A DNA stretch of 64,000 nucleotides, from the NCBI RefSeq assembly GCF_024399475.1, contig NZ_CP101620.1:2399608-2463607 (forward strand). The letters run 5' to 3'. The position numbers were made by a program, and so were the translations under genes. Positions 1-64,000 of the stretch are shown here, one piece after another. How positions within the stretch are numbered: position 1 is the stretch's first letter; the number at the start of each line of letters is the position of its first letter. The notes beneath the pieces are model-generated. The model was not told the DNA's origin, searched no databases, and saw only the letters and a list, made by a program, of their open reading frames with translations. The DNA is from Allocoprobacillus halotolerans. GTDB lineage: Bacteria; Bacillota_I; Bacilli_A; Erysipelotrichales; Coprobacillaceae.

Positions 1-642
1 GTAGCTGATGTTGCAAGACAAATTAAAGATGCGAAAGATTTAGGTGTAGAAATTGCAATTGTTTGTGGTGGTGGAAATATCTGGCGTGGAAAAACAGGTA
101 GCGACATGGGTATGGAAAGAGCTGCTGCTGACTATATGGGTATGTTAGCGACTGTTATGAATGGTATGGCTTTACAAAATGCTTTAGAAGCCATTGGATT
201 AGATACGAGATTATTATCAGCAATTGATATGAAAGAAGTGGCTGAACCTTATATCAGAAGAAGAGCTGTTCGTCATTTGGAAAAAAATCGTATTGTTATT
301 TTTGGAGCTGGTACCGGAAGTCCATTCTTTACGACAGATACAACGGCTGCATTACGTGCTGCTGAAATGAATGCTGATGTGATTTTAATGGCAAAAAATG
401 GAGTTGATGGGGTTTATTCTGCTGATCCTAAAGTTGATCCAAATGCAAAGAAATATGATCATATCACTTATTTAGACGTTTTAAATGAAGATTTACATAT
501 TATGGACCAAACAGCTATTACATTATGTAAAGATAATGGAATTGATCTTTGTGTATTTAATATGCAAGAAGATGGAAATATTGCACGTGCATGTAATGGC
601 GAATCAATAGGTACAATTATTTCGAAAGGAGGAAAAGAATAA
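1..642 (+). CDS. pyrH: UMP kinase (partial, 5' end outside window)
   Basis: Uridylate kinase, which phosphorylates UMP to UDP in pyrimidine nucleotide synthesis. The reading frame is open from base 1, so the N-terminal part lies upstream of the window. Visible family features are the GGGNIWRG nucleotide-binding segment near the left edge, [13 protein letters not shown] around base 305, and a [10 protein letters not shown]-like segment (read here as [12 protein letters not shown]) typical of the amino-acid-kinase fold. The stop codon shares its final A with the ATG of frr, so the two are translationally coupled, as in the widespread pyrH-frr pair. Identification is secure. Confidence 0.96.
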
Positions 643-1187
643 TGTTAGATCTAATTTTAGAAGAAACAAAAGAAAAGATGGAAAAATCTATCGAAGCTTT
701 TAAACATGAACTTTCTTCTGTAAGAACGGGTCGTGCGAATCCAACAATGCTTGATAGAGTTAAAGTGAACTATTGGGGTGAAATGACACCTTTAAATCAA
801 ACAGCAGGAATTTCTGTTGTTGAAGGGCGTCAATTAGTTGTAAAACCTTATGATAAAAATATCTTAAAAGATATTGAACATGCTATCTATGAAGCTAATC
901 TAGGATTAACACCACAAAATGATGGTGAAATTATTCGTATTAATGTTCCAGCACTTACTGAAGAAACAAGAAAAGAATATGTTAAACAAGCTAAAAAATA
1001 TGCTGAGGAAGCAAAAGTGGCTTTACGTAATATTCGTAGAAGTGCTAATGATGATGTTGAAAAAGCTGATTTATCTGAAGATGAAGTGAAATTAGGTAAA
1101 GAAAAAGTTCAAAAATTAACTGATCAATTTGTAAAAACAATCGATCAGCTTACAAAAGAAAAAGAAACAGATTTAATGACTGTTTAA
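642..1187 (+). CDS. frr: Ribosome recycling factor
   Basis: Ribosome recycling factor, which splits the post-termination 70S complex together with EF-G. The 181-residue length is close to the family norm of about 185, and the protein has the conserved SVRTGRANP segment near residue 28 and the long charged C-terminal helices (RKEYVKQAKKYAEEAKVALRNIRR). The start overlaps the pyrH stop by one base and a Shine-Dalgarno GGAGG lies inside the end of pyrH. A terminator follows directly, so the pyrH-frr transcript probably ends here, unlike many Firmicutes where it runs on into uppS. Confidence 0.97.
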   Translation: MLDLILEETKEKMEKSIEAFKHELSSVRTGRANPTMLDRVKVNYWGEMTPLNQTAGISVVEGRQLVVKPYDKNILKDIEHAIYEANLGLTPQNDGEIIRINVPALTEETRKEYVKQAKKYAEEAKVALRNIRRSANDDVEKADLSEDEVKLGKEKVQKLTDQFVKTIDQLTKEKETDLMTV

Positions 1188-1196
1188 TTTCTTTAG

Positions 1197-1224
1197 ACTC
1201 TTGCATAAGTGCAGGAGTTTTTTT
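1197..1224 (+). terminator. Intrinsic terminator after frr
   Basis: A 9-bp stem (ACTCTTGCA paired with TGCAGGAGT, one G-U) with a four-base loop is followed by a run of seven T. Confidence 0.85.
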
Positions 1225-1298
1225 ATACATGAAAAAATATAATAAAATCAAATTGCTATATTTTTAGTAATATATTTATTAAAAAGAAAGTAGTGTTA

Positions 1299-1307
1299 TG
1301 TTATAAT
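1299..1307 (+). promoter_or_regulatory. Extended -10 promoter upstream of the DJ-1/deaminase gene
   Basis: TGTTATAAT matches an extended -10 element with no clear -35. It would give an untranslated leader of about 160 bases before the ATG at 1474. Predicted from sequence only. Confidence 0.5.
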
Positions 1308-1366
1308 AATGAAAGAGATACTCAGTGAAAACAAAGAAGTTATAAAATATCAAAATCAATATCTTG

Positions 1367-1390
1367 ATATCTTTTTATATTAAAAGATAT
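1367..1390 (+). other. Leader hairpin in the 5' region of the DJ-1/deaminase gene
   Basis: A perfect 9-bp inverted repeat (ATATCTTTT / AAAAGATAT) with a six-base loop lies between the predicted promoter and the gene. It is not followed by a T run, so it is not a normal terminator. It could be an RNA structure or a protein-binding dyad; the A/T-only composition makes a chance occurrence possible. Confidence 0.35.
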
Positions 1391-1473
1391 TACGATTAAG
1401 AAAATATTAGTAGAATAAACAAAATTTTATTTCTTGTTTTCCATTTTACAAATGAGAATAGGAGGTATATGAA

Positions 1474-2595
1474 ATGAAAAAGTTTGCTGTTTTATTATAT
1501 CCAGACTTTTCTTTACAAGAAATTACATGTTTGACATCCTCACTAACGCTTTGGTTTGGTGAGAAGATTGATTATATTGCGAGTGAAAATAAAGAATATG
1601 TTAGTGAAGATGGATTACATGTCATTCCTGATAAGATAACGACAGAAATAGAAATAACAGATTATGATTGTGTTATTCTGCCAGGAACGATTAATCCTTT
1701 ACCAGCATTATTTGATGATAAACTCATTGAATTTCTTAAAAATGGAATGAATTCAAATATTCTTTTTGCAGCTATTTCATCATCTCCTATTTTACTTTCT
1801 AAATCAGGGATACTTGATGGTAAAAAATTTACAGCTGGCTATTTTATGCAAATGACTGAAATTTTTCCGTTTATTGAGAAAGAAAATTTTATACATAAAG
1901 GAATAGTGGAAGATGACAATGTCATAACAGGAATAGGTATGTTTTTTAGAGAATTTGCGGCAACGGTATTACGTAGGCTAGGTTATGATATTGGTCATAA
2001 TTTTATGAGAAAACAATCTGATGATTATGCACAAGATGAACTCACTTTTTATTGGTCTGATGAAGATTACAAAGAATTTTTAGAGGAGCTAAAAGGATAT
2101 AATGACAAAGAGGATAAAACTAATAATAAATTAAAATTTGCCGAATTAAATATAAGAAATATGAGAAATTTTGATATAGAAAAAGAAATGTATAGACTGG
2201 CTGTTGAATTGATTGAAAAACGTTATCCTGTTGGATGGGGTGGCGCAGGGGTTATACATACAGCTAAGGGACATTATTTTACAAGTGTAAGTCTAGATAG
2301 TGCTAATGCTTCTGCTGTCTTATGTATTGAAACAGGTGCAATGATAGAAGCTCATAAATTTAATGAAGAGGTAACTCATTGCATGTGCCTTGTTCGTGAG
2401 GATGAAAATGCTCCTTATCAAGTTCTATCTCCTTGTGGAATATGTCAAGAGCGTCTTGCGTTTTGGGGTAGAGATGTACAAGTAGCCGTGACCACCGAAG
2501 ATAATTCGTTACTTTTTGTGCCATTGAGTGAATTGCAACCTTATCATTGGTCTAATGCTTATTTAGATGATGAGTTAGAACATTTCAAAGATTAA
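1474..2595 (+). CDS. DJ-1/PfpI-like domain fused to a cytidine-deaminase-like domain
   Basis: A 373-residue protein with two recognisable halves. Residues 1 to about 180 look like a DJ-1/PfpI (glutamine amidotransferase-like) domain: a DYDCVILPG strand-turn and the FAAISSSP segment where the family normally has a nucleophilic Cys (here Ser102, so the usual chemistry is probably lost). Residues about 235-373 resemble the cytidine/blasticidin-S deaminase fold, with C284-I-E286 in place of the usual C/H-A-E and a PCGIC motif at 320-324, together the expected zinc ligands (C284, C321, C324) and proton-shuttling Glu286. A GGAGG lies seven bases before the ATG. The gene stands alone between frr and uppS, flanked by AT-rich noncoding DNA, suggesting insertion into a conserved operon. 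Substrate unknown. Confidence 0.75.
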   Translation: MKKFAVLLYPDFSLQEITCLTSSLTLWFGEKIDYIASENKEYVSEDGLHVIPDKITTEIEITDYDCVILPGTINPLPALFDDKLIEFLKNGMNSNILFAAISSSPILLSKSGILDGKKFTAGYFMQMTEIFPFIEKENFIHKGIVEDDNVITGIGMFFREFAATVLRRLGYDIGHNFMRKQSDDYAQDELTFYWSDEDYKEFLEELKGYNDKEDKTNNKLKFAELNIRNMRNFDIEKEMYRLAVELIEKRYPVGWGGAGVIHTAKGHYFTSVSLDSANASAVLCIETGAMIEAHKFNEEVTHCMCLVREDENAPYQVLSPCGICQERLAFWGRDVQVAVTTEDNSLLFVPLSELQPYHWSNAYLDDELEHFKD

Positions 2596-3138
2596 ATTTA
2601 ATTGATTATCTATAATTGATGAAATAAAAAATATTCCAAGTAAGGGTTATGGCTGAACGAAAGGATAATTATTTAGATATATGTATGATATAAGATTAAC
2701 AAACATCTATCATTGATTCTATCAACCTACTTTGTTGTATTGATAAAAAAATGAAATTCTTATCTGACTTACTGATATATCTTTAAAATTTAATATCTTT
2801 TAACAATTTGTCAAACTTTAAGGAATTCTACTATATCTTGTATTTGTTAATCTTTTTGCAAAAATTAAAAGATTATCATACTTTTCTTTAATGAAATGGA
2901 GAATTGTTTTTATCTTGTTTCTTATTGAAACTCATACATGTTTAGAGAGTGTCAATATATTATAAAGAAATCGTTATTATACCAATGGTTAAAGTTGATT
3001 CAATGTTATATCATTGTTTTTAAAATTAATGTCATAATGCTCCTTTGGTTTTTCATAAAGTCAAAGACCGAAGCGTGATAAACTTATTACATAATCATAC
3101 CATTATCATCGAATAATGAAAATATGAAAATCATGTTA
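2596..3138 (+). other. Long AT-rich intergenic stretch without intact genes
   Basis: About 540 bases with frequent stops in all frames. On the minus strand around 2820-2910 there is a stretch of about 30 codons with protein-like composition (TILHFIKEKYDNLLIFAKR) that ends in stops, possibly a decayed gene. No RNA gene, repeat array or transposon end was recognised. It separates the inserted accessory gene from uppS. Confidence 0.5.
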
Positions 3139-3165
3139 TAACCTATCTGTTGATGGGTTATTTTT
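3139..3165 (+). terminator. Intrinsic terminator upstream of uppS
   Basis: A 9-bp stem (TAACCTATC / GATGGGTTA with one wobble) and a four-base loop are followed by TTTTT. It isolates the uppS transcript from upstream sequence. Confidence 0.7.
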
Positions 3166-3246
3166 ATTTTGAATAACTAATTTATAAAATAGATGTCTAT
3201 TTTATAGAATATTTTTTGATAAGAGTTCGCATGTTGAGTGCTTTTA

Positions 3247-3255
3247 TGTTATAAT
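3247..3255 (+). promoter_or_regulatory. Extended -10 promoter of uppS operon
   Basis: TGTTATAAT, a perfect extended -10 element, lies 25 bases before the probable uppS start codon at 3280. No good -35 is present at the normal spacing. Confidence 0.6.
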
Positions 3256-3279
3256 ACAAAAAGGTTATGAGGTGACAGT

Positions 3280-4027
3280 ATGCTTTTTAAGAAAAAAGAG
3301 AAATCTATTACGATTTAGATATGAATAACATTCCTAAACATATTGCTTTTATTATGGATGGGAATGGACGTTGGGCTAAAAAGAGAAAAATGCCACGTAC
3401 TTATGGGCATCATGAAGGTACAAAAACGATTCGTACGCTAGCGTTAGAGGCCAATCGTTTAGGTATTAAAGCAATGACTGTATATGCTTTTTCAACTGAA
3501 AACTTTAAAAGAGAAACGAGTGAAGTGGAATATATTTTTAAACTTCCTAAAGAGTTTTTTAATTTGTATTTAAAAGAGTTAATGGATAACAATGTTCAAA
3601 TTCGATATATTGGACATTTGGAAATGGCTCCTTTAGAAACAAGACAAATAATTGAAGAAGCTGTACTACAAACATCAAAAAATAACGGCTTGATTTTAAC
3701 ATTTGCATTTATTTATGGTGGACGTGATGAAATTATTGAAGCAACCAAAACAATATGCGAGCAATACAAAAATGGAGATATTACATTAGATGATATTTCT
3801 GAAGATTATTTTGAAAAGCATTTAATGACAAAAGATTTACCACCAGTGGATTTAATGGTAAGAAGTAGTGGCGAATATCGCTTATCTAATTTTTGCTTTG
3901 GCAATTGGCATATGCTGAATTTGTTTTTGATGAAACGTTATGGCCTGATTTTGATGAAGAAAGATTACATCGTGCTATAGCTATTTATCAAGGCAGAGAA
4001 CGAAGATTTGGAGGTGTCATCAAATGA
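3280..4027 (+). CDS. uppS: Undecaprenyl diphosphate synthase (interrupted by apparent single-base deletions)
   Basis: Cis-prenyltransferase making the C55 lipid carrier for cell-wall synthesis. The core [16 protein letters not shown] motif with the catalytic Asp, the FSTENFKR segment and [11 protein letters not shown] are present. Two breaks are seen. At 3890-3894 one more T restores the family ending [13 protein letters not shown]...[11 protein letters not shown] up to a stop at 4027. At 3314-3316 one more T joins the upstream ATG at 3280, which has a GAGGTGA ribosome-binding site, to the body, giving about 249 residues, close to the family norm. Without these corrections the protein would start at 3321 with no ribosome-binding site and lose its C-terminus. 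The stop overlaps the cdsA start by four bases. Confidence 0.93.
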
Positions 4028-4812
4028 AAACACGTATTATTACAGGAATCATTCTTTTAGTTGTTATTTTGCCATGTGTTATTTTTGGTGACCTTCCATT
4101 TAAGATTTTACTAGGCATTGTTGCAGGAATAGCAGTTTTTGAAATGCTTTCTATCTGTAATCGCCCTAAAGCCAATTTTTATCTTTATCCAATTGTTGCT
4201 TTATTTGTTTTTTATTCATTATTTTTTAATCAGTCATTATTAATTTCTAGTGAAATCATCATTTTATATATGATTATTTTAATGGCTTGCAGTATGTTTG
4301 ATGATGGTATGAATTTTTTAAGACTCTGTTATTATTTTACGGCTGGTGTTTTAATTGCAATGGGATTGCATATGCTTTATCAATTACGATTGACATATGG
4401 CTTTGATTATATTTTGATATTAGCTTTAGCTACTTTTGGAACGGATACAGGCGCTTATTTTACTGGTATGTGTTTTGGTAAACATAAGTTGAATCCTCGT
4501 CTTTCTCCTAAAAAAACAATTGAAGGATCAATTGGTGGAATCATTTTAGGAACAGTTCTTTCTGCTGGTTATGGTGCATATATTCAAATAGATATGCCTA
4601 TAATCTGGTTTGTTTTTATGTGTTTTGTTTTAACAATCACGAGTCAAATTGGAGATTTAACTTTTAGTAGCATGAAAAGAACATTTGAAGTCAAAGACTT
4701 TTCTCAACTATTACCCGGACATGGTGGTATTTTAGATCGTTTTGATTCAATCTTATTTAATGCAATGGTGTTTGGCATTTTTATTCATTTTATAACAATG
4801 GTGGTGGCTTAA
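4024..4812 (+). CDS. cdsA: Phosphatidate cytidylyltransferase
   Basis: Integral membrane enzyme that makes CDP-diacylglycerol, the precursor of anionic phospholipids. The 262 residues include several hydrophobic segments and, near the C-terminus, the CDP-diglyceride signature region ([13 protein letters not shown] ... [18 protein letters not shown]) with the metal-binding acidic residues. It overlaps uppS by four bases (ATGA) and is two bases upstream of dxr, so it is part of a tightly packed lipid-precursor operon. Confidence 0.96.
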
Positions 4813-4813
4813 T

Positions 4814-5965
4814 ATGAAAAAAATATGTGTTTTAGGAGTGACTGGATCGATTGGTCAACAGACTGTTGATGTTGTGAAACATCATTGCGATGAATTTGAA
4901 ATTGTCGCAATGAGTGCTGGAAAGAATATAGATTTATTAGAAAAAATAATGACTGTTATACATGCTAAACATATTTGTGTACAAACTCAGGAAGATCAAG
5001 AATATCTTCAAAGAAAGTACAAAGATATTCATTTTTATTGGGGGCAAGAAGGATTAATTCAAATTGCAACTTTACAGCAAGTAGATATCGTTTTAAATGC
5101 AATTGTAGGATTTGCTGGGCTTATGCCTACAATGAAAGCTATACAAGCACATAAAGATATCGCTCTAGCAAATAAAGAAACATTAGTGGTTGCAGGACAT
5201 TTAATTATTCCTCTTGTAAAAGAATATGGTGTTAAACTATTACCTGTTGATAGTGAACATTCTGCCATTTTTCAATGTTTAAATGGAGAATATCATGGTG
5301 AAATTCATAAAATTATTTTAACCGCAAGTGGAGGAAGTTTTCGCCAAAAATCAAGACAAGAACTAGAACATGTTACTGTTGAAGATGCACTTAAACATCC
5401 TAACTGGTCAATGGGTGCGAAAATCACTATTGATAGTGCGACACTTTTTAATAAAGGTTTGGAAGTTATGGAAGCTAGGTGGCTCTTTGATGTGCATTAT
5501 GATGATATCGAAGTTTTAATTCATCCTGAAAGCATTATTCATTCAATGGTTGAATATGAGGATACAGCAGTTATTGCTCAACTTGGTACACCTGATATGC
5601 GTTTACCAATACAATATGCCTTGACTTATCCTCATCGTTTCCCACTTCTTGGTGGAAAACGCTTATCATTAAGTGATATTGGAACTTTACACTTTGAAAA
5701 ACCTGATTTTCATCGTTTCCATGCTTTAGCATTAGCTTATGAAGCAGGACGTAAAGGTGGTTCTATGCCATGTGTTTTAAATGGAGCAAATGAACAAGCC
5801 AATGCTTTATTTTTAGCCAAAAAAATTTCTTTTTTGGATATTGAAAAATATGTTGAAGAAGCTATGCGTGCACATCACTGGATTGACCATCCTTCTTTAG
5901 CTCAGCTTATTGAAATTGATCAATGGGCAAGAAATTTTGTACTAGAAAGAGTAGGAGAAATATAG
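4814..5965 (+). CDS. dxr: 1-deoxy-D-xylulose 5-phosphate reductoisomerase
   Basis: Second step of the MEP isoprenoid pathway, producing methylerythritol 4-phosphate with NADPH. The 383-residue protein starts with the nucleotide-binding GVTGSIGQQT motif and carries ALANKETLV, the LPVDSEHSAIFQ metal-site segment and NWSMGAKITIDSATL. Its product feeds the uppS and ispA reactions encoded at 3280 and 34783, and the pathway's first enzyme dxs is at 35635, so the window supports MEP rather than mevalonate isoprenoid synthesis. Confidence 0.97.
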   Translation: MKKICVLGVTGSIGQQTVDVVKHHCDEFEIVAMSAGKNIDLLEKIMTVIHAKHICVQTQEDQEYLQRKYKDIHFYWGQEGLIQIATLQQVDIVLNAIVGFAGLMPTMKAIQAHKDIALANKETLVVAGHLIIPLVKEYGVKLLPVDSEHSAIFQCLNGEYHGEIHKIILTASGGSFRQKSRQELEHVTVEDALKHPNWSMGAKITIDSATLFNKGLEVMEARWLFDVHYDDIEVLIHPESIIHSMVEYEDTAVIAQLGTPDMRLPIQYALTYPHRFPLLGGKRLSLSDIGTLHFEKPDFHRFHALALAYEAGRKGGSMPCVLNGANEQANALFLAKKISFLDIEKYVEEAMRAHHWIDHPSLAQLIEIDQWARNFVLERVGEI

Positions 5966-7048
5966 ATGCAGACAATTATTACAGTCATAGTCTTTTTATT
6001 AATTCTGGGTTCAATTATCATTATTCATGAATTTGGACATTTTATTGCAACAAAAATTTTTGGTGTTTATTGCGCTCATTTTTCGATTGGGTTTGGACCT
6101 AAAATATGGTCGAAAAAAGGAAAAGAGACAGAATATGAAATTCGTGCTTTACCATTCGGGGGATTTGTTTCAATGGCTGGTGAAGAACAAAATGATGATG
6201 AAGAATTTAAAGATGTTCCCATTGAACGTACATTAAAAGGTATTAAAACATATCAAAAAGTTATCATTTTTCTAGCTGGAGTTTTTATGAACTTTGTATT
6301 GGCAGTTGTTGTCACTTTTGGTGTCAATGTTTTTAGTGGTCAATTACCTGTTCAAAACGCTCAAATTGGACAAGTTATGGAAAACTCTGCAGCCAAGCAA
6401 GCTGGTTTAAAAAGTGGTGATATTATTCAAGAAATGACAGTTCAAGAAACTGGACAAGTTATTCTTGTTTCTAGCTATGATGATATTCAATTAACCCCAA
6501 GTCATCTTCAAACAACCGCATCCACAATACATGTACAAATAAAAGTTCAACGTGATCAACAGATTGAAACAGTTGATGCAACATTACAGCTTGATGAAAC
6601 TTCACAAGCATATAAATTAGGAATTTATCAAGCAACACGTTCGATGAATATAGCAGAAGCTATTCAATATACTTTTATTTCTATTGGTGAAATGAGCGTT
6701 GCTATTTTTGCGGCTTTAAGCAAACTTATTACACGATTTAGTGAAACAGTTACTCAATTATCCGGACCAGTGGGTATTTATCAAGTGACATCACAAGTCA
6801 CTGAAACAGGTCAAATTAGTTATATTTTAAATTTATTAGCTTTACTTTCTGTAAATGTTGGAATTTTTAATCTATTACCTATTCCTGGATTAGATGGATG
6901 CCAAGTTATTTTTGCATTAGTTGAAAAGATTATTGGTCGCGAATTACCTGAAAAAGTAAAAATGGCTTTGCAACTCTGTGGTTTAGGATTAGTAATGTTA
7001 TTGATGATTTTTGTCACATATCAAGATGTTTTAAGAATATTTCAGTAA
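5966..7048 (+). CDS. rseP: Site-2 membrane metalloprotease (RseP/RasP type)
   Basis: Intramembrane zinc protease that cleaves membrane-anchored regulators and remnant signal peptides. HEFGH at residues 21-25 inside the first membrane segment gives the HExxH zinc ligands, and NLLPIPGLDG near the C-terminus gives the third ligand. A PDZ domain lies in the middle (about 125-215) and further membrane helices follow. At 360 residues it is shorter than many Bacillus homologues (about 420). It begins on the base after the dxr stop and ends before a hairpin terminator. Confidence 0.95.
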   Translation: MQTIITVIVFLLILGSIIIIHEFGHFIATKIFGVYCAHFSIGFGPKIWSKKGKETEYEIRALPFGGFVSMAGEEQNDDEEFKDVPIERTLKGIKTYQKVIIFLAGVFMNFVLAVVVTFGVNVFSGQLPVQNAQIGQVMENSAAKQAGLKSGDIIQEMTVQETGQVILVSSYDDIQLTPSHLQTTASTIHVQIKVQRDQQIETVDATLQLDETSQAYKLGIYQATRSMNIAEAIQYTFISIGEMSVAIFAALSKLITRFSETVTQLSGPVGIYQVTSQVTETGQISYILNLLALLSVNVGIFNLLPIPGLDGCQVIFALVEKIIGRELPEKVKMALQLCGLGLVMLLMIFVTYQDVLRIFQ

Positions 7049-7069
7049 AAGGGATTTTCATCCCTTTTT
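7047..7069 (+). terminator. Intrinsic terminator between rseP and polC
   Basis: AAAAGGGA / TCCCTTTTT hairpin with a six-base loop and T run. polC begins only about 20 bases later with its own GGAGG, so read-through must occur or polC has another promoter; I saw no good one in the gap. Confidence 0.7.
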
Positions 7070-7087
7070 GATATAGGAGGTTTTTTT

Positions 7088-10000
7088 ATGGATAAAATGC
7101 TTATATTGTTGAAACAACTTCATCTTGAAGATGATGTTTCAGCTTTAAAACGTGCATATATTGAACGTGTTATTGTGCATAAAGATAATGCTTATACATT
7201 TTATATTGGTTCCTCACACATTGTTCCTCTAACAGAAATTCGTTTATTATTTGCGGCTAAAAAGGAATTTCCTTATCCATGTGAATTCCTTTTTAACTGG
7301 GCTTCTTCCTATACAGCTCAAGATGTGATTGAATATGCTTTGTTTATCTTTGATGGTTTGAAACAACGCTTTCCACAAATTGATTTCATTGATAAGGAAT
7401 TATTGACATTTGAAAATAATACATTACAAATTGAAGTTGTCAATGAAATACAGTTTCAACAATTAGAAAAGCTATATAAAATTTTTGATAAGTATTTTAA
7501 TAAATTTGGTATGCAAATTGGTTTTCGTGCTTATATTGATCAAAATAATCAAACTTATCAATCGATTCAAGAAGAAATGGATGCTTTAAATGAGGTTAAA
7601 GTAGATATGAAAACTTTTGATCAGGTTGAATCAACTCCCAAAAAGGAAAACAAACCCAAATATCAATCTTATAAAAAAGATTATTTTTCATTATCTATAG
7701 ATGAAATTGATGATACTGTTAAAGAAGTTATGATTCAAGGTTATATTTTTAAAGAGGATTCTAAAAAAGTCAAATCAGGAAAAACAATTCAATCTTTATA
7801 TGTAACAGATTATACAAACAGTATTGTTGTAAAACGCTTTGAAAACAAAGGTGGAAATAGTCTTGAAGAAATGAATAAGGTGAAAAAGGGTGATAAATGG
7901 GTACGTGTGAAAGGGACTGTAGAATATGATACATATATGAAAGATACGGTCATTATTGCTAGAGAAGTAGAAGTCATTCCATCACCTAAAATTCGTCAAG
8001 ATCAAGCTGAAAAGAAACGTGTTGAATTGCATGTTCATTCAAAAATGTCTGCTATGGATGGTATTGGAAGTATTTCTGAATATATCGAAAGAGCGGCTTA
8101 TTGGGGACATCAAGCTATCGCAGTGACAGATCATGGGAATGTACAGTCTTTTCCTGAGGCACAAATGGCGAGTATCAAAAATAAGATAAAAATGATCTAT
8201 GGTGTAGAAATGTATATGATTGATCCTTCTTTTACAGTTGTTTATAATGAGAAAAAAGTATCTTTGAAAGATTTGACATTTGTTTCATTTGACCTTGAAA
8301 CGACAGGATTATCAGTCATGGATGATGATATTACAGAATTTGGTGCTGTTAAAATTAAAAATGGGCAAGAAATTGATCGTATTCAAAGCTTAATTAAGCC
8401 TAAGAAGCGTATTTCTCAAAAGATTACAAATTTAACACATATAACGAATGAAGATGTTAAAAATGCACCTACAATAGAAGAATTTATTCCTCGTATTTTG
8501 GAATTTTTAAAGATGATGTGATTGTTGCACACAATGCTACCTTTGATGTCGGTTTTTTAAATGAAATCTTAGTACGCTATGGATATCAAAAATTCACAAA
8601 TCCAGCGATTGATTCATTAACTCTTGCATGGAAACTTCTACCTGATTTAAAAGGTTATCGTTTAGGAAATGTTGCGAGACATTATCGTATTCCTTATGAT
8701 GGCGATGATGCCCATAGAGCTGATTATGATGCAGAAGTTTTAGCTGGTGTCTTTAATATGATGTTGCATGATTTAATGCAACAGGGATATTATGACTTGA
8801 TTGATATGAATGCAATGGAATGTCCACAAGCCTATAAAATTGTGCGACCAAAACATATGTGTGTACTTGCTAAAAATAAAACTGGGTTAAAGAATATGTT
8901 TAAACTTGTTTCTGAAGCAAATACAACATATTTTGAGAAAGTTTCACGTATTCCACGTGAGCGTCTTGAATTTTATCGTGAAGGATTACTATTTGGAAGT
9001 GGATGTTATAACTCTGAAATATTTGATTTGGCGATGACAAGAAGTCTTGATGAATTAAAACAAGCCATGGCATTTTATGATTATATTGAAATTATGCCAT
9101 TAGATATATGTCAATATTTTGTTGAAAGAGGGCGTATTGATACTCAAGAAGATTTAATTCGTATTTTACGTCGTATTGTTGATACTGCTAAAGATATGGG
9201 AAAAATGATTGTTGCGACGGGTGATGTTCATTATTTAGATCAAAAAGATAAAATATTTAGAGATGTATTTACTTGTAATCCAAAGATTGGTTTGGGTGGA
9301 GCTTTACATCCTTTAACGGATAGAAATAATCCAATGGCTTGGACACCGGATGAGTATTTCAGAACAACTCAGGAAATGATGGATAGTTTATCTTATTTAA
9401 ATGAAAGTGAAAAATATGAATATGTTGTTGAAAATACAAATAAAATTGCTGATATGATTGATGGAACATTTCATGTTGTTCATGATAAATTATTTACACC
9501 TCATATTGATAATGCTGATGAAAATTTACGTCAGTTATGTTTTGATAATGCACATAAGCAATATGGTGAGGTTTTACCTGAAATTGTTGAAAAGCGTTTA
9601 ACCAAAGAGTTGGACAATATTATTAAACATGGATTTGGTGTTATTTATTATATTGCTCATAAGCTTGTTAAAAAATCTAATGAAGCCGGATATCTTGTTG
9701 GAAGTCGAGGTTCTGTAGGATCATCCTTTGTTGCGACAATGGCGAATATTTCTGAAGTTAATCCATTGCCACCGCATTATTATTGTCCTCATTGTCAATA
9801 TAATGAGTTTATGCCAGAAGGATATATTGCTAATGGATATGATTTGCCTAATAAAACATGTCCAAAATGTGGACAACCATTAAAAGGTGATGGTCATAAT
9901 ATTCCATTTGAAACTTTCTTGGGATTTAATGCTGATAAGGTTCCAGATATTGATTTGAACTTTTCTGGCGATTATCAACCAACAGCTCATGCCTATACAA

Positions 10001-11405
10001 AAGAAATATTTGGTGAAAGTCATGTTTATCGTGCCGGTACGATTTCGACTGTTGCTGAAAAAACAGCTTATGGATATGCGAAAGGATATGCCGAATTAAT
10101 GGGCAAAGAAAATAGTATCAGTCAAGCTGAATTAGAAAGAATTGCTAAAGGATGTACGGGTGTTAAGCGTACAACAGGACAACATCCTGGTGGTATTATT
10201 GTTATTCCTGAAAGTATGGATGTCTTTGATTTTACACCTTATCAATATCCTGCTGATGATTTGAGTGCTGAGTGGAAGACAACGCATTTCGACTTCCATG
10301 CTATTCATGATAATGTCTTGAAATTTGATATCTTAGGTCATGTTGATCCAACTGTTATTAGAATGTTACAGGATTTAACGGGAGTCAATCCAAAAGATAT
10401 TCCAACAAATGATCCTCAAGTCATGAGTTTATTTAACTCTACTGAGGCTTTAGGCATTGATTTGAGTTTTCTTAATTGTAAAACTGGTGCATTAGGATTG
10501 CCTGAATTTGGTACTAAATTTGTGCGTGGGATGTTAGAACAGACGCACCCAACATCATTTAGTGATTTAGTTATTTTATCAGGTCTTTCTCATGGGACAG
10601 ATGTTTATTTAGGAAATGCTGAAACGTTGATTAGTTCGGGAACTTGTACACTACAAGAAGTTATTGGTTGTCGTGATGATATTATGGTTTATTTGATTGA
10701 AAAAGGATTACCAAATAAAGATGCTTTTGATATTATGGAGTGTGTTCGTAAAGGAAAATCTCCTGCAGTCTTCCCAGAAAAAAATATGAAGAACTAATGC
10801 GCAAATATGATGTTCCAACATGGTATATTGAATCATGTAAAAAAATTAAATACATGTTCCCAAAAGCTCATGCTGCAGCCTATGTTTTAAGTGCTGTCCG
10901 TGTGGCCTGGTGGAAACTTTATTATCCAAGAGAATACTATGCTGTTTATTTTACAACACGTTGCGATGCCTATGACATTGAAACTATGATTCAAGGACGT
11001 GATGTTGTTTATAACAAATATCAAAGTATTTTAAATGATAAACAAAATGGTGTTAAAATTTCCAATAAAGAAGAAGCTTTAATTTCAGTTTTTGAAATTG
11101 CTTTAGAAATGTTTGAACGTGGTTATCATTTTAGTAATATTTCTTTAGAAAAATCTGATTCTCAAAATTTTATTATGGATCCTGATGATGATATGGCTTT
11201 ATTGCCTCCATTTGTATCTATTGATGGTTTAGGAACATCGGTAGGTGATAGTGTTGTTGAAGCACGTCAGAAAAATAAATTTTTATCTAAAGAAGATGTT
11301 ATGAAACGTACTAAACTAACAAATAATCAAATTGAATTTTTAACGAAACTTGGAGCTTTTGAAAATATGTCTGAAGAAAATCAATTATCATTATTTGATT
11401 TATAG
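7088..11405 (+). CDS. polC: DNA polymerase III PolC-type alpha subunit (two apparent single-base deletions)
   Basis: Gram-positive replicative polymerase with built-in 3'-5' exonuclease. Order of domains: N-terminal region, OB fold, PHP domain starting ELHVHSKMSAMDG, DEDD exonuclease (SFDLETTGL ... VAHNATFDVGF) inserted in PHP, then the polymerase core with VGSRGSVGSSF, a zinc ribbon (CPHC ... CPKC) and the catalytic PDIDLNFSG. Two frame breaks, near 8504-8511 (T5 or A3) and 10778-10784 (A7), are each repaired by one extra base and give about 1439 residues, the usual PolC length. Since PolC is essential and the pieces meet without loss, sequence error is far likelier than decay. Confidence 0.96.
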
Positions 11406-11425
11406 TAAAAATAGTGATGAAAGCA

Positions 11426-11454
11426 TTGTTTTTTATGATTGATTATGTTATATT
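11426..11454 (+). promoter_or_regulatory. Promoter of the rimP-nusA-infB operon
   Basis: TTGTTT and TATATT are separated by exactly 17 bases in the polC-rimP gap, giving a plausible sigma-A promoter. Confidence 0.55.
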
Positions 11455-11474
11455 ATAGAAGTAATCAGTGATTT

Positions 11475-11496
11475 ACGAGAGGGGTAACCCTCTCGT
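11475..11496 (+). other. Strong GC-rich hairpin in the rimP leader
   Basis: A perfect 9-bp stem (ACGAGAGGG / CCCTCTCGT) with loop GTAA, far more GC-rich than its surroundings, sits just after the predicted rimP promoter and before the start codon. Only two or three T follow, so it is a weak terminator at best. It may end polC transcripts or act as a leader structure for the nusA operon. Confidence 0.6.
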
Positions 11497-11520
11497 TTAT
11501 ATTTGTAAATGGAGGATTAT

Positions 11521-11982
11521 ATGCTAGAAAAAATCAAACAACTTATTCAACCCATACTTGATGAACATGATGTTTACCTTGATGATATTGAATACGTCAA
11601 AGAAAAAAATGAGTGGTATTTGCGTATCTTCATTGAAAAAAATAATGGTCATCTTGATATGGACACATGTGTGGCTGTAAGTGAAGCAATTAGTGAAATG
11701 TTAGATAGAGAAGATTTGATTGATGAAGAGTATTATTTAGAAGTCTCTTCTCCAGGTGCTGAAAAACCTTTAAAAACATTGGAAAAGGTACAAGAAGCAA
11801 CAGGGGAATATGTGTATATTCAATTCAAGAATCCTACTCAAGGCATGAATGAGGTTTATGGAACAATCAACAGTGTTGAAGACACGCGTATTGAATTGCA
11901 ATATATGGTTAAAAATATTAAGAAAAAATGCGTCATTGATTACAATGATATTGCATTTATTAGGTTAGCTGTTAAATTTTAA
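11521..11982 (+). CDS. rimP: Ribosome maturation factor RimP
   Basis: Small-subunit assembly factor. The 153-residue protein has the RimP pattern DVYLDDIEYVKEKNEWYLRIFIEK and YYLEVSSPGAEKPLK. An ATG at 11509 is in frame, but its own bases form the GGAGG ribosome-binding site of the ATG at 11521, so I choose 11521. First gene of the rimP-nusA-ylxR-ylxQ-infB-rbfA operon conserved across Firmicutes. Confidence 0.94.
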   Translation: MLEKIKQLIQPILDEHDVYLDDIEYVKEKNEWYLRIFIEKNNGHLDMDTCVAVSEAISEMLDREDLIDEEYYLEVSSPGAEKPLKTLEKVQEATGEYVYIQFKNPTQGMNEVYGTINSVEDTRIELQYMVKNIKKKCVIDYNDIAFIRLAVKF

Positions 11983-11997
11983 GGAGGATAATAAAAA

Positions 11998-13365
11998 ATG
12001 GCTAGTAAAAAATTTATTCAGGCACTTGATCTATTAGAAAGTGAAAAAGGAATCAAGAAAGAAGTTGTTCTTGATGCTTTAAAGGAAGCTTTAGAAAAAT
12101 CATATAAAAAGAATTATGGTGGTCCTGAATCTATTATTCGTGTTGAGATTAATGAAGTTACTGGAAAAATTCGTTTATATGAAATCAAACATGTTGTTGA
12201 TGATGTGAATGATGAAGATTATGAATTATCTTTAGAAGAAGCGCAAATGATTAATCCTAAATATCAAATTGGTGATGATGTTGTGACTGAAGTTGATCCT
12301 GAAGTTTTTGGACGATTGGCTGCTATTCAAACAAAACAGTTGTTAAAGCAAAAAATTCGTGAGGCTGAAAAGGAAACTTTATACAATGAATATATTGATA
12401 AAAAAGATGATATTATTAATGGAACTGTTGATCGTGTAGAAGAACGTTTTGCAATTATCAACATTGGTAGAACTGGAGCTTTATTACCATTAAATCAACA
12501 AATTCCAGGTGAAAAAATCTATGAAGGTCAACGTATCAAAGTTTATGTCAGTGATGTTGAACGTAATACCAAAGGTACCCATATTGGTGTTTCTAGAACT
12601 GAACCCGGATTAGTAAAAAGATTATTTGAAATGGAAGTTCCTGAAATTTATGATGGAACTGTTGAAATCAAATCAGTCTCACGTGAGGCTGGAGATCGTA
12701 GTAAAATTGCTGTTTACACAAGTCATGAAAACATCGATCCAATTGGTGCTTGCGTAGGTCCAAAAGGTGCGCGTGTACGTAATGTTGTTAATGAATTGAA
12801 TGGTGAAATGATTGACATTATTGAATGGAGTGAAGATCCTGTTGTTTATATCTCACATGCTTTATCTCCATCTGATGTTGAATATGTAGATGTAGATGAA
12901 GAAAAACATAGTGCTTTGGTTATTGTGCCAGATAATCAATTGTCTTTAGCTATTGGAAAAAGAGGTCAAAATGCACGTTTAGCTGTTCGTTTGACAGGAT
13001 GGAAAATTGATATTAAATCAGTGACTGAAGCTGCAAATGAAGGAATTGTTTATGGTGAAGATGCTGAATTTGAAAAATCATTTGAAGCTCAAATGACACA
13101 AGAAGAACCACTTGTTGAAGATGATTTTGAAGAAGAAATTTTTGATTTTGAAGAAGAAACTCCAGAAATGGTTACTGATCATGAAGAAAGTGATATAATA
13201 GAAGAAGATAGTCAAGCTATGGCTGAACAAGATAATCAAGATTTCGAAGAATTTGATGATTACGATGAGGATTATGATGATGAGTATGAAGATTATGATT
13301 ATGATCCAAAATATGATGAAGATATTGACTATGATGAATTTGATAAGTATTATGATGAAAAATAG
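11998..13365 (+). CDS. nusA: Transcription elongation/termination factor NusA with acidic tail
   Basis: RNA-polymerase-binding factor modulating pausing, termination and antitermination. The N-terminal domain is followed by S1 and two KH domains; DPIGACVGPKGARVRNV and LAIGKRGQNARLAVRLTGWKIDIKS are the KH signatures. From about residue 345 the protein continues into a roughly 110-residue tail rich in Asp, Glu and Tyr (for example DEDYDDEYEDYDYDP), far longer than in Bacillus NusA (371 residues in total), where no such tail exists. The tail is in one open frame without a break, so it appears genuine. Works with NusB encoded at 32899. Confidence 0.95.
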   Translation: MASKKFIQALDLLESEKGIKKEVVLDALKEALEKSYKKNYGGPESIIRVEINEVTGKIRLYEIKHVVDDVNDEDYELSLEEAQMINPKYQIGDDVVTEVDPEVFGRLAAIQTKQLLKQKIREAEKETLYNEYIDKKDDIINGTVDRVEERFAIINIGRTGALLPLNQQIPGEKIYEGQRIKVYVSDVERNTKGTHIGVSRTEPGLVKRLFEMEVPEIYDGTVEIKSVSREAGDRSKIAVYTSHENIDPIGACVGPKGARVRNVVNELNGEMIDIIEWSEDPVVYISHALSPSDVEYVDVDEEKHSALVIVPDNQLSLAIGKRGQNARLAVRLTGWKIDIKSVTEAANEGIVYGEDAEFEKSFEAQMTQEEPLVEDDFEEEIFDFEEETPEMVTDHEESDIIEEDSQAMAEQDNQDFEEFDDYDEDYDDEYEDYDYDPKYDEDIDYDEFDKYYDEK

Positions 13366-13377
13366 GGGTGATTTTGA

Positions 13378-13632
13378 ATGCGAAAGATACCTTTAAGAAA
13401 ATGTGTAGCAACACAAGAACAACTCCCTAAAAAAGAACTTATTCGTGTTGTGAGAAATAAAGAAGGTGAAGTGTTTGTTGATCCAACTGGAAAGATGAAC
13501 GGACGTGGAGCTTATTTGAAAAGAAGTTTAGAAGCTATTGATTTAGCTAAGAAAAAGGGCGTTTTAAAGAAATCATTGGAAGTGGATATCCCTGATGATA
13601 TTTATGAGGAATTAAAGAAGTATGTTGGATAA
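13378..13632 (+). CDS. ylxR: YlxR/RnpM family RNA-binding protein
   Basis: 84-residue member of the DUF448 family, reported in Bacillus to bind RNase P RNA (RnpM). The opening RKIPLRKCVATQEQLPKKELIRVVR and GKMNGRGAYLKRS are the family signature. It sits in its conserved place between nusA and ylxQ and overlaps ylxQ by 11 bases. Confidence 0.93.
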   Translation: MRKIPLRKCVATQEQLPKKELIRVVRNKEGEVFVDPTGKMNGRGAYLKRSLEAIDLAKKKGVLKKSLEVDIPDDIYEELKKYVG

Positions 13633-13914
13633 AAATAAGGCATCTTTATTAGGATTGGCAATGCGTGCCAGAAAAATTGTGACGGGAGATGTTTTATTGA
13701 AAAACATTCGTCAAAAAAAGTTTATTATGTAATGATTGCAGAAGATGCAAGTGAGAATACTAAGAAAAAGTATGTTGACAAATGTACTTATTATCATGTT
13801 GATTATCAGATTCTAGGAAAGGTTGAAGAGATTTCTCAAGCTATTGGAAAGGACAATCGTGTTGCTTTAGGTATATTGGATAAAGGTTTTGCAAATAAAA
13901 TCAAATCAAAATGA
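13622..13914 (+). CDS. ylxQ: YlxQ, ribosomal protein L7Ae-like RNA-binding protein (one apparent base deletion)
   Basis: L7Ae/L30e-fold protein, probably a kink-turn RNA binder. The start ATG at 13622 lies inside the end of ylxR. The N-terminal [22 protein letters not shown] is in one frame and [14 protein letters not shown] in another; adding one A to the A7 run at 13713-13719 joins them through [16 protein letters not shown] and gives 97 residues, a normal length. Only the second part has an in-frame ATG that could be taken as a separate gene, but it has no ribosome-binding site. Confidence 0.9.
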
Positions 13915-13927
13915 GGAGGTTGATATT

Positions 13928-15777
13928 ATGGCAAAAAAGAATACATCAGCAAAAAAGAAAGGAAACCATCATAAAAAGAAATTAATTTCTAATATTCCTC
14001 AAAAAAAGGAAGAAAAGAAATTAGGGGATGGAATTGTTGAATATGAAGAAGGAATTACAGTTGGTGAATTAGCTGAAATGATTGGACAGACACCAGCCAA
14101 TGTTATTAAAGTTTTATTTATGCTTGGTACAATGGTGACAATCAATTCATCACTCAGTGATGAACAAGTTGAATTGATCTGTCTTGAATATGGCTATGAA
14201 GTGAAAAAGAAAGTCATTGTCAGTGAAATTAATTTTGAAGATATTGAAATTGTTGATGATGAAGCTGATTTGGTCGGGCGTCCACCTGTTGTTACAATTA
14301 TGGGGCATGTTGACCATGGAAAAACAACATTGCTTGATTATATTAGAAAATCAAGAGTAGCTGAAGGTGAATTTGGTGGAATTACGCAACATATTGGTGC
14401 TTATCAGGTTGAAGTGAGTGGTAAAAAAATCACATTCCTTGATACACCTGGTCATGAAGCTTTTACAGCTATGCGAGCTCGTGGAGCACAATTAACAGAT
14501 ATTGTTATTATTGTTGTAGCTGCAGATGATGGTGTGATGCCACAAACAAAAGAAGCTGTTGATCATGCTTTAGCGGCTGGTGTGCCAATCGTTGTTGCAA
14601 TTAACAAAATTGATAAAGATGGTGCTGATCCTGAACGTATTAAAGGAGAAATGAGTGAACTTGGACTTATGCCTGAAGAATGGGGAGGAGAAACAGTTTA
14701 CTGTAATATTTCTGCAAAAAAGGAATTGGTATTGAAGAATTGTTAGAGACTTTAACTGTCGTTGCTGAATTAGCGGACTTAAAAGCGAATCCAAAACGTT
14801 ATGCTTATGGAAGTGTCGTTGAAGGACGCTTAGATAAAGGACGTGGACCTGTTGCTACTTTACTTGTTCAAAATGGAACATTAAGAGCTGGAGATCCAAT
14901 TGTTGTTGGAACAGCTTTTGGTCGTGTTCGTCAGATGCTTGGTGATAATGGTAAAGAATTAAAAGAAGCTGGACCATCAACACCAGTTGAAATTACCGGT
15001 TTAAATGATGTTCCTGTTGCCGGAGATAAATTTATGGCATTTGAAACTGAAAAAATGGCACGTCATGTTGGTGAAGAAAGACAAAAAGCAAAACAAGAAC
15101 AAGATCGTGGTATAAGTTCTGCAATGAGTTTAGATGATTTATTTAATCAAATTAAAGAAGGACAAGTTGCTGATTTGAATATTATTGTCAAAGCTGATGT
15201 AAACGGAACAGCTGAAGCTGTCAAAGGTTCATTAGAAAAGATTGATATTGATGGTGTCCGTGTCAATGTCATTCGTTCAACTGTTGGAGCTATTAGTGAA
15301 TCTGATGTTTTATTAGCAAGTGCTTCTAAGGCTATCATTTATGGATTTAATGTGCGTCCAGATGCTAATGTAAGACGAAAAGCTGAAGAAGAGGGTGTTG
15401 AAATCAGACTTCATAACATCATTTATAAAATGGTTGAAGAAATTGAAGCAGCAATGCGTGGTATGTTAGCTCCTGAACTTGAAGAAGTTGTTACTGGTCA
15501 AGCTGAGATTAGACAAGTTATTAAAGTTTCTAAAGTTGGAAATATTGCTGGTTCATATGTAACAGATGGTTATATTCGTAGAGACTGTGGTATTCGTTTG
15601 ATTCGTGAAGGTGTTGTCATTTATGAAGGAAAATTAGCTTCATTAAAACGTTTTAAAGATGATGCTAAGGAAGTATCGACAGGATATGAATGTGGTATGA
15701 CAATTGAAAACTATAACGATATTAAAGAAGGAGATATCATTGAAGGTTTCATTATGGAAGAAGTCGAAAGAAAATAG
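13928..15777 (+). CDS. infB: Translation initiation factor IF-2 (one apparent base deletion)
   Basis: GTPase that places initiator fMet-tRNA on the 30S subunit. The start is the ATG at 13928, preceded by GAGGAGG. A short Lys-rich N-terminus is followed by the IF2 N domain, then G1 [10 protein letters not shown]3 DTPGHEA, G4 NKID and the C-terminal domains. The frame breaks in the A6 run at 14716-14721, where one extra A restores [19 protein letters not shown] and about 616 residues. This is a compact IF-2 (Bacillus about 716) lacking a long N-terminal extension. Confidence 0.95.
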
Positions 15778-15790
15778 GAGATGATCTTTT

Positions 15791-16143
15791 ATGGTATTGA
15801 AAAAGAAAAATTAAATAATATTATTCAAAGAGAATTATCCGATATTATTCAGATGGAAGTTAAAGATCCAGCCATTGGTTTTTGTACGATTACCGGTGTT
15901 GAAGTGACAAATGATTTATCAATTGCGAAAGTTTATGTTTCCTTTTTGAATAAAAATTCTCAAAAAAGAATGGATGCATTACAACATTCTAAAGGTTTTA
16001 TTCGTAGTCTTTTAGCCAAACGATTAACAATTCGTAAATGTCCTGAACTTCATTTTGTAATGGATACATCTTTAGAATATGGTAATAAAATTGAAAGTAT
16101 TATTGAAAAATTAAATGATCAAAAAAAGGTTTCTAATGATTAG
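15791..16143 (+). CDS. rbfA: Ribosome-binding factor A
   Basis: 16S rRNA maturation factor that binds the 5' helix of 16S rRNA. The body QRELSDIIQMEVKDPAIGF...VEVTNDLSIAKVYVSFL matches the family. An in-frame ATG exists at 15781, but it directly abuts the AGGAG ribosome-binding site. The ATG at 15791 has ideal spacing and would read MVLKKEKLNN if one A were added to the A5 run at 15800-15804, resembling normal RbfA starts. I therefore place the start at 15791 with one missing base; the family call does not depend on it. Last gene of the nusA operon. Confidence 0.9.
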
Positions 16144-16154
16144 AAATCTTTTTT
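16128..16154 (+). terminator. Terminator at end of nusA-infB-rbfA operon
   Basis: GGTTTCTAA / TTAGAAATC hairpin overlapping the rbfA stop codon, followed by six T. Confidence 0.85.
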
Positions 16155-16163
16155 ATATATTAT

Positions 16164-16192
16164 TTGAAGATTATCAATAATAAGCATATAAT
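16164..16192 (+). promoter_or_regulatory. Promoter of nagA
   Basis: TTGAAG and TATAAT separated by 17 bases, about 20 bases upstream of nagA and just after the rbfA terminator. Confidence 0.7.
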
Positions 16193-16212
16193 AAAGAAAG
16201 GAGGACATAAAA

Positions 16213-17343
16213 ATGAAAAAATGTATTGTAAACGGGAAAGTTATTCTACATGATGAAATTGTAGAAAAAAATGTATTTATTGATGATGATAAAATTATAG
16301 AAATCAGTCATCGTCAGCCAGAAGATGAAGAAATTATTGATGCAAAAGGATACTATGTGAGTCCAGGATTTATTGACGTACATACACATGGACGTGGTGG
16401 TAGTGATACGATGTATGCAACTTTTGAAGATTTAAATACCATTTCAAAAGCAACCCTTCAAACAGGCGTAACATCTTTTTTACCAACGACAATGACAATG
16501 CCTGTTGATGACATTGCAAAAGCTATTGATAATATAGCAACTTATAAAGATAAAGTAGAAGGTGCTCAGGTTTTGGGAACACATTTGGAAGGACCATTCT
16601 TCAATAAGAAATACAAAGGAGCACAACCAGAAGAATGTATGATCTTACCAACAGTTGAGAATTATTTATCATTTGTGAAAAATCATCAGGATGTTGTTAG
16701 AAAAATCTCAATTGCGCCTGAATTAGAGCATTCATTAGAATTGATTCAATATTTGCAAGATAAAAATACGGTTGTTTCATTAGGACATACGAATGCAACA
16801 TATGAACAAGCGCAAGCTGCTATTGATGCTGGAGCTACTTCAGGAACACATACTTATAATGCGATGACACCTTTAACACATCGTGCCCCTGGTGTTGTTG
16901 GCGCAGTGATGATTAATGATACTGTTTATGCTGAATTGATTTTAGATGGTGTTCATGTTAATTATGCAGCTGCGAAAGCATTATTACGTACAAAAGGTAA
17001 AGATAAATTAATTTTAATTACTGATTCTTTAGAAGCTGCTGGTTTGGAAAATGGAAAATATCTTTTAGGAAATCAGGATGTTTATGTGAAAGATGGAGAA
17101 GCAAGATTGATTGATGGTACACTTGCTGGAAGTATTGTTTCAATGAATGTTGCTGTAAAAAATGCATATGAACATCTTGGACTTAGTTTAAATGAGGCTG
17201 TTAATCTTGCAAGCTATAATCCTGCACAAAGTTTAAATGAACCATTATTAGGTGAAATAAAAGTTGGCAATTATGCTGATATTATTTTCTTTGATGATCA
17301 GATTCAAATTCAACAAACATTGATTAAAGGACAAATGAAATAG
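16213..17343 (+). CDS. nagA: N-acetylglucosamine-6-phosphate deacetylase
   Basis: Amidohydrolase converting GlcNAc-6-phosphate to glucosamine-6-phosphate and acetate in amino-sugar and cell-wall recycling. The HTHGRGGSDTM segment near residue 57, HLEGPFFNKKYKGA, SLGHTNATYEQA and GTHTYNAMTPLTHRAPG carry the metal and substrate residues; ILITDSLEAAG holds the catalytic Asp. At 376 residues it is full length. No nagB adjoins; an aldose-epimerase-like gene follows directly and is probably co-transcribed. Confidence 0.95.
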   Translation: MKKCIVNGKVILHDEIVEKNVFIDDDKIIEISHRQPEDEEIIDAKGYYVSPGFIDVHTHGRGGSDTMYATFEDLNTISKATLQTGVTSFLPTTMTMPVDDIAKAIDNIATYKDKVEGAQVLGTHLEGPFFNKKYKGAQPEECMILPTVENYLSFVKNHQDVVRKISIAPELEHSLELIQYLQDKNTVVSLGHTNATYEQAQAAIDAGATSGTHTYNAMTPLTHRAPGVVGAVMINDTVYAELILDGVHVNYAAAKALLRTKGKDKLILITDSLEAAGLENGKYLLGNQDVYVKDGEARLIDGTLAGSIVSMNVAVKNAYEHLGLSLNEAVNLASYNPAQSLNEPLLGEIKVGNYADIIFFDDQIQIQQTLIKGQMK

Positions 17344-17355
17344 GTGGGTAAAAAT

Positions 17356-18234
17356 ATGGTGATTTTAAAAAATAGTGAATTAGAAGTAGAATTAAATGCT
17401 AAGGGTGCAGAAATTATTAAAATAATTGGTCAACATGATCATATTAATTATATGTGGAAAAGAGATCCAGCTTTGTGGGCAAGTAGTGCACCTATTCTTT
17501 TCCCTATTATTGGTGCGTTACATAATGATGAGTGCCAAATTGAAGGAAAAACATATCATATGACACAACATGGATTTTCAAGACATAATGAGTATTTGGT
17601 TCATCAATTATCTGATACATGTGTAGAATTTGAGTTGACACCAAATGAAGATATTTTAAAACAATATCCTTATTTGTTTAATTTAAAAGTTATTTATACA
17701 TTAAATGACAATAAACTAGCATGCCAATGTGTTGTTAAAAATACTGATCAAAAAACAATATATTTCCAAATTGGTGGGCATCCTGCTTTTGCTTGTCCAT
17801 TTATGGAAAATGAATCAAGTAATGATTATTATGTAGAATTTGAAAAAGAAGAAACACTTCATCAAAAAGTAATTGATGTTGCTCATCGTGCTATGTCGCG
17901 TACAACAAAGCCTTTCTTTGATCATGAAAAACGTTTCTTTGTTAGACAAGCTTTATTGGATAATGATGCAATTGTTTTTAAAGATTTCCAATCTCACTAT
18001 GTGGCTTTAAAATCAATTAATCATCAAAAAGCCATTTATTTCCATATGGAAAATTATCCTCATTTAGGTATTTGGGCAAGTAAACATGTTGGTGGTTTAT
18101 TAGCCTTAGAACCATGGAATGGACATGGTGATTATATCGACTTTAATGGTGAATTTAAGGATAAAGAAGGTATGATTGCTTTAGCACCAGACCAAGAATT
18201 TTCTTGTCAATTTACTATTGAAATTCGTCAATAG
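17356..18234 (+). CDS. Aldose 1-epimerase family protein (LacX-like)
   Basis: Galactose-mutarotase-fold protein of about 292 residues. The LacX-type opening (LNAKGAEIIKI, MWKRDPALWASSAPILFPIIGAL) and HGFSRHNEY, GGHPAFACP are family features, including the conserved His residues. The frame is open from a GTG at 17344, but those bases form the AGGTGGG ribosome-binding site, so the ATG at 17356 is the likely start. It follows nagA by 12 bases, suggesting a role with phosphorylated or amino sugars; the true substrate cannot be told from sequence. Confidence 0.88.
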   Translation: MVILKNSELEVELNAKGAEIIKIIGQHDHINYMWKRDPALWASSAPILFPIIGALHNDECQIEGKTYHMTQHGFSRHNEYLVHQLSDTCVEFELTPNEDILKQYPYLFNLKVIYTLNDNKLACQCVVKNTDQKTIYFQIGGHPAFACPFMENESSNDYYVEFEKEETLHQKVIDVAHRAMSRTTKPFFDHEKRFFVRQALLDNDAIVFKDFQSHYVALKSINHQKAIYFHMENYPHLGIWASKHVGGLLALEPWNGHGDYIDFNGEFKDKEGMIALAPDQEFSCQFTIEIRQ

Positions 18235-18273
18235 ATGACAATGTTTTCATGAAGATGATGTTATGATATTGAT

Positions 18274-18444
18274 ATGAAAATAAAAATTATAGAAAAAAGT
18301 CATGAATTGGATTTAGAGGATGCTTTAAATGAATTTATTGAAAAAGAAAATCCTAAAATTCAAGACATTCAATATCAGGTTGCTTTAACATCTTGTCATG
18401 GAAATCTTGAATACAGTTTTAGCTGTCTTATTGTATATTCATAA
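18274..18444 (+). CDS. Cse60-like small sporulation protein
   Basis: A 56-residue ORF (MKIKIIEKSHELDLEDALNE...) whose pattern of a short basic strand, an acidic 'DLEDALNEFIEKE' helix and a Cys/Tyr-rich end resembles the Cse60 family of forespore proteins in Bacillus. Function in that family is unknown. It has no strong ribosome-binding site. The neighbouring DUF1540 gene and other sporulation genes in the window support the assignment, which is by recollected family pattern rather than alignment. Confidence 0.65.
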   Translation: MKIKIIEKSHELDLEDALNEFIEKENPKIQDIQYQVALTSCHGNLEYSFSCLIVYS

Positions 18445-18479
18445 AAAAATAAGGCATAATAATATATGGAGGTGAAACT

Positions 18480-18632
18480 ATGGCTAAAGATGTCAAATGT
18501 AGCGTAGATAACTGTAAATATTATTGTGATGGGTGTTGTGAGGCAAACTGTATTCATGTAGGAAATTGTCATTGTGTGGAAGCAAAGAAAACTGCCGAAA
18601 CAGCTTGTGACACATTTGAGTGTCGTCAATAA
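18480..18632 (+). CDS. DUF1540-type cysteine-rich small protein
   Basis: A 50-residue protein with ten cysteines (VKCSVDNCKYYCDGCCEAN, IHVGNCHC, ETACDTFECRQ), matching the DUF1540 pattern of small, probably metal-binding proteins frequent in clostridia and Erysipelotrichia. GGAGGTG lies eight bases before the ATG. It is followed by a terminator. Function unknown. Confidence 0.85.
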   Translation: MAKDVKCSVDNCKYYCDGCCEANCIHVGNCHCVEAKKTAETACDTFECRQ

Positions 18633-18655
18633 CAGAACAATATAACATGAAATAA

Positions 18656-18691
18656 AGGTGTTGTTATGGAAACATAATGATACCTTTTTTT
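18656..18691 (+). terminator. Intrinsic terminator after the DUF1540 gene
   Basis: A 13-bp imperfect stem (AGGTGTTGTTATG / CATAATGATACCT with wobbles and one mismatch), GAAA tetraloop, then seven T. Confidence 0.85.
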
Positions 18692-18715
18692 GATATAGCT
18701 ATCTTTACATAAATT

Positions 18716-18724
18716 TGTTATAAT
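18716..18724 (+). promoter_or_regulatory. Extended -10 promoter of lipoprotein-rsuA unit
   Basis: TGTTATAAT 16 bases before the lipoprotein start codon; no convincing -35. Confidence 0.5.
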
Positions 18725-18739
18725 AGAAATGGTGATGAT

Positions 18740-19207
18740 ATGAAAAAAATATTAATATGTATAATGATTTCATTATTTTGTGTAGCATGTCAATCATCAT
18801 CTTCAAATGAACAATTTCAAGAATATTATCAAGTGAAAGAACAACTTGTCACTCATCAAAATTTTGATCAGGATTATCCTTTTCATGTTAAAGTTGTTTT
18901 TAATCATATAGAAGAAACTTATCGCTATGATGTGATTATAGATCAACCAGAGGTTGATATGTATTATATTGAAGCTATGGCTTATGCTCATGAAGATGAT
19001 CGTACGATGTGTCCTGTTCTAGGAATTGTTGATGATTCAATCAGTCATTTAAAAGTTGATTATGTAGATAAAACACAACACTTTTATAAAGGGGTTCAAC
19101 TTTCTGGAGAGACTGAAGAAGTTCAAAATATCAAGCTATATATAAGTTATTATTTAGATGAAGAAAAAAACGAAAAAGTTGAAAAATATATTGAGGTGAA
19201 ACCATGA
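18740..19207 (+). CDS. Putative lipoprotein of unknown function
   Basis: 155 residues opening with MKKILICIMISLFCVACQSSS: a positively charged start, a hydrophobic core and a Cys at residue 17 followed by Ser-rich linker, as in a lipoprotein signal peptide. The rest is an acidic, Tyr-rich beta-strand-like region with no family I recognise. It overlaps rsuA by four bases (ATGA), so the two are translationally coupled. Confidence 0.75.
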   Translation: MKKILICIMISLFCVACQSSSSNEQFQEYYQVKEQLVTHQNFDQDYPFHVKVVFNHIEETYRYDVIIDQPEVDMYYIEAMAYAHEDDRTMCPVLGIVDDSISHLKVDYVDKTQHFYKGVQLSGETEEVQNIKLYISYYLDEEKNEKVEKYIEVKP

Positions 19208-19926
19208 GATTAGATAAATTATTAGCCCATTGTGGTTTTGGGACACGTAAAGAAGTCAAGCAATTAATCAAAAATGGATATGTAAAAGTAAATGGCGAAA
19301 TCATCAAAAAAGACAAACATCATGTTGATCCAGTTGGTGATAAGGTTTATGTTGATGATGAAGAAATTTTTTATCAAGAATATGTCTATTATATGTTAAA
19401 TAAGCCTGCGGGTTATGTCAGTGCTACTGAAGATAATCTTTATCCTACTGTCATTGATTTGATTGAAGACAACTATCGTCAAGATTTGTTTCCAGTAGGT
19501 AGATTAGATATTGATACTGAGGGGTTGCTTTTAATTACAAATGATGGTGTTTTAGCTCATCAATTATTATCACCTAAAAAGCATTGCCCTAAGGTTTATT
19601 ATGCTAAAATTCGTGGTGTAGTAACAAATGATGATGTACAGACTTTCTTATCCGGTGTTATCATTGATCAAGAATATCAATGTCAAAGTGCTCATTTGAA
19701 AATTTTATCAACCATAGAAAATGAAAGTGAAATTGAAGTGGAAATTTATGAAGGAAAATTTCATCAAGTTAAAAAGATGTTTCAAGCTGTTGGCAAAGAA
19801 GTTCTCTATCTCAAAAGAATACGTATGAAAAACTTAATTTTAGATGAAAATTTACAATTAGGGGCATATCGTCCTTTAACGGATGAAGAATTAGATAGAT
19901 TAAAAAGTGAAACTGTGCTACAATAG
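19204..19926 (+). CDS. rsuA: 16S rRNA pseudouridine synthase (RsuA family)
   Basis: Pseudouridine synthase that probably modifies U516 of 16S rRNA. An N-terminal S4 domain (MRLDKLLAHCGFGTRKEVKQ) is followed by the catalytic domain with GRLDIDTEGLLLITNDG, where the Asp of RLD is the nucleophile. At 240 residues it is typical of RsuA rather than the longer RluB. The start overlaps the upstream lipoprotein gene. Confidence 0.92.
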   Translation: MRLDKLLAHCGFGTRKEVKQLIKNGYVKVNGEIIKKDKHHVDPVGDKVYVDDEEIFYQEYVYYMLNKPAGYVSATEDNLYPTVIDLIEDNYRQDLFPVGRLDIDTEGLLLITNDGVLAHQLLSPKKHCPKVYYAKIRGVVTNDDVQTFLSGVIIDQEYQCQSAHLKILSTIENESEIEVEIYEGKFHQVKKMFQAVGKEVLYLKRIRMKNLILDENLQLGAYRPLTDEELDRLKSETVLQ

Positions 19927-19947
19927 ATAAAAATATAGGAGGAGTAT

Positions 19948-20608
19948 ATGCGTTTAAGAAACAATCCTAAAGCGAATGATATTTTAGCCGACCATAGTGA
20001 TATTGTTGTATTAGATGGAAAGCAATATAAAAATCAATGGGATAAGCTTTTTGGAAATCAAAATCCCATTTATATAGAAATTGGAATGGGTAAGGGTGAT
20101 TTCATTATTGAAAATGCCTTACGTCATCCTGATATTAATTTTATTGGTATTGAAAAATTTCCTAGTGTTATGGTAGGAGCAATTAAAAAGTTGGATCAAC
20201 TTGAAAAAGTTTTGCCGAATTTGAAATTACTTAAAGAAGATGCTATTTTTTAAGAGATATTTTTGCCTTTCAAGAAGTTAGTCGCATTTATTTGAATTTT
20301 AGTGATCCATGGCCTAAAAAGCGTCATGCAAAAAGACGTTTAACGTCACCAGCATTCTTAGCGGTTTTTCAAGATATTTTAGTTTGTAATGGTGAATTAA
20401 TTTTAAAAACAGATAATCGTTCATTGTTTGAATATTCTTTAGTTTCTTTTCAAAATTATGGACTTCATTTTGAAGATGTCTGTTTGGATTTACACCATAG
20501 TGAGGGATATGAAGATAATATTCAAACTGAATATGAAAGAAAATTCTCTCCTTATGGTCCAATTTATCAAGTAAAAACAAGATTTAAAGGAGATAAAAAA
20601 ATGGATAA
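19948..20608 (+). CDS. trmB: tRNA (guanine-46-N7)-methyltransferase (apparent single-base deletions)
   Basis: SAM-dependent enzyme making m7G46 in tRNA. The N-terminal part has the SAM site [10 protein letters not shown]; the C-terminal part has [16 protein letters not shown] and [10 protein letters not shown], the family hallmarks. The break is at the T6 run 20246-20251: one more T gives EDAIFLRDIF. As sequenced, the frame then runs into the following thioredoxin-like gene; one extra A in the A7 run at 20595-20601 would instead end TrmB at the TAA 20606-20608, overlapping the next ATG, and give 220 residues. I favour separate genes. Confidence 0.92.
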
Positions 20609-20924
20609 TTTAGTAAAAATTAGCGATTTAGAATCATTTGAACAAGCAATACAAGGAAATAATGCGATGTTTGTTTTTTCAACAACATGGTGTCCTGATT
20701 GTCATTTCTTAAAAACATTTATTGATGATTTAGTAGCTCAAAATCCAAATTGGACTTTCTATTATATTGATAGAGATGAAATGGTTGATTTATGTATTGA
20801 TCTTGATATTATGGGTATTCCTTCATTTGTGGCTTATCGTCATGGCCAAGAAGTTGGACGTTATGTTGATAAATTAAGAAAAACACAACAACAAATTCAA
20901 GCATTTATTGATCAAATTTCATAA
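20601..20924 (+). CDS. Thioredoxin-family protein
   Basis: 107 residues with a thioredoxin fold and the redox motif WCPDC near residue 30, the cis-Pro in IMGIPSF, and a C-terminal helix. The CPDC variant differs from thioredoxin's CGPC, so it may act as a specialised disulfide reductase. AAAGGAG lies eight bases before the ATG, supporting an independent start even though the observed frame is continuous with the end of trmB. Confidence 0.88.
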
Positions 20925-20962
20925 TTTTGGAAATAGAAAGAGTTTGTAAGGAGGAAAGTAAG

Positions 20963-21564
20963 ATGTTTAAAAAATTTTTCAAAAAAGAAGAGGAAGAAGA
21001 ATTATTTGAAAAAGTTGATCCTGTTTTAGAACAAAGACGTAAAGAAAAATTTAGTACACCTCTTATCTATAATGATGATGAAGAGAGTCAAACAAAACAA
21101 GAAACAAAAAAAGAAGAACCAAAGAAAAACGAACCTAAAAAAATACAGTTGTTGAAACAAATTATCGTATGAGTGAAATCATTTCACCTATGACAGGATT
21201 AAAGGAAGCCAAGAAACCTGAAGTCAAAAAAGCAGTTAAACCAAAGGTCAAAAAAATAAAAAAAGATTCAGATGAATTGATTCCTATTATTAGTCCGTTT
21301 TATGGTCCTTTTGATCATGTAGAAGAAAAAACAAAAGAAACTGTGAAAGTGGTTGAACAAGAACCAAGTGTTGAACAGAATCTCAGAAATATTGCAAATA
21401 TTGTCGAAGAAGAACAAGATCAATTAAAAATTATTGAAGAACGTACTGGAGAATTTAAATTAGATTTTCAAAATAAAGATGAGGATTCTTTTATTGACGA
21501 AATTGATGATTCTATGAGTTTAGATGAATTAATGAGTCTTTATGAAAAGAAGTTTAAAGATTAA
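20963..21564 (+). CDS. Unknown charged protein with two 'ISP' motifs (one apparent base deletion)
   Basis: About 200 residues after correcting one missing A in the A7 run at 21137-21143. The N-terminus MFKKFFKKEEEEELF could form an amphipathic, membrane-touching helix. The middle is very rich in Lys and Glu, probably disordered, and contains the phrase IISPMTG and later IISPFYGPF, an evident repeated short motif. The C-terminus is acidic and ends SLDELMSLYEKKFKD. No enzyme or known domain was recognised. It ends on the A of the acpS start codon and begins with a strong GGAGG, within a thioredoxin-acpS group. It may be a scaffold or adaptor; this is inference. Confidence 0.75.
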
Positions 21565-21892
21565 TGAAGGGAATAGGTGTTGATATTGTTGATCTTGAAC
21601 GTTTAGATATAGATAATGAACGTTTTATCAAACATATCTTATCTTCTCGTGAATATCAGTTATTTACTGAAATGAAATCAGCTAGAAGAAAGCTTGAATT
21701 TCTTGGTGGACGCTTTGCTGGAAAAGAAGCTTATATGAAGGCTTGTCATGTTGGGATTGGTGCGATTTCTTTTCAAGATATTGAAATTCTCAATGATGAA
21801 AGTGGAGCACCTTATTTACATGATCCTCAAGCTCAAATTTCTATTTCACATGAAAAAAATATGCAGTTGCATTTGTATTGATTGAAAAGTAA
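21564..21892 (+). CDS. acpS: Holo-[acyl-carrier-protein] synthase (one apparent base deletion)
   Basis: Transfers 4'-phosphopantetheine to acyl carrier protein. The N-terminus GIGVDIVDLERL has the Mg-binding Asp, and FAGKEAYMKA the second catalytic motif; SISHEKKYAVAFVLIEK at the end appears only after adding one A to the A7 run at 21853-21859. The restored protein has 109 residues. Without the correction it would end HEKNMQLHLY. It overlaps the upstream unknown gene by one base. Confidence 0.93.
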
Positions 21893-21911
21893 AGATTTTC
21901 TTTACTTTTTT
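21885..21911 (+). terminator. Terminator after acpS
   Basis: AAAAGTAAAG / CTTTACTTTT hairpin with a short loop overlapping the acpS stop, followed by T-rich sequence. Confidence 0.8.
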
Positions 21912-22044
21912 CTTATTATGTTTTATCTAAAATATATAAATTGGCTACGATTTTAATATGTATCTTTAAGATTTTAATCATAAATGAGTTTTTTACTTTC
22001 CAAAATGTAAAAAAATAGCACAAAATAATGTAAAATAGACAATT

Positions 22045-22073
22045 TTGGTTATTTTTGTATTTTCATATATACT
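22045..22073 (+). promoter_or_regulatory. Promoter of the ssb-like gene
   Basis: TTGGTT and TATACT with a 17-base spacer, 25 bases before the start codon. Confidence 0.6.
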
Positions 22074-22098
22074 CTCATTGAGGAGGAAAATATAAAAA

Positions 22099-22422
22099 AT
22101 GTTTAACGAAATTATTTTGATAGGCAGATTAGCCGAGAATCCAAAAATCAAGGAAACGCCAACAGGTGTCAAATTAGCAACACTCATTCTTGATGTTGAA
22201 CGTCCATATCGTAACAATCTGGGAATCAGAGATCATGATTATATCAGTTGTGTACTTTGGAAGGGTATCGCTCAAGAAGTCATGGATTGTTGTGAGGCTG
22301 GGAGTTTTTTAGGTATTAAAGGTCGATTGCAATCGAAGACTTTTGAATCAGCTGAGCATCTTTCAACAACAATCATGGAAGTTAAGGTTGAACATGTTGA
22401 ATTTTTGGATAAGTATTTTTGA
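22099..22422 (+). CDS. Short single-stranded DNA-binding protein
   Basis: 107-residue OB-fold protein beginning NEIILIGRLAENPKIKETPTG and containing RPYRNNLGIRDHDYISCVLWKG and GSFLGIKGRLQSKTFE, the SSB pattern. It stops at HVEFLDKYF, without the Gly/Pro-rich linker and acidic tip that replicative SSB uses to recruit partners, so it resembles short SsbB/YwpH paralogues linked to competence or repair. It has its own promoter and terminator. The comG operon in the window makes a competence role plausible. Confidence 0.85.
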   Translation: MFNEIILIGRLAENPKIKETPTGVKLATLILDVERPYRNNLGIRDHDYISCVLWKGIAQEVMDCCEAGSFLGIKGRLQSKTFESAEHLSTTIMEVKVEHVEFLDKYF

Positions 22423-22448
22423 AAAAATAGTCATTTGACTATTTTTTT
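22422..22448 (+). terminator. Terminator after the ssb-like gene
   Basis: AAAAAATAGTCA / TGACTATTTTTT hairpin with a two-base loop and T tail, usable in both directions. Confidence 0.85.
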
Positions 22449-22449
22449 G

Positions 22450-22478
22450 TTTTCATTTAAGATAGAATTGTGTAAAAT
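22450..22478 (+). promoter_or_regulatory. Possible promoter of lepA
   Basis: TTTTCA and TAAAAT with 17-base spacing upstream of lepA; both hexamers are imperfect. Confidence 0.4.
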
Positions 22479-22505
22479 AGATAAGAATAGAAAGGGGAGA
22501 TAACA

Positions 22506-24311
22506 ATGAGTATTGATCAGTCACATATTAGAAATTTTTCTATTATCGCTCATATTGATCATGGAAAATCGACTCTTGCAGATAGAATATTACAACTGAC
22601 CGGAGCAGTAAGTGACCGAGATATGAAAGACCAATTACTTGATAGTATGGATTTAGAAAGAGAAAGAGGAATTACTATTAAGTTGAATGCTGTTCAGTTA
22701 AACTATACTGCTAAAAATGGTGAAACTTATCTATTACATTTGATAGATACACCGGGTCATGTTGACTTTACATATGAAGTTTCACGTTCTTTAGCTGCCT
22801 GTGAAGGTGCTGTTTTAGTTGTTGATGCTGCTCAAGGAGTAGAAGCACAAACTTTAGCAAATGTTTTTTAGCTTTGGATAACGATTTGGAAATTTTGCCA
22901 GTTATTAATAAAATTGATTTACCAAGTGCCGATCCACAACGTGTTATTCATGAAGTGGAAGATATCATTGGTTTACCAGCGGATGAGGCACCTTTAATTT
23001 CTGCCAAAACCGGATTAAATGTAGGAGATGTTTTAGAAGATATTGTTAAAAATGTTCCTGCTCCTCGTGGAGATGTTGAACATCCTACACAAGCTTTAAT
23101 TTTTGATTCGTATTATGATAGTTATCGTGGCGTGATTGTTTTTGTATGTATCAAAGAAGGACGTATTCGTGTGGGCGACCATATTCGCTTTATGGCCACA
23201 GATGCTGCCTATGAAGTTCTTGAAGTAGGAGTGAGAACTCCAAAAGAAGTAAAAAAGAAGAACTTGTAACAGGGGAAGTTGGTTGGATTGCGGCCTCAAT
23301 CAAATCAATTAGTGATGTCCATGTTGGTGATACCATCACAACTTTAGAACAACCCGCACAAACACAATTACCTGGATATCGTCAATTAAATCCGATGGTT
23401 TATTGTGGTTTATATCCTGTTGATAATGCTAAATATAAAGATTTGCGAGAAGCATTAGAAAAAATGAAACTTAGTGATTCATCTCTCGTCTTTGAACCAG
23501 AAACTTCACAAGCTTTAGGCTTTGGGTTCCGTTGTGGTTTTTTAGGTCTTTTACATATGGATGTGATTGAAGAACGTCTAGAAAGAGAGTTTGATCTGGA
23601 ATTAATTGCAACTGCACCATCTGTTATTTATCATTGTTATTTAACTGATGGCACAATGATTGAGATAGATAATCCATCAGCTTTACCAGGTCCTCAACGC
23701 ATTGATCACATTGAAGAACCATATGTGAAAGCATCTATTATGACACCTAATGAATATGTTGGACCAATTATGGAATTATGCCAGTCAAAACGTGGTGAAT
23801 ATCAGGATATTGAATATATTGATGACTTACGAAGAAATGTGATTTATTTGATTCCATTAAGTGAAATTGTTTATGATTTCTTTGATAAGTTAAAATCTTG
23901 TACAAAAGGTTATGCGTCATTTGATTATGAATTAGATGGTTATCGAGAAAGTCGTTTAACACGTATGGATATTTTATTAAACGGCGATGTTGTTGATGCA
24001 TTGTCTACTATTGTTCATAAAGACTTCGCATATAATCGAGGACGTATTATTTGTGAAAAATTAAAAGAAATTATTCCAAAACAAATGTTTGAAGTGCCTA
24101 TTCAAGCAGCAATTCAAGGAAAAGTCATTGCCCGTACAAATATTAAAGCAATGCGTAAAAATGTTTTAGCTAAATGTTATGGTGGTGACATTTCGCGTAA
24201 GAAGAAACTCTTGGAAAAACAAAAGAAGGAAAAAAACGTATGAAAGCTGTAGGAAGTGTAGAAATACCTCAAGAAGCTTTTATGGCTATTCTATCTGTTG
24301 ATGATGATTAA
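22506..24311 (+). CDS. lepA: Elongation factor 4 (three apparent base deletions)
   Basis: Ribosome-associated GTPase (EF-4/LepA) that acts on stalled or assembling ribosomes. G1 AHIDHGKST, the ERERGITI switch, G3 DTPGHVD and G4 NKIDLP are followed by the LepA-specific C-terminal domain ([23 protein letters not shown]... then [25 protein letters not shown]). Frame breaks lie in T6 22864-22869, A6 23251-23256 and A4 24221-24224; one extra base at each rebuilds a continuous 602-residue protein ending at 24311, the normal length. No residues are lost at any junction. Confidence 0.96.
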
Positions 24312-24336
24312 GAGAATTTGTGAAATTCTCTTTTTC
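24310..24336 (+). terminator. Terminator after lepA
   Basis: AAGAGAATTT / AAATTCTCTT hairpin with GTG loop and T run, overlapping the lepA stop codon. Confidence 0.85.
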
Positions 24337-24343
24337 TTATGGG

Positions 24344-24371
24344 TTGATTTACTTTCAAGATTGTATATAAT
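24344..24371 (+). promoter_or_regulatory. Promoter of the penicillin-binding protein gene
   Basis: TTGATT and TATAAT separated by 16 bases, followed closely by GAGGAGG. Confidence 0.6.
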
Positions 24372-24398
24372 ATAATAAGTCGAGGAGGTGCATTGATA

Positions 24399-26449
24399 TT
24401 GAATTTATTTAAAAAAATCCTATCAGATTTGAAGGTCAAAAAGAAATTGAAACTCAAATCAAAAATCAAACTGATAATGTCATCTCAAGAAGATTTAAAA
24501 TATTAATGGGTGCTATCGGTGTGATTGGTATCATTTTGTTGATTCGTTTGTTTATAACACAGATTTCTCAACAAGAATATTATGTCACAAAATTAGCACA
24601 GTATAATACAAGTCTTTTTACGGCAGATACATTTCGTGGAAATATTTATGATCGTAATTATAAAAGATTGTCATATAATAAAAATATAAATTGTGCGACT
24701 TATTATGCTGTACAAAATATTACTGAAGATGATATCAAAATGATTGCTAATTTTTTAGTTAAAAATGTTAATGTTGATATTGAAAAAGTGACAGAAAGAG
24801 ATAAAAAAGATTATTTAATCATGAAAAATAAAAAACTTGTTAATAGTTTAATTAGCGAGGAAGAAAAATCTACATATAGTAGTGATGAACAATATCAATT
24901 ACAGTTAAAACGTATAACAAGTGAAATGCTTAAAGAAAATTTATCTGATGATGATATTAGATATTATATGCTTTATGCGAAAATTCAAAATTGTACAAGT
25001 GGTTCTGTTGTGTTATTAGAAGGTTTAACAATCAAAGAAGCCAGTTTGATTGGTGAAAATTCGGATATTTTACGTGGTGTGAAAGTGACTAATGACTGGT
25101 CTCGAGAAACAACATATGGGACTGATTTTAAATCTGTGTTAGGTAAAGTGACAACGAAGAAGGAAGGATTACCTGCCAGTACAAAAGATATTCTTTTATC
25201 AAAAGATTACAACAATGATTCACGTGTTGGAATCAGTGGGTTAGAAAAACAATATGAGGATATTTTAGCAGGAACACCAGCCACTTATTCATTAAGTTAT
25301 GATGAAGAAGGCAATCCTGTTGTTGATACAGTAACAAGTGGTACAAAAGGCGATAATATTCGTTTAACAATTGATTGGGACTTGCAATCAGGTATTACAG
25401 AACAGATTATCAATACAATGAAATCACATAGTTCCTCTATTTATCGTTATGCTAATAACATATATCTTGTTTTGATTGATCCTAATACCGGGGCTATTTA
25501 TGCGATGGCAGGAGCTCAAAGAGATAGTAAAGGAGAAATATATGAATTAGCTGGTGGAGCTGTGCAAAACGCCTTTGAAATTGGTTCGGCTTTTAAAGGT
25601 GGAACGATTTATGCCGGTATTAAGCATGGAGTTATTAATCAATATACTGAATTTAATGACACAAGTGCAGGTTTTAAAATTGCTGGAACAGCACCAAAGT
25701 ATTCTTGGAACAGAGGTGGATTAGGACGTTTAAATGCCGCTGAAGCATTATCACAATCATCTAACATCTATATGTTCTATACAGCCACATTGCTTGGTGG
25801 AGGGACTTATGAATACAATCAGCCTTTATCTATTAAGGATTCTGCCTTTGACCAAATGCGTTTGGATGTGGGTGAATTGGGTCTAGGTGTGAAAACAGGT
25901 ATAGATTTACCTAGTGAAGCCTTGGGTTATCGTGGTAAAGTGACTCAGCGTCAACCAGGTAACTTTTTAGACTTTTCGATTGGACAATATGATACTTATA
26001 CGCCTATTCAGATGGCTCAATATGTTTCATCTTTAGCCAATGGTGGTAAAAGAATTCAACCTCATTTATTTATGGAATCTTTTACAGAAGATGAGGATGG
26101 TACAAAGATTTCATTATTACAACATCAAATCAAAGTGCTTGATGATGTTTCAAGCTATAAGTTGGCTTTTCAGACAATCCAAACAGGGTTTAGAATGGGG
26201 TGTGTTTCTGGACTGGCGAAGAGAGTCAATGGTGACTATGAGGCTGCTGGAAAAACGGGTACAGCTCAACGTAATTTAGAGGGAACAAGTGATGTTTGGG
26301 CAAACCGTGCTTTTATTGGATATGCGCCTTATGATGATCCAGAGATTGCGGTAGCCTGCATTGCTGAAGCATTACCTGATGCAGCTGGAAATACATGTCA
26401 AACGCTGTCTAAATATGCATTTGAAAAGTATTTTGAAAAATATGGATAA
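24399..26449 (+). CDS. Class B penicillin-binding protein (transpeptidase; one apparent base deletion)
   Basis: Peptidoglycan cross-linking enzyme of the FtsI/PBP2 type. It has a cytoplasmic start, one membrane helix (AIGVIGIILLIRLFI), a dimerisation domain opening with RGNIYDRN, and the transpeptidase domain with SAFK (nucleophile Ser, about 25586), SSN (about 25757) and KTGT (about 26251). The long C-terminal frame begins at an ATG at 24506 with no ribosome-binding site. One more A in the A7 run at 24411-24417 extends it to a TTG at 24399, ten bases after GAGGAGG, adding NLFKKNPIRFEGQKEIETQ and giving 683 residues. Whether it serves division or elongation cannot be decided. Confidence 0.92.
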
Positions 26450-26524
26450 AAAGTGAAAAATTTATGGTAATTTTGAATTGTTTATGCTATTATATTATGG
26501 CAAAGTCGTGATGGAGGTGTAAAA

Positions 26525-26674
26525 ATGAGAGAAAACATCATTTTAAAATGTACTGAATGTGGTGAAGAAAACTACATTAATACAAAAAATAAAAGAAATC
26601 ATCCAGAAAGAATGGAAGTCAAAAAGTACTGTCCTAGATGTAATAAAAAAACTACTCATAAAGAAAAGAAATAA
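26525..26674 (+). CDS. rpmG: Ribosomal protein bL33
   Basis: 49-residue 50S protein: [18 protein letters not shown] ... [17 protein letters not shown]. Both CxxC pairs are kept, so this is the zinc-binding form. GGAGGTG precedes the ATG and a terminator follows. It stands outside any ribosomal protein cluster, as rpmG often does. Confidence 0.97.
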
Positions 26675-26690
26675 GCCTTTTGGCTTTTTT
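26673..26690 (+). terminator. Terminator after rpmG
   Basis: Short AAGCC / GGCTT hairpin with TTTT loop and six T, overlapping the stop codon. Confidence 0.75.
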
Positions 26691-26712
26691 CTTTATACGA
26701 AAGGAAATGAAT

Positions 26713-27327
26713 ATGATAAAAAAATTAATATTAGGGACAATGCAAACCAATTGTTATGTTGTTTATAATGAACAACATGAATGTTTTTTGATTGACCCAG
26801 GTGCACAAGGTCAAAAAATTGTTCGTTTTTTAGAAGAAAAAGAATTAAAGCTTAAAGCTATTTTATTAACGCATGGTCATTTTGATCATATTGGAGCTGT
26901 AGATTATCTATATGATAGATTTCATTGTCCAATTTATACTCAAAAGGAATCTTTTGAAATTATCCAACAGCCTCAAATGAACCTTTCTGCCATGATGGGA
27001 GAACCTTTTGTTCTTAAGTCACCTATTATGGCGTCACAACCAACAATGCAGATTGCTGGTATGACAATTCAATGGTTGTTGTTAGAAGGACATTGCTATG
27101 GAAGCAGTATGATTTATGTTCCTCAAGAAAATGCATTATTTAGTGGCGATGTTTTATTTGCTGGATCAATTGGACGTTATGATTTTCCGACATCATCCCA
27201 TTTGACTACAAAAGAAAGTTTAAAAAAGATTAAAACATTACAATTTGATGCGCGTTTATTACCGGGACATGGTGTGGAAAGTTCTTTAAAATATGAACAA
27301 ATGCATAACCCATTTTTAAGATCATAA
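26713..27327 (+). CDS. Metallo-beta-lactamase-fold hydrolase (YqgX/glyoxalase II-like)
   Basis: 204-residue zinc hydrolase. LTHGHFDHIGAVDYL carries the HxHxDH metal motif, with further ligands in EGHCYGSSM, FSGDVLFAGSIGRYDFP and LPGHG. The pattern matches the YqgX subgroup, related to glyoxalase II, that lies near comG in Bacillus. The frame is open further upstream, but AAGGA before the ATG at 26713 decides the start. It immediately precedes the comG operon and ends in a terminator. Confidence 0.9.
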   Translation: MIKKLILGTMQTNCYVVYNEQHECFLIDPGAQGQKIVRFLEEKELKLKAILLTHGHFDHIGAVDYLYDRFHCPIYTQKESFEIIQQPQMNLSAMMGEPFVLKSPIMASQPTMQIAGMTIQWLLLEGHCYGSSMIYVPQENALFSGDVLFAGSIGRYDFPTSSHLTTKESLKKIKTLQFDARLLPGHGVESSLKYEQMHNPFLRS

Positions 27328-27346
27328 AAAAATATGATCTTTTTTT
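27318..27346 (+). terminator. Terminator upstream of comG
   Basis: AAGATCAT / ATGATCTT hairpin with A-rich loop followed by seven T, overlapping the end of the hydrolase gene. Confidence 0.85.
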
Positions 27347-27401
27347 GTTAAAAAAAGAAAAATTGAAAAATAATGCGTATATATATAATAGGAGGGTTAT
27401 T

Positions 27402-28387
27402 ATGAACGAATTATTTGAGAAGATGATTTATCGTGCGCTCAATCAAAATGCAACTGATATTCACATGTTATTAAAAGAAGATTTGAAAATTCAATTTCGT
27501 ATTTTTGGTGTATTAAAGAACTATGAGGTTATGGAAAGTGAGAAGGGTTATAAGCTTATGAATTTTATTAAATATCAGTCCATGATACATACAAATTATC
27601 GTTTGATGCCACAGACTGGTAATATTTCCATTGAAATGAACCAAAAAACATATTTTTTAAGAATTTCATATTTACCATCACTAGAATTTGAAAGTATTGT
27701 CATTAGAATTCTAAACAACCATGAATTACGTTCGATTCAAGAATTAACGTATCAAAAAGAAATTCAAGATTATCTCTATTGGTTATCACGTCAAAACAAT
27801 GGCTTGTTTTTAATTAGTGGCGCAACTGGATCAGGAAAGTCAACAACACTCTACACTCTTTTAAAACAGATTTTATCTGATTCTCGTAAAAATATTATCA
27901 CAATTGAAGATCCTATTGAAATTCATTTGGATGGATGTTTACAAATAGAGTTAAATGAGAAAATCGGTATTACATATCATGATACTTTAAAACAAATTTT
28001 AAGACATGATCCAGATGTGATTATGATAGGTGAGATTCGTGATGAAGAAACTGCGAAAATCGCTTTGACTTGTGCTTTAACGGGGCATTTGGTATTAACA
28101 ACAATTCATGCGAGTAATGCACCATTATCTATTAAAAGATTTATGAACTTAGGCATTCATGAAGCTGATATTTTAGATGTCGTAGTTGGGGTCATTTCAC
28201 AACGTATGAAATATGATATCCAAAACAAAAAAGCCGTTGTTCTTTCTGAATTAATGAAGAAAAAGAAATCGAACATTATCTTTTACAAGAAAACTATTCA
28301 TATTTATCTTTTCGAAAGGGCGCTTTGCAATTAGTAGACCAAGGGTTTTCAGTGAATTTGTTTCAAGAGGAGTTAAGCGATGAATAA
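27402..28387 (+). CDS. comGA: Competence pseudopilus ATPase ComGA (one apparent base deletion)
   Basis: Cytoplasmic secretion ATPase powering assembly of the DNA-uptake pseudopilus. Walker A GATGSGKSTTLYTLL, the Asp box (ITIEDPIEIHL), Walker B DPDVIMIGEIRDEETA and the His box LTTIHASN are all present. GGAGG precedes the ATG at 27402. The frame breaks in the A5 run at 28260-28264; one extra A continues it to a stop at 28387 and 328 residues, overlapping the comGB start by eight bases as is usual in this operon. Confidence 0.95.
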
Positions 28388-29377
28388 AGATTATCTTTTA
28401 TTAAAAAATCTCTATAGTTTATTGGAATCAGGATATAGTATTGAAGAAACACTTTGTTTATGTCAACAAATGATCCATCATCCTGTTGTTGATGATATGT
28501 TGAAACAGTTAAATCAAGGTGAAGCAGTTGAAACTATTTTACTACAATCTTCATTACCTGATTTATTTCAAGAATATTTTCGTTTCTTTCAAAATAAGAA
28601 TTGTTTATCAGAAGCAATTAAAAAAAGTTTAGATATTTGCATGATGAAAGAAGATTATCAAAAGAAATTAAAGTCGCGATTAACATACCCTTCTATATTA
28701 ATGACATTTTTATTTCTCTTTTCTTTATTTGTTGTTTTTGTTTTATTGCCTAATGTCAATCAACTTTTTATATCATTTCAGATTGAAAAATCTCTATTGA
28801 TTCAAGTTTTATTTGCTTTCTTTTACATAATGCCTTGCTTTATTATTGTTTTTGTTTTTTTGGCTCTATATCTTATTATAAGGCTCGTTTATGGATTAAA
28901 GCATAAATTATATAGAGTTATTGAACTTTATCTAAAATGGCCTGTATTTAAAACAATTTTACAAAAGTATTTCTCATTAAAATTTGCTTTATATTTTCAT
29001 GAATTATTAAATGAAGATATGGATAGTACAAGTGTTATTAAAGTTTTAAATGAACAAATGACGAATAGTGATTTAAAAATAGTCTTATATGAAATGAATA
29101 ATCGTTTATATGGAGGTGAAAATCTAGAAGAAATTTTGGAAGATTTTGAATACTTTGATGGTTTATTTATTTCTTTTTTCAAATGTATATGAAAAATCCT
29201 CAACAAAAACATTCTTTATCTTATTACATTCAAGTGACTTTTGAATATCTGGATTATTGGATAGAAAAATTTTTAAAATATCTTATTCCAGCTATTTATT
29301 GTTTTGTCGCTATATTTGTTATTACGATTTATATCGCTATTATTATTCCAATGATGAATTCTATATCAAATATATAA
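28380..29377 (+). CDS. comGB: Competence pseudopilus membrane protein ComGB (one apparent base deletion)
   Basis: GspF/PilC-type inner-membrane platform protein. Two GspF-like halves (about residues 15-125 and 195-300) and three hydrophobic segments are visible, including one at 28700-28870 and one near the C-terminus (PAIYCFVAIFVITIYIAIIIP). Adding a T to the T6 run at 29174-29179 joins FISFFQMYMKNPQQKH and yields 332 residues. Confidence 0.93.
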
Positions 29378-29394
29378 CAGAAAGGACAATAATT

Positions 29395-29700
29395 ATGTTA
29401 AATAAAAAAGGATTTACTTTAATAGAAATGATCTTCTGTATTAGTGTTATTCTCATTATTTTATTACTTGTTATTCCCAATGTGACATCCAAAAATACTG
29501 TCGTCAAAAATAAAGGCTGTGATGCTCAAATTGAGGTTGTTAACTCACAGATACTTCTTTATGAAATAGAAAATGGAAAATTACCAACTAAGATTTCTGA
29601 TCTTACCAGTGGCACACAGCCATATCTTACAGAAAAGCAAGGTATTTGTCCTAATGGTAAAAAGATTGCTATTAAAAATGGGCAAGCCTATGTTAAATAA
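29395..29700 (+). CDS. comGC: Major pseudopilin ComGC
   Basis: Major subunit of the transformation pilus. The prepilin start MLNKKGFTLIEMIF has the G-FTLIE cleavage site for a ComC-type peptidase and the hydrophobic helix; the Cys near residue 41 (NKGCDAQIEVV) and a second at about 87 could form the known disulfide. 101 residues. AAAGGA before the ATG at 29395 fixes the start, and it overlaps comGD by 11 bases. Confidence 0.94.
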   Translation: MLNKKGFTLIEMIFCISVILIILLLVIPNVTSKNTVVKNKGCDAQIEVVNSQILLYEIENGKLPTKISDLTSGTQPYLTEKQGICPNGKKIAIKNGQAYVK

Positions 29701-30084
29701 ATCTGGTTTTACAATGATTGAAACGCTTTTTGTTTTGATGATTATGTGCATGTTATTTTGTTTATCTATGAATATTCATATTCCACAGAAAAGTCATACC
29801 AAAAAGATTGAAGAAATAACACATTTTCTATATCAGGCTAAATTGTCAGCTATGTCACAAAAACATACTGTGACTGTAACCTTTTCTTCAAATGATATTT
29901 CTTTTGAATCAAATGATGTTTCTCACTCTTTTTGCTTGACGATAATGATTCATTTGAAGAATATCAATTGAGTTTTAATTTAAATGGAAATATTTCAGGG
30001 GCAAAAACATTAACTTATCATTGTGGGAATCAGACATATGAGTTTGTTTATCAGATTGGAAGTGGAACATTTTATGTGCGATAA
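29690..30084 (+). CDS. comGD: Minor pseudopilin ComGD (one apparent base deletion)
   Basis: Prepilin-like protein starting MLNKSGFTMIETLFVLMI with the cleavage motif and membrane helix. One extra T in the T5 run at 29929-29933 extends it through LLDDNDSFEEYQLSF to a stop at 30084, 131 residues. It overlaps comGC and comGE by about ten bases each, matching comG order. Confidence 0.9.
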
Positions 30085-30283
30085 AAAAGGGTCAACTCTT
30101 ATAGAAAGTTTATTTGCATTTGAAATTTTTATCACTGTTATTATTCTTTTTGTTGGTTTGTTTTCAGGACTTTATGAAAAAGAAAGCACAATTCAAAAGA
30201 ATTATCAGATGCTTTTAGAAAAGGAGCGTGAGTTCACATATTCACAAGATTACATAGATATCATCGAGATGGCTTTACATTAA
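30074..30283 (+). CDS. comGE: Minor pseudopilin ComGE
   Basis: Short prepilin-like protein beginning MCDKKGSTLIESLFAFEIFI. The start overlaps the comGD stop. As sequenced it has 69 residues. If the A4 run at 30219-30222 lacks one A, it would instead end at the TGA at 30229-30231 just after an AAAGGAG that would serve comGF. Assignment by position and the prepilin N-terminus. Confidence 0.8.
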   Translation: MCDKKGSTLIESLFAFEIFITVIILFVGLFSGLYEKESTIQKNYQMLLEKEREFTYSQDYIDIIEMALH

Positions 30284-30711
30284 TTGAAGTCTTACTATCG
30301 CTATCCATTACACTTATAATTGTTTTAACACTTACGAGTTTATTTCATCTGATCCAATATGGATATGGTTCACATGATCAAAATAATGAAGATATTTATA
30401 TTGCTGCTAAACAATGTAGTCAATACACGATTGGTACGACTTATATAGAAGCAGGCGATGTATTACGTTATAGAAATTTTGAAGGAGAAGAAACAACTTT
30501 AGAATGGAATCAACAAAGACTTGTTAAAAAACCTGGATATGAAATATTATTGTTTGATATTGATGATGTTTCATTTTCTATTGAAAATGATTTTATTTAT
30601 ATGCATGTTATTAGAAATCGTCAAAATTATACGTTTTTATTGACATATGCCTCATTGTGGCAGGAAGAAGGGGATAATAATGAAACTTTACCATCAGATA
30701 TTCAAGAATAA
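30238..30711 (+). CDS. comGF: Competence protein ComGF (start codon unresolved)
   Basis: An open frame not starting with ATG, GTG or TTG: it is free of stops from 30232 to 30711 and reads RDGFTLIEVLLSLSITLIIVLTLTSLFH, a clear prepilin-type N-terminus, then about 130 further residues in ComGF style (RYRNFEGEETTLEWNQQRLVKK, then DIDDVSFSIEND). AAAGGAG at 30220-30226 is suitably placed, with ATA at 30238 in the position of a start codon. Either a base error hides the start or an AUA start is used. Overlaps comGE and comGG, as expected for this operon. Confidence 0.82.
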   Translation: MFTRLHRYHRDGFTLIEVLLSLSITLIIVLTLTSLFHLIQYGYGSHDQNNEDIYIAAKQCSQYTIGTTYIEAGDVLRYRNFEGEETTLEWNQQRLVKKPGYEILLFDIDDVSFSIENDFIYMHVIRNRQNYTFLLTYASLWQEEGDNNETLPSDIQE

Positions 30712-31066
30712 ACAGGGCTCTGTTTTACAAATTGTTTTAATTCTTTTTATGATTTTAACTTTATCATTATCTATGACAACTTTTTCACTGCTTCAATCTG
30801 CCCGACAATTACAAACAATTGATATTTTAATGAAACAAAAAAGATTGGAGATATCACTTGTGAAGTATTATAGTGATTGTGTACAAACAGATCTTTTACT
30901 AAGTGACAGCTATGATTTTCAAAATTATCAAATTGAAACCACTGTTGATGATTTAGGGGATTATTATGAAGTGACGACAAATATTGAAGCGCCTACGTTT
31001 CAATATTCATTCTTAACAAAAATAGAAGTACAAACCGGTGTTATTTTAAATTTTGAATATATTTAA
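30680..31066 (+). CDS. comGG: Competence protein ComGG-like
   Basis: 128-residue protein with a hydrophobic N-terminal segment after KNKQGSVLQIVLILFMILTL, resembling a degenerate prepilin, followed by an acidic region. It is the seventh gene of the comG set, and overlaps the comGF end by 32 bases. The in-frame ATG at 30647 lacks a ribosome-binding site, so 30680 is preferred. ComGG diverges fast, so the name rests mostly on position. Confidence 0.72.
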   Translation: MKLYHQIFKNKQGSVLQIVLILFMILTLSLSMTTFSLLQSARQLQTIDILMKQKRLEISLVKYYSDCVQTDLLLSDSYDFQNYQIETTVDDLGDYYEVTTNIEAPTFQYSFLTKIEVQTGVILNFEYI

Positions 31067-31076
31067 GGAGGTCTAT

Positions 31077-31232
31077 ATGATTTATTATATTGTTTTTGGT
31101 ATTTTACTACTTTGTTTTTTATTAACTTGTTATCGTGACAAAGCACCTATTGATGAAAACAAGAAATCTAAACTTAAAATTTTAACTTATAGCTTATTAG
31201 GTATTGACTTTTTAATTATTCTTTTGTTTTAA
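31077..31232 (+). CDS. Small membrane protein of unknown function
   Basis: 51 residues with two hydrophobic segments (YYIVFGILLLCFLLTCY and ILTYSLLGIDFLIILLF) separated by a charged loop. An excellent AAGGAGG lies seven bases before the ATG, ten bases after comGG, so it is probably the last gene of the comG transcript. No family recognised. Confidence 0.75.
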   Translation: MIYYIVFGILLLCFLLTCYRDKAPIDENKKSKLKILTYSLLGIDFLIILLF

Positions 31233-31254
31233 ATGATATGAAAGCATGATTTGT

Positions 31255-31283
31255 TTTACAAGATGAAATTATTTTGCTATAAT
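31255..31283 (+). promoter_or_regulatory. Promoter of efp, with dyad
   Basis: TTTACA and TATAAT with a 17-base spacer. An inverted repeat TTTGCTAT (31273-31280) / ATAGCAAA (31296-31303) overlaps the -10 and start site and could be an operator or leader hairpin. Confidence 0.7.
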
Positions 31284-31315
31284 TCAAAAGAAATAATAGC
31301 AAAGGAGAGAAAATT

Positions 31316-31875
31316 ATGGCTGTTAATATCAAAGAATTAAAAGCAGGAAATGCATATACTGAAAACAATGATTTATTTTTATGTATTTCTAACGAGCAAA
31401 ACAAACAAGGTCGTTTATCAGGAAAATATATGGTAAAGAGAAAAAACATGAGAACAAGTGCGATTACTGAAGTTTCTTATAATCCAACTGCAAAAGTTGA
31501 TATTGCTTTAATTGAAAAAGAAAAATGCAATATTTATATGATTCAGGAGATATGCTTGTTTTCATGGATAATGAAACATATGAACAAATAGAAATTCCTG
31601 GTAGTCGCCTTGAATGGGAAAAGAACTTTTTAAAACCATCCGATGAAGTGGAAGTGACAAGCTATCAAAGCGAAGTTTTAGGTGTTCAATTACCAATTAA
31701 CGTTGCTTTCCAAATCACAGAAACAGAACCTGCAGTGAAAGGAGATACTGCTACTGGTGCTACAAAGAATGCAATCATTGAAACTGGATATCAAATCAAA
31801 GTTCCTTTATTTATCAATGAAGGAGAAATTGTTCTTGTCAATACAGTAGATGGTAAATATCAAGGAAGAGCGTAA
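31316..31875 (+). CDS. efp: Elongation factor P (one apparent base deletion)
   Basis: Translation factor that relieves stalling at consecutive prolines. The two halves, [11 protein letters not shown]... and [25 protein letters not shown]..., join when one A is added to the A5 run at 31521-31525, giving 186 residues, the family length. The C-terminal [35 protein letters not shown] is characteristic. The loop that normally reads Pro-Gly-Lys-Gly (Lys modified in many bacteria) aligns without gaps to Gln31-Gly32-Arg33-Leu34 here, an unusual form. It sits upstream of spoIIIAH, as efp does before spoIIIA in Bacillus. Confidence 0.95.
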
Positions 31876-31935
31876 GCTCTTTTTTCATAATTAAGCCTGT
31901 TGAATCATATAGTATATAGAAAAAGGAGAATGAAT

Positions 31936-32394
31936 ATGAATAAACAGGCTTTTACATTTTTAACATTATTTAGTCTTATCCTTGTATTATCCATCTATTA
32001 TATTATGTTGCCCCCAACAGCCCAAAATGAAGTTGTCCAAAATGATATGTCTACAATTGAACAATTACAAAATCAGTTAGATAAAAAAAGAGAAGATATT
32101 ATCACTAAGAACAATGAAATCATTGCAAAAGAGTCCAGTACATCCGAATCCATCAATGAAGCTTTAGAAACAATTAGTGAAACAAAGAATGTAACAGAAA
32201 AAGAAAAGTCAATTGTTACAAAACTTAATGAAATGGGATATCAAGAAAGTTATGTGGAGATTGATAATCAAACTGTGAAAATAACGATTTTAAAAAAGGA
32301 AGCAACACAAAGCGATGCATCTCAAGTGATTAAGGAAGTTTTAAATTTAGTGGGTGATTCTTATCAAGTAGAAGTTAAATTTATTGAAGAATAA
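31936..32394 (+). CDS. spoIIIAH: SpoIIIAH-like sporulation protein
   Basis: 152 residues: a single N-terminal membrane helix (FLTLFSLILVLSIYYIMLP), an acidic coiled-coil-like region (about 50-90) and a C-terminal YscJ/FliF-type ring-building domain ending VVKEVLN-like sequence and VEVKFIEE. This is the SpoIIIAH pattern; in Bacillus it pairs with SpoIIQ in the channel between mother cell and forespore. AAAGGAG precedes the ATG at 31936. Strikingly, no spoIIIAA to spoIIIAG genes precede it; efp is directly upstream. Confidence 0.82.
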   Translation: MNKQAFTFLTLFSLILVLSIYYIMLPPTAQNEVVQNDMSTIEQLQNQLDKKREDIITKNNEIIAKESSTSESINEALETISETKNVTEKEKSIVTKLNEMGYQESYVEIDNQTVKITILKKEATQSDASQVIKEVLNLVGDSYQVEVKFIEE

Positions 32395-32450
32395 AACTTG
32401 TATTTTTGTCACTTTTTATATACAATAGTAGATAGAAGAGAGGTAATGTT

Positions 32451-32798
32451 ATGGCACATAATGAATACTATACTTATACGCAAGGTCGTGTGAATGGAAA
32501 AATTCTCATGAATGTCCAAGTGTTTGATGAAATTACAAAAAGAACTGTTAATGAAATGAAAAATGTTTCTTTAGATACATCTAAGGGAATTCAAATTCCT
32601 GGAACAAAGAAGGTTGTTAACTGTACTATCAAAGATAATGAAGTTTATATTTGTATCCATGTTCGCATTAAATATGGTGTTAATATTTCATCAATAACAA
32701 AAGAAATTCAAGAAAAAATTGCAGTAGCAGTCAAACAGATGACGGATGTTGATGTAAAACACATTAATATTGAAGTCGATAATATTGAATTCGATTAA
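32451..32798 (+). CDS. Asp23/Gls24 family protein (YqhY-like)
   Basis: 115-residue Asp23/YloU-family protein: GRVNGKILMNVQVFDEI, ICIHVRIKYGVNISSITKEIQEKIAVAVKQMT and DVKHINIEVDNIEF match the family. In Bacillus the homologue yqhY lies between accBC and nusB; here it keeps its place next to nusB although accBC are absent from the locus. A role in envelope or fatty-acid homeostasis is known only loosely for the family. A terminator follows. Confidence 0.85.
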   Translation: MAHNEYYTYTQGRVNGKILMNVQVFDEITKRTVNEMKNVSLDTSKGIQIPGTKKVVNCTIKDNEVYICIHVRIKYGVNISSITKEIQEKIAVAVKQMTDVDVKHINIEVDNIEFD

Positions 32799-32800
32799 AC

Positions 32801-32832
32801 AAGTAAGAAATAATTTTCTTACTTTTCTTTTG
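32801..32832 (+). terminator. Terminator between the asp23-like gene and nusB
   Basis: AAGTAAGAA / TTCTTACTT hairpin followed by TTCTTTTG. Confidence 0.7.
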
Positions 32833-32898
32833 TTTATTTTTAGATGTATTTGTGGTAGAATGTAATATATTTGAAAATTGTGGAGGCAACTTATTGAT

Positions 32899-33303
32899 AT
32901 GGAAAAAACACATCGAAAAACAGCAAGAGAAATTGCTACAATTTGTATTTATCAAAATTTATTAGTTGAGGCATCTCTTGATGATATGCATACTTATATA
33001 TCAGAAAATGAAAAACTGGCATCAAGCGAAGATTCATTGAAATTTGCAACATGGTTAGTAGAAACAACTTTGCAAAATAAATCGTCTTATCAGGAGTTAT
33101 TAGAAAAATATTTAAAGAAGGGTTGGACTTTTGAACGTTTAAGTGTCATGGAAAGAGCTATTTTACTCATTGCAACATGTGAACTCTTAGAATCAGATCT
33201 TCCTAAGACAATTGTTATTAACGAAGCAGTTGTAAATGCTAAAAAGTTCTGTGATGATGATTCTTATAAATTTATTAATGGAATTTTAGGACATATTGGA
33301 TAA
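32899..33303 (+). CDS. nusB: Transcription antitermination factor NusB
   Basis: All-helical RNA-binding protein of the rRNA antitermination complex. AREIATICIYQ near the start and ERLSVMERAILLIATCELL, PKTIVINEAVVNAKKF, FINGILGHI match NusB. 134 residues. GGAGG lies 12 bases before the ATG at 32899, a little long; an upstream in-frame TTG is contained in the same ribosome-binding region and is less likely. Stop and xseA start share a base. Confidence 0.93.
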   Translation: MEKTHRKTAREIATICIYQNLLVEASLDDMHTYISENEKLASSEDSLKFATWLVETTLQNKSSYQELLEKYLKKGWTFERLSVMERAILLIATCELLESDLPKTIVINEAVVNAKKFCDDDSYKFINGILGHIG

Positions 33304-34556
33304 TGGATACTCAAAAATATATCAGTGTCCAAACCTTAAATAAATATATTAAAGCTAAATTTGATCAGGATGCGTCGTTACGAAATATCTATATTACAGG
33401 AGAAATTTCAAATTTTAGACCACATCCAAGTGGTCATCTTTATTTCACTTTAAAAGATGATCATGCAAAGATTTCAGCAATTATGTTTTATTCAAATGCT
33501 AAAAAGCTTTCTTTTCAGATTGCAAATGGCATGAAAGTTTATATTCGTGCCTTTGTTTCTGTTTATGAACCAAACGGTGAATATCAGTTATATGTGCAAT
33601 CTTTAGAACAAGATGGATTAGGGAAATTATTTATAGAGTTTGAAAACTTAAAAAAGAAGTTATCTAACGAGGGATTGTTTGATCAAAAACATAAAAAACC
33701 AATTCCTAAATATCCTAAATCCATAGCAGTGCTAGCAGCAAAAAACGGGGATGCAGTTCATGACTTTATCAAAATTGCTCATGATCGTTTTCCTTTTGCA
33801 AGAATTATTTTATTTCCAATTCCAGTGCAAGGAAAAAATGCATATTTAAAAATTATAGAAGCACTCAAGAGGGTTGACCAACTTGGATTTGATATTGTAG
33901 TGATAACACGTGGTGGTGGTAATATAGAAGAATTATGGAATTTTAACGAAGAGGCATTGGCACGTCAAATTTTTCAATGTCAAACTCCTATTATGAGTGC
34001 TGTAGGCCATGAAATGAATTTTACAATCTGTGATTTTGTTAGTGATATGCGTGCTGCAACTCCTTCAGAAGCAGCATTGTTTGCAACCCCTGATCAAAAT
34101 GAATTAAAAAAACATTTAGATGGATTGCAACAACAACTCAAATATCGCATAAATCAGTATTTAAAGATTCAGCAACAAAAATTAGTGAGATTAAAACATT
34201 CATATTTTTTAAATACACCAGAAGCACTTTATTCACATGAAATTTTACGTGTTACACATCTTAAAGATCAATTATTTTATCATTTCAAAATGTTTGATAT
34301 GAAGGTATATCAACAACTTTTACAATATCAAGAACTTTTAAAACAACGTATGGATCAAAATATCCAAAAGCAAAACTATAAAACACAACATTTGATTGTT
34401 CAACTTGATGCATTAAGTCCTTTAAAAATTATGCAAAGAGGTTATACTTTAATTAAAAAGGATGAACAACTAATGAAATCTAAAGACGATGTTAAAACTG
34501 ATGATATTATTGATATTCAGTTTTATGATGGTATTAAAAAAGCACAAATAAAGTAG
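33303..34556 (+). CDS. xseA: Exodeoxyribonuclease VII large subunit
   Basis: Catalytic subunit of exonuclease VII, which degrades single-stranded DNA. N-terminal OB domain (GEISNFRPHPSGHLYFTLKD), then the nuclease core (ARIILFPIPVQG, ITRGGGNIEELWNFNEEALARQIF, SAVGHEMNFTICDFVSDMRAATPSEAA), a long coiled-coil and the C-terminal ALSPLKIMQRGY motif. 417 residues. One-base overlap with nusB and directly upstream of xseB. Confidence 0.96.
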   Translation: MDTQKYISVQTLNKYIKAKFDQDASLRNIYITGEISNFRPHPSGHLYFTLKDDHAKISAIMFYSNAKKLSFQIANGMKVYIRAFVSVYEPNGEYQLYVQSLEQDGLGKLFIEFENLKKKLSNEGLFDQKHKKPIPKYPKSIAVLAAKNGDAVHDFIKIAHDRFPFARIILFPIPVQGKNAYLKIIEALKRVDQLGFDIVVITRGGGNIEELWNFNEEALARQIFQCQTPIMSAVGHEMNFTICDFVSDMRAATPSEAALFATPDQNELKKHLDGLQQQLKYRINQYLKIQQQKLVRLKHSYFLNTPEALYSHEILRVTHLKDQLFYHFKMFDMKVYQQLLQYQELLKQRMDQNIQKQNYKTQHLIVQLDALSPLKIMQRGYTLIKKDEQLMKSKDDVKTDDIIDIQFYDGIKKAQIK

Positions 34557-34564
34557 GTGAGAAA

Positions 34565-34780
34565 ATGGAAAAAATGACATATGAACAGGCTATTCAACGT
34601 TTGGAGGAAATTGTTAATTCACTTGAGAATAATGAAATTGCTTTGGAAGATAGCATTGCTTTATTTCAAGAAGGTATTGCTTTATCACAGTATTGTGATA
34701 GTAAATTGAAAAATATTCAAGAAAAAGTCGCTCAAATCTACGAAGATGGTCAACTTAAAGAATTTAAAGATGGAGAATAA
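34565..34780 (+). CDS. xseB: Exodeoxyribonuclease VII small subunit
   Basis: 71-residue helical partner that wraps the coiled-coil of XseA. MTYEQAIQRLEEIVNSLENNEIALEDSIALFQEGI is the family signature. Eight bases after xseA with ribosome-binding site AGGTGAG, and just before ispA. Confidence 0.96.
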   Translation: MEKMTYEQAIQRLEEIVNSLENNEIALEDSIALFQEGIALSQYCDSKLKNIQEKVAQIYEDGQLKEFKDGE

Positions 34781-34782
34781 TC

Positions 34783-35634
34783 GTGATGGAAAGAATGAAA
34801 GATGAAATTAATCAGCGTTTACTACAATTATGTGAACCTTTAAAAGCAGGTAAAGTTAAAGAAGCTATGATTTATTCATTATTGGCTCCAGGAAAACGTT
34901 TAAGACCTCTTTTGTTTTTGACAGTTCTTAAATCTTATCAGCTTGATTATCATCCATACATGGATATAGCATGTGCTATCGAAATGATTCATACCTATTC
35001 ACTTATTCATGATGATTTACCAGGTATGGATAATGATGATTTAAGAAGGGGAAGAAAAACATGTCATAAACAATTTGATGAGGCAACTGCGATTCTTGCT
35101 GGTGATGCTTTATTAAATTTAGGTGTAAATATCATCTTAGAAACATCACTTAACGATGCTTTAAAGCTTCAACTTGCTTATTTGCTTTATCAAGCTAGTG
35201 GAGTTAATGGCATGATTTATGGGCAACAACAAGATTTATATTTTGAAAATCATAAAGCGTCTTTAGAACAATTACAAGATATACATAAACATAAAACTGG
35301 TGAACTGATTTCGGTAAGTTTACAAATGGCTGCTTGTATTGCAAAAACAAGTGATATCGAGCATTGGAAACAAATAGGGTATGATTTAGGATTAGCATTT
35401 CAAATCCAAGATGATATATTAGACGTGACTGCATCAACAGAACAATTAGGGAAAAATGCAGGTAGTGATTATGAAAATCATAAATCTACTTATGTTACGC
35501 TTCTAGGAATTGATGAATCACAAAATAAAGTAGAAGAATTATTTGAAAAATGTTATGAACGTATTTATGCTATGCAAATTAATCATGGATTGATTTTAGA
35601 ATTATTCATAAAAATTTTGAAAAGGGTGAGTTAA
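34783..35634 (+). CDS. ispA: Farnesyl diphosphate synthase
   Basis: Trans-prenyltransferase making geranyl/farnesyl diphosphate, the primer for UppS. The first Asp-rich motif HDDLPGMDNDDLRRG and the second QIQDDILDVTA bind the Mg-diphosphate; LAPGKRLRPLL is the substrate-binding Lys/Arg motif. 283 residues from a GTG at 34783; an ATG follows at the next codon and may be used instead, with GGAG 7-10 bases upstream. Next gene is dxs, so two isoprenoid genes are adjacent. Confidence 0.94.
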   Translation: MMERMKDEINQRLLQLCEPLKAGKVKEAMIYSLLAPGKRLRPLLFLTVLKSYQLDYHPYMDIACAIEMIHTYSLIHDDLPGMDNDDLRRGRKTCHKQFDEATAILAGDALLNLGVNIILETSLNDALKLQLAYLLYQASGVNGMIYGQQQDLYFENHKASLEQLQDIHKHKTGELISVSLQMAACIAKTSDIEHWKQIGYDLGLAFQIQDDILDVTASTEQLGKNAGSDYENHKSTYVTLLGIDESQNKVEELFEKCYERIYAMQINHGLILELFIKILKRVS

Positions 35635-37509
35635 ATGAAGCTTGAACAAATCAAAGATCCTCAATTTTTAAAACAATTGAATATTGAAGAACTTGAAGAT
35701 CTGGCACAAGATATCAGAACCTTTATTATTCAACATGTTTCTCAAACAGGAGGGCATTTTTCTAGTAATTTGGGGATCGTTGAGTTGACAATTGCTTTAC
35801 ATTATATTTTTGATTCACCAACCGATAAAATCATTTTTGATGTTGGACATCAATCCTATGTCCATAAAATTTTAACAGGACGTGCTAATCAATTTACGAC
35901 ATTGCGACAATTTCATGGTTTAAGTGGATTTCAAAAACGCAAAGAAAGTCAACATGATGTTTGGGAAGCCGGTCATTCATCAACTGCTTTATCAGCCTCT
36001 GTGGGGATGGCTATTGCTAGAGATTTAAATCATGAAAAAGGAGAAATTATTTGTGTTGTTGGTGATGCCGCTTTAATGAGTGGAGAATCTTTTGAGGCGC
36101 TTAATTATCTAGGATCTGTTGATTCTAAAGTTATTATTATATTAAACGATAATAATATGTCTATTTCAAAAAATGTTGGTGGATTAAGTAACTTTTTCTC
36201 TGATGTTCGTATGTCTACTCAATATAAAAATGCACGTAATAATTATATTTCTTTTCTAAATAAATCTAATTTAGGAAAACATGTTTATAAACTAACTAAA
36301 AAAATTAAAGATCAAATTAAAAATAACGTTATTAATGATCATATTTTTGGTGAATTTGGCTTAGATTACATCGGTCCTATTAATGGTCATGATTTTCATG
36401 ATCTTTTCAATGCTTTCATTTTGGCAGCAGAAATGGATCATAGTGTTGTCGTTCATGTTCATACCATTAAAGGAAAAGGTTATCCATTGGCAGAAAATGA
36501 TCATTATGGGCTCTATCATGGTGTTGCTCCTTTTGATTATCGTCAAGGTATATGCAAACAAGAGAGTAAGACTATTAGCTGGAGTGAAGTGATTGCACGC
36601 CAAGTTGAAAAATGGATGTATCAAGATCAAGATATTGTGACGATTACTCCTGCGATGATTTCTGGTAGTTGTTTACGCCATATTTTTGAAACATTCCCTC
36701 AACGTGCTTTTGATGTGGGAATTGCTGAAGAACATGCTATGACATTTGCGGCTGGGTTATCTAACGCGCATAAAAAACCATTTATAACAATTTATTCATC
36801 TTTTTTACAGCGCTGTTATGACCAAATTAACCATGATATAGCAAGAATGCAGTTGCCATGTTTAATTGGTGTGGATCGCTGTGGTTTAGTTGGTGCCGAT
36901 GGAGAGACACATCATGGTGTTTTTGATATTGGGATTTTATCAGCTATTCCTCATATCATCATGATGACTCCCAAAGATGCACAAGAATTGAAAAAAATGG
37001 TTAATACTGTTTTTCATCATTTTGACCATCCTTATATTTTAAGATTTCCTAAAGGTACAATTGAAGATATTGATGTCGATCTTCATGAAGAAATTGAATT
37101 GGGAACATGGGAAAAAGTCATTTTCAACCCAGACAATACTCTTACTATTTTAACATATGATAGCAAAGTCAACACTGTTGCGAATTATCTTATTAAAGAG
37201 CAATTACCAGTTAATTTAATTAATGCTAGATTTATTAAACCAATGGATGAAAAAATGTTGGATGAATTATCACAATGCCAACAACGTTTACTTATTTATG
37301 AAACAGATCTCATGACAGGGTCACTAGGAAGTTTAATTGCTCATTATTATTCTCAAAAGCATATATCTATGGATATTGATTATATGGGAATTGATGATCG
37401 TTATACACCTCAAGGAAGTTTAGATGAATTATTAAGACTTGAACACATTCATTTAGATGATTTAAAACAAAAAGTAAAGGAGATACTTAATGAAAAAAGA
37501 AAGAGTTGA
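35635..37509 (+). CDS. dxs: 1-deoxy-D-xylulose-5-phosphate synthase
   Basis: First enzyme of the MEP pathway, thiamine-diphosphate dependent. The N-terminal GGHFSSNLGIVELTIALHYIF, the ThDP/Mg motif VVGDAALMSGESFEALN...NDNNMS, HTIKGKGYPLAE, and the C-terminal transketolase-like GIAEEHAMTFAAGL, VDRCGLVGADGETHHGVFD are present. 624 residues, unbroken. It overlaps tlyA by 20 bases. The pathway continues with dxr at 4814. Confidence 0.97.
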   Translation: MKLEQIKDPQFLKQLNIEELEDLAQDIRTFIIQHVSQTGGHFSSNLGIVELTIALHYIFDSPTDKIIFDVGHQSYVHKILTGRANQFTTLRQFHGLSGFQKRKESQHDVWEAGHSSTALSASVGMAIARDLNHEKGEIICVVGDAALMSGESFEALNYLGSVDSKVIIILNDNNMSISKNVGGLSNFFSDVRMSTQYKNARNNYISFLNKSNLGKHVYKLTKKIKDQIKNNVINDHIFGEFGLDYIGPINGHDFHDLFNAFILAAEMDHSVVVHVHTIKGKGYPLAENDHYGLYHGVAPFDYRQGICKQESKTISWSEVIARQVEKWMYQDQDIVTITPAMISGSCLRHIFETFPQRAFDVGIAEEHAMTFAAGLSNAHKKPFITIYSSFLQRCYDQINHDIARMQLPCLIGVDRCGLVGADGETHHGVFDIGILSAIPHIIMMTPKDAQELKKMVNTVFHHFDHPYILRFPKGTIEDIDVDLHEEIELGTWEKVIFNPDNTLTILTYDSKVNTVANYLIKEQLPVNLINARFIKPMDEKMLDELSQCQQRLLIYETDLMTGSLGSLIAHYYSQKHISMDIDYMGIDDRYTPQGSLDELLRLEHIHLDDLKQKVKEILNEKRKS

Positions 37510-38292
37510 TGTTCTTTGTGTTGAACAAGGTTTGTTTGATTCACGTGAGAAAGCCAAACGAGCAATTATGGCGGGCATTGTCCGTGATGATTATGATTAT
37601 ATTGATAAACCTGGAACAAAGATACCTATTGATTCTCATTTGTATATTAAAGGTGAAAAACTTCCTTATGTATCACGTGGTGGTTTAAAATTAGAAAAAG
37701 CTATTAAAATATTTGATTTAAATTTGGATGGACTTTTGATGTTGGATATTGGTTCATCAACAGGTGGCTTTACGGATTGTGCCTTACAACATGGTGCTAG
37801 AGAAGTCTATGCTTTAGATGTAGGGACGAATCAACTCGTTTGGAAACTCAGAAACGATTCACGTGTTCATGTCTTAGAACAAACTAATTTTAGATATGCA
37901 ACATTAGATTTATTTCAATATGGACAACCTGAATTTGCGAGTATTGATGTTTCTTTTATCTCCTTAAAGCATATTTTTCCACCTTTATCAAAAATTTTAA
38001 AAAAGATGCATATTGTGTAGCACTTATTAAGCCGCAATTTGAAGCAGGTAGAGAAGATGTAGGAAAACATGGCATTGTTTCTCAGCCTGAAATTCATCAT
38101 CGTGTTATTCAAGAAGTTATAGAATATGCGCATGAACAAGGATTTTCTTTACAAGGCTTAACTTACTCGCCTATTACAGGTGGGGAAGGAAATATTGAAT
38201 TTTTAGGTTGTTTCCTTTATCAAGATAAAAAAGATATAGAAATTGATATTCATCAAGTTGTTGAAGAGGCACATAGCCATTTTAAAGGGTAG
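37490..38292 (+). CDS. tlyA: TlyA family rRNA 2'-O-methyltransferase (one apparent base deletion)
   Basis: S4 domain (ERVDVLCVEQGLFDSREKAKRAIMAG) followed by a FtsJ-type SAM methyltransferase (LMLDIGSSTGGFTDCALQHGA, VYALDVGTNQLVWKLR). The homologue in Bacillus is YqxC. The frame breaks in the A6 run at 37999-38004; one extra A restores KKDAYCVALIKPQFEAGRED...SPITGGEGNIEFL to a stop at 38292, 267 residues. In Bacillus ahrC/argR follows; here recN is next. Confidence 0.93.
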
Positions 38293-38301
38293 GTGAAAAA
38301 C

Positions 38302-39950
38302 ATGTTAAAAAGTTTATATGTTTCATCATTTGTAATTATTGATCAAATAAAAATTGATTTTTTAGAAGGAATGAGTGTATTAACCGGTGAGACTGGTGCA
38401 GGAAAATCAATTATTATAGATGCTATTGGTCAATTGTGTGGAAATCGTTCTTCTGCATCTTTTGTAAAAAAAGGATGTCGTGAAGCAGTGATTGAAGGTG
38501 TTTTTGAGGTAGATATAACACCTCAATTAGAAGCTATATGTCAACAATTACATATTGATATAGAGAATGAATTTATTATCACAAAACATATTCAAAGTAA
38601 TGGAAAAAGTCAGGTAAAGATTAATTACCAGACTTCAACTCATAATGCCTTAAAATTACTGATGCCCTTTTTTATTGATATCCATTCTCAATTTGAAACT
38701 CAAAAACTTTTTGAAGAAAAAAGCATATTCATCTTTTAGATGAATATGCTAAAAACAGTTTACAAACACTTTTCAATGATTATCAAAAGGAATATCAACA
38801 ATATAAAGATATTCAACATCAATTAAACCAAACTATTCAAGAAGATATGTCAGATGAACAACTCGATTTTTTAAAGAGTCAATTACAGGAAATAGATACA
38901 TGTTCTTATACTGATGAAGAAGTTGATCAATTAGAAGAAGAATTAAAAGTTTTACAAAATTTTGAAAAAATGAACGAACATATTCAAAACTTTGAACAAT
39001 TAATGAATAATCATCAAGGTGTTTTGCCAAAATTAAAAGAAGCTACTTTTGAAATACAAACACTATCAACATATCATGAATTTGAAAAAACTATTGAACA
39101 CATTCATAATATTTATTATAACTTACTAGATGAAGTAGAAACTATCCTTGATACTTATCGTTCTTTTCAATTTGATGAATATCGTTTTAATGAACTCCAA
39201 GATATTTTATTTCAAGTCAATCGTTTAAAAAGAAAATATGGTTTTACAATGAAAAGTATCCAAGACTATCGAGAAGATTTAGTTCAGAAAATCACAGCTA
39301 TAGAAAATCGTGAAGAACATATTTTTCAATTACGACAACAACTTTCTACACAAGAAAAGAAAACGAAAGAATTGGCACTTCAATTACATCAAGTAAGACA
39401 AGAATATGCAAAAAAATTTGAATCTGAAATTCAAAAAGAGTTAAAAGACCTTTATTTAGATAAAGCTATTTTTAAAGTTCAAATCAATGAAACAGATTTA
39501 CAACCATTTGGATGCAGTGATGTTAAATTGATGGTTGCGATTAATCAAGGACAGGATTTAAGTTTAATGAATGAAACAGCAAGTGGTGGGGAAATCTCTC
39601 GTTTAATGCTTGCGATTAAAACAACTATTTTAGAATATAATAGTATTGATACGATTATATTTGATGAAATAGATACTGGAGTGAGTGGTAAAGTCGCAAC
39701 TAAAATAGGTGAAAAAATGAAAAAAACGGCTATGAAAAAGCAGGTGATTTGTATTACTCATTTACCTCAAGTTGCAGCCTTAGCGAATTATCATTATTGT
39801 ATTGAAAAGCAATCTCATGATGATGAAACAGTCACTTCAATACATCTTTTAAATCATGAACAAAGAATAACAGAAATTGCAAAAATGTTGTCAGGTGAAG
39901 TCATGACACTGGAAGCAGTTGCTAATGCTAAAAAATTATTAAATGTATAA
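38302..39950 (+). CDS. recN: DNA repair protein RecN (one apparent base deletion)
   Basis: SMC-like ATPase acting early at double-strand breaks. Walker A GETGAGKSIIIDAIG is near the N-terminus, a long coiled-coil (39000-39450) separates it from the ABC signature ASGGEISRLMLAIK and Walker B DTIIFDEIDTGVSG. The break in the A6 run at 38717-38722 is repaired by one A (EEKKHIHLLDEYAKNS), giving 549 residues. AGGTG before the ATG at 38302 decides the start over an in-frame GTG at 38293. Confidence 0.95.
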
Positions 39951-39976
39951 AATCAAGCATATATGCCAAAATAAAA

Positions 39977-39995
39977 TGTAATCACTATGATTACA
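39977..39995 (+). other. Dyad upstream of spoIVB
   Basis: Perfect 8-bp inverted repeat TGTAATCA / TGATTACA around CTA, immediately before the GGGAGG ribosome-binding site of spoIVB. No T run follows, so it is not an intrinsic terminator; it may be an operator or an RNA hairpin near the ribosome-binding site. Confidence 0.45.
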
Positions 39996-40006
39996 GGGAG
40001 GTGTAT

Positions 40007-41004
40007 ATGCTTTGCTTTTGAAAAAGTTGAGTATATCACTCATCACAGTCGTTTCATTATTATTGCCATCCTTTCAAGTCTTTGGAGCAGATGTCATTCT
40101 TGGTGGACAGTCGATTGGCATTGAACTTGATTATGAAGGTGTTATGATAACTGGTACTTATGAAATTTCTATTGACAATCATACATATGATCCTGCCAGT
40201 GATGGTTATATGACAGGAGATTTAATCACTCATGTCAATCATCAAAAAGTTGAGTCTATCAGTGAACTCATGCAAGCTGTTAAAACAAATGTAGAAAGTA
40301 ATCAAGACATTATTTTAACATTAAAGCGTGATCAGCAGACCATTGAAAAAGGATTAAAATTTCAAACAAAAGATAACCAATTTACCACTGGTTTATACGT
40401 TCAAGATGGCTTAACTGGAATTGGGACTATGACATACTATAATCCTGAAAATCATCATTTTGGAGCTTTAGGACATATGATGTATGATACTTCATTATCT
40501 AGTCAAATGGTTATTAAAAATGGAACTATCTATAATTCTTATGTTAAAAAAATCAAACCTTCTCAAAATGGAAATCCAGGAGAAAAAATTGCTGATATTG
40601 GTTCTATTGAAATAGGAACATTATTTGATAATAACAACTATGGAATATATGGACAATATACTGATATTACTGAACAATTGCAAACGATTTCCACTGCTTC
40701 GATGGATGAAGTAGAACTTGGAGAAGCATATTTTTTAACGGTTTTAGATGGCCATCAGGTAAGTCGCTGTTCTATACGTATCACAAATTTAAAAAAACAA
40801 AATGAACCTGCTGTAAAAGGAATAACTTTTGAAATAACAGATAAAAAAGTTCTGTCATTAACAAATGGTATTGTTCAAGGAATGAGTGGTTCGCCTATTA
40901 TTCAAAACAATAAACTCGTTGGGTGTGTAACCCATGTTGACATGAACAATGTTCATCAAGGTTATGGATTATACATTGATTGGATGCTCAAAAACGACAA
41001 ATAG
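40007..41004 (+). CDS. spoIVB: SpoIVB serine peptidase
   Basis: S55-family protease secreted by the forespore to trigger pro-sigma-K processing. Signal-like N-terminus, PDZ domain (about 35-110), then the peptidase domain with GALGHMMYD (catalytic His) and GMSGSPIIQNNKLVGCVTHV (catalytic Ser). The observed frame begins at a TTG at 40012. The ATG at 40007 has better spacing from GGGAGG and joins if one T is added to the T4 run at 40016-40019. I use 40007 (332 residues); the choice changes only a few residues. recN precedes and spo0A follows, as in Bacillus. Confidence 0.93.
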
Positions 41005-41032
41005 AAAGAGAATCCTGCTAGATTCTCTTTTT
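41005..41032 (+). terminator. Terminator after spoIVB
   Basis: AAAGAGAATC / GATTCTCTTT hairpin, six-base loop, T-rich tail. Confidence 0.85.
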
Positions 41033-41069
41033 CTTATTTCAACATAATTAGACTTTTAAACTATCTTTC

Positions 41070-41100
41070 TGTCGAAAAAAGCAGTGAAAATTTTGACGAA
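41070..41100 (+). promoter_or_regulatory. Putative Spo0A boxes in the spo0A promoter region
   Basis: TGTCGAA at 41070-41076 is an exact 0A-box core, and TGACGAA at 41094-41100 differs at one position. They lie 24 bases apart between the spoIVB terminator and spo0A, where Bacillus spo0A is autoregulated. TATAAT at 41168-41173 could be the -10 of the promoter. Confidence 0.6.
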
Positions 41101-41216
41101 TTGATTTAAATTCATTTTTTCACATTTATTTTTTGTAGAAAGACTAGGAATCTGTTTTTGACACATATATAATAAAATTGCTGATGGGAATAAATCAAAA
41201 GGGAAAATTGGAAATT

Positions 41217-42038
41217 ATGAAAACATTTATAGCCATTGATCAACCAGAATTATTGGAAAATATAAAATTTAATTTAGAAAAAACAAATAAATTTACAATT
41301 GTAGGATCTGCACATAATGGTATAGATTGTTTGAATTTCTTTAACCAAAAAAACTGTGATTTATTAATACTTGATTTGATGTTGTCTGAAATTGATGGGA
41401 TTGGAGTTCTCAAAAAACTCAAAGAAATGAATAAACAAACATATCATAAGGTTGTATGTATCACACAATTTACTAATCAGACAATTTGTAATATGCTTGA
41501 AGAATTAGGTGTTACATATTGTTTTAAATATCCTTTTGATATTCAACATTTCATTCAATCAACATTATATATCACAGCTTCTGAATTTCAAAAGCAAGAA
41601 TTAATGGATCAGGATGAATCAGAAAAATATAAAAAAGTTAAAATTGAAAATGAAATTACTGAAATCTTACATGAGGTAGGGATTCCTGCTCATATAAAAG
41701 GATATATGTATCTCAGAACTGCAATTTTAACAACTTATTATAACATTGAAATTCTTGGACAAGTTACAAAAGTTTTATATCCTGATATTGCTAGAATGTA
41801 CAATACAACATCATCACGTGTAGAAAGAGCCATTCGTCATGCTATTGAAGTTGCATGGAATAGGGGAAATACAGATGCTATTGATGATATTTTTGGATAT
41901 ACAGTTTCAGCTGTGAAAGCAAAACCAACAAACTCAGAATTCATTGCTATGATTGCTGATAAACTGAGATTAGCTCATAAAACTGATAATGTTAAAAAAG
42001 AAAGTCTTTATAATTATAAAAACTATATGTTAAAATAG
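41217..42038 (+). CDS. spo0A: Sporulation master regulator Spo0A
   Basis: Response regulator that commits cells to sporulation. Receiver domain residues 1 to about 120, with phosphoacceptor Asp in [15 protein letters not shown] and Lys in FKYPFD. The C-terminal DNA-binding domain contains [46 protein letters not shown] and the C-terminal [20 protein letters not shown], the Spo0A hallmark. 273 residues. The ribosome-binding site is weak (GGAAA). Located after spoIVB, with 0A boxes upstream. Confidence 0.96.
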
Positions 42039-42061
42039 TGATGAAAGTTGAGGTGATTTCT

Positions 42062-43294
42062 TTGCAGATTATTTTTCATATAGATTTAAATGCTTTTTAT
42101 GCAAGTGCAGAAATCTCTCAAAATCCTCATCTTATGGGCAAACCAATTGTTATTTGCCGTGAATCACGTCGTAGTATTATTACGACTGCTTCTTATGAAG
42201 CCAGAAAGTATGGAATTCATTCAGCTATGCCATTATTTCAAGCTAAAGAGCTATGTCCTCAGTTGATTATCATTCCGCCCCATTTTGCATTATACAAAAC
42301 ACTTTCTCAAGCATTTTTTCAAGTCATATCTTCATTTTCTCAAAAGTTAGAAGTTGCCAGTATTGATGAATGCTATGTGGATATGACTGAATATATTCAA
42401 AAACATCACATGCATCCTTATCAAACAGCTAAAAACATTCAAGAAACTGTTTATAAAACATTAAAGCTACAATGTTCAATAGGTATTGCTCCCAATAAGT
42501 TTTTAGCTAAAATGGCAAGTGATATGAAAAAACCAATGGGAATAACAATGATTACAAATAGAAATTTTAAAGATAAACTTTGGGCTTTACCAGTAGGAGA
42601 TATGCATGGTATTGGTAAAAAAACTGTTCCAAAGCTCCAACAATTAGGTATTTACACTATTGGTGATTTAGCAAAATATGAGAATTATGAAAAAATAAGG
42701 TCAATTTTTCAAAAAAATACATTTGTTGTTTATCAAAGAGCTAATGGCAAAGATTTTTCAAAGATTAATTATGAAAGAAATGAATTAAAATCGGTTGGTA
42801 ATTCCACGACTTTTGAAAAAGATAGTCACGATGAAGAATTTATTAAATCTGTTTTTCGTTCTTTGTCTCATGAAGTCTCATCAAGAGCTAAAAAAAGAGA
42901 TCTTGTTTCTAATTCTATTTCAATCACATTAAAATATACACGTGAAAAATCTAAAACAAAGCAAACCATTATTGATCAATATACAAATGATTTTGATGTT
43001 ATTTATGCAACAGCATTATTGTTGTTTGAAAGCATATATAATGGTGAAAATTTAAGATTAGTGGGTGTGAGTTTGAACAACGTTGTCCATCTTGAAGATA
43101 TAAATATTCAATTATCTTTATTTAATCAAACTCATACACAGCATAATATTCAAAATCAAACTGACGAATTGATTCATCAACTTAATGAAAACTTTCCTGA
43201 CATGAAAGTTATGAAAGCATCATCGCTTATCAAAGATAAAGAAATCCAAAAAAATATCTTAAAAATAATGAATAATTTTAAAGAACGCTCATAG
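42062..43294 (+). CDS. dinB: DNA polymerase IV (Y family)
   Basis: Translesion polymerase. FHIDLNAFYASAE carries the first catalytic Asp and SIDECYVDMTEY the DE pair; KFLAKMASDMKKPMG, VGDMHGIGKKTVPKL and the little-finger domain follow. The frame opens at 42038, but GAGGTGA directly before a TTG at 42062 makes that the likely start (410 residues). It follows spo0A by 23 bases and may share its transcript, an arrangement I do not know from Bacillus. QLSLF near the C-terminus resembles a sliding-clamp-binding motif. Confidence 0.93.
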   Translation: MQIIFHIDLNAFYASAEISQNPHLMGKPIVICRESRRSIITTASYEARKYGIHSAMPLFQAKELCPQLIIIPPHFALYKTLSQAFFQVISSFSQKLEVASIDECYVDMTEYIQKHHMHPYQTAKNIQETVYKTLKLQCSIGIAPNKFLAKMASDMKKPMGITMITNRNFKDKLWALPVGDMHGIGKKTVPKLQQLGIYTIGDLAKYENYEKIRSIFQKNTFVVYQRANGKDFSKINYERNELKSVGNSTTFEKDSHDEEFIKSVFRSLSHEVSSRAKKRDLVSNSISITLKYTREKSKTKQTIIDQYTNDFDVIYATALLLFESIYNGENLRLVGVSLNNVVHLEDINIQLSLFNQTHTQHNIQNQTDELIHQLNENFPDMKVMKASSLIKDKEIQKNILKIMNNFKERS

Positions 43295-43313
43295 ACTTTA
43301 TAGAGGTGATAAC

Positions 43314-43883
43314 ATGAGTGTTTTTTTACAGCGTTTTATTCAAGATAAAAGATATATATTAATATTAATAACGGTAACAAGCTTTATAGGTTTTTTATTT
43401 GGGTTTTATCAATATTCTCATACGCAACCTGTCATTCAAGAATTTTTTCATTTTTTATTTTATTTGAATATTGAAAATTATCAAAATCATTATCAGTTAT
43501 ATTTAATACAAAGTGGTTTACTTATTTTTATATGTACATATTTAAGTACAAGTTATATTGGACAAATCGGTTTATTGTTTATAACCTTCTTAAAAGGTTT
43601 ACAAATTTCATTTTCTATTCAATATACTTTAGCAACCGTCCAATTTAATTTTATTATTATTCTTTTAATGTTTTTTGAAATTATTTTAGAACTTCTCATT
43701 GTTTTTATTATTGTTTATATTGGTTTATATATTTCTAGCTATGTGTCTTTAGTTAATTTTTATATTGAACAAAATTTTAATATAAAAAGTATTTTAAATT
43801 ATCGTTTAAATTTTATTATTGCTTCTCTTATTGTTTTGACAATTTCATTGGCTTTTCGTCTTTATATTGTCCCACTATTTTAA
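43314..43883 (+). CDS. spoIIM: Stage II sporulation protein M (SpoIIM)-like
   Basis: 189-residue polytopic membrane protein with about five hydrophobic helices. SpoIIM is part of the DMP complex that remodels septal peptidoglycan during engulfment. The assignment rests on length, topology, the N-terminal short cytoplasmic segment followed by FIGFLFGFYQYSH, and position just upstream of xerD and deoB, as in Bacillus (spoIIM-fur-xerD-deoB; fur is missing here). Sequence itself is only weakly diagnostic to the eye. Confidence 0.72.
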   Translation: MSVFLQRFIQDKRYILILITVTSFIGFLFGFYQYSHTQPVIQEFFHFLFYLNIENYQNHYQLYLIQSGLLIFICTYLSTSYIGQIGLLFITFLKGLQISFSIQYTLATVQFNFIIILLMFFEIILELLIVFIIVYIGLYISSYVSLVNFYIEQNFNIKSILNYRLNFIIASLIVLTISLAFRLYIVPLF

Positions 43884-43915
43884 TAAGTACTTTTGTAGTT
43901 TTTTGTACCAAAAAT

Positions 43916-43924
43916 TGTTATAAT
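43916..43924 (+). promoter_or_regulatory. Extended -10 promoter of xerD
   Basis: TGTTATAAT, perfect extended -10, 17 bases before the xerD start. Confidence 0.5.
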
Positions 43925-43941
43925 AGTAGTGGTGATGTATT

Positions 43942-44861
43942 TTGAAATGCAAAGATGCAATGAGAGAATATCGTGAATATATGATTGTTGAAAAAATTAT
44001 AGTCAACATACTGTTGAAGCCTATCAAAGAGATATTGAACAATTTCTTGATTTTACTTTCCAAACATTTCAAGTTCAGCAAATCGAAGATGTGACAAAAG
44101 ATCATGTTCATGCTTATTTAAAAAAGAACGTCAAAAACTCAGTGATACAACTATTGATCGCCATATGATTTCATTAAGACAGTTTTATCAATTCTTAATG
44201 AAAGAAAGATTTGTAACACAAAATATAATGAGTTCATTTGATATGCCTAAACGTAAAAAAATTTGCCACAGGTCTTAAGTGAACAGGAAATCATAACATT
44301 ATTAGAATCAATTGAAGTCAAAGATGCTATTTCTTCACGCAATCGTTGTATGGTAGAAATTTTATATGGCTGTGGTTTGCGAGTTAGTGAAATGTGCCAT
44401 TTGACAATTCAAAACATTAATATTCATAAAGGATTTGTAAGATGTATAGGAAAAGGTAATAAAGAAAGAATTGTTCCTATGAATGATAACTGTGGGTTCT
44501 TATTAAAGGAGTATGTTGAAACTTATCGTGATGAATTATGTTTAAGTGGTGCAACACCATATTTATTTGTAACACAAAAAGGAAAACAGATGACAAGAGA
44601 TGATTTTTATCATATTCTTCAAAAAATTGTAAAAAAAGTCATTTATCCAAACACATAAGTCCACATACATTACGCCATACTTTTGCAACACATTTATTAG
44701 AGCATGATGCTGATTTGCGATCTATTCAGGAAATGTTAGGGCATAGTGATATTTCAACAACAACAATATATACACATGTTTCTCAAAGTAAAGCCATACA
44801 AGATTATCGTCAATTACATCCTAGAATGCAAGAAAGGAATAAGAAAAATGGAAAAATATAA
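43942..44861 (+). CDS. xerD: Site-specific tyrosine recombinase XerD (four apparent base deletions)
   Basis: Chromosome-dimer resolving recombinase. The catalytic set is present across frames: Arg in [20 protein letters not shown] (His-x-x-Arg), LGHSDIST and the nucleophilic Tyr in IYTHVSQ. The N-terminal SAM-like domain reads [26 protein letters not shown]. Breaks are at A6 43991-43996, A6 44120-44125, A7 44255-44261 and A7 44631-44637; one extra A at each gives a continuous 307-residue protein. The start is a TTG at 43942 with a weak GGTGAT. Overlaps deoB by 14 bases. Four defects is the highest density in the window, but all are of the common type. Confidence 0.92.
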
Positions 44862-46032
44862 ACGTGTATTTTTAATAGTTTTAGATTCATTAGGAATAGG
44901 AGAGGCACATGATGCTGAAAAATTTGATGATTTAGGAGCAAATACATTAGCTCATATTTGTGAAAAAGTAGGGGGATTGGATGTTCCATGTATGGAAGGC
45001 ATGGGATTAGGTAATATTGGCCAATTTCAAGGCATTCATGCTTTAAAAAAGCAACTTGCTTATACAGCTCGACTTGAAGAAGTTTCTAATGGAAAAGATA
45101 CAATGACAGGTCATTGGGAAATGATGGGATTACATATCACAAAACCTTTTAAAACATTTACTGATACAGGTTTCCCTCAAGAATTCATTGATTTATTTGA
45201 AGCAAAAACAGGACGTAAATGTGTTGGAAATTATGCAGAAAGTGGAACTAAAATCTTAGATGACTGGGGAGAACATCAAATTAAGACAGGAGATTGGATT
45301 GTCTATACTTCAGCTGATTCTGTATTCCAAATTGCTGCTAATGAAGAAGTGATACCATTAGAAGAACTCTATAAAGCTTGTGAAATAGCAAGAGAAATTG
45401 CAATGGATGATAGATGGAAAGTTGGACGTATTATTGCTAGACCATATATTGGAAAAAAGAAAGGTGAATTTGTAAGAACTGCCAATCGTCATGATTTAGC
45501 TTTAAAACCGTTTGGAAAAACAGTTTTGGATAGTTTAAAAGAAAATAAAATTGAAGTCATTGGTATTGGTAAAATACCTGATATTTTTGTAGATCAAGGA
45601 ATAACACGTAAAGTGAAAACTGTTTCTAATCATGATGGTATGGAAAAGACTATTGAAATTGCTAAAGAAGAATTTACTGGTTTAGCTTTCTTAAATTTAG
45701 TAGATTTCGATGCGGTTTATGGACATAGAAGAAATCCCGAAGGATATGGACAAGCAATCGTTGAATTTGATCAACAGCTTGAACAATTATTATATCATTT
45801 AAATAGTGATGATTTACTTATGATTACAGCAGACCATGGAAATGATCCTACATATAAAGGAACTGATCATACTCGTGAAAATGTACCATTAATTATTTAT
45901 AGCAAATCATTACAAATGCCAAAACATTTGGGATTACAAAAAAGCTATGCAGTAATTGGTGCAACAATCGCAGATAATTTTGGTGTAGAAAATCCAGGTA
46001 TTGGAACTTCATTATTAGATAAAATTATCTAG
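44848..46032 (+). CDS. deoB: Phosphopentomutase
   Basis: Interconverts (deoxy)ribose 1- and 5-phosphates in nucleoside salvage. Alkaline-phosphatase superfamily: [17 protein letters not shown] with metal-binding Asp, [12 protein letters not shown] with the phosphorylated Thr, [38 protein letters not shown] metal ligands. The start at 44848 lies inside the end of xerD, preceded by AGGAA; it gives 394 residues, the normal length. Confidence 0.96.
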
Positions 46033-46044
46033 GAGAAGGATCTC

Positions 46045-46314
46045 ATGGAATTTCAAGAAATAAGACGTGCCATCATGATGACTCTTGGTGGCACTTTGAT
46101 TGGTGCATTACTCTATATTTTTAGCATATCTCTCGCTAACCAAGGAATAATTATCACACATTATTTGATTGCAATGATTTTATATATTTGTTCATTTTTA
46201 GCAGCTTTTCGTCAATCTAAAAAAGCTAACACTTATATTTTTACATATATTTTCATTCTTATCGCTATAATAGCCTTTATAACTACGTATTCATTTATTA
46301 CAATATGTCTATAA
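46045..46314 (+). CDS. Small integral membrane protein of unknown function
   Basis: 89 residues with about three hydrophobic segments (LGGTLIGALLYIFSISL, LIAMILYICSFLAAF, FTYIFILIAIIAFI). GGAGAAGGA precedes the ATG; it follows deoB by 12 bases. No recognisable family. Confidence 0.65.
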   Translation: MEFQEIRRAIMMTLGGTLIGALLYIFSISLANQGIIITHYLIAMILYICSFLAAFRQSKKANTYIFTYIFILIAIIAFITTYSFITICL

Positions 46315-46911
<597 letters not shown>

Positions 46912-46912
46912 A

Positions 46913-46936
46913 GGCTGTAACATTACAGTCTCTTTT
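46913..46936 (+). terminator. Terminator after the broken membrane-protein gene
   Basis: GGCTGTAA / TTACAGTC hairpin with two-base loop then TCTTTTT. Confidence 0.7.
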
Positions 46937-47004
46937 TATTTATTCAAGTCATTGATATCCCTCTACTATCACTGTATTTAAGATAACGTTTTTAAATTCT
47001 TAAT

Positions 47005-47032
47005 AAAACAAGAAGCATGATGCTTCTTGTTT
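47005..47032 (-). terminator. Bidirectional-looking terminator at convergent gene ends
   Basis: AAACAAGAAGCA / TGCTTCTTGTTT perfect 12-bp stem with TGA loop; on the minus strand it overlaps the stop of the acetyltransferase gene and ends in T-rich sequence. Confidence 0.8.
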
Positions 47033-48738
47033 AATAAACTTCATTAATATATTTTGCAGGTTCTATACAATCTTGAGTAAGTTGATTATTCATCATTGTA
47101 ATAACATTTTGAGATTCAGAGTTAAAATGAACAGTCATATCACATTCTAGTATAATTTTTTTAGAAATATTCTTAAAATAAGATAACATTTGTAAAAGAG
47201 CCTCTTTTTTAAATAAATAACCTCGTTTATAAAAATACTGTCTTCATCTTCGTGATATATCAAATAGCCTAAATCTTCAAATATAACAATTTGATCATCA
47301 AAACTTTCACATCGTTTTAATAATAAATCCCAATAAGAAAGTGAACGTATACGATATTCATCAAAATTTTTAACAAATTCATTATAATATATTTCCAACA
47401 GATTCAAATCATGACTTATTTTTAAATCAGGACAATCCTTAAGCATCTCTTGATGAATAGGCATAACTTGATGATAATGTGAAGCATAGAAGCCAAAAGG
47501 ACGATAAATTTCAGGATGATAAGCCTGTAAATATATATTTTGCCCTTCATATTCATTTAAAACGAATTGTAGTAGTTTTTTCATCATTCCCTGTTTTTGA
47601 CAATATGGATGTGTACAAACGCCTAATATAAAATAACAATCTTCAACAATGCTGTTTTTCATGATAGACATTGGAACAATTTGCAAAGCTGAAATGATTT
47701 GAGAATTATTTTTTAAAACATAGGTATTCTCTTTTTGATATAATTCTTGAAAATAGAAATGAGTTGATTTCTCTGTTTCATCTTGAAAACATGTTTTCCA
47801 TAAATCAATAATTTGTTGTTGGTCTTCAGCTTCAGCCTTTTGAATCATTGTTTGATTTTCATAAATACGATATTTATAAATCATCTTAACAGGGTGCAGT
47901 GATTGTTTAGAACGACGTAAGTTTTCTAATCCCATATCTTCTTCTCTATTCACCCATTTTTCATCATGATAATGATGATCAAGAAATTCTTTTAAAATAG
48001 CTGGATAAAGACCTCTAATATCTTTGTTCGCTTTTTCCACGTGGATTTGAATAGTCGAATGATTTAATTGCGATGCTATAATAAAGGCTTCTAATTGATC
48101 ATGAATAAAAATACCTCCGATATGAAATGGTAAAAGATTTTGAGATGATAATAATGACATAATACCTCTGACTTCACTTATCATAGATTCACTCATTTCA
48201 TCTTTATCCCCTTCCCACTTATTTAAACAAGTGAGAATAGTGTCAAAATCCTTGATTAAATCTAAATCACGATACTGGTAATCAGGATAGTTTTTGATAA
48301 ATGCATTGTAATGATTACGTCTTTTTTGCATTTTCTTACCTGAAAGTGTTTGAAGCATATTTTTATCATAAATATAATCATCATTATAAGGTGTTCTTTC
48401 AAATAAATATTGGTTTGAAAAATCACTTTTTTAATATTTGCAACAAAATCTTCTACAGCACAATCAATCATAAATGGAAAATTATGTTCATGACTATATT
48501 GTTTCATATACATCAATGCTTCTTTGTAATGTTCAGGAGTTGTAAAAGGCATAGCCCAAAAATATATATTTTTATAGCAATGTAACATGATAAGAAAATT
48601 TTCATGGATTTCATATTGAATATGATATTCATGGTTCCACATCATCATTGTCACAAAATTTGAATTATAGCCTTCATAATTGGCTTTTTCTAAATAAGGT
48701 TGAATAATTGAATAATCTTCTAATGTTAATTGTTTCAT
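47031..48738 (-). CDS. DUF2156 domain fused to GNAT acetyltransferase (two apparent base deletions)
   Basis: About 569 residues once two T6 runs (47205-47210 and 48427-48432, plus-strand letters) each gain one base. The first half resembles the DUF2156 / phosphatidylglycerol lysyltransferase C-terminal fold (KKMQKRRNHYNAF, WVNREEDMGLENLRRSKQSLHPVKM), itself acyltransferase-like. The second half is a GNAT domain (GVCTHPYCQKQGMMKKLL as the acetyl-CoA loop) followed by a C-terminal region like that of Eis-type proteins. Its ATG overlaps the stop of the upstream DUF815 ATPase by four bases, so the two are coupled. Substrate unknown; an aminoacyl- or acetyl-transfer to a tRNA, lipid or amine is conceivable. 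Confidence 0.82.
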
Positions 48739-49967
48739 GATTGTTGAGAAAGCAGCATATGAATAAACTGTTTTGCTGTTCTTCCTGAAAAACCTCCATT
48801 TCTTATTTCCCATTGTAATGCTAATTCATGTAACTGATCAATAGGCATTTCTAAATGATAACTTTTAGCTAAAGCATCAATAATATCCAAATAATGTTGT
48901 TTATTAGGATGAATATACATGATTTGAACTCCAAAGCGAGAAACTAATGATAGTTTTTCTTGCATTGCATCATTGTTATTAATTTCTTGATCATGATTAC
49001 GATCATTCCATGTTTCTTTGATTAAATGTCTTCGATTGCTTGTTGCATAGATAAGAATATTATCAGGTTTCTTTTCCAATCCACCCTCAATAACTGCTTT
49101 CAAATACTTGTATTCGACTTCAAATTCTTCAAATGATAAATCATCCATAAAAATAATAAAGCGATAATGCCTATTTTGCAGTTCATTGATAATTTGTGGT
49201 AATGATATAAATTGATGCTTATAAACTTCCACCATTCTTAGTCCATCTTTGTAATAGCGATTCAAAAGTGCTTTAATACTACTTGATTTTCCAGTCCCAC
49301 TATCACCATATAATAAAACATTATTGGCTTTCTGTCCTTTTAAAAACGCTTCTGTATTGGTCATCAAACGTTCTTTTTGACTTTCATAACCTATTAATTG
49401 TTCTAAAGTATTATTACCAATATGATCAATTTGTATAATTTGATTATTTAAATAACGGAAAGCTTTATTTAAACCATATTTTCCTACACCATATTGATAA
49501 TAATGATTATATAATATTTGATAGAATTCTTCCACTGAAGTGCTTTGTGAAAGTCTAATTTGTAAATTTGTTAATAAATCAAAAATTTCTTGATTAATAA
49601 TTGTTGAACTATTAGTAAAATCATAAAATAAATCATTATATAATGAATGGAGAGATGAAAAATCATGATGATAAATATGATAAAGATATTCAAAATCATG
49701 GCAGACAACCTTTTTTAATGAAACAGAAATGTCCTTTTTTCTTTCCAATGCTAAAGTAAAAGTATTTTCATGATAAGCTAATAAATACGTTAATAAACTT
49801 TGAAATAATTGTCCATGTAATTCATATTTTTCAGCTAGAATTAATAAATCAGATATAAATTCAGATTCATCAATAAGTGATTCATCTTCTACAAAAGATA
49901 AACATTTTAAAACAATTGGATCTTTTGAAATATTTTTATAAATAATAAGTTGATCATTTAACATCAT
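48735..49967 (-). CDS. DUF815-family AAA+ ATPase
   Basis: 410 residues with Walker A LYGDSGTGKSSSIKALL and Walker B FIIFMDDLSFEEFE, a sensor-like ATSNRRHL and the C-terminal GGFSGRTAKQFIH. This arrangement is the DUF815 family, AAA+ ATPases of unknown role that are widespread in Firmicutes. The N-terminal 180 residues are helical and unrelated to the ATPase core. It is translationally coupled to the downstream DUF2156-acetyltransferase gene. Confidence 0.88.
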   Translation of the reverse strand: MMLNDQLIIYKNISKDPIVLKCLSFVEDESLIDESEFISDLLILAEKYELHGQLFQSLLTYLLAYHENTFTLALERKKDISVSLKKVVCHDFEYLYHIYHHDFSSLHSLYNDLFYDFTNSSTIINQEIFDLLTNLQIRLSQSTSVEEFYQILYNHYYQYGVGKYGLNKAFRYLNNQIIQIDHIGNNTLEQLIGYESQKERLMTNTEAFLKGQKANNVLLYGDSGTGKSSSIKALLNRYYKDGLRMVEVYKHQFISLPQIINELQNRHYRFIIFMDDLSFEEFEVEYKYLKAVIEGGLEKKPDNILIYATSNRRHLIKETWNDRNHDQEINNNDAMQEKLSLVSRFGVQIMYIHPNKQHYLDIIDALAKSYHLEMPIDQLHELALQWEIRNGGFSGRTAKQFIHMLLSQQS

Positions 49968-49982
49968 TATTCTCCCTTGTAA

Positions 49983-50007
49983 AAAAAGACGAATATATCG
50001 TCTTTTT
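49983..50007 (-). terminator. Terminator after the DUF711 gene
   Basis: AAAAAGACGA / TCGTCTTTTT hairpin, five-base loop; symmetrical, so it can work in both directions. Confidence 0.85.
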
Positions 50008-50008
50008 G

Positions 50009-51372
50009 TTAATTTTTAAAACTATGGATAGGCGCAGGAATACGTCCACCTCGATCAATAAATTCGTCACATGAAAATGGATTGACAGGCATAATAGGTG
50101 CGTACCCCAATAGACCACCAAATTCGACTCTTTCCCCTACATCTTTTCCAATGACTGGAATAATACGTACAGCTGTTGTTTTTTGATTAATCATACCAAT
50201 AGCCATTTCATCAGCAATAATACCAGCGATTGTTTTCTTTGATGTCTTTCCTGGAATAGCAATCATATCTAAACCAACTGAACAAACACAAGTCATAGCT
50301 TCTAACTTTTCTAATGTTAAAGCACCTGCTTCCACAGCATCAATCATTCCTTGATCTTCACTCACTGGAATAAATGCTCCTGAAAGTCCTCCAACATAAG
50401 AGGAAGCCATAACTCCACCCTTTTTCACTTGGTCATTTAAAATAGCTAAAGCAGCTGTTGTACCTGGCGCACCAACTCTTTCTAGTCCCATTTCAGTTAA
50501 GCAATCAGCAATACTATCTCCTACAGCAGGTGTAGGTGCTAAAGAGAGGTCAATAATCCCAAATGGAATATTTAATGCTGCCGCAGCTTCTCTAGCAACA
50601 AGTTGTCCAACTCTTGTAATTTTGAATGCCGTCTTTTTCACAATTTCACATAACTCACCAAAGTCTTTTCCTTTTGCTGTTTGAATTGCTTTTCTGACAA
50701 CGCCTGGGCCACTAACACCCACATTAATAATAGCATCCGTTTCACTGACACCATGGAAAGCACCAGCCATAAAAGGATTATCATCAGGTGCATTACAAAA
50801 TACTACAAATTTTGCACAACCAATGGAATCTTGCTCTTGTGTAAGCAAAGCAGTTTCTTTAATAATTTCTCCAACTAATTTTACTGCATCCATATTAATT
50901 CCTGTTTTTGTTGAACCAACATTTACAGAACTACATACTAATTCTGTTTCTTTCATCGCTTGAGGAATAGATTGAATTAATAATTTTTCGGCAGCTGTCA
51001 TTCCTTTTGAAACAATAGCACTATATCCTCCTATAAAATTCACACCAACAGTATGTGCACAACGATCTAAAGTTTTAGCAATCTTGACAAAATCATCTGT
51101 TGTATGGCATGCAGCCGCACCTATAAGTCCAATTGGTGTGACAGAAATTCTTTTATTGACAATAGGAATACCATATTTTTTTCAATACTTTCTCCTGTTT
51201 TAACCAGATCAGCTGCAACGCTTGTAATTTTTTGATAAATATTTTGACATAAAACATCTATATCGGCATCGATACAATCAATCAGACTAATTCCAATCGT
51301 GATGGTACGCACATCTAAGTTTTCTTGTTCAATCATCTTATTTGTTTCATTAACTTCAAATAAATTAATCAT
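50009..51372 (-). CDS. DUF711/UPF0210 (PFL-like) protein (one apparent base deletion)
   Basis: 454 residues after adding one base to the T7 run at 51176-51182 (plus-strand letters), rejoining [69 protein letters not shown] and DMIAIPGKT are family landmarks. The family is named for similarity to glycyl-radical/PFL-type folds but its reaction is unknown. It is almost always paired with a small ACT-domain protein, which is indeed the upstream gene here, 11 bases away. Confidence 0.92.
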
Positions 51373-51383
51373 TCTATGCCTCC

Positions 51384-51656
51384 TTAGATTCTATGCATTT
51401 TATTAAAAATATCTTCATGCTGTAATTTAATATAAACGCCAATATGTTGACCTAGCGTTTCTAATTGATCACTCACATCAGCAAATGATTCTTTTGACGA
51501 AGACATATCAACAATCATCATCATATTAAAATATCCATCTAATATTGTTTGTGAAATATCTAATATATTAATATTTGTTTTTGCTAAAGCTTGACAGACT
51601 TGAGCAATAATTCCTACCTGATCTTTTCCCACAACTGTTATAATTGCTTTTTCCAT
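51384..51656 (-). CDS. ACT-domain protein (UPF0237)
   Basis: 90 residues forming a single ACT domain: [39 protein letters not shown] domains bind amino acids or other small ligands. Pairing with the DUF711 gene is conserved and suggests it regulates that protein. A good AGGAGG ribosome-binding site precedes the ATG on the minus strand. Confidence 0.93.
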
Positions 51657-51711
51657 TTTTCATCCTCCTGATTTTTTTAACATTATAACAAACAATATAT
51701 AAAAAAGAAAG

Positions 51712-51734
51712 AAAAAAGGAGCCTAAGCTCCTTT
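51712..51734 (-). terminator. Terminator after the PTS IIB gene
   Basis: On the minus strand AAAGGAGC / GCTCCTTT with TTAG loop and a run of T; lies between the IIB gene and the ACT gene. Confidence 0.85.
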
Positions 51735-51740
51735 AAGGGA

Positions 51741-52055
51741 TTATTTTAATAAAGATAAAGCTTTTTCGAATACGGCTTTACCGTTCATTGTTCCATAATC
51801 TCTCATATCGATGACATCTACAGGAATTGCACCAGCTTTTCTACCAGCAGCTAATTTTTCAATAGCAGCTTTTTGGAATCTAACTTGTGGGCCAAGTAAG
51901 ATGACATCAACTTCTTCTAATACTCTAGGTGCATCAGAGAATGGTAATGCAAAGATTTTGCATTCAACACCAGCATCTTTAGCAGCAGCTTCCATTTTAG
52001 TAACTAATAAACTTGTAGACATTCCTGCAGAACATACTAATAAAATAGTTTTCAT
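51741..52055 (-). CDS. PTS lactose/cellobiose-type IIB component, stand-alone
   Basis: 104-residue IIB protein that passes phosphate from IIA to the sugar. MKTILLVCSAGMSTSLLVTKM has the phosphorylated Cys8 in the CSAGMSTS loop; VDVILLGPQVRFQ is the second family motif. GGGAG precedes the ATG on the minus strand (start at 52055 rather than a longer frame). No IIA or IIC gene is nearby, and it has its own promoter with a palindromic operator and its own terminator. It could serve a distant IIC permease or act as a regulator. Confidence 0.92.
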   Translation of the reverse strand: MKTILLVCSAGMSTSLLVTKMEAAAKDAGVECKIFALPFSDAPRVLEEVDVILLGPQVRFQKAAIEKLAAGRKAGAIPVDVIDMRDYGTMNGKAVFEKALSLLK

Positions 52056-52078
52056 ATTTCTTACTCCCTTTCTTATTA

Positions 52079-52128
52079 TTACAATATATATTGTAACAAT
52101 TTTTACGGGAATTGTAAACACTTACGGG
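52079..52128 (-). promoter_or_regulatory. Promoter and operator region of the PTS IIB gene
   Basis: On the minus strand a -35 TTTACA and -10 TACAAT are separated by 17 bases (plus-strand 52113-52118 and 52090-52095). A perfect 18-bp palindrome, TTACAATATATATTGTAA (52079-52096), covers the -10 and start site, a typical repressor position. Two copies of TTACGGG in the same orientation (52103-52109 and 52122-52128), 19 bases apart, flank the -35 and may bind an activator. Confidence 0.65.
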
Positions 52129-52229
52129 CAAAAATTTTCTATTTGAGAAAATCATTTGATTTCATCAATATAAAAATGATTTTATGAAACAAATATGATA
52201 AAATATTGATAAAGAAAAGAGATGATAAA

Positions 52230-52766
52230 GTGAAATTATTAGTTATAAGTGATAGTCATTTATATGGAAACCATTTACAGCGAGTTGTTGATCAATATCA
52301 ATCACAAGTAGATTATATGATTCATTGTGGAGACTCATCATTACCTATGGATGATCCCTATATTCAAAAGTTTGATATTGTTGTAAGAGGAAATCATGAT
52401 GATGCTCCCTATCCTATTTATCAAACATTTCAAAACATTTGTGTCACACATGGTCATTTTTATGGTGTTTATTTTGGATATGATCAATTGATTCAATTAT
52501 GCCAACAAGAACATTGCTATCTTTGTTTACATGGTCATACACATGTTCCAACATATCAAAAACATCAAGATATCCTATTTGTAAATCCTGGTAGCTTAAT
52601 GATGAATCGTGGCAGCTACGGCTATGGTACATATGCTTTAATTGATATGCACGAAAAAAATATTCAAGTAGAATTCCATCATTGTCAAACTGATGATTTG
52701 TGTAAACAGGATATCATAAATGAAGGACTTGAACTTTTAGAAGAATTTAAAGAATTATTAAAATAA
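52230..52766 (+). CDS. YfcE/MJ0936-type metallophosphoesterase
   Basis: 178-residue phosphodiesterase with the calcineurin-like metal motifs VISDSHLYGN, IHCGDSS, VRGNHDD, VTHGHFYG and CLHGHTHVPTY. Family members hydrolyse phosphodiesters in vitro; the natural substrate is unknown. The likely start is GTG at 52230 after AGAGATGAT; a TTG at 52206 is open in frame but lacks a ribosome-binding site. In Bacillus the homologue ysnB is a neighbour of other nucleotide genes, not seen here. Confidence 0.9.
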   Translation: MKLLVISDSHLYGNHLQRVVDQYQSQVDYMIHCGDSSLPMDDPYIQKFDIVVRGNHDDAPYPIYQTFQNICVTHGHFYGVYFGYDQLIQLCQQEHCYLCLHGHTHVPTYQKHQDILFVNPGSLMMNRGSYGYGTYALIDMHEKNIQVEFHHCQTDDLCKQDIINEGLELLEEFKELLK

Positions 52767-52798
52767 AAAGAAATTAGTATTTTCGCTAATTTCTTTTT
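52766..52798 (+). terminator. Terminator after the metallophosphoesterase gene
   Basis: AAAAAGAAATTAG / CTAATTTCTTTTT hairpin with an eight-base loop. Confidence 0.85.
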
Positions 52799-52804
52799 AT
52801 TCTA

Positions 52805-52826
52805 ATATTCATACTAGTATGAATAT
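52805..52826. repeat. Perfect 22-bp palindrome
   Basis: ATATTCATAC-TA-GTATGAATAT is perfectly self-complementary. It lies between the phosphoesterase terminator and the left end of the IS200/IS605 relic and resembles a regulator operator, though no gene start is nearby to be controlled. Confidence 0.55.
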
Positions 52827-52913
52827 ATTGACATTAGTTAGTTGAGCGTACAAAGTATACGAAATAAAAAACCATCTGCTATGAGGGTGGAGCTATAAAA
52901 AGTTATACAAAAA

Positions 52914-52971
52914 TATCACCTTTCCATTATAATGATAGCTTTAACACTTTCATTTTAATGGAAAGGTGATA
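52914..52971 (+). promoter_or_regulatory. Stem-loop hiding the tnpA ribosome-binding site
   Basis: Arms TATCACCTTTCCATT (52914-52928) and AATGGAAAGGTGATA (52957-52971) are perfectly complementary over 15 bp. The right arm contains the AAAGGTGAT ribosome-binding site of tnpA, so the structure would block translation, as is known for IS200. Confidence 0.75.
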
Positions 52972-52975
52972 AAGT

Positions 52976-53095
52976 ATGGCTCAAAAAACAAATTCTTTAG
53001 CATGTACGAAGTGGATGTGCAAATATCACATCGTCTTCACTCCAAAGTATAGACGAAAAGTGATTTATAATCAACTAAGAAATGACATAGGATAG
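52976..53095 (+). pseudogene. Truncated IS200-type transposase TnpA
   Basis: 39 codons: MAQKTNSLACTKWMCKYHIV then FTPKYRRKVIYNQLRNDIG and a TAG. This is the start of the HUH/Y1 transposase of IS200/IS605 elements; the HUH motif and the catalytic Tyr that follow in intact copies are gone, so it cannot be active. Confidence 0.85.
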
Positions 53096-53218
53096 ATATT
53101 AAATAGAAGACATCTTGAGGGATAGTGAGAGTCAAAAGCGATAGCTTGAACGAAGTGAAAGCAGCGTCTTTAGACGCGAGCAAGTAACAAAGGCTTATAG
53201 TCGCAGAGAAAACCACGC

Positions 53219-53575
53219 CTAAAAGGCGTGGTTTTTATTGATGATTTTTATTTTTTCTTCAACCCTTTTACGTTTATACTCAATGATAAACATAACTTCT
53301 TTTAAGTCATCATCAGGTAATTCAGTAAGTAAACGTGCAATATTTGCAATATTATAATAATCATATTTTTTTCCACTCATAATTTCTTCCACACTTCTTC
53401 CATAAAGATGTGAAAGAATTTTTAATTCACTGACAGTGACATCTCTTTTTCCGTTTTCAATATCTGAAATAGCAGAATGAGGTACATTCAAATGGGAAGC
53501 CACTTCTTTTTGAGTGAGATGTTTAAAATTACGATAAACCTTCAATCTTTTTGCCAAATCCATATCTATTGCCAT
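53219..53575 (-). CDS. XRE-family transcriptional regulator
   Basis: 118 residues. The N-terminal helix-turn-helix is textbook (LKVYRNFKHLTQKEVASHLNVPHSAISDIENGKRDVTVSELKILSHLYGRSVEEI), residues about 8-65. The rest is helical and charged. The last codons (NKNHAF and stop) are supplied by the right-end hairpin of the IS200/IS605 relic at 53209-53235, so the original C-terminus was probably replaced on insertion. GGAGGTG precedes the ATG on the minus strand. Targets unknown. Confidence 0.88.
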   Translation of the reverse strand: MAIDMDLAKRLKVYRNFKHLTQKEVASHLNVPHSAISDIENGKRDVTVSELKILSHLYGRSVEEIMSGKKYDYYNIANIARLLTELPDDDLKEVMFIIEYKRKRVEEKIKIINKNHAF

Positions 53576-53679
53576 AAAGTCACCTCCATGTTTTTATTAT
53601 ATCATGAATAAAAAACGATAGCAATTTAGAATATGAAAAAAATATTTTTATGAAAGACATAAATAGAACCTTTTCAACA

Positions 53680-56003
53680 TTATTCTTTAAAATATCCAAA
53701 AGTGAATTTTATTTTTTGTCGAATATTGTCTAATGATTGATAATTCATAAAATTATCCATAATCCATTTTACCCTTTGTTTATCTTCATTAGTAAATTGA
53801 ATAAAATATCCTCCCACTGATAGCTGTTTCCAATGTTCATAATACAAAGTATGTGCATTTAATAAATGCATACGACACTGTTCATCAACCATGATATCAA
53901 AAATTTCTCTTTTACGATCTTTTAAAGCAAATGATCCCTGTTTACACATTTGGCAATTTTTATTTTGATATCCAAAATAATATTGTGAAATAGGACAATA
54001 TTCACTGATCATATTTGTTGTTTTACCAAATATTTCAACTATGCAATGAGATAAATCTGTTTTCAATTGTTTCATTTCTTGTGATGACATTTCTAAAGAA
54101 ACAAGAAATGGATGTTGATAGTGGTTTGTGGCATATGAATTATAGATATTGAGTCCATGTCCAGCTATTAAATTTTTATCATGAAAGGCTTGATATGCAC
54201 CATAATCATTAACAATAATTGTTTGTATTTGAGAATAAATATCTGATTTCAAGATAGTTTGAATATCATTATCCTTCATAACTTGTGAAGTCATCATTAT
54301 TAATGTTTTATGATGTTTTAAACAGACATCATAGGCTTTATCAATATCTTTTTGATAGGGATAAACAATATTATCAATAGGATATTCAATAACAACTTCT
54401 AATTGTTCAAGAGAATGAACAGCTACATAGAATTGAGGTTGATTGAAAGACCCATGATATGATAATTGTGGTGTGTTTTGAATGGAATGATGATGAATTT
54501 TTTGAGTGGAAAGCTGATTTATTAATAAATCACAAGCATTTCTACGCATTTCGTTCAATTCTTTAATTGGCATTGATAAGCCTTCATCACAATCACTATA
54601 AAAACTGTTAAGTTCAAAAGGAGTTGATCCAAGTTTAGATAATTGTTGATAAATACGTTGTTGATCTAATGGTGTTTGTTTCGCTTTTTCAACATTTTGT
54701 GTTGATTTCACAATAACATGATGGTTATCTTTTTCTATAGTGAGTTTAGCAAGCTCACCTATCTTCGCTTCAAAATTCATCGTTACAGGAATTTTACGCA
54801 TTGCTTTTTGATAAGTCTTTTGCATTCTTTCCATAACAATTTTATCTAATGTCTTTCTAACAAGTCCCTTATCAACATAATAATCAAATTCAATTTCAAT
54901 AACCTCATCTGGATTCGCTTCTTTTACTAATTGATTTTTTAAATATATTTTATTGACTGGACGTCCCTTATCAATGTTTTCAAAGACAATGCTATCACCT
55001 TGTAGAAGTGATTTGTACAAACGAATTCCTACTCTTTTTTGTTTTTTATGGTAATATAAAACTTCCCCGATAACATAACCTTTATGTCCAGAATAATCAC
55101 CATCAACAATCTTTACATCATGTTGTAAATATCCTGAAGTATAATTACGATTAAACATGGCTTGCATATCTTGAATATAGGGTTGGAAATCAATTTTTTC
55201 TTTTGATAATATGCATCGATAGCTTGACGATATGCTCTTGTCACACTAGCAACGTATTCTGGTCTTTTCATTCGCCCCTCAATTTTTAAAGATGATACAC
55301 ACGCTTCAATCAATGAATCAATATGTTCAATCGTCATCATATCTTTTGGTGATAATAAAAATGGGTATCGTTCTGGTAAAGTTTTTCCATCTTTTAATAA
55401 TTGATATTGCAAACGACAAGGTTGTGCACATTGTCCCCTATTGCCACTACGCTTTCCAATCATACTACTCATTAAACATTGTCCTGAATAGCAAACACAC
55501 ATTGCTCCATGGACAAAAACTTCAATTTCAATATCGGTTTGACGACATATTCTTTGTATTTCTTCAATAGTATTTTCACGTGCCAAAACAACACGACTAG
55601 CCCCACATTTTTCAAAATAATGAACACCATAACTATTCATAATAGATGCCTGTGTACTCATATGAATTTCAAAATCAGGAAATAAGGAACGTACTAAATC
55701 AAACAGACCTATGTCTTGAATAATGAGCGCATCAACTTGATAATCATATAGCTTTTTTAGATAAGATATTAAAGCATCCATCTCACTATCTTTGTACAAT
55801 GTATTCATTGTTACATAGATTTTTACACCATATAAATGAGCATAGGAAACAGCCCATTGTAATTGTGCATCATCAAAGTTTTTCGCATAAGCTCGCGCAC
55901 TAAATAATGTTCCACCCAAATAAATAGCATCAGCACCATTTTGTACTGCCGCTATCAACGATTCCTGATCACCTGCAGGAGCTAATAATTCAATCTTTTT
56001 CAT
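53680..56003 (-). CDS. Peptidase U32 family protein (one apparent base deletion)
   Basis: About 774 residues after adding one base to the T6 run at 55194-55199 (plus-strand letters), which rejoins AYYQKKKIDFQPYIQDM. N-terminal U32 domain: ELLAPAGDQESLIAAVQNGADAIYLGG, VHGAMCVCYSGQCLMSS, GNRGQCAQPCRLQY with Cys residues that in relatives such as RlhA bind an iron-sulfur cluster, then a long C-terminal region of the DUF3656 kind. RlhA hydroxylates C2501 of 23S rRNA; whether this protein does so is inference. Homologues in Bacillus (YrrN/YrrO) are shorter and separate. Confidence 0.88.
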
Positions 56004-56017
56004 GACTTCTCCTCCTT

Positions 56018-56043
56018 AAAAAAGCAATAACCATGGTTATTGC
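56018..56043 (-). terminator. Terminator at the end of mtnN
   Basis: GCAATAACCATGGTTATTGC is a perfect 20-base palindrome followed, on the minus strand, by six T; it overlaps the mtnN stop codon. Confidence 0.85.
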
Positions 56044-56732
56044 ATCCATACTGAAACAAGACGATAACACATTTTTGCTGAAGCTTGACTTGCTTTTTTC
56101 AAATATTCATCAAATTGAATGTGATTATCACCTTTTTGAAAAATATCACTTAAAGATCGTGTAATAATAAATGGTATTTTGAAAACATGACAAACCTGAG
56201 CGATTGAAGCAGCTTCCATTTCTGCACACATAGCATCAGGGAAATGTTTTTGAATCGTCAAAACCTGATCTTCACGACAAATAAACTGATCTCCAGAAAC
56301 AATGAGTCCTAGATGATAAGGTTGTTGAGAATTTTGTAAAATCATTTCTACTTGTTTTAAAGCACCTTTATCTGGTTGAAAAACACATGGCATACCTGGT
56401 ACTTCTCCTAATGTTCGTCCAAACGCTGTAATATCAACATCATGATGCAAAACACCAGTTGATACCACCACATCACCAACATTTTGATTCAACTTAAGTC
56501 CTCCTGCTGAACCAATATTAATCACAAAATGAATATCATATTGTGATAATAATAGAGTTGTTGAAACAGCGGCATTAACTTTACCAATACCACCTTGAAC
56601 AAGAACCACAGGTTTTTCATTCATTGTTCCTTCATAAAAAGTATAGCCTTGATTAACTTGCGTTTGAGAGACTTGCATAAGTTCTAAAATAGCTGCAACT
56701 TCTTCTTCCATCGCACCAATTATTCCAATCAT
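56037..56732 (-). CDS. mtnN: 5'-methylthioadenosine/S-adenosylhomocysteine nucleosidase
   Basis: Cleaves MTA and SAH, recycling methyl-transfer by-products. MIGIIGAMEEEVAAILELM at the start, INIGSAGGL, and the C-terminal CAEMEAASIAQVC and TRSLSDIF with the catalytic Asp are the family motifs. 231 residues. Overlaps the upstream methyltransferase gene by four bases, a natural pairing since methyltransferases produce SAH. Last gene of the yqeH operon. Confidence 0.96.
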   Translation of the reverse strand: MIGIIGAMEEEVAAILELMQVSQTQVNQGYTFYEGTMNEKPVVLVQGGIGKVNAAVSTTLLLSQYDIHFVINIGSAGGLKLNQNVGDVVVSTGVLHHDVDITAFGRTLGEVPGMPCVFQPDKGALKQVEMILQNSQQPYHLGLIVSGDQFICREDQVLTIQKHFPDAMCAEMEAASIAQVCHVFKIPFIITRSLSDIFQKGDNHIQFDEYLKKASQASAKMCYRLVSVWMQ

Positions 56733-57448
56733 TTCTCATTCCCCTTTCGACACACAAAAATGATTCTTTCACAATCATCATGATAGCTTGAAAAATCACT
56801 AAAATATTCAACTGCTTTAAAACCAACCTCATTTAACCAATATAAATATTGAGAAACTGGATATGTTTTTTGATAATGATCTTCATCAACAATATCTCCA
56901 TTCAATTTATCTTCGATATAAACATGATGATGAACATAACCATCATCAATTTTTTCAACTTTCCATTCAAATACAAATTCTTCATCTTCTTCTTTTTCAT
57001 GATAATCTTTTAAAATAACATTCATTTTATATAAACTATCAATATCAAAAATAAACGTTCCCTGATTATTTAAAGACTGAAATACATTTTGAAATGTTTG
57101 AATAATCTGTTGTGGTTCTAACAAATAATTCATCGAATCACATAGACATAAAATCAAATCAACGGGACGAGATAAAGTGAAATCAGACATATCTACCCTT
57201 TGTAAAACAAGATTAACATTTTGTTCAATGGCTTTTTGCTTAGCCACTTCCAACATATCACTAGACAAATCAGAAGCATAAACAGTTTTGTGATTTTTAG
57301 CTAGACGAATGGCCATTTCTCCTGTTCCACAACCTAATTCAAAAACCTCTTCAAACTGGCATTGTTGTAATATAAACTGGTAGTAATCCTCGTAAAACTG
57401 GTCATCCATTAAACTATCATAATAATAGGCAAAATTTTCATAACTCAT
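56729..57448 (-). CDS. yqeM: Class I SAM-dependent methyltransferase (YqeM-like)
   Basis: 239 residues with motif I VFELGCGTGEMAIRLA and the Asp of motif II (VYASDLSSDML), followed by LILCLCDSMNYL. The position after rsfS matches yqeM in Bacillus. Substrate unknown. Overlaps rsfS and mtnN by four bases each. Confidence 0.88.
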   Translation of the reverse strand: MSYENFAYYYDSLMDDQFYEDYYQFILQQCQFEEVFELGCGTGEMAIRLAKNHKTVYASDLSSDMLEVAKQKAIEQNVNLVLQRVDMSDFTLSRPVDLILCLCDSMNYLLEPQQIIQTFQNVFQSLNNQGTFIFDIDSLYKMNVILKDYHEKEEDEEFVFEWKVEKIDDGYVHHHVYIEDKLNGDIVDEDHYQKTYPVSQYLYWLNEVGFKAVEYFSDFSSYHDDCERIIFVCRKGNEK

Positions 57449-57792
57449 TTTGCTAACATTCCTTCAACATTAATACGTGGCATATCGCCCCATAATTTTT
57501 CTAGATTATAGCTTTCTCTTTCAGAACCTTCAAATATATGACAAACAATATCTCCTAAATCAATCAAAATCCATTTTGAATTTCTTAAACCTTCAATACT
57601 CTTGACTTCATAGTTATGCTTTGCACATTCCTCTTTAATATTTTCTGTAATAGCCTGCATTAAACGTTCATTGCTGGCAGTACATAGAACAAAAGTATCA
57701 AACATAGGACTCACATCACGCATATCAATCGCTGTGATATGCGTTGCTAGTTTATCATCCATCGCTTTAACAACACATTCTAATTTTGTCAT
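57445..57792 (-). CDS. rsfS: Ribosomal silencing factor RsfS
   Basis: 115-residue factor that binds uL14 and blocks 50S-30S joining under starvation. AIDMRDVSPMFDTFVLCTASNERLMQAI and WILIDLGDIVCHIFEGSERESYNLEKLWGD are the family signature. Overlaps nadD/yqeK by four bases. Confidence 0.95.
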   Translation of the reverse strand: MTKLECVVKAMDDKLATHITAIDMRDVSPMFDTFVLCTASNERLMQAITENIKEECAKHNYEVKSIEGLRNSKWILIDLGDIVCHIFEGSERESYNLEKLWGDMPRINVEGMLAK

Positions 57793-58892
57793 TTATTTTT
57801 CCCCTTTCGCAACATAAAAATCGTAAATTTCATAAAAACATTCATCAATCTCTCTGTTCTTCTTTTTGAGAATTCATAAAAATCAATTAAAGAATTTCTA
57901 AATCCTTGATGAATATCATGAAGACATATTTCAATTTGTTTAGATGAATCATATCCTCTTAATGGATCTAATTTATCAGCAACATATAAGCATTTCCCAA
58001 TTGGTGATATGCCTATAGAAGCAGTTGTATGATCTTCAATTGCTTTTAAAACAACTGCATCATCTATCAAAAATTCATGTTCACTGACATAACGTGACAA
58101 CCATTGATGCCAGATAGGATAAGGTTTGGCTAAATATTCAGAAAAATGCTTTTCCATTATTTTTTGTGCCATATCTTTATCCATTTCTTTAGCTACATCA
58201 TGCATTATACCAGCAATATAGGCTTGCCTTGAATCCAAATGATTAGCCTTAGCAATCTTTTTTGCCAACTTTGCAACACTACATGTATGTTTCCAACGTT
58301 TTTCTTTCATTCGTGAACTGACCATTGTTTCCAAATATAAACCATGATAAGAAATATAACGTAATACATTGCTGTCGAGCATTTCGATATGTCCATTTCT
58401 AACATCACTGCTTGAAGCATACACAGGTTGATTCTCTAATAACTGAAAATGATATTTATTTATAATATCTAAATGAGGTTGATATCCTCCTCTTTGAAAT
58501 GCTATAAGATGAACAAGTTGAGATATTCTTTTGGCTTTTTTCCATTGATCAAAGGCATTCGCTTGATCCATCCCCATAATATAGTAATATTGAACATCAG
58601 GATGCTGGTGAATTAATTTTTCAATTGTATGAATTGTATAATTTTTATCTTCTCCCCCATCTTCTATTTCAATTGTATTGATTGTTAGAGAGGGATAATC
58701 TTGAATCGCTATACGAATCATTTCTATTCTATCTTGAGCACTTGCACAGCTTTGATTCTTCCATGGATTATGACGAGTTGGAATCAATTGGACTTCATCT
58801 AAATGAAGTTGTTCAATCGCACACATAGCAATTTCTACATGAGCTTTATGAATGGGATCAAAACTCCCACCAAACAATCCTATTCTTTTCAT
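57789..58892 (-). CDS. nadD: NadD-YqeK fusion: nicotinate-nucleotide adenylyltransferase with HD domain
   Basis: One unbroken 367-residue protein. Residues 1 to about 190 are NadD: RIGLFGGSFDPIHKAHVEIA nucleotidyltransferase start, TRHNPWKNQ and the SSSDVRNG end motif; it makes deamido-NAD. Residues about 195-367 are YqeK, an HD-domain phosphohydrolase (WKHTCSVAKLAKKIAKANHLDSR, AGIMHDVAKE, EDHTTAS) reported as an Ap4A hydrolase. In Bacillus these are two neighbouring genes, nadD and yqeK; here they form a single reading frame with no stop or ribosome-binding site between. Similar fusions are known in mollicutes. Confidence 0.94.
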   Translation of the reverse strand: MKRIGLFGGSFDPIHKAHVEIAMCAIEQLHLDEVQLIPTRHNPWKNQSCASAQDRIEMIRIAIQDYPSLTINTIEIEDGGEDKNYTIHTIEKLIHQHPDVQYYYIMGMDQANAFDQWKKAKRISQLVHLIAFQRGGYQPHLDIINKYHFQLLENQPVYASSSDVRNGHIEMLDSNVLRYISYHGLYLETMVSSRMKEKRWKHTCSVAKLAKKIAKANHLDSRQAYIAGIMHDVAKEMDKDMAQKIMEKHFSEYLAKPYPIWHQWLSRYVSEHEFLIDDAVVLKAIEDHTTASIGISPIGKCLYVADKLDPLRGYDSSKQIEICLHDIHQGFRNSLIDFYEFSKRRTERLMNVFMKFTIFMLRKGKNK

Positions 58893-59176
58893 GGCAAACG
58901 ATAAATTCTTTCATCACTTTGTTTATATAAAACGATTGTACGACCAATAATTTGAACAACTTCAGCTTTTGTATGCATACTTAATTCTAACGCTACATTA
59001 TGAACATCCTCTGGACAATTATCTAATATTTTTACTTTCAATAATTCATGTGTTTCTAAAGCTGCTAAAATTCCTTTTATTTGATTTTCAGAAACACCAT
59101 CTTTTCCAACTTGAAAAATAGCTTTTAAATGATGGGCTTCGTTTCTTAAATATCTTTTTTGCTTACCTGTTAACAT
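58889..59176 (-). CDS. yhbY: YhbY-type CRM-domain RNA-binding protein
   Basis: 95 residues with the CRM fold: LTGKQKRYLRNEAHHLKAIFQVGKDGVSENQI and the GxxG loop region, ending in VVQIIGRTIVLYKQS. It associates with pre-50S ribosomes. Equivalent to yqeI in Bacillus, here directly after yqeH because aroE is missing. Overlaps nadD by four bases. Confidence 0.94.
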   Translation of the reverse strand: MLTGKQKRYLRNEAHHLKAIFQVGKDGVSENQIKGILAALETHELLKVKILDNCPEDVHNVALELSMHTKAEVVQIIGRTIVLYKQSDERIYRLP

Positions 59177-59193
59177 ATCTCTCTTTCCTTTCT

Positions 59194-60294
59194 TTATATA
59201 ATTGCTTCTCTTATTGTCACTAGAATCTGAGGTGGAACATGTACTTTCACTTTTCCACCTTGTGAACTGATTGTGATAAATCCTAAACCTGAAATCACAA
59301 TATCACATTTTCCAGGTTTCAAGCTAAAATCATATGTTTTCATATCTTTTATTGTTTTCATGCCATCAAGCTCTAGCGTAAAAGTCTTATGTCGATCATA
59401 TAACGCATCAGCATTGATTGTTTTCGTACGATGAATTTTCAGTTGACGAGAAAAATATGTAATAAAACTTGCCTGGGCACCACTTATATAATCTATTCTT
59501 CCCAATCCATCAAAATAAATCGTTTGTTTTTCTTGTAATTGGAAACCTATTGGTCTTAATTCACTTTGTGGCATCATTTTCTTTAAATCTTCAGGTTCTA
59601 TAAAATGCGTCATTTGATTTTCATTGATAATACCTGGTGTATCATATAAACAAGAATTTTCATCCAATGGTATTTCAATAAAATCAAGAGTTGTTCCTGG
59701 AAATTCTGAAACAGTAATTAAATTTTGATCTTCTACTTGTGCATAATGTTTCAATAAAGCATTAATAAAAGTTGATTTTCCAACATTTGTAACACCCACC
59801 ACATAAATATCACGATGCTTACGATATGCCATCATAGCATCATAAATCTTATCCATATTCATGTTTTTCTTAGCACTGGTAATGATGACATCAACAGGTT
59901 TAATCCCCTCTTCTTTTAATTGTCTTCTTACCCAGTGTTCAAGCTTACGTTCTTTGACTGATTTAGGTAAAAGATCGCGTTTATTTGCTAAAACGAGGAC
60001 ATCATTATAACCAATATGTCGAAGTAATCCTGGTATACGACTACCTTCAAAATCAAATAAGTCAATCATATAAACAACTAGACAATCTTTTTCACCAATA
60101 TGATCTAATAAATTTAAAAAATCATCTTTTGTGAGTGTTGTTGTCTGTAACTTATGATAATTCTTTAATTGAAAACATCTTTGACATAAAATATGTTCTC
60201 TTTGTGATGCATTTTTAGGAACATAACCAATATGTTTTTCATTATCACTTTGAATAATGGCTCCACAACCATAACATTTTTTTATTTCTTCCAT
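59194..60294 (-). CDS. yqeH: Ribosome biogenesis GTPase YqeH
   Basis: Circularly permuted GTPase for 30S assembly, 366 residues. N-terminal zinc finger (CYGCGAIIQ ... CQRC), then the permuted order G4 ANKRDL, G5 SAKK, G1 VGVTNVGKSTFINALL and G3 DTPGI, and a C-terminal domain. GGAAGG precedes the ATG on the minus strand. First gene of the yqeH-yhbY-nadD/yqeK-rsfS-yqeM-mtnN operon. Confidence 0.96.
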   Translation of the reverse strand: MEEIKKCYGCGAIIQSDNEKHIGYVPKNASQREHILCQRCFQLKNYHKLQTTTLTKDDFLNLLDHIGEKDCLVVYMIDLFDFEGSRIPGLLRHIGYNDVLVLANKRDLLPKSVKERKLEHWVRRQLKEEGIKPVDVIITSAKKNMNMDKIYDAMMAYRKHRDIYVVGVTNVGKSTFINALLKHYAQVEDQNLITVSEFPGTTLDFIEIPLDENSCLYDTPGIINENQMTHFIEPEDLKKMMPQSELRPIGFQLQEKQTIYFDGLGRIDYISGAQASFITYFSRQLKIHRTKTINADALYDRHKTFTLELDGMKTIKDMKTYDFSLKPGKCDIVISGLGFITISSQGGKVKVHVPPQILVTIREAII

Positions 60295-60314
60295 ATATAC
60301 CTTCCTTCTTGATT

Positions 60315-60343
60315 ATTGTATACCATTTCCTTTTTTATGAAAA
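60315..60343 (-). promoter_or_regulatory. Promoter of the yqeH operon
   Basis: On the minus strand TTTTCA and TACAAT with 17-base spacing, 21 bases upstream of yqeH; divergent to the sigK promoter. Confidence 0.55.
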
Positions 60344-60370
60344 GAGATAAACATAAACATCGACAAATTT

Positions 60371-60379
60371 CATATAATA
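60371..60379 (+). promoter_or_regulatory. Sporulation-type -10 element of sigK
   Basis: CATATAATA fits the CATAnnnTA -10 used by sigma-E/sigma-K. An AC pair 18 bases upstream could be part of the -35. It also contains TATAAT, so a sigma-A promoter cannot be excluded. Confidence 0.5.
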
Positions 60380-60393
60380 TTGTGAGGTGACTT

Positions 60394-61077
60394 ATGTTTA
60401 CGACCATTTTTGCATTACTTCAACAATTTTTCTTTGTATCCTTTATTAAAACACAGGCTTTTAAACCTCAATTAACTCCCCAGCAAGAAAATGAATTATT
60501 AGAAAAATATTTTCAAGGTGACCAGAATGCTAGAAATGCATTGATTGAACACAATCTCAGACTAGTTGCACATATTGCGAAAAAATACGAAAGTTCTAAA
60601 GATTTACAGGAAGATTTAATCAGTATTGGTACAATTGGACTGATTAAAGCAGTAGACAGTTATAATGCAAGTAAATCTACAAAACTGGGAACCTATGCTG
60701 CAAAATGCATTGAAAATGAAATTCTAATGCATTTACGTCATCATAAAAAAACAGCACTTGATGTTTCACTTAATGAAGTTTTAGGCGTAGATAAAGATGG
60801 TGGTGAAATGACCTTGCTTGATATTATTCCTGCTAAGGAAAAAGATATTGTTGATCAGATTCAAACAAATGAACAGATTCAAAAACTACAAGATTATTTC
60901 ACCTTACTGACTCCACGTGAACAAGAAATCCTAATTTATCGTTATGGCCTTAATCATCAACGTATTTATACCCAAAAAGAGATTGCAGCCAAAATGAATA
61001 TTTCACGTTCCTATGTATCACGTTTAGAAAAACGTGCATTAATCAAGTTATTAAAAGCCTACATTCATGCCAATTAG
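60394..61077 (+). CDS. sigK: Mother-cell sporulation sigma factor, sigma-K
   Basis: 227 residues: a hydrophobic pro-sequence (about 1-20, FTTIFALLQQFFFVSFI), sigma region 2 (LIEHNLRLVAHIAKKYE, EDLISIGTIGLIKAVDSY, KLGTYAAKCIENEILMHLR) and region 4 (LTPREQEILIYRYGL, TQKEIAAKMNISRSYVSRLEKRAL). The pro-sequence agrees with SpoIVB-triggered processing (spoIVB at 40007). The gene is a single intact frame with no skin-like interruption. GAGGTGA precedes the ATG. Its stop overlaps the parC stop on the other strand. Confidence 0.94.
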   Translation: MFTTIFALLQQFFFVSFIKTQAFKPQLTPQQENELLEKYFQGDQNARNALIEHNLRLVAHIAKKYESSKDLQEDLISIGTIGLIKAVDSYNASKSTKLGTYAAKCIENEILMHLRHHKKTALDVSLNEVLGVDKDGGEMTLLDIIPAKEKDIVDQIQTNEQIQKLQDYFTLLTPREQEILIYRYGLNHQRIYTQKEIAAKMNISRSYVSRLEKRALIKLLKAYIHAN

Positions 61078-63618
61078 AAATCATCTTTAAATAAGTCATC
61101 AAAAGAAATAGGTTCAAAATGTTTATCTTGTTGTGGGTTTTTCTCTAAAGGTTGATGCTTATCAACCTTTTCTTTATTTTGATTATTTTCAATTTTATCT
61201 TGATATAAGTTTGTAGTGAGAACAAAATCACGATAAACATCTGTTATTATTTCATTTTTTAAAGACTGAATCACACTTGGTTTTTGTCCAATTTGAGATA
61301 TCGAGAAATCTTTAACTATCATAACTTCTTTTTTCTGCTGTGTTGTTATTACAAACTTATCTTGTATGTCTAATACATAAGATATCACTGCATGAATTGG
61401 ATGAGTTTTCGGTGATTTAAAAATTAAAGTTCCTTTTGTTGCACGATTACAGCTAGGTATATCAGAAACTCGCATACGCTTGATTCCTGGCTGATCACTG
61501 ACTAATACATATGAATAAGAATAAGTTGGATCAAAGGTATTCATTGAAACCAAAACATCTTCTTTTAAATTCATAGCTTTAATACCAGCAGCTTTAAGTC
61601 CTAGAATAGAAATTTCCTGTTCACTATATAATGAAACATAACCTAAAGACGATGTTAAAACAATGGCTTGATGATCATTTGTAAGTGAAACTTGTAATAA
61701 TTGGTCATCCTTTTTTAAATTCATACATTTAAGAGGTTTACTATAACGAGCCACTTCAAAATCTTTTAAAGCAACACGTTTAATTTGTCCTAAACGCGTC
61801 ACCAGTAAAACATAATAAGGAAGTTCAAATGATTTAATAAGGATTGAACCAATCATTTTCTCTTCTGGTGAAACCTTAATGAAATAACTAATATGTTTTC
61901 CTAGTTCCTTCCATTTAAATTCTTCTAACTTATGAATTGGAATAAACAAATAATTTCCTTTATCCGTAAAAATCAATAATTTATCTAAAGTACTTGCAAA
62001 ATGTAAATCCAACAAAACATCTTCATCTTTCTTACCAAATGCAATATTTTCACTGGCTTTATAAGATCTTTGAGAAATTCTTTTTACATAGCCATCACGC
62101 GTAATAGAAACATAAATATCTTCAGGTAGAATCATTGCTTCTTCATCAATCACAATTTCTTGTATTTCATCTTTTATTTCAGTTAAACGTGGACTTGGAT
62201 ATTGTTTTTGAATTTGTTTTAATTCATCAACAATCACTTTTCTTAAAACCTTATCACTTTCTAAAATATCATTTAATGTTTGAATCAATACTTCAAGTTC
62301 ACTTTTTCTTTTTCTAAAGAAACAATATCTGTGTTTGTTAAACGATATAACTGTAACATCACTATAGCTTCTGCCTGATTTTGTGTAAAATGATATTTTG
62401 ATTGAAGATTATTTTTTGCATCTTGTTTATCACGTGAATGACGAATGGTATGAACAACTTCATCTAATATAGAAATGGCTTTTATCAAACCATCAACAAT
62501 ATGTTTACGTTCCTGTGCCTTATTTAAGTCATATAAAGAACGTTTTGTAATGACTTCAATTTGATGATCAATATAACCATCCAAGATTTCAACAATCCCC
62601 ATACAGATTGGTCTTTTATTTTTAATAGCCACCATATTATAATTATAATTCTTTTGTAAATCCGTATTTTTATAGAAATAATTAAGCGTATTTTGCACGT
62701 CAACATCTTTCTTTAAATCAATAACAATACTTAATCCATTACGATCAGATTCATCACGCACTTCAATAATACCATCAATATTTTTTTGAAAACGTATTTC
62801 ATCTAATTTTCTCACTAATTCAGCTTTATTCACTTCATAAGGAATTTCTGTGACAACTATCTTATTGATATTTTTTCTTCAATAATTTTTGTCTTTGAAC
62901 GAACAACAACTTTTCCTTTACCAGTTTCAAATGCTTTTTTAATACCATTTAACCCTTCTACAATGGCTCCGGTTGGAAAGTCTGGACCTTTGATAAATTT
63001 CATTAAATCATCTAAAGTACAATGAGGATGTAATATTCTATAAATTGTTGCATCAATAACTTCTTTTAAGTTATGCGGTGGAATATCAGTTGCATATCCA
63101 GCTGAAATTCCAGTCGCTCCATTAACAAGAAGATTAGGAAATTTAGCTGGTAAAACAGTTGGTTCATATTCAGTATCATCAAAGTTTAATGCCATTTGAA
63201 CAGTTTCTTTATCTATATCTTTTAATAATTCTGAAGCAACGGATGACAATCTCGCTTCAGTGTAACGCATCGCAGCTGCAGGATCATTATCAATCGAACC
63301 ATTATTTCCTTGCATATCAATAAGAGGGATACGCATTTTCCATTCTTGTGATAAACGAACCATTGCCTCATAGACAGATGTATCTCCATGAGGATGATAA
63401 TTTCCAATAACATTACCCACTGTTTTAGCAGATTTACGATATGGTTTTTGATAAGTATTACCATCTTTATACATAGCATAAAGAATTCTACGTTGAACAG
63501 GCTTTAATCCATCTCTTACATCAGGCAATGCACGATCTTGAATAATATATTTTGAATATTTTCCAAAACGATCACCCATAATCTCATCTAATGATTGTGT
63601 TATGATTTTTTCTTTCAT
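61074..63618 (-). CDS. parC: DNA topoisomerase IV subunit A (two apparent base deletions)
   Basis: Type II topoisomerase subunit that decatenates chromosomes. N-terminal [30 protein letters not shown], then [17 protein letters not shown] and the catalytic Tyr in [11 protein letters not shown]. Breaks at T6 62871-62876 and within the two T5 runs at 62303-62313 (plus-strand letters) are each fixed by one base, giving 848 residues with the C-terminal beta-propeller and a charged tail. SVYEA and the absence of a GyrA box support ParC over GyrA. The position equivalent to S. aureus GrlA Ser80 is Thr. Follows parE by 11 bases. Confidence 0.94.
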
Positions 63619-63629
63619 GATTAACCCCC

Positions 63630-64000
63630 TTATTGATTAATAAAGAATGAATCTTCTAATGAGAATTGTACATTATCTTCAATCCATTCACGTCTTGGTT
63701 CTACTTTATCACCCATTAAAACGGATACACGACGTTCTACCAAAGCAGCATCTTCAATAGATACTTGAATTAATGTTCTTGTTTCAGGGTTCATTGTTGT
63801 TTCCCATAGCTGATCAGCATTCATTTCACCTAAACCTTTATAACGTTGTACGGCATAACCGCGACCGATTTGCTTTTTGGCTTCTTCTAATTCATCATCA
63901 TCCCATGCATAAACAGCATCTTCATGTTTACCATTTTTCTTAGAAACTTTATACAATGGTGGTAAAGCAATATAAACTTTCCCAGCTTGAATCAAACCAC
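63630..64000 (-). CDS. parE: DNA topoisomerase IV subunit B, C-terminal part (continues past window)
   Basis: The C-terminal about 123 residues of a GyrB/ParE-type subunit: [20 protein letters not shown] and [24 protein letters not shown] are the TOPRIM-end motifs. The frame is still open at base 64000, so the start lies beyond the window. Called ParE because parC is next in the operon. Confidence 0.92.

Follow-up and report, generated by a model that had tools for sequence, protein, structure and literature searches.

The SpoIIIA-SpoIIQ (A-Q) complex, the so-called 'feeding tube', is described as a link between the mother cell and the developing spore. The SpoIIIAA-AH proteins are treated as universal in spore formers (PMC4605598). 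In C. difficile, where spoIIQ lies downstream of spoIID, the Q-AH pair is implicated mainly in engulfment: spoIIQ and spoIIIAH mutants fail engulfment, while 10-20% of the cells of a spoIIIA (AA-AF) mutant achieve it, and none of spoIIQ, spoIIIAH and spoIIIA is needed for sigma-G (PMC4605598). The same paper cites zipper-like engulfment driven by Q-AH alone in wall-less B. subtilis. Spore formers without several spoIIIA genes have been described in Lysinibacillus and the Planococcaceae (PMC7924749, PMC3533761), and within the Erysipelotrichia, which include spore formers, no spoIIIA homologue was found, SpoIIQ being apparently present (Davis et al, 2013; PMC3749518). In a KO-based survey of 2024, spoIIQ and 'spoIIAH' figure among the genes that set RF39 apart from Erysipelotrichales by their additional presence (PMC10868615).

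The window analysed here is the whole stretch of 64,000 nucleotides (G000:C1:2399608-2463607), and the genome searched is a single contig of 2.93 Mb. The relevant features are as follows.

31316-31875, forward strand: efp (elongation factor P), with EFP domains on two overlapping open reading frames
31866-31885, forward strand: terminator-like hairpin of efp (AAGAGC-GTAA-GCTCTT, then a T-run), read from the sequence and lying directly before the promoter
31885-31913, forward strand: sigma-E-like promoter of spoIIIAH, TCATAAT (31885-31891), 14 nt, CATATAGT (31906-31913)
31936-32394, forward strand: spoIIIAH, with a transmembrane helix at residues 3-24 and a ring-building-motif domain at about 40-152
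32451-32798, forward strand: yqhY-like gene of the Asp23 family (PF03780, E 2e-11; synteny in relatives), 3' neighbour of spoIIIAH
32878-33303, forward strand: nusB (TIGR01951 over cut-off)
40012-41004, forward strand: spoIVB, sporulation signalling protease (PF05580, E 3e-64)
41178-42038, forward strand: spo0A, sporulation master regulator (PF08769, E 5e-43; TIGR02875 over cut-off)
Outside the window, L055:1198-1833 (G000:C1:1153745-1154380): spoIIQ, between spoIID and mreB and downstream of spoIID as in clostridia

The efp, spoIIIAH, yqhY-like and nusB genes follow one another on one strand with no gene in between; this order had been claimed in an earlier note on the same DNA and was confirmed, as was the absence of AA-AG and accBC at the efp site. 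The genome shares with the B. subtilis A-Q complex the families and folds of SpoIIIAH and SpoIIQ, the chromosomal site of spoIIIAH, the compartment classes of the promoter-like elements, and spoIVB and spo0A downstream in identical order. It differs in that AA, AC/AD, AE and AG are absent (AB and AF having been checked at the locus only) and in that spoIIIAH stands singly, preceded by a promoter-like element of its own. Directly 5' of efp, inspection by eye showed a pilus operon of comG type at 27345-31066, made up of comGA, comGB, comGC and several short reading frames that resemble pilins; ComGA and ComGB resemble secretion motor parts, and it is remotely conceivable that they share a role with the reduced A-Q system.

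Within the window, spoIVB and spo0A bear out the earlier note's remark on intact spore genes, but elsewhere in this genome spoIID (L055:251-1163) is frameshifted and spoIVFB is probably broken as well. The efp gene is itself frameshifted near 31520-31526 at an A-rich run, the intact protein of a relative aligning to it in two frames, and both efp and spoIID are intact in relatives. Many essential genes look similarly disrupted: apparent frameshifts were also seen in infB (13889-15777), polC (7088-11405) and lepA (22874-24243), these three identified by eye, and in a recN-like gene (38293-39950). All of these are probably sequencing errors in the form of long-read indels, so that the apparent pseudogenes of this assembly are untrustworthy.

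The spoIIIAH gene starts with ATG, has a GGAG ribosome site 7 nt upstream and encodes a product of 152 aa, which matches the PF12685 profile of SpoIIIAH at 40.8 bits (cut-off 30.6; E 3e-10). A profile of 51 homologues, searched against the PDB, retrieved 3uz0_A at E 4.5e-26 and 3tuf_A at E 3e-23, the next match lying at 0.12, and B. subtilis SpoIIIAH is the only convincing match among solved structures. The AlphaFold2 model (pLDDT 84) has 3uz0_A as its best fold match (TM 0.90, rmsd 1.2 Å) and is predicted to consist of an N-terminal membrane helix and a ring-building-motif domain as in 3TUF and 3UZ0; after the SpoIIIAH chains, its distant fold matches are the type III secretion ring proteins EscJ and PrgK. 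By profile and fold, the product of the gene at 31936, described in the earlier note as SpoIIIAH-like, is a genuine SpoIIIAH. It is 95% identical to SpoIIIAH of Massilimicrobiota sp. An134, which places the genome in the Erysipelotrichales, and its dN/dS is about 0.03-0.07 against four Massilimicrobiota relatives; the literature was searched for reports that Massilimicrobiota form spores, and none was found. The dN/dS of SpoIIQ is similar, and both proteins are under purifying selection.

Among the five places in the genome that encode an M23 domain, SpoIIQ is the one between spoIID and mreB. In a search with a profile built from 29 homologues, B. subtilis SpoIIQ (3tuf_B) came first at E 4e-46, and the M23 protein ranked next reached 5e-8. 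The model (pLDDT 84) superposes on the same chain at TM 0.90 and 1.2 Å with 41% identity, and B. subtilis SpoIIQ is its closest match among solved structures. With the NCBIfam model for SpoIIQ (NF053738) it reaches E 2e-48 and 165 bits, under the strict cut-off of 250, and this may explain why it was missed by automatic annotation. The remaining M23 candidates were set aside: L056 encodes a membrane protein with multiple helices and has no spore context, L057 is SpoIVFA-like and lies beside an M50 protease, and L058 and L059 fall below cut-off. A gene for a SpoIVFA-like M23 protein and one for an M50 protease are located just upstream of the window. The His that forms the first zinc ligand is replaced in 29/29 SpoIIQ homologues (by Asn in 28 and Ser in 1), which indicates that the LytM domain is probably structural and not catalytic, whereas the zinc site of C. 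difficile SpoIIQ is intact according to PMC4982068.

Genome-wide profile searches for SpoIIIAA, SpoIIIAC/AD, SpoIIIAE and SpoIIIAG gave no match in this genome, and AB and AF, looked for at the locus, are absent there. The search for a complete spoIIIA operon elsewhere in the genome came back empty for AA, AC/AD, AE and AG, and the suggestion that AA-AG had been relocated is unsupported for these genes. Among 244 genomes of Erysipelotrichales, AE, AA and AG were each over cut-off in 0/244, all three being recovered in a B. subtilis control, and no operon partner was found beside AH in any Erysipelotrichales locus examined. Two genomes gave weak AE matches that are interrupted by stop codons and were regarded as noise; matches to AA in 59 of the 244 genomes, of up to 34 bits, cover part of the profile in frames of ~300-570 aa and were taken as other ATPases, with none in the genome studied here. 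SpoIIIAH is, as far as searched, the sole retained gene of the spoIIIA operon, in contrast to Lysinibacillus, which is without AA, AB, AD and AF and keeps others such as AE, and to C. difficile, where the other spoIIIA genes are kept.

The arrangement efp, AH, Asp23/YqhY and NusB on a single strand is kept in nearly all loci fetched from the same family, and the pairs efp-AH or AH-nusB persist in several other families of the class. Of 263 genomes drawn from the wider class, 71 have an AH match over cut-off and 6 an AE match, all six belonging to family f13. In f13 the same site (L126) reads efp, SpoIIIAC, AD, AE, AF, AG and AH and leaves no room for AA or AB, with similar gene sets in L127-L129. 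Because f13 has efp followed by AC to AH at the same site, the lone AH is a positional orthologue that stayed behind when its neighbours were lost in place. Family f13 resembles a possible intermediate stage, from whose operon AA and AB had already gone. The f13 loci (L126:2110-6250 of G287, and L127-L129) thereby contain a spoIIIA operon without its ATPase gene at the locus. In a further f13 genome (G311), a gene of the SpoIIIAH family at L130:5771-6430 lies away from efp and adjoins a dapB-like gene, with no SpoIIIAE detectable there, a placement that reflects either relocation or independent loss. The AE matches in this outgroup family are strong (160 bits or more), and the AG of the f13 operon reaches 16 bits with TIGR02830, a profile that is weak for diverged AG; since this model is insensitive and AB and AF were searched at the locus only, the absence of AG, AB and AF is less certain.

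What remains of the operon is accompanied by SpoIIQ. When positives were defined by a match to the C-terminal domain for AH, by E below 1e-15 for SpoIIQ and by a canonical match for Spo0A, the 244 genomes comprised 59 with AH, 68 with SpoIIQ and 67 with Spo0A, all three being found in 57. AH and SpoIIQ occur together in 58 genomes, AH only in 1, SpoIIQ only in 10 and neither in 175, and Spo0A is present in 58/59 AH genomes, the exception being 79% complete. The co-occurrence of the three has p 1e-44 or lower with relatedness ignored, and the pattern covers both families and many genera. Where Spo0A-negative genomes matched the N-terminal part of PF12685 alone (frames of ~100-730 aa), the match was attributed to chance similarity of a membrane helix and left out of the count. 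In G017, G043, G051, G056, G096, G154, G185 and G222, Spo0A and SpoIIQ are found with no accepted AH match at E 0.01; in these eight genomes, either AH has diverged further or the system has shrunk to SpoIIQ. The earlier note had supposed that AH survives alone, perhaps with SpoIIQ; both were found, and the reduction extends beyond a single genome to the order. Relative to the reports cited above (PMC3749518, PMC10868615), both of which missed it, the retention of SpoIIIAH at its ancestral site together with its partner, throughout the order and in much of the class, appears to be new.

The upstream regions of the two genes were compared with the sigma-E and sigma-F consensus of B. subtilis in sequences that are related to one another. 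A sigma-E-like element lies about 26-38 nt 5' of AH in 32/34 sequences from Erysipelotrichales (shuffled mean 0.25); taken singly, the element in the window has p about 0.14, which is not significant. A sigma-F-like element lies 5' of SpoIIQ in 26/29 (shuffled mean 0.21). Crossed elements, that is sigma-F-like at AH or sigma-E-like at SpoIIQ, were not found, nor was a sigma-E-like element before AH in any of 6 f13 sequences, where AG directly precedes AH. The sigma-E motif is weak 5' of spoIID (7/30; shuffled mean 1.5) and reaches 4/22 against 1.3 in the mreB negative control. On sequence grounds, this pattern fits production of AH in the mother cell and of SpoIIQ in the forespore.

The interface between the two proteins was assessed at the contact residues named for B. 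subtilis in PMC12720343. On the SpoIIQ side, the equivalent of Leu109 is Leu in 28/29 and those of Tyr96 and Tyr116 are kept in 29/29; the equivalent of Leu118, a residue termed divergent in PMC12720343, is Pro in 29/29, and this contact is not conserved. On the AH side, Ala193 is kept in 32/33, Ile197 in 29/33, and Val212 and Phe214 in 33/33, and the columns in contact vary less than the others in this segment (mean entropy 1.20 vs 1.98 bits), with several contact positions differing from B. subtilis. The conservation of much of the interface suggests that Q-AH binding is maintained.

Within the family, the membrane helix of AH (residues 1-24; window 31936-32007) is its most conserved part, with an entropy of 0.31 bits against 1.30 for the domain, and SpoIIQ shows the opposite, with 1.43 for the helix and 1.04 for the domain. 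The AH helix is thus more conserved than a plain anchor needs, which leads us to infer that it has another, conserved membrane partner, for which SpoIVFA and SpoIVFB are candidates. Contact with the missing AA-AG can hardly explain the conservation of the helix in this lineage. The localisation of SpoIVFA in B. subtilis depends on the A-Q complex (review PMC3533761).

We consider it fairly probable that SpoIIIAH is functional, was left after the loss of AA-AG, and forms with SpoIIQ a trans-septal clamp or anchor without a secretion channel. AH would be expressed by the mother cell under a sigma-E-type promoter of its own and would sit in the outer forespore membrane through its one transmembrane helix. 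Its ring-building domain would bind SpoIIQ, which the forespore would express under a sigma-F-type promoter. The pair would act as a clamp or ratchet bridging both membranes during engulfment, and as a landmark keeping SpoIVFA-SpoIVFB, engulfment hydrolases and other proteins at the forespore, and no driven transport would pass through it. A secretion channel of the B. subtilis type is beyond the pair, since it requires the SpoIIIAA ATPase, a platform of SpoIIIAC/AD/AE and a ring of SpoIIIAG. Of the simplified feeding channel imagined in the earlier note, the retained pair stands, but the channel is unsupported: all recognisable motor and export-platform parts searched are missing, and a clamp or anchor explains the pattern better.

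Two observations from other species count against a clamp, namely that direct Q-AH contact is reported to be dispensable for sporulation in B. subtilis (PMC12720343) and that loss of SpoIIIAA-AF abolishes heat-resistant spores in C. difficile (PMC4605598), where a clamp alone is therefore insufficient. The unconserved Leu118 contact and the differing AH contact positions also weigh against it. For these reasons, two alternatives that retain transport were kept. SpoIIQ and SpoIIIAH could constitute a minimal passive channel in which aligned rings allow small molecules to diffuse without an ATPase or export platform. The modelled AH keeps the ring-building fold with its secondary resemblance to EscJ and PrgK, and the modelled SpoIIQ keeps its fold, both with predicted single-helix membrane anchors; however, one helix per protein provides no recognisable pore former in either membrane, and the ring models, which were derived for B. 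subtilis, are termed uncorroborated in PMC12720343. We regard such a pore as rather unlikely. It is also unlikely that the channel is complete, with AH working in a full A-Q machine whose AA-AG components are too diverged to detect or replaced by unrelated proteins. The low score of the f13 AG implies that AG, AF and AB could escape detection, and the unusual conservation of the AH helix is what a membrane partner would produce. Against this, AE, which scores at least 160 bits in the outgroup f13, is nowhere over cut-off in the 244 genomes, the AA matches are weak and partial, and no operon partners adjoin AH in the loci examined.

A view of SpoIIIAH as a remnant, or as a protein recruited to a task outside sporulation, would accord with its solitary place in a housekeeping cluster and with the spoIIIAH mutant being the mildest of the B. 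subtilis spoIIIA mutants (PMC4605598). We hold this to be very improbable, given its near confinement to Spo0A-positive genomes, its co-retention with SpoIIQ, its low dN/dS and the conserved sigma-E-like promoter. An artefact, in which the assembly dropped AA-AG or AH is a chance match, could be suspected from the several frameshifts, but the AH match is strong by both profile and fold and the same arrangement recurs in dozens of independent genomes, isolates included, which leaves this explanation a negligible chance.

The retained pair suggests that what the A-Q complex cannot do without is its clamp and not its engine of secretion. It can tentatively be hypothesised that the spore formers of the Erysipelotrichales and of much of the GTDB class use a two-protein SpoIIQ-SpoIIIAH trans-septal clamp with no secretion apparatus. 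Surveys based on KO miss the AH and SpoIIQ genes, so that genome-based predictions of sporulation are biased. An order keeping only SpoIIQ and SpoIIIAH is a natural experiment that inverts the picture from B. subtilis and separates clamp from channel, and the Erysipelotrichales offer gut anaerobes in which the two could be tested against each other. If the proposition is true, a conserved membrane partner of the SpoIIIAH helix would be expected as a side prediction, the essential and ancestral job of the A-Q complex would be adhesion or anchoring, and ATP-driven secretion would be dispensable.
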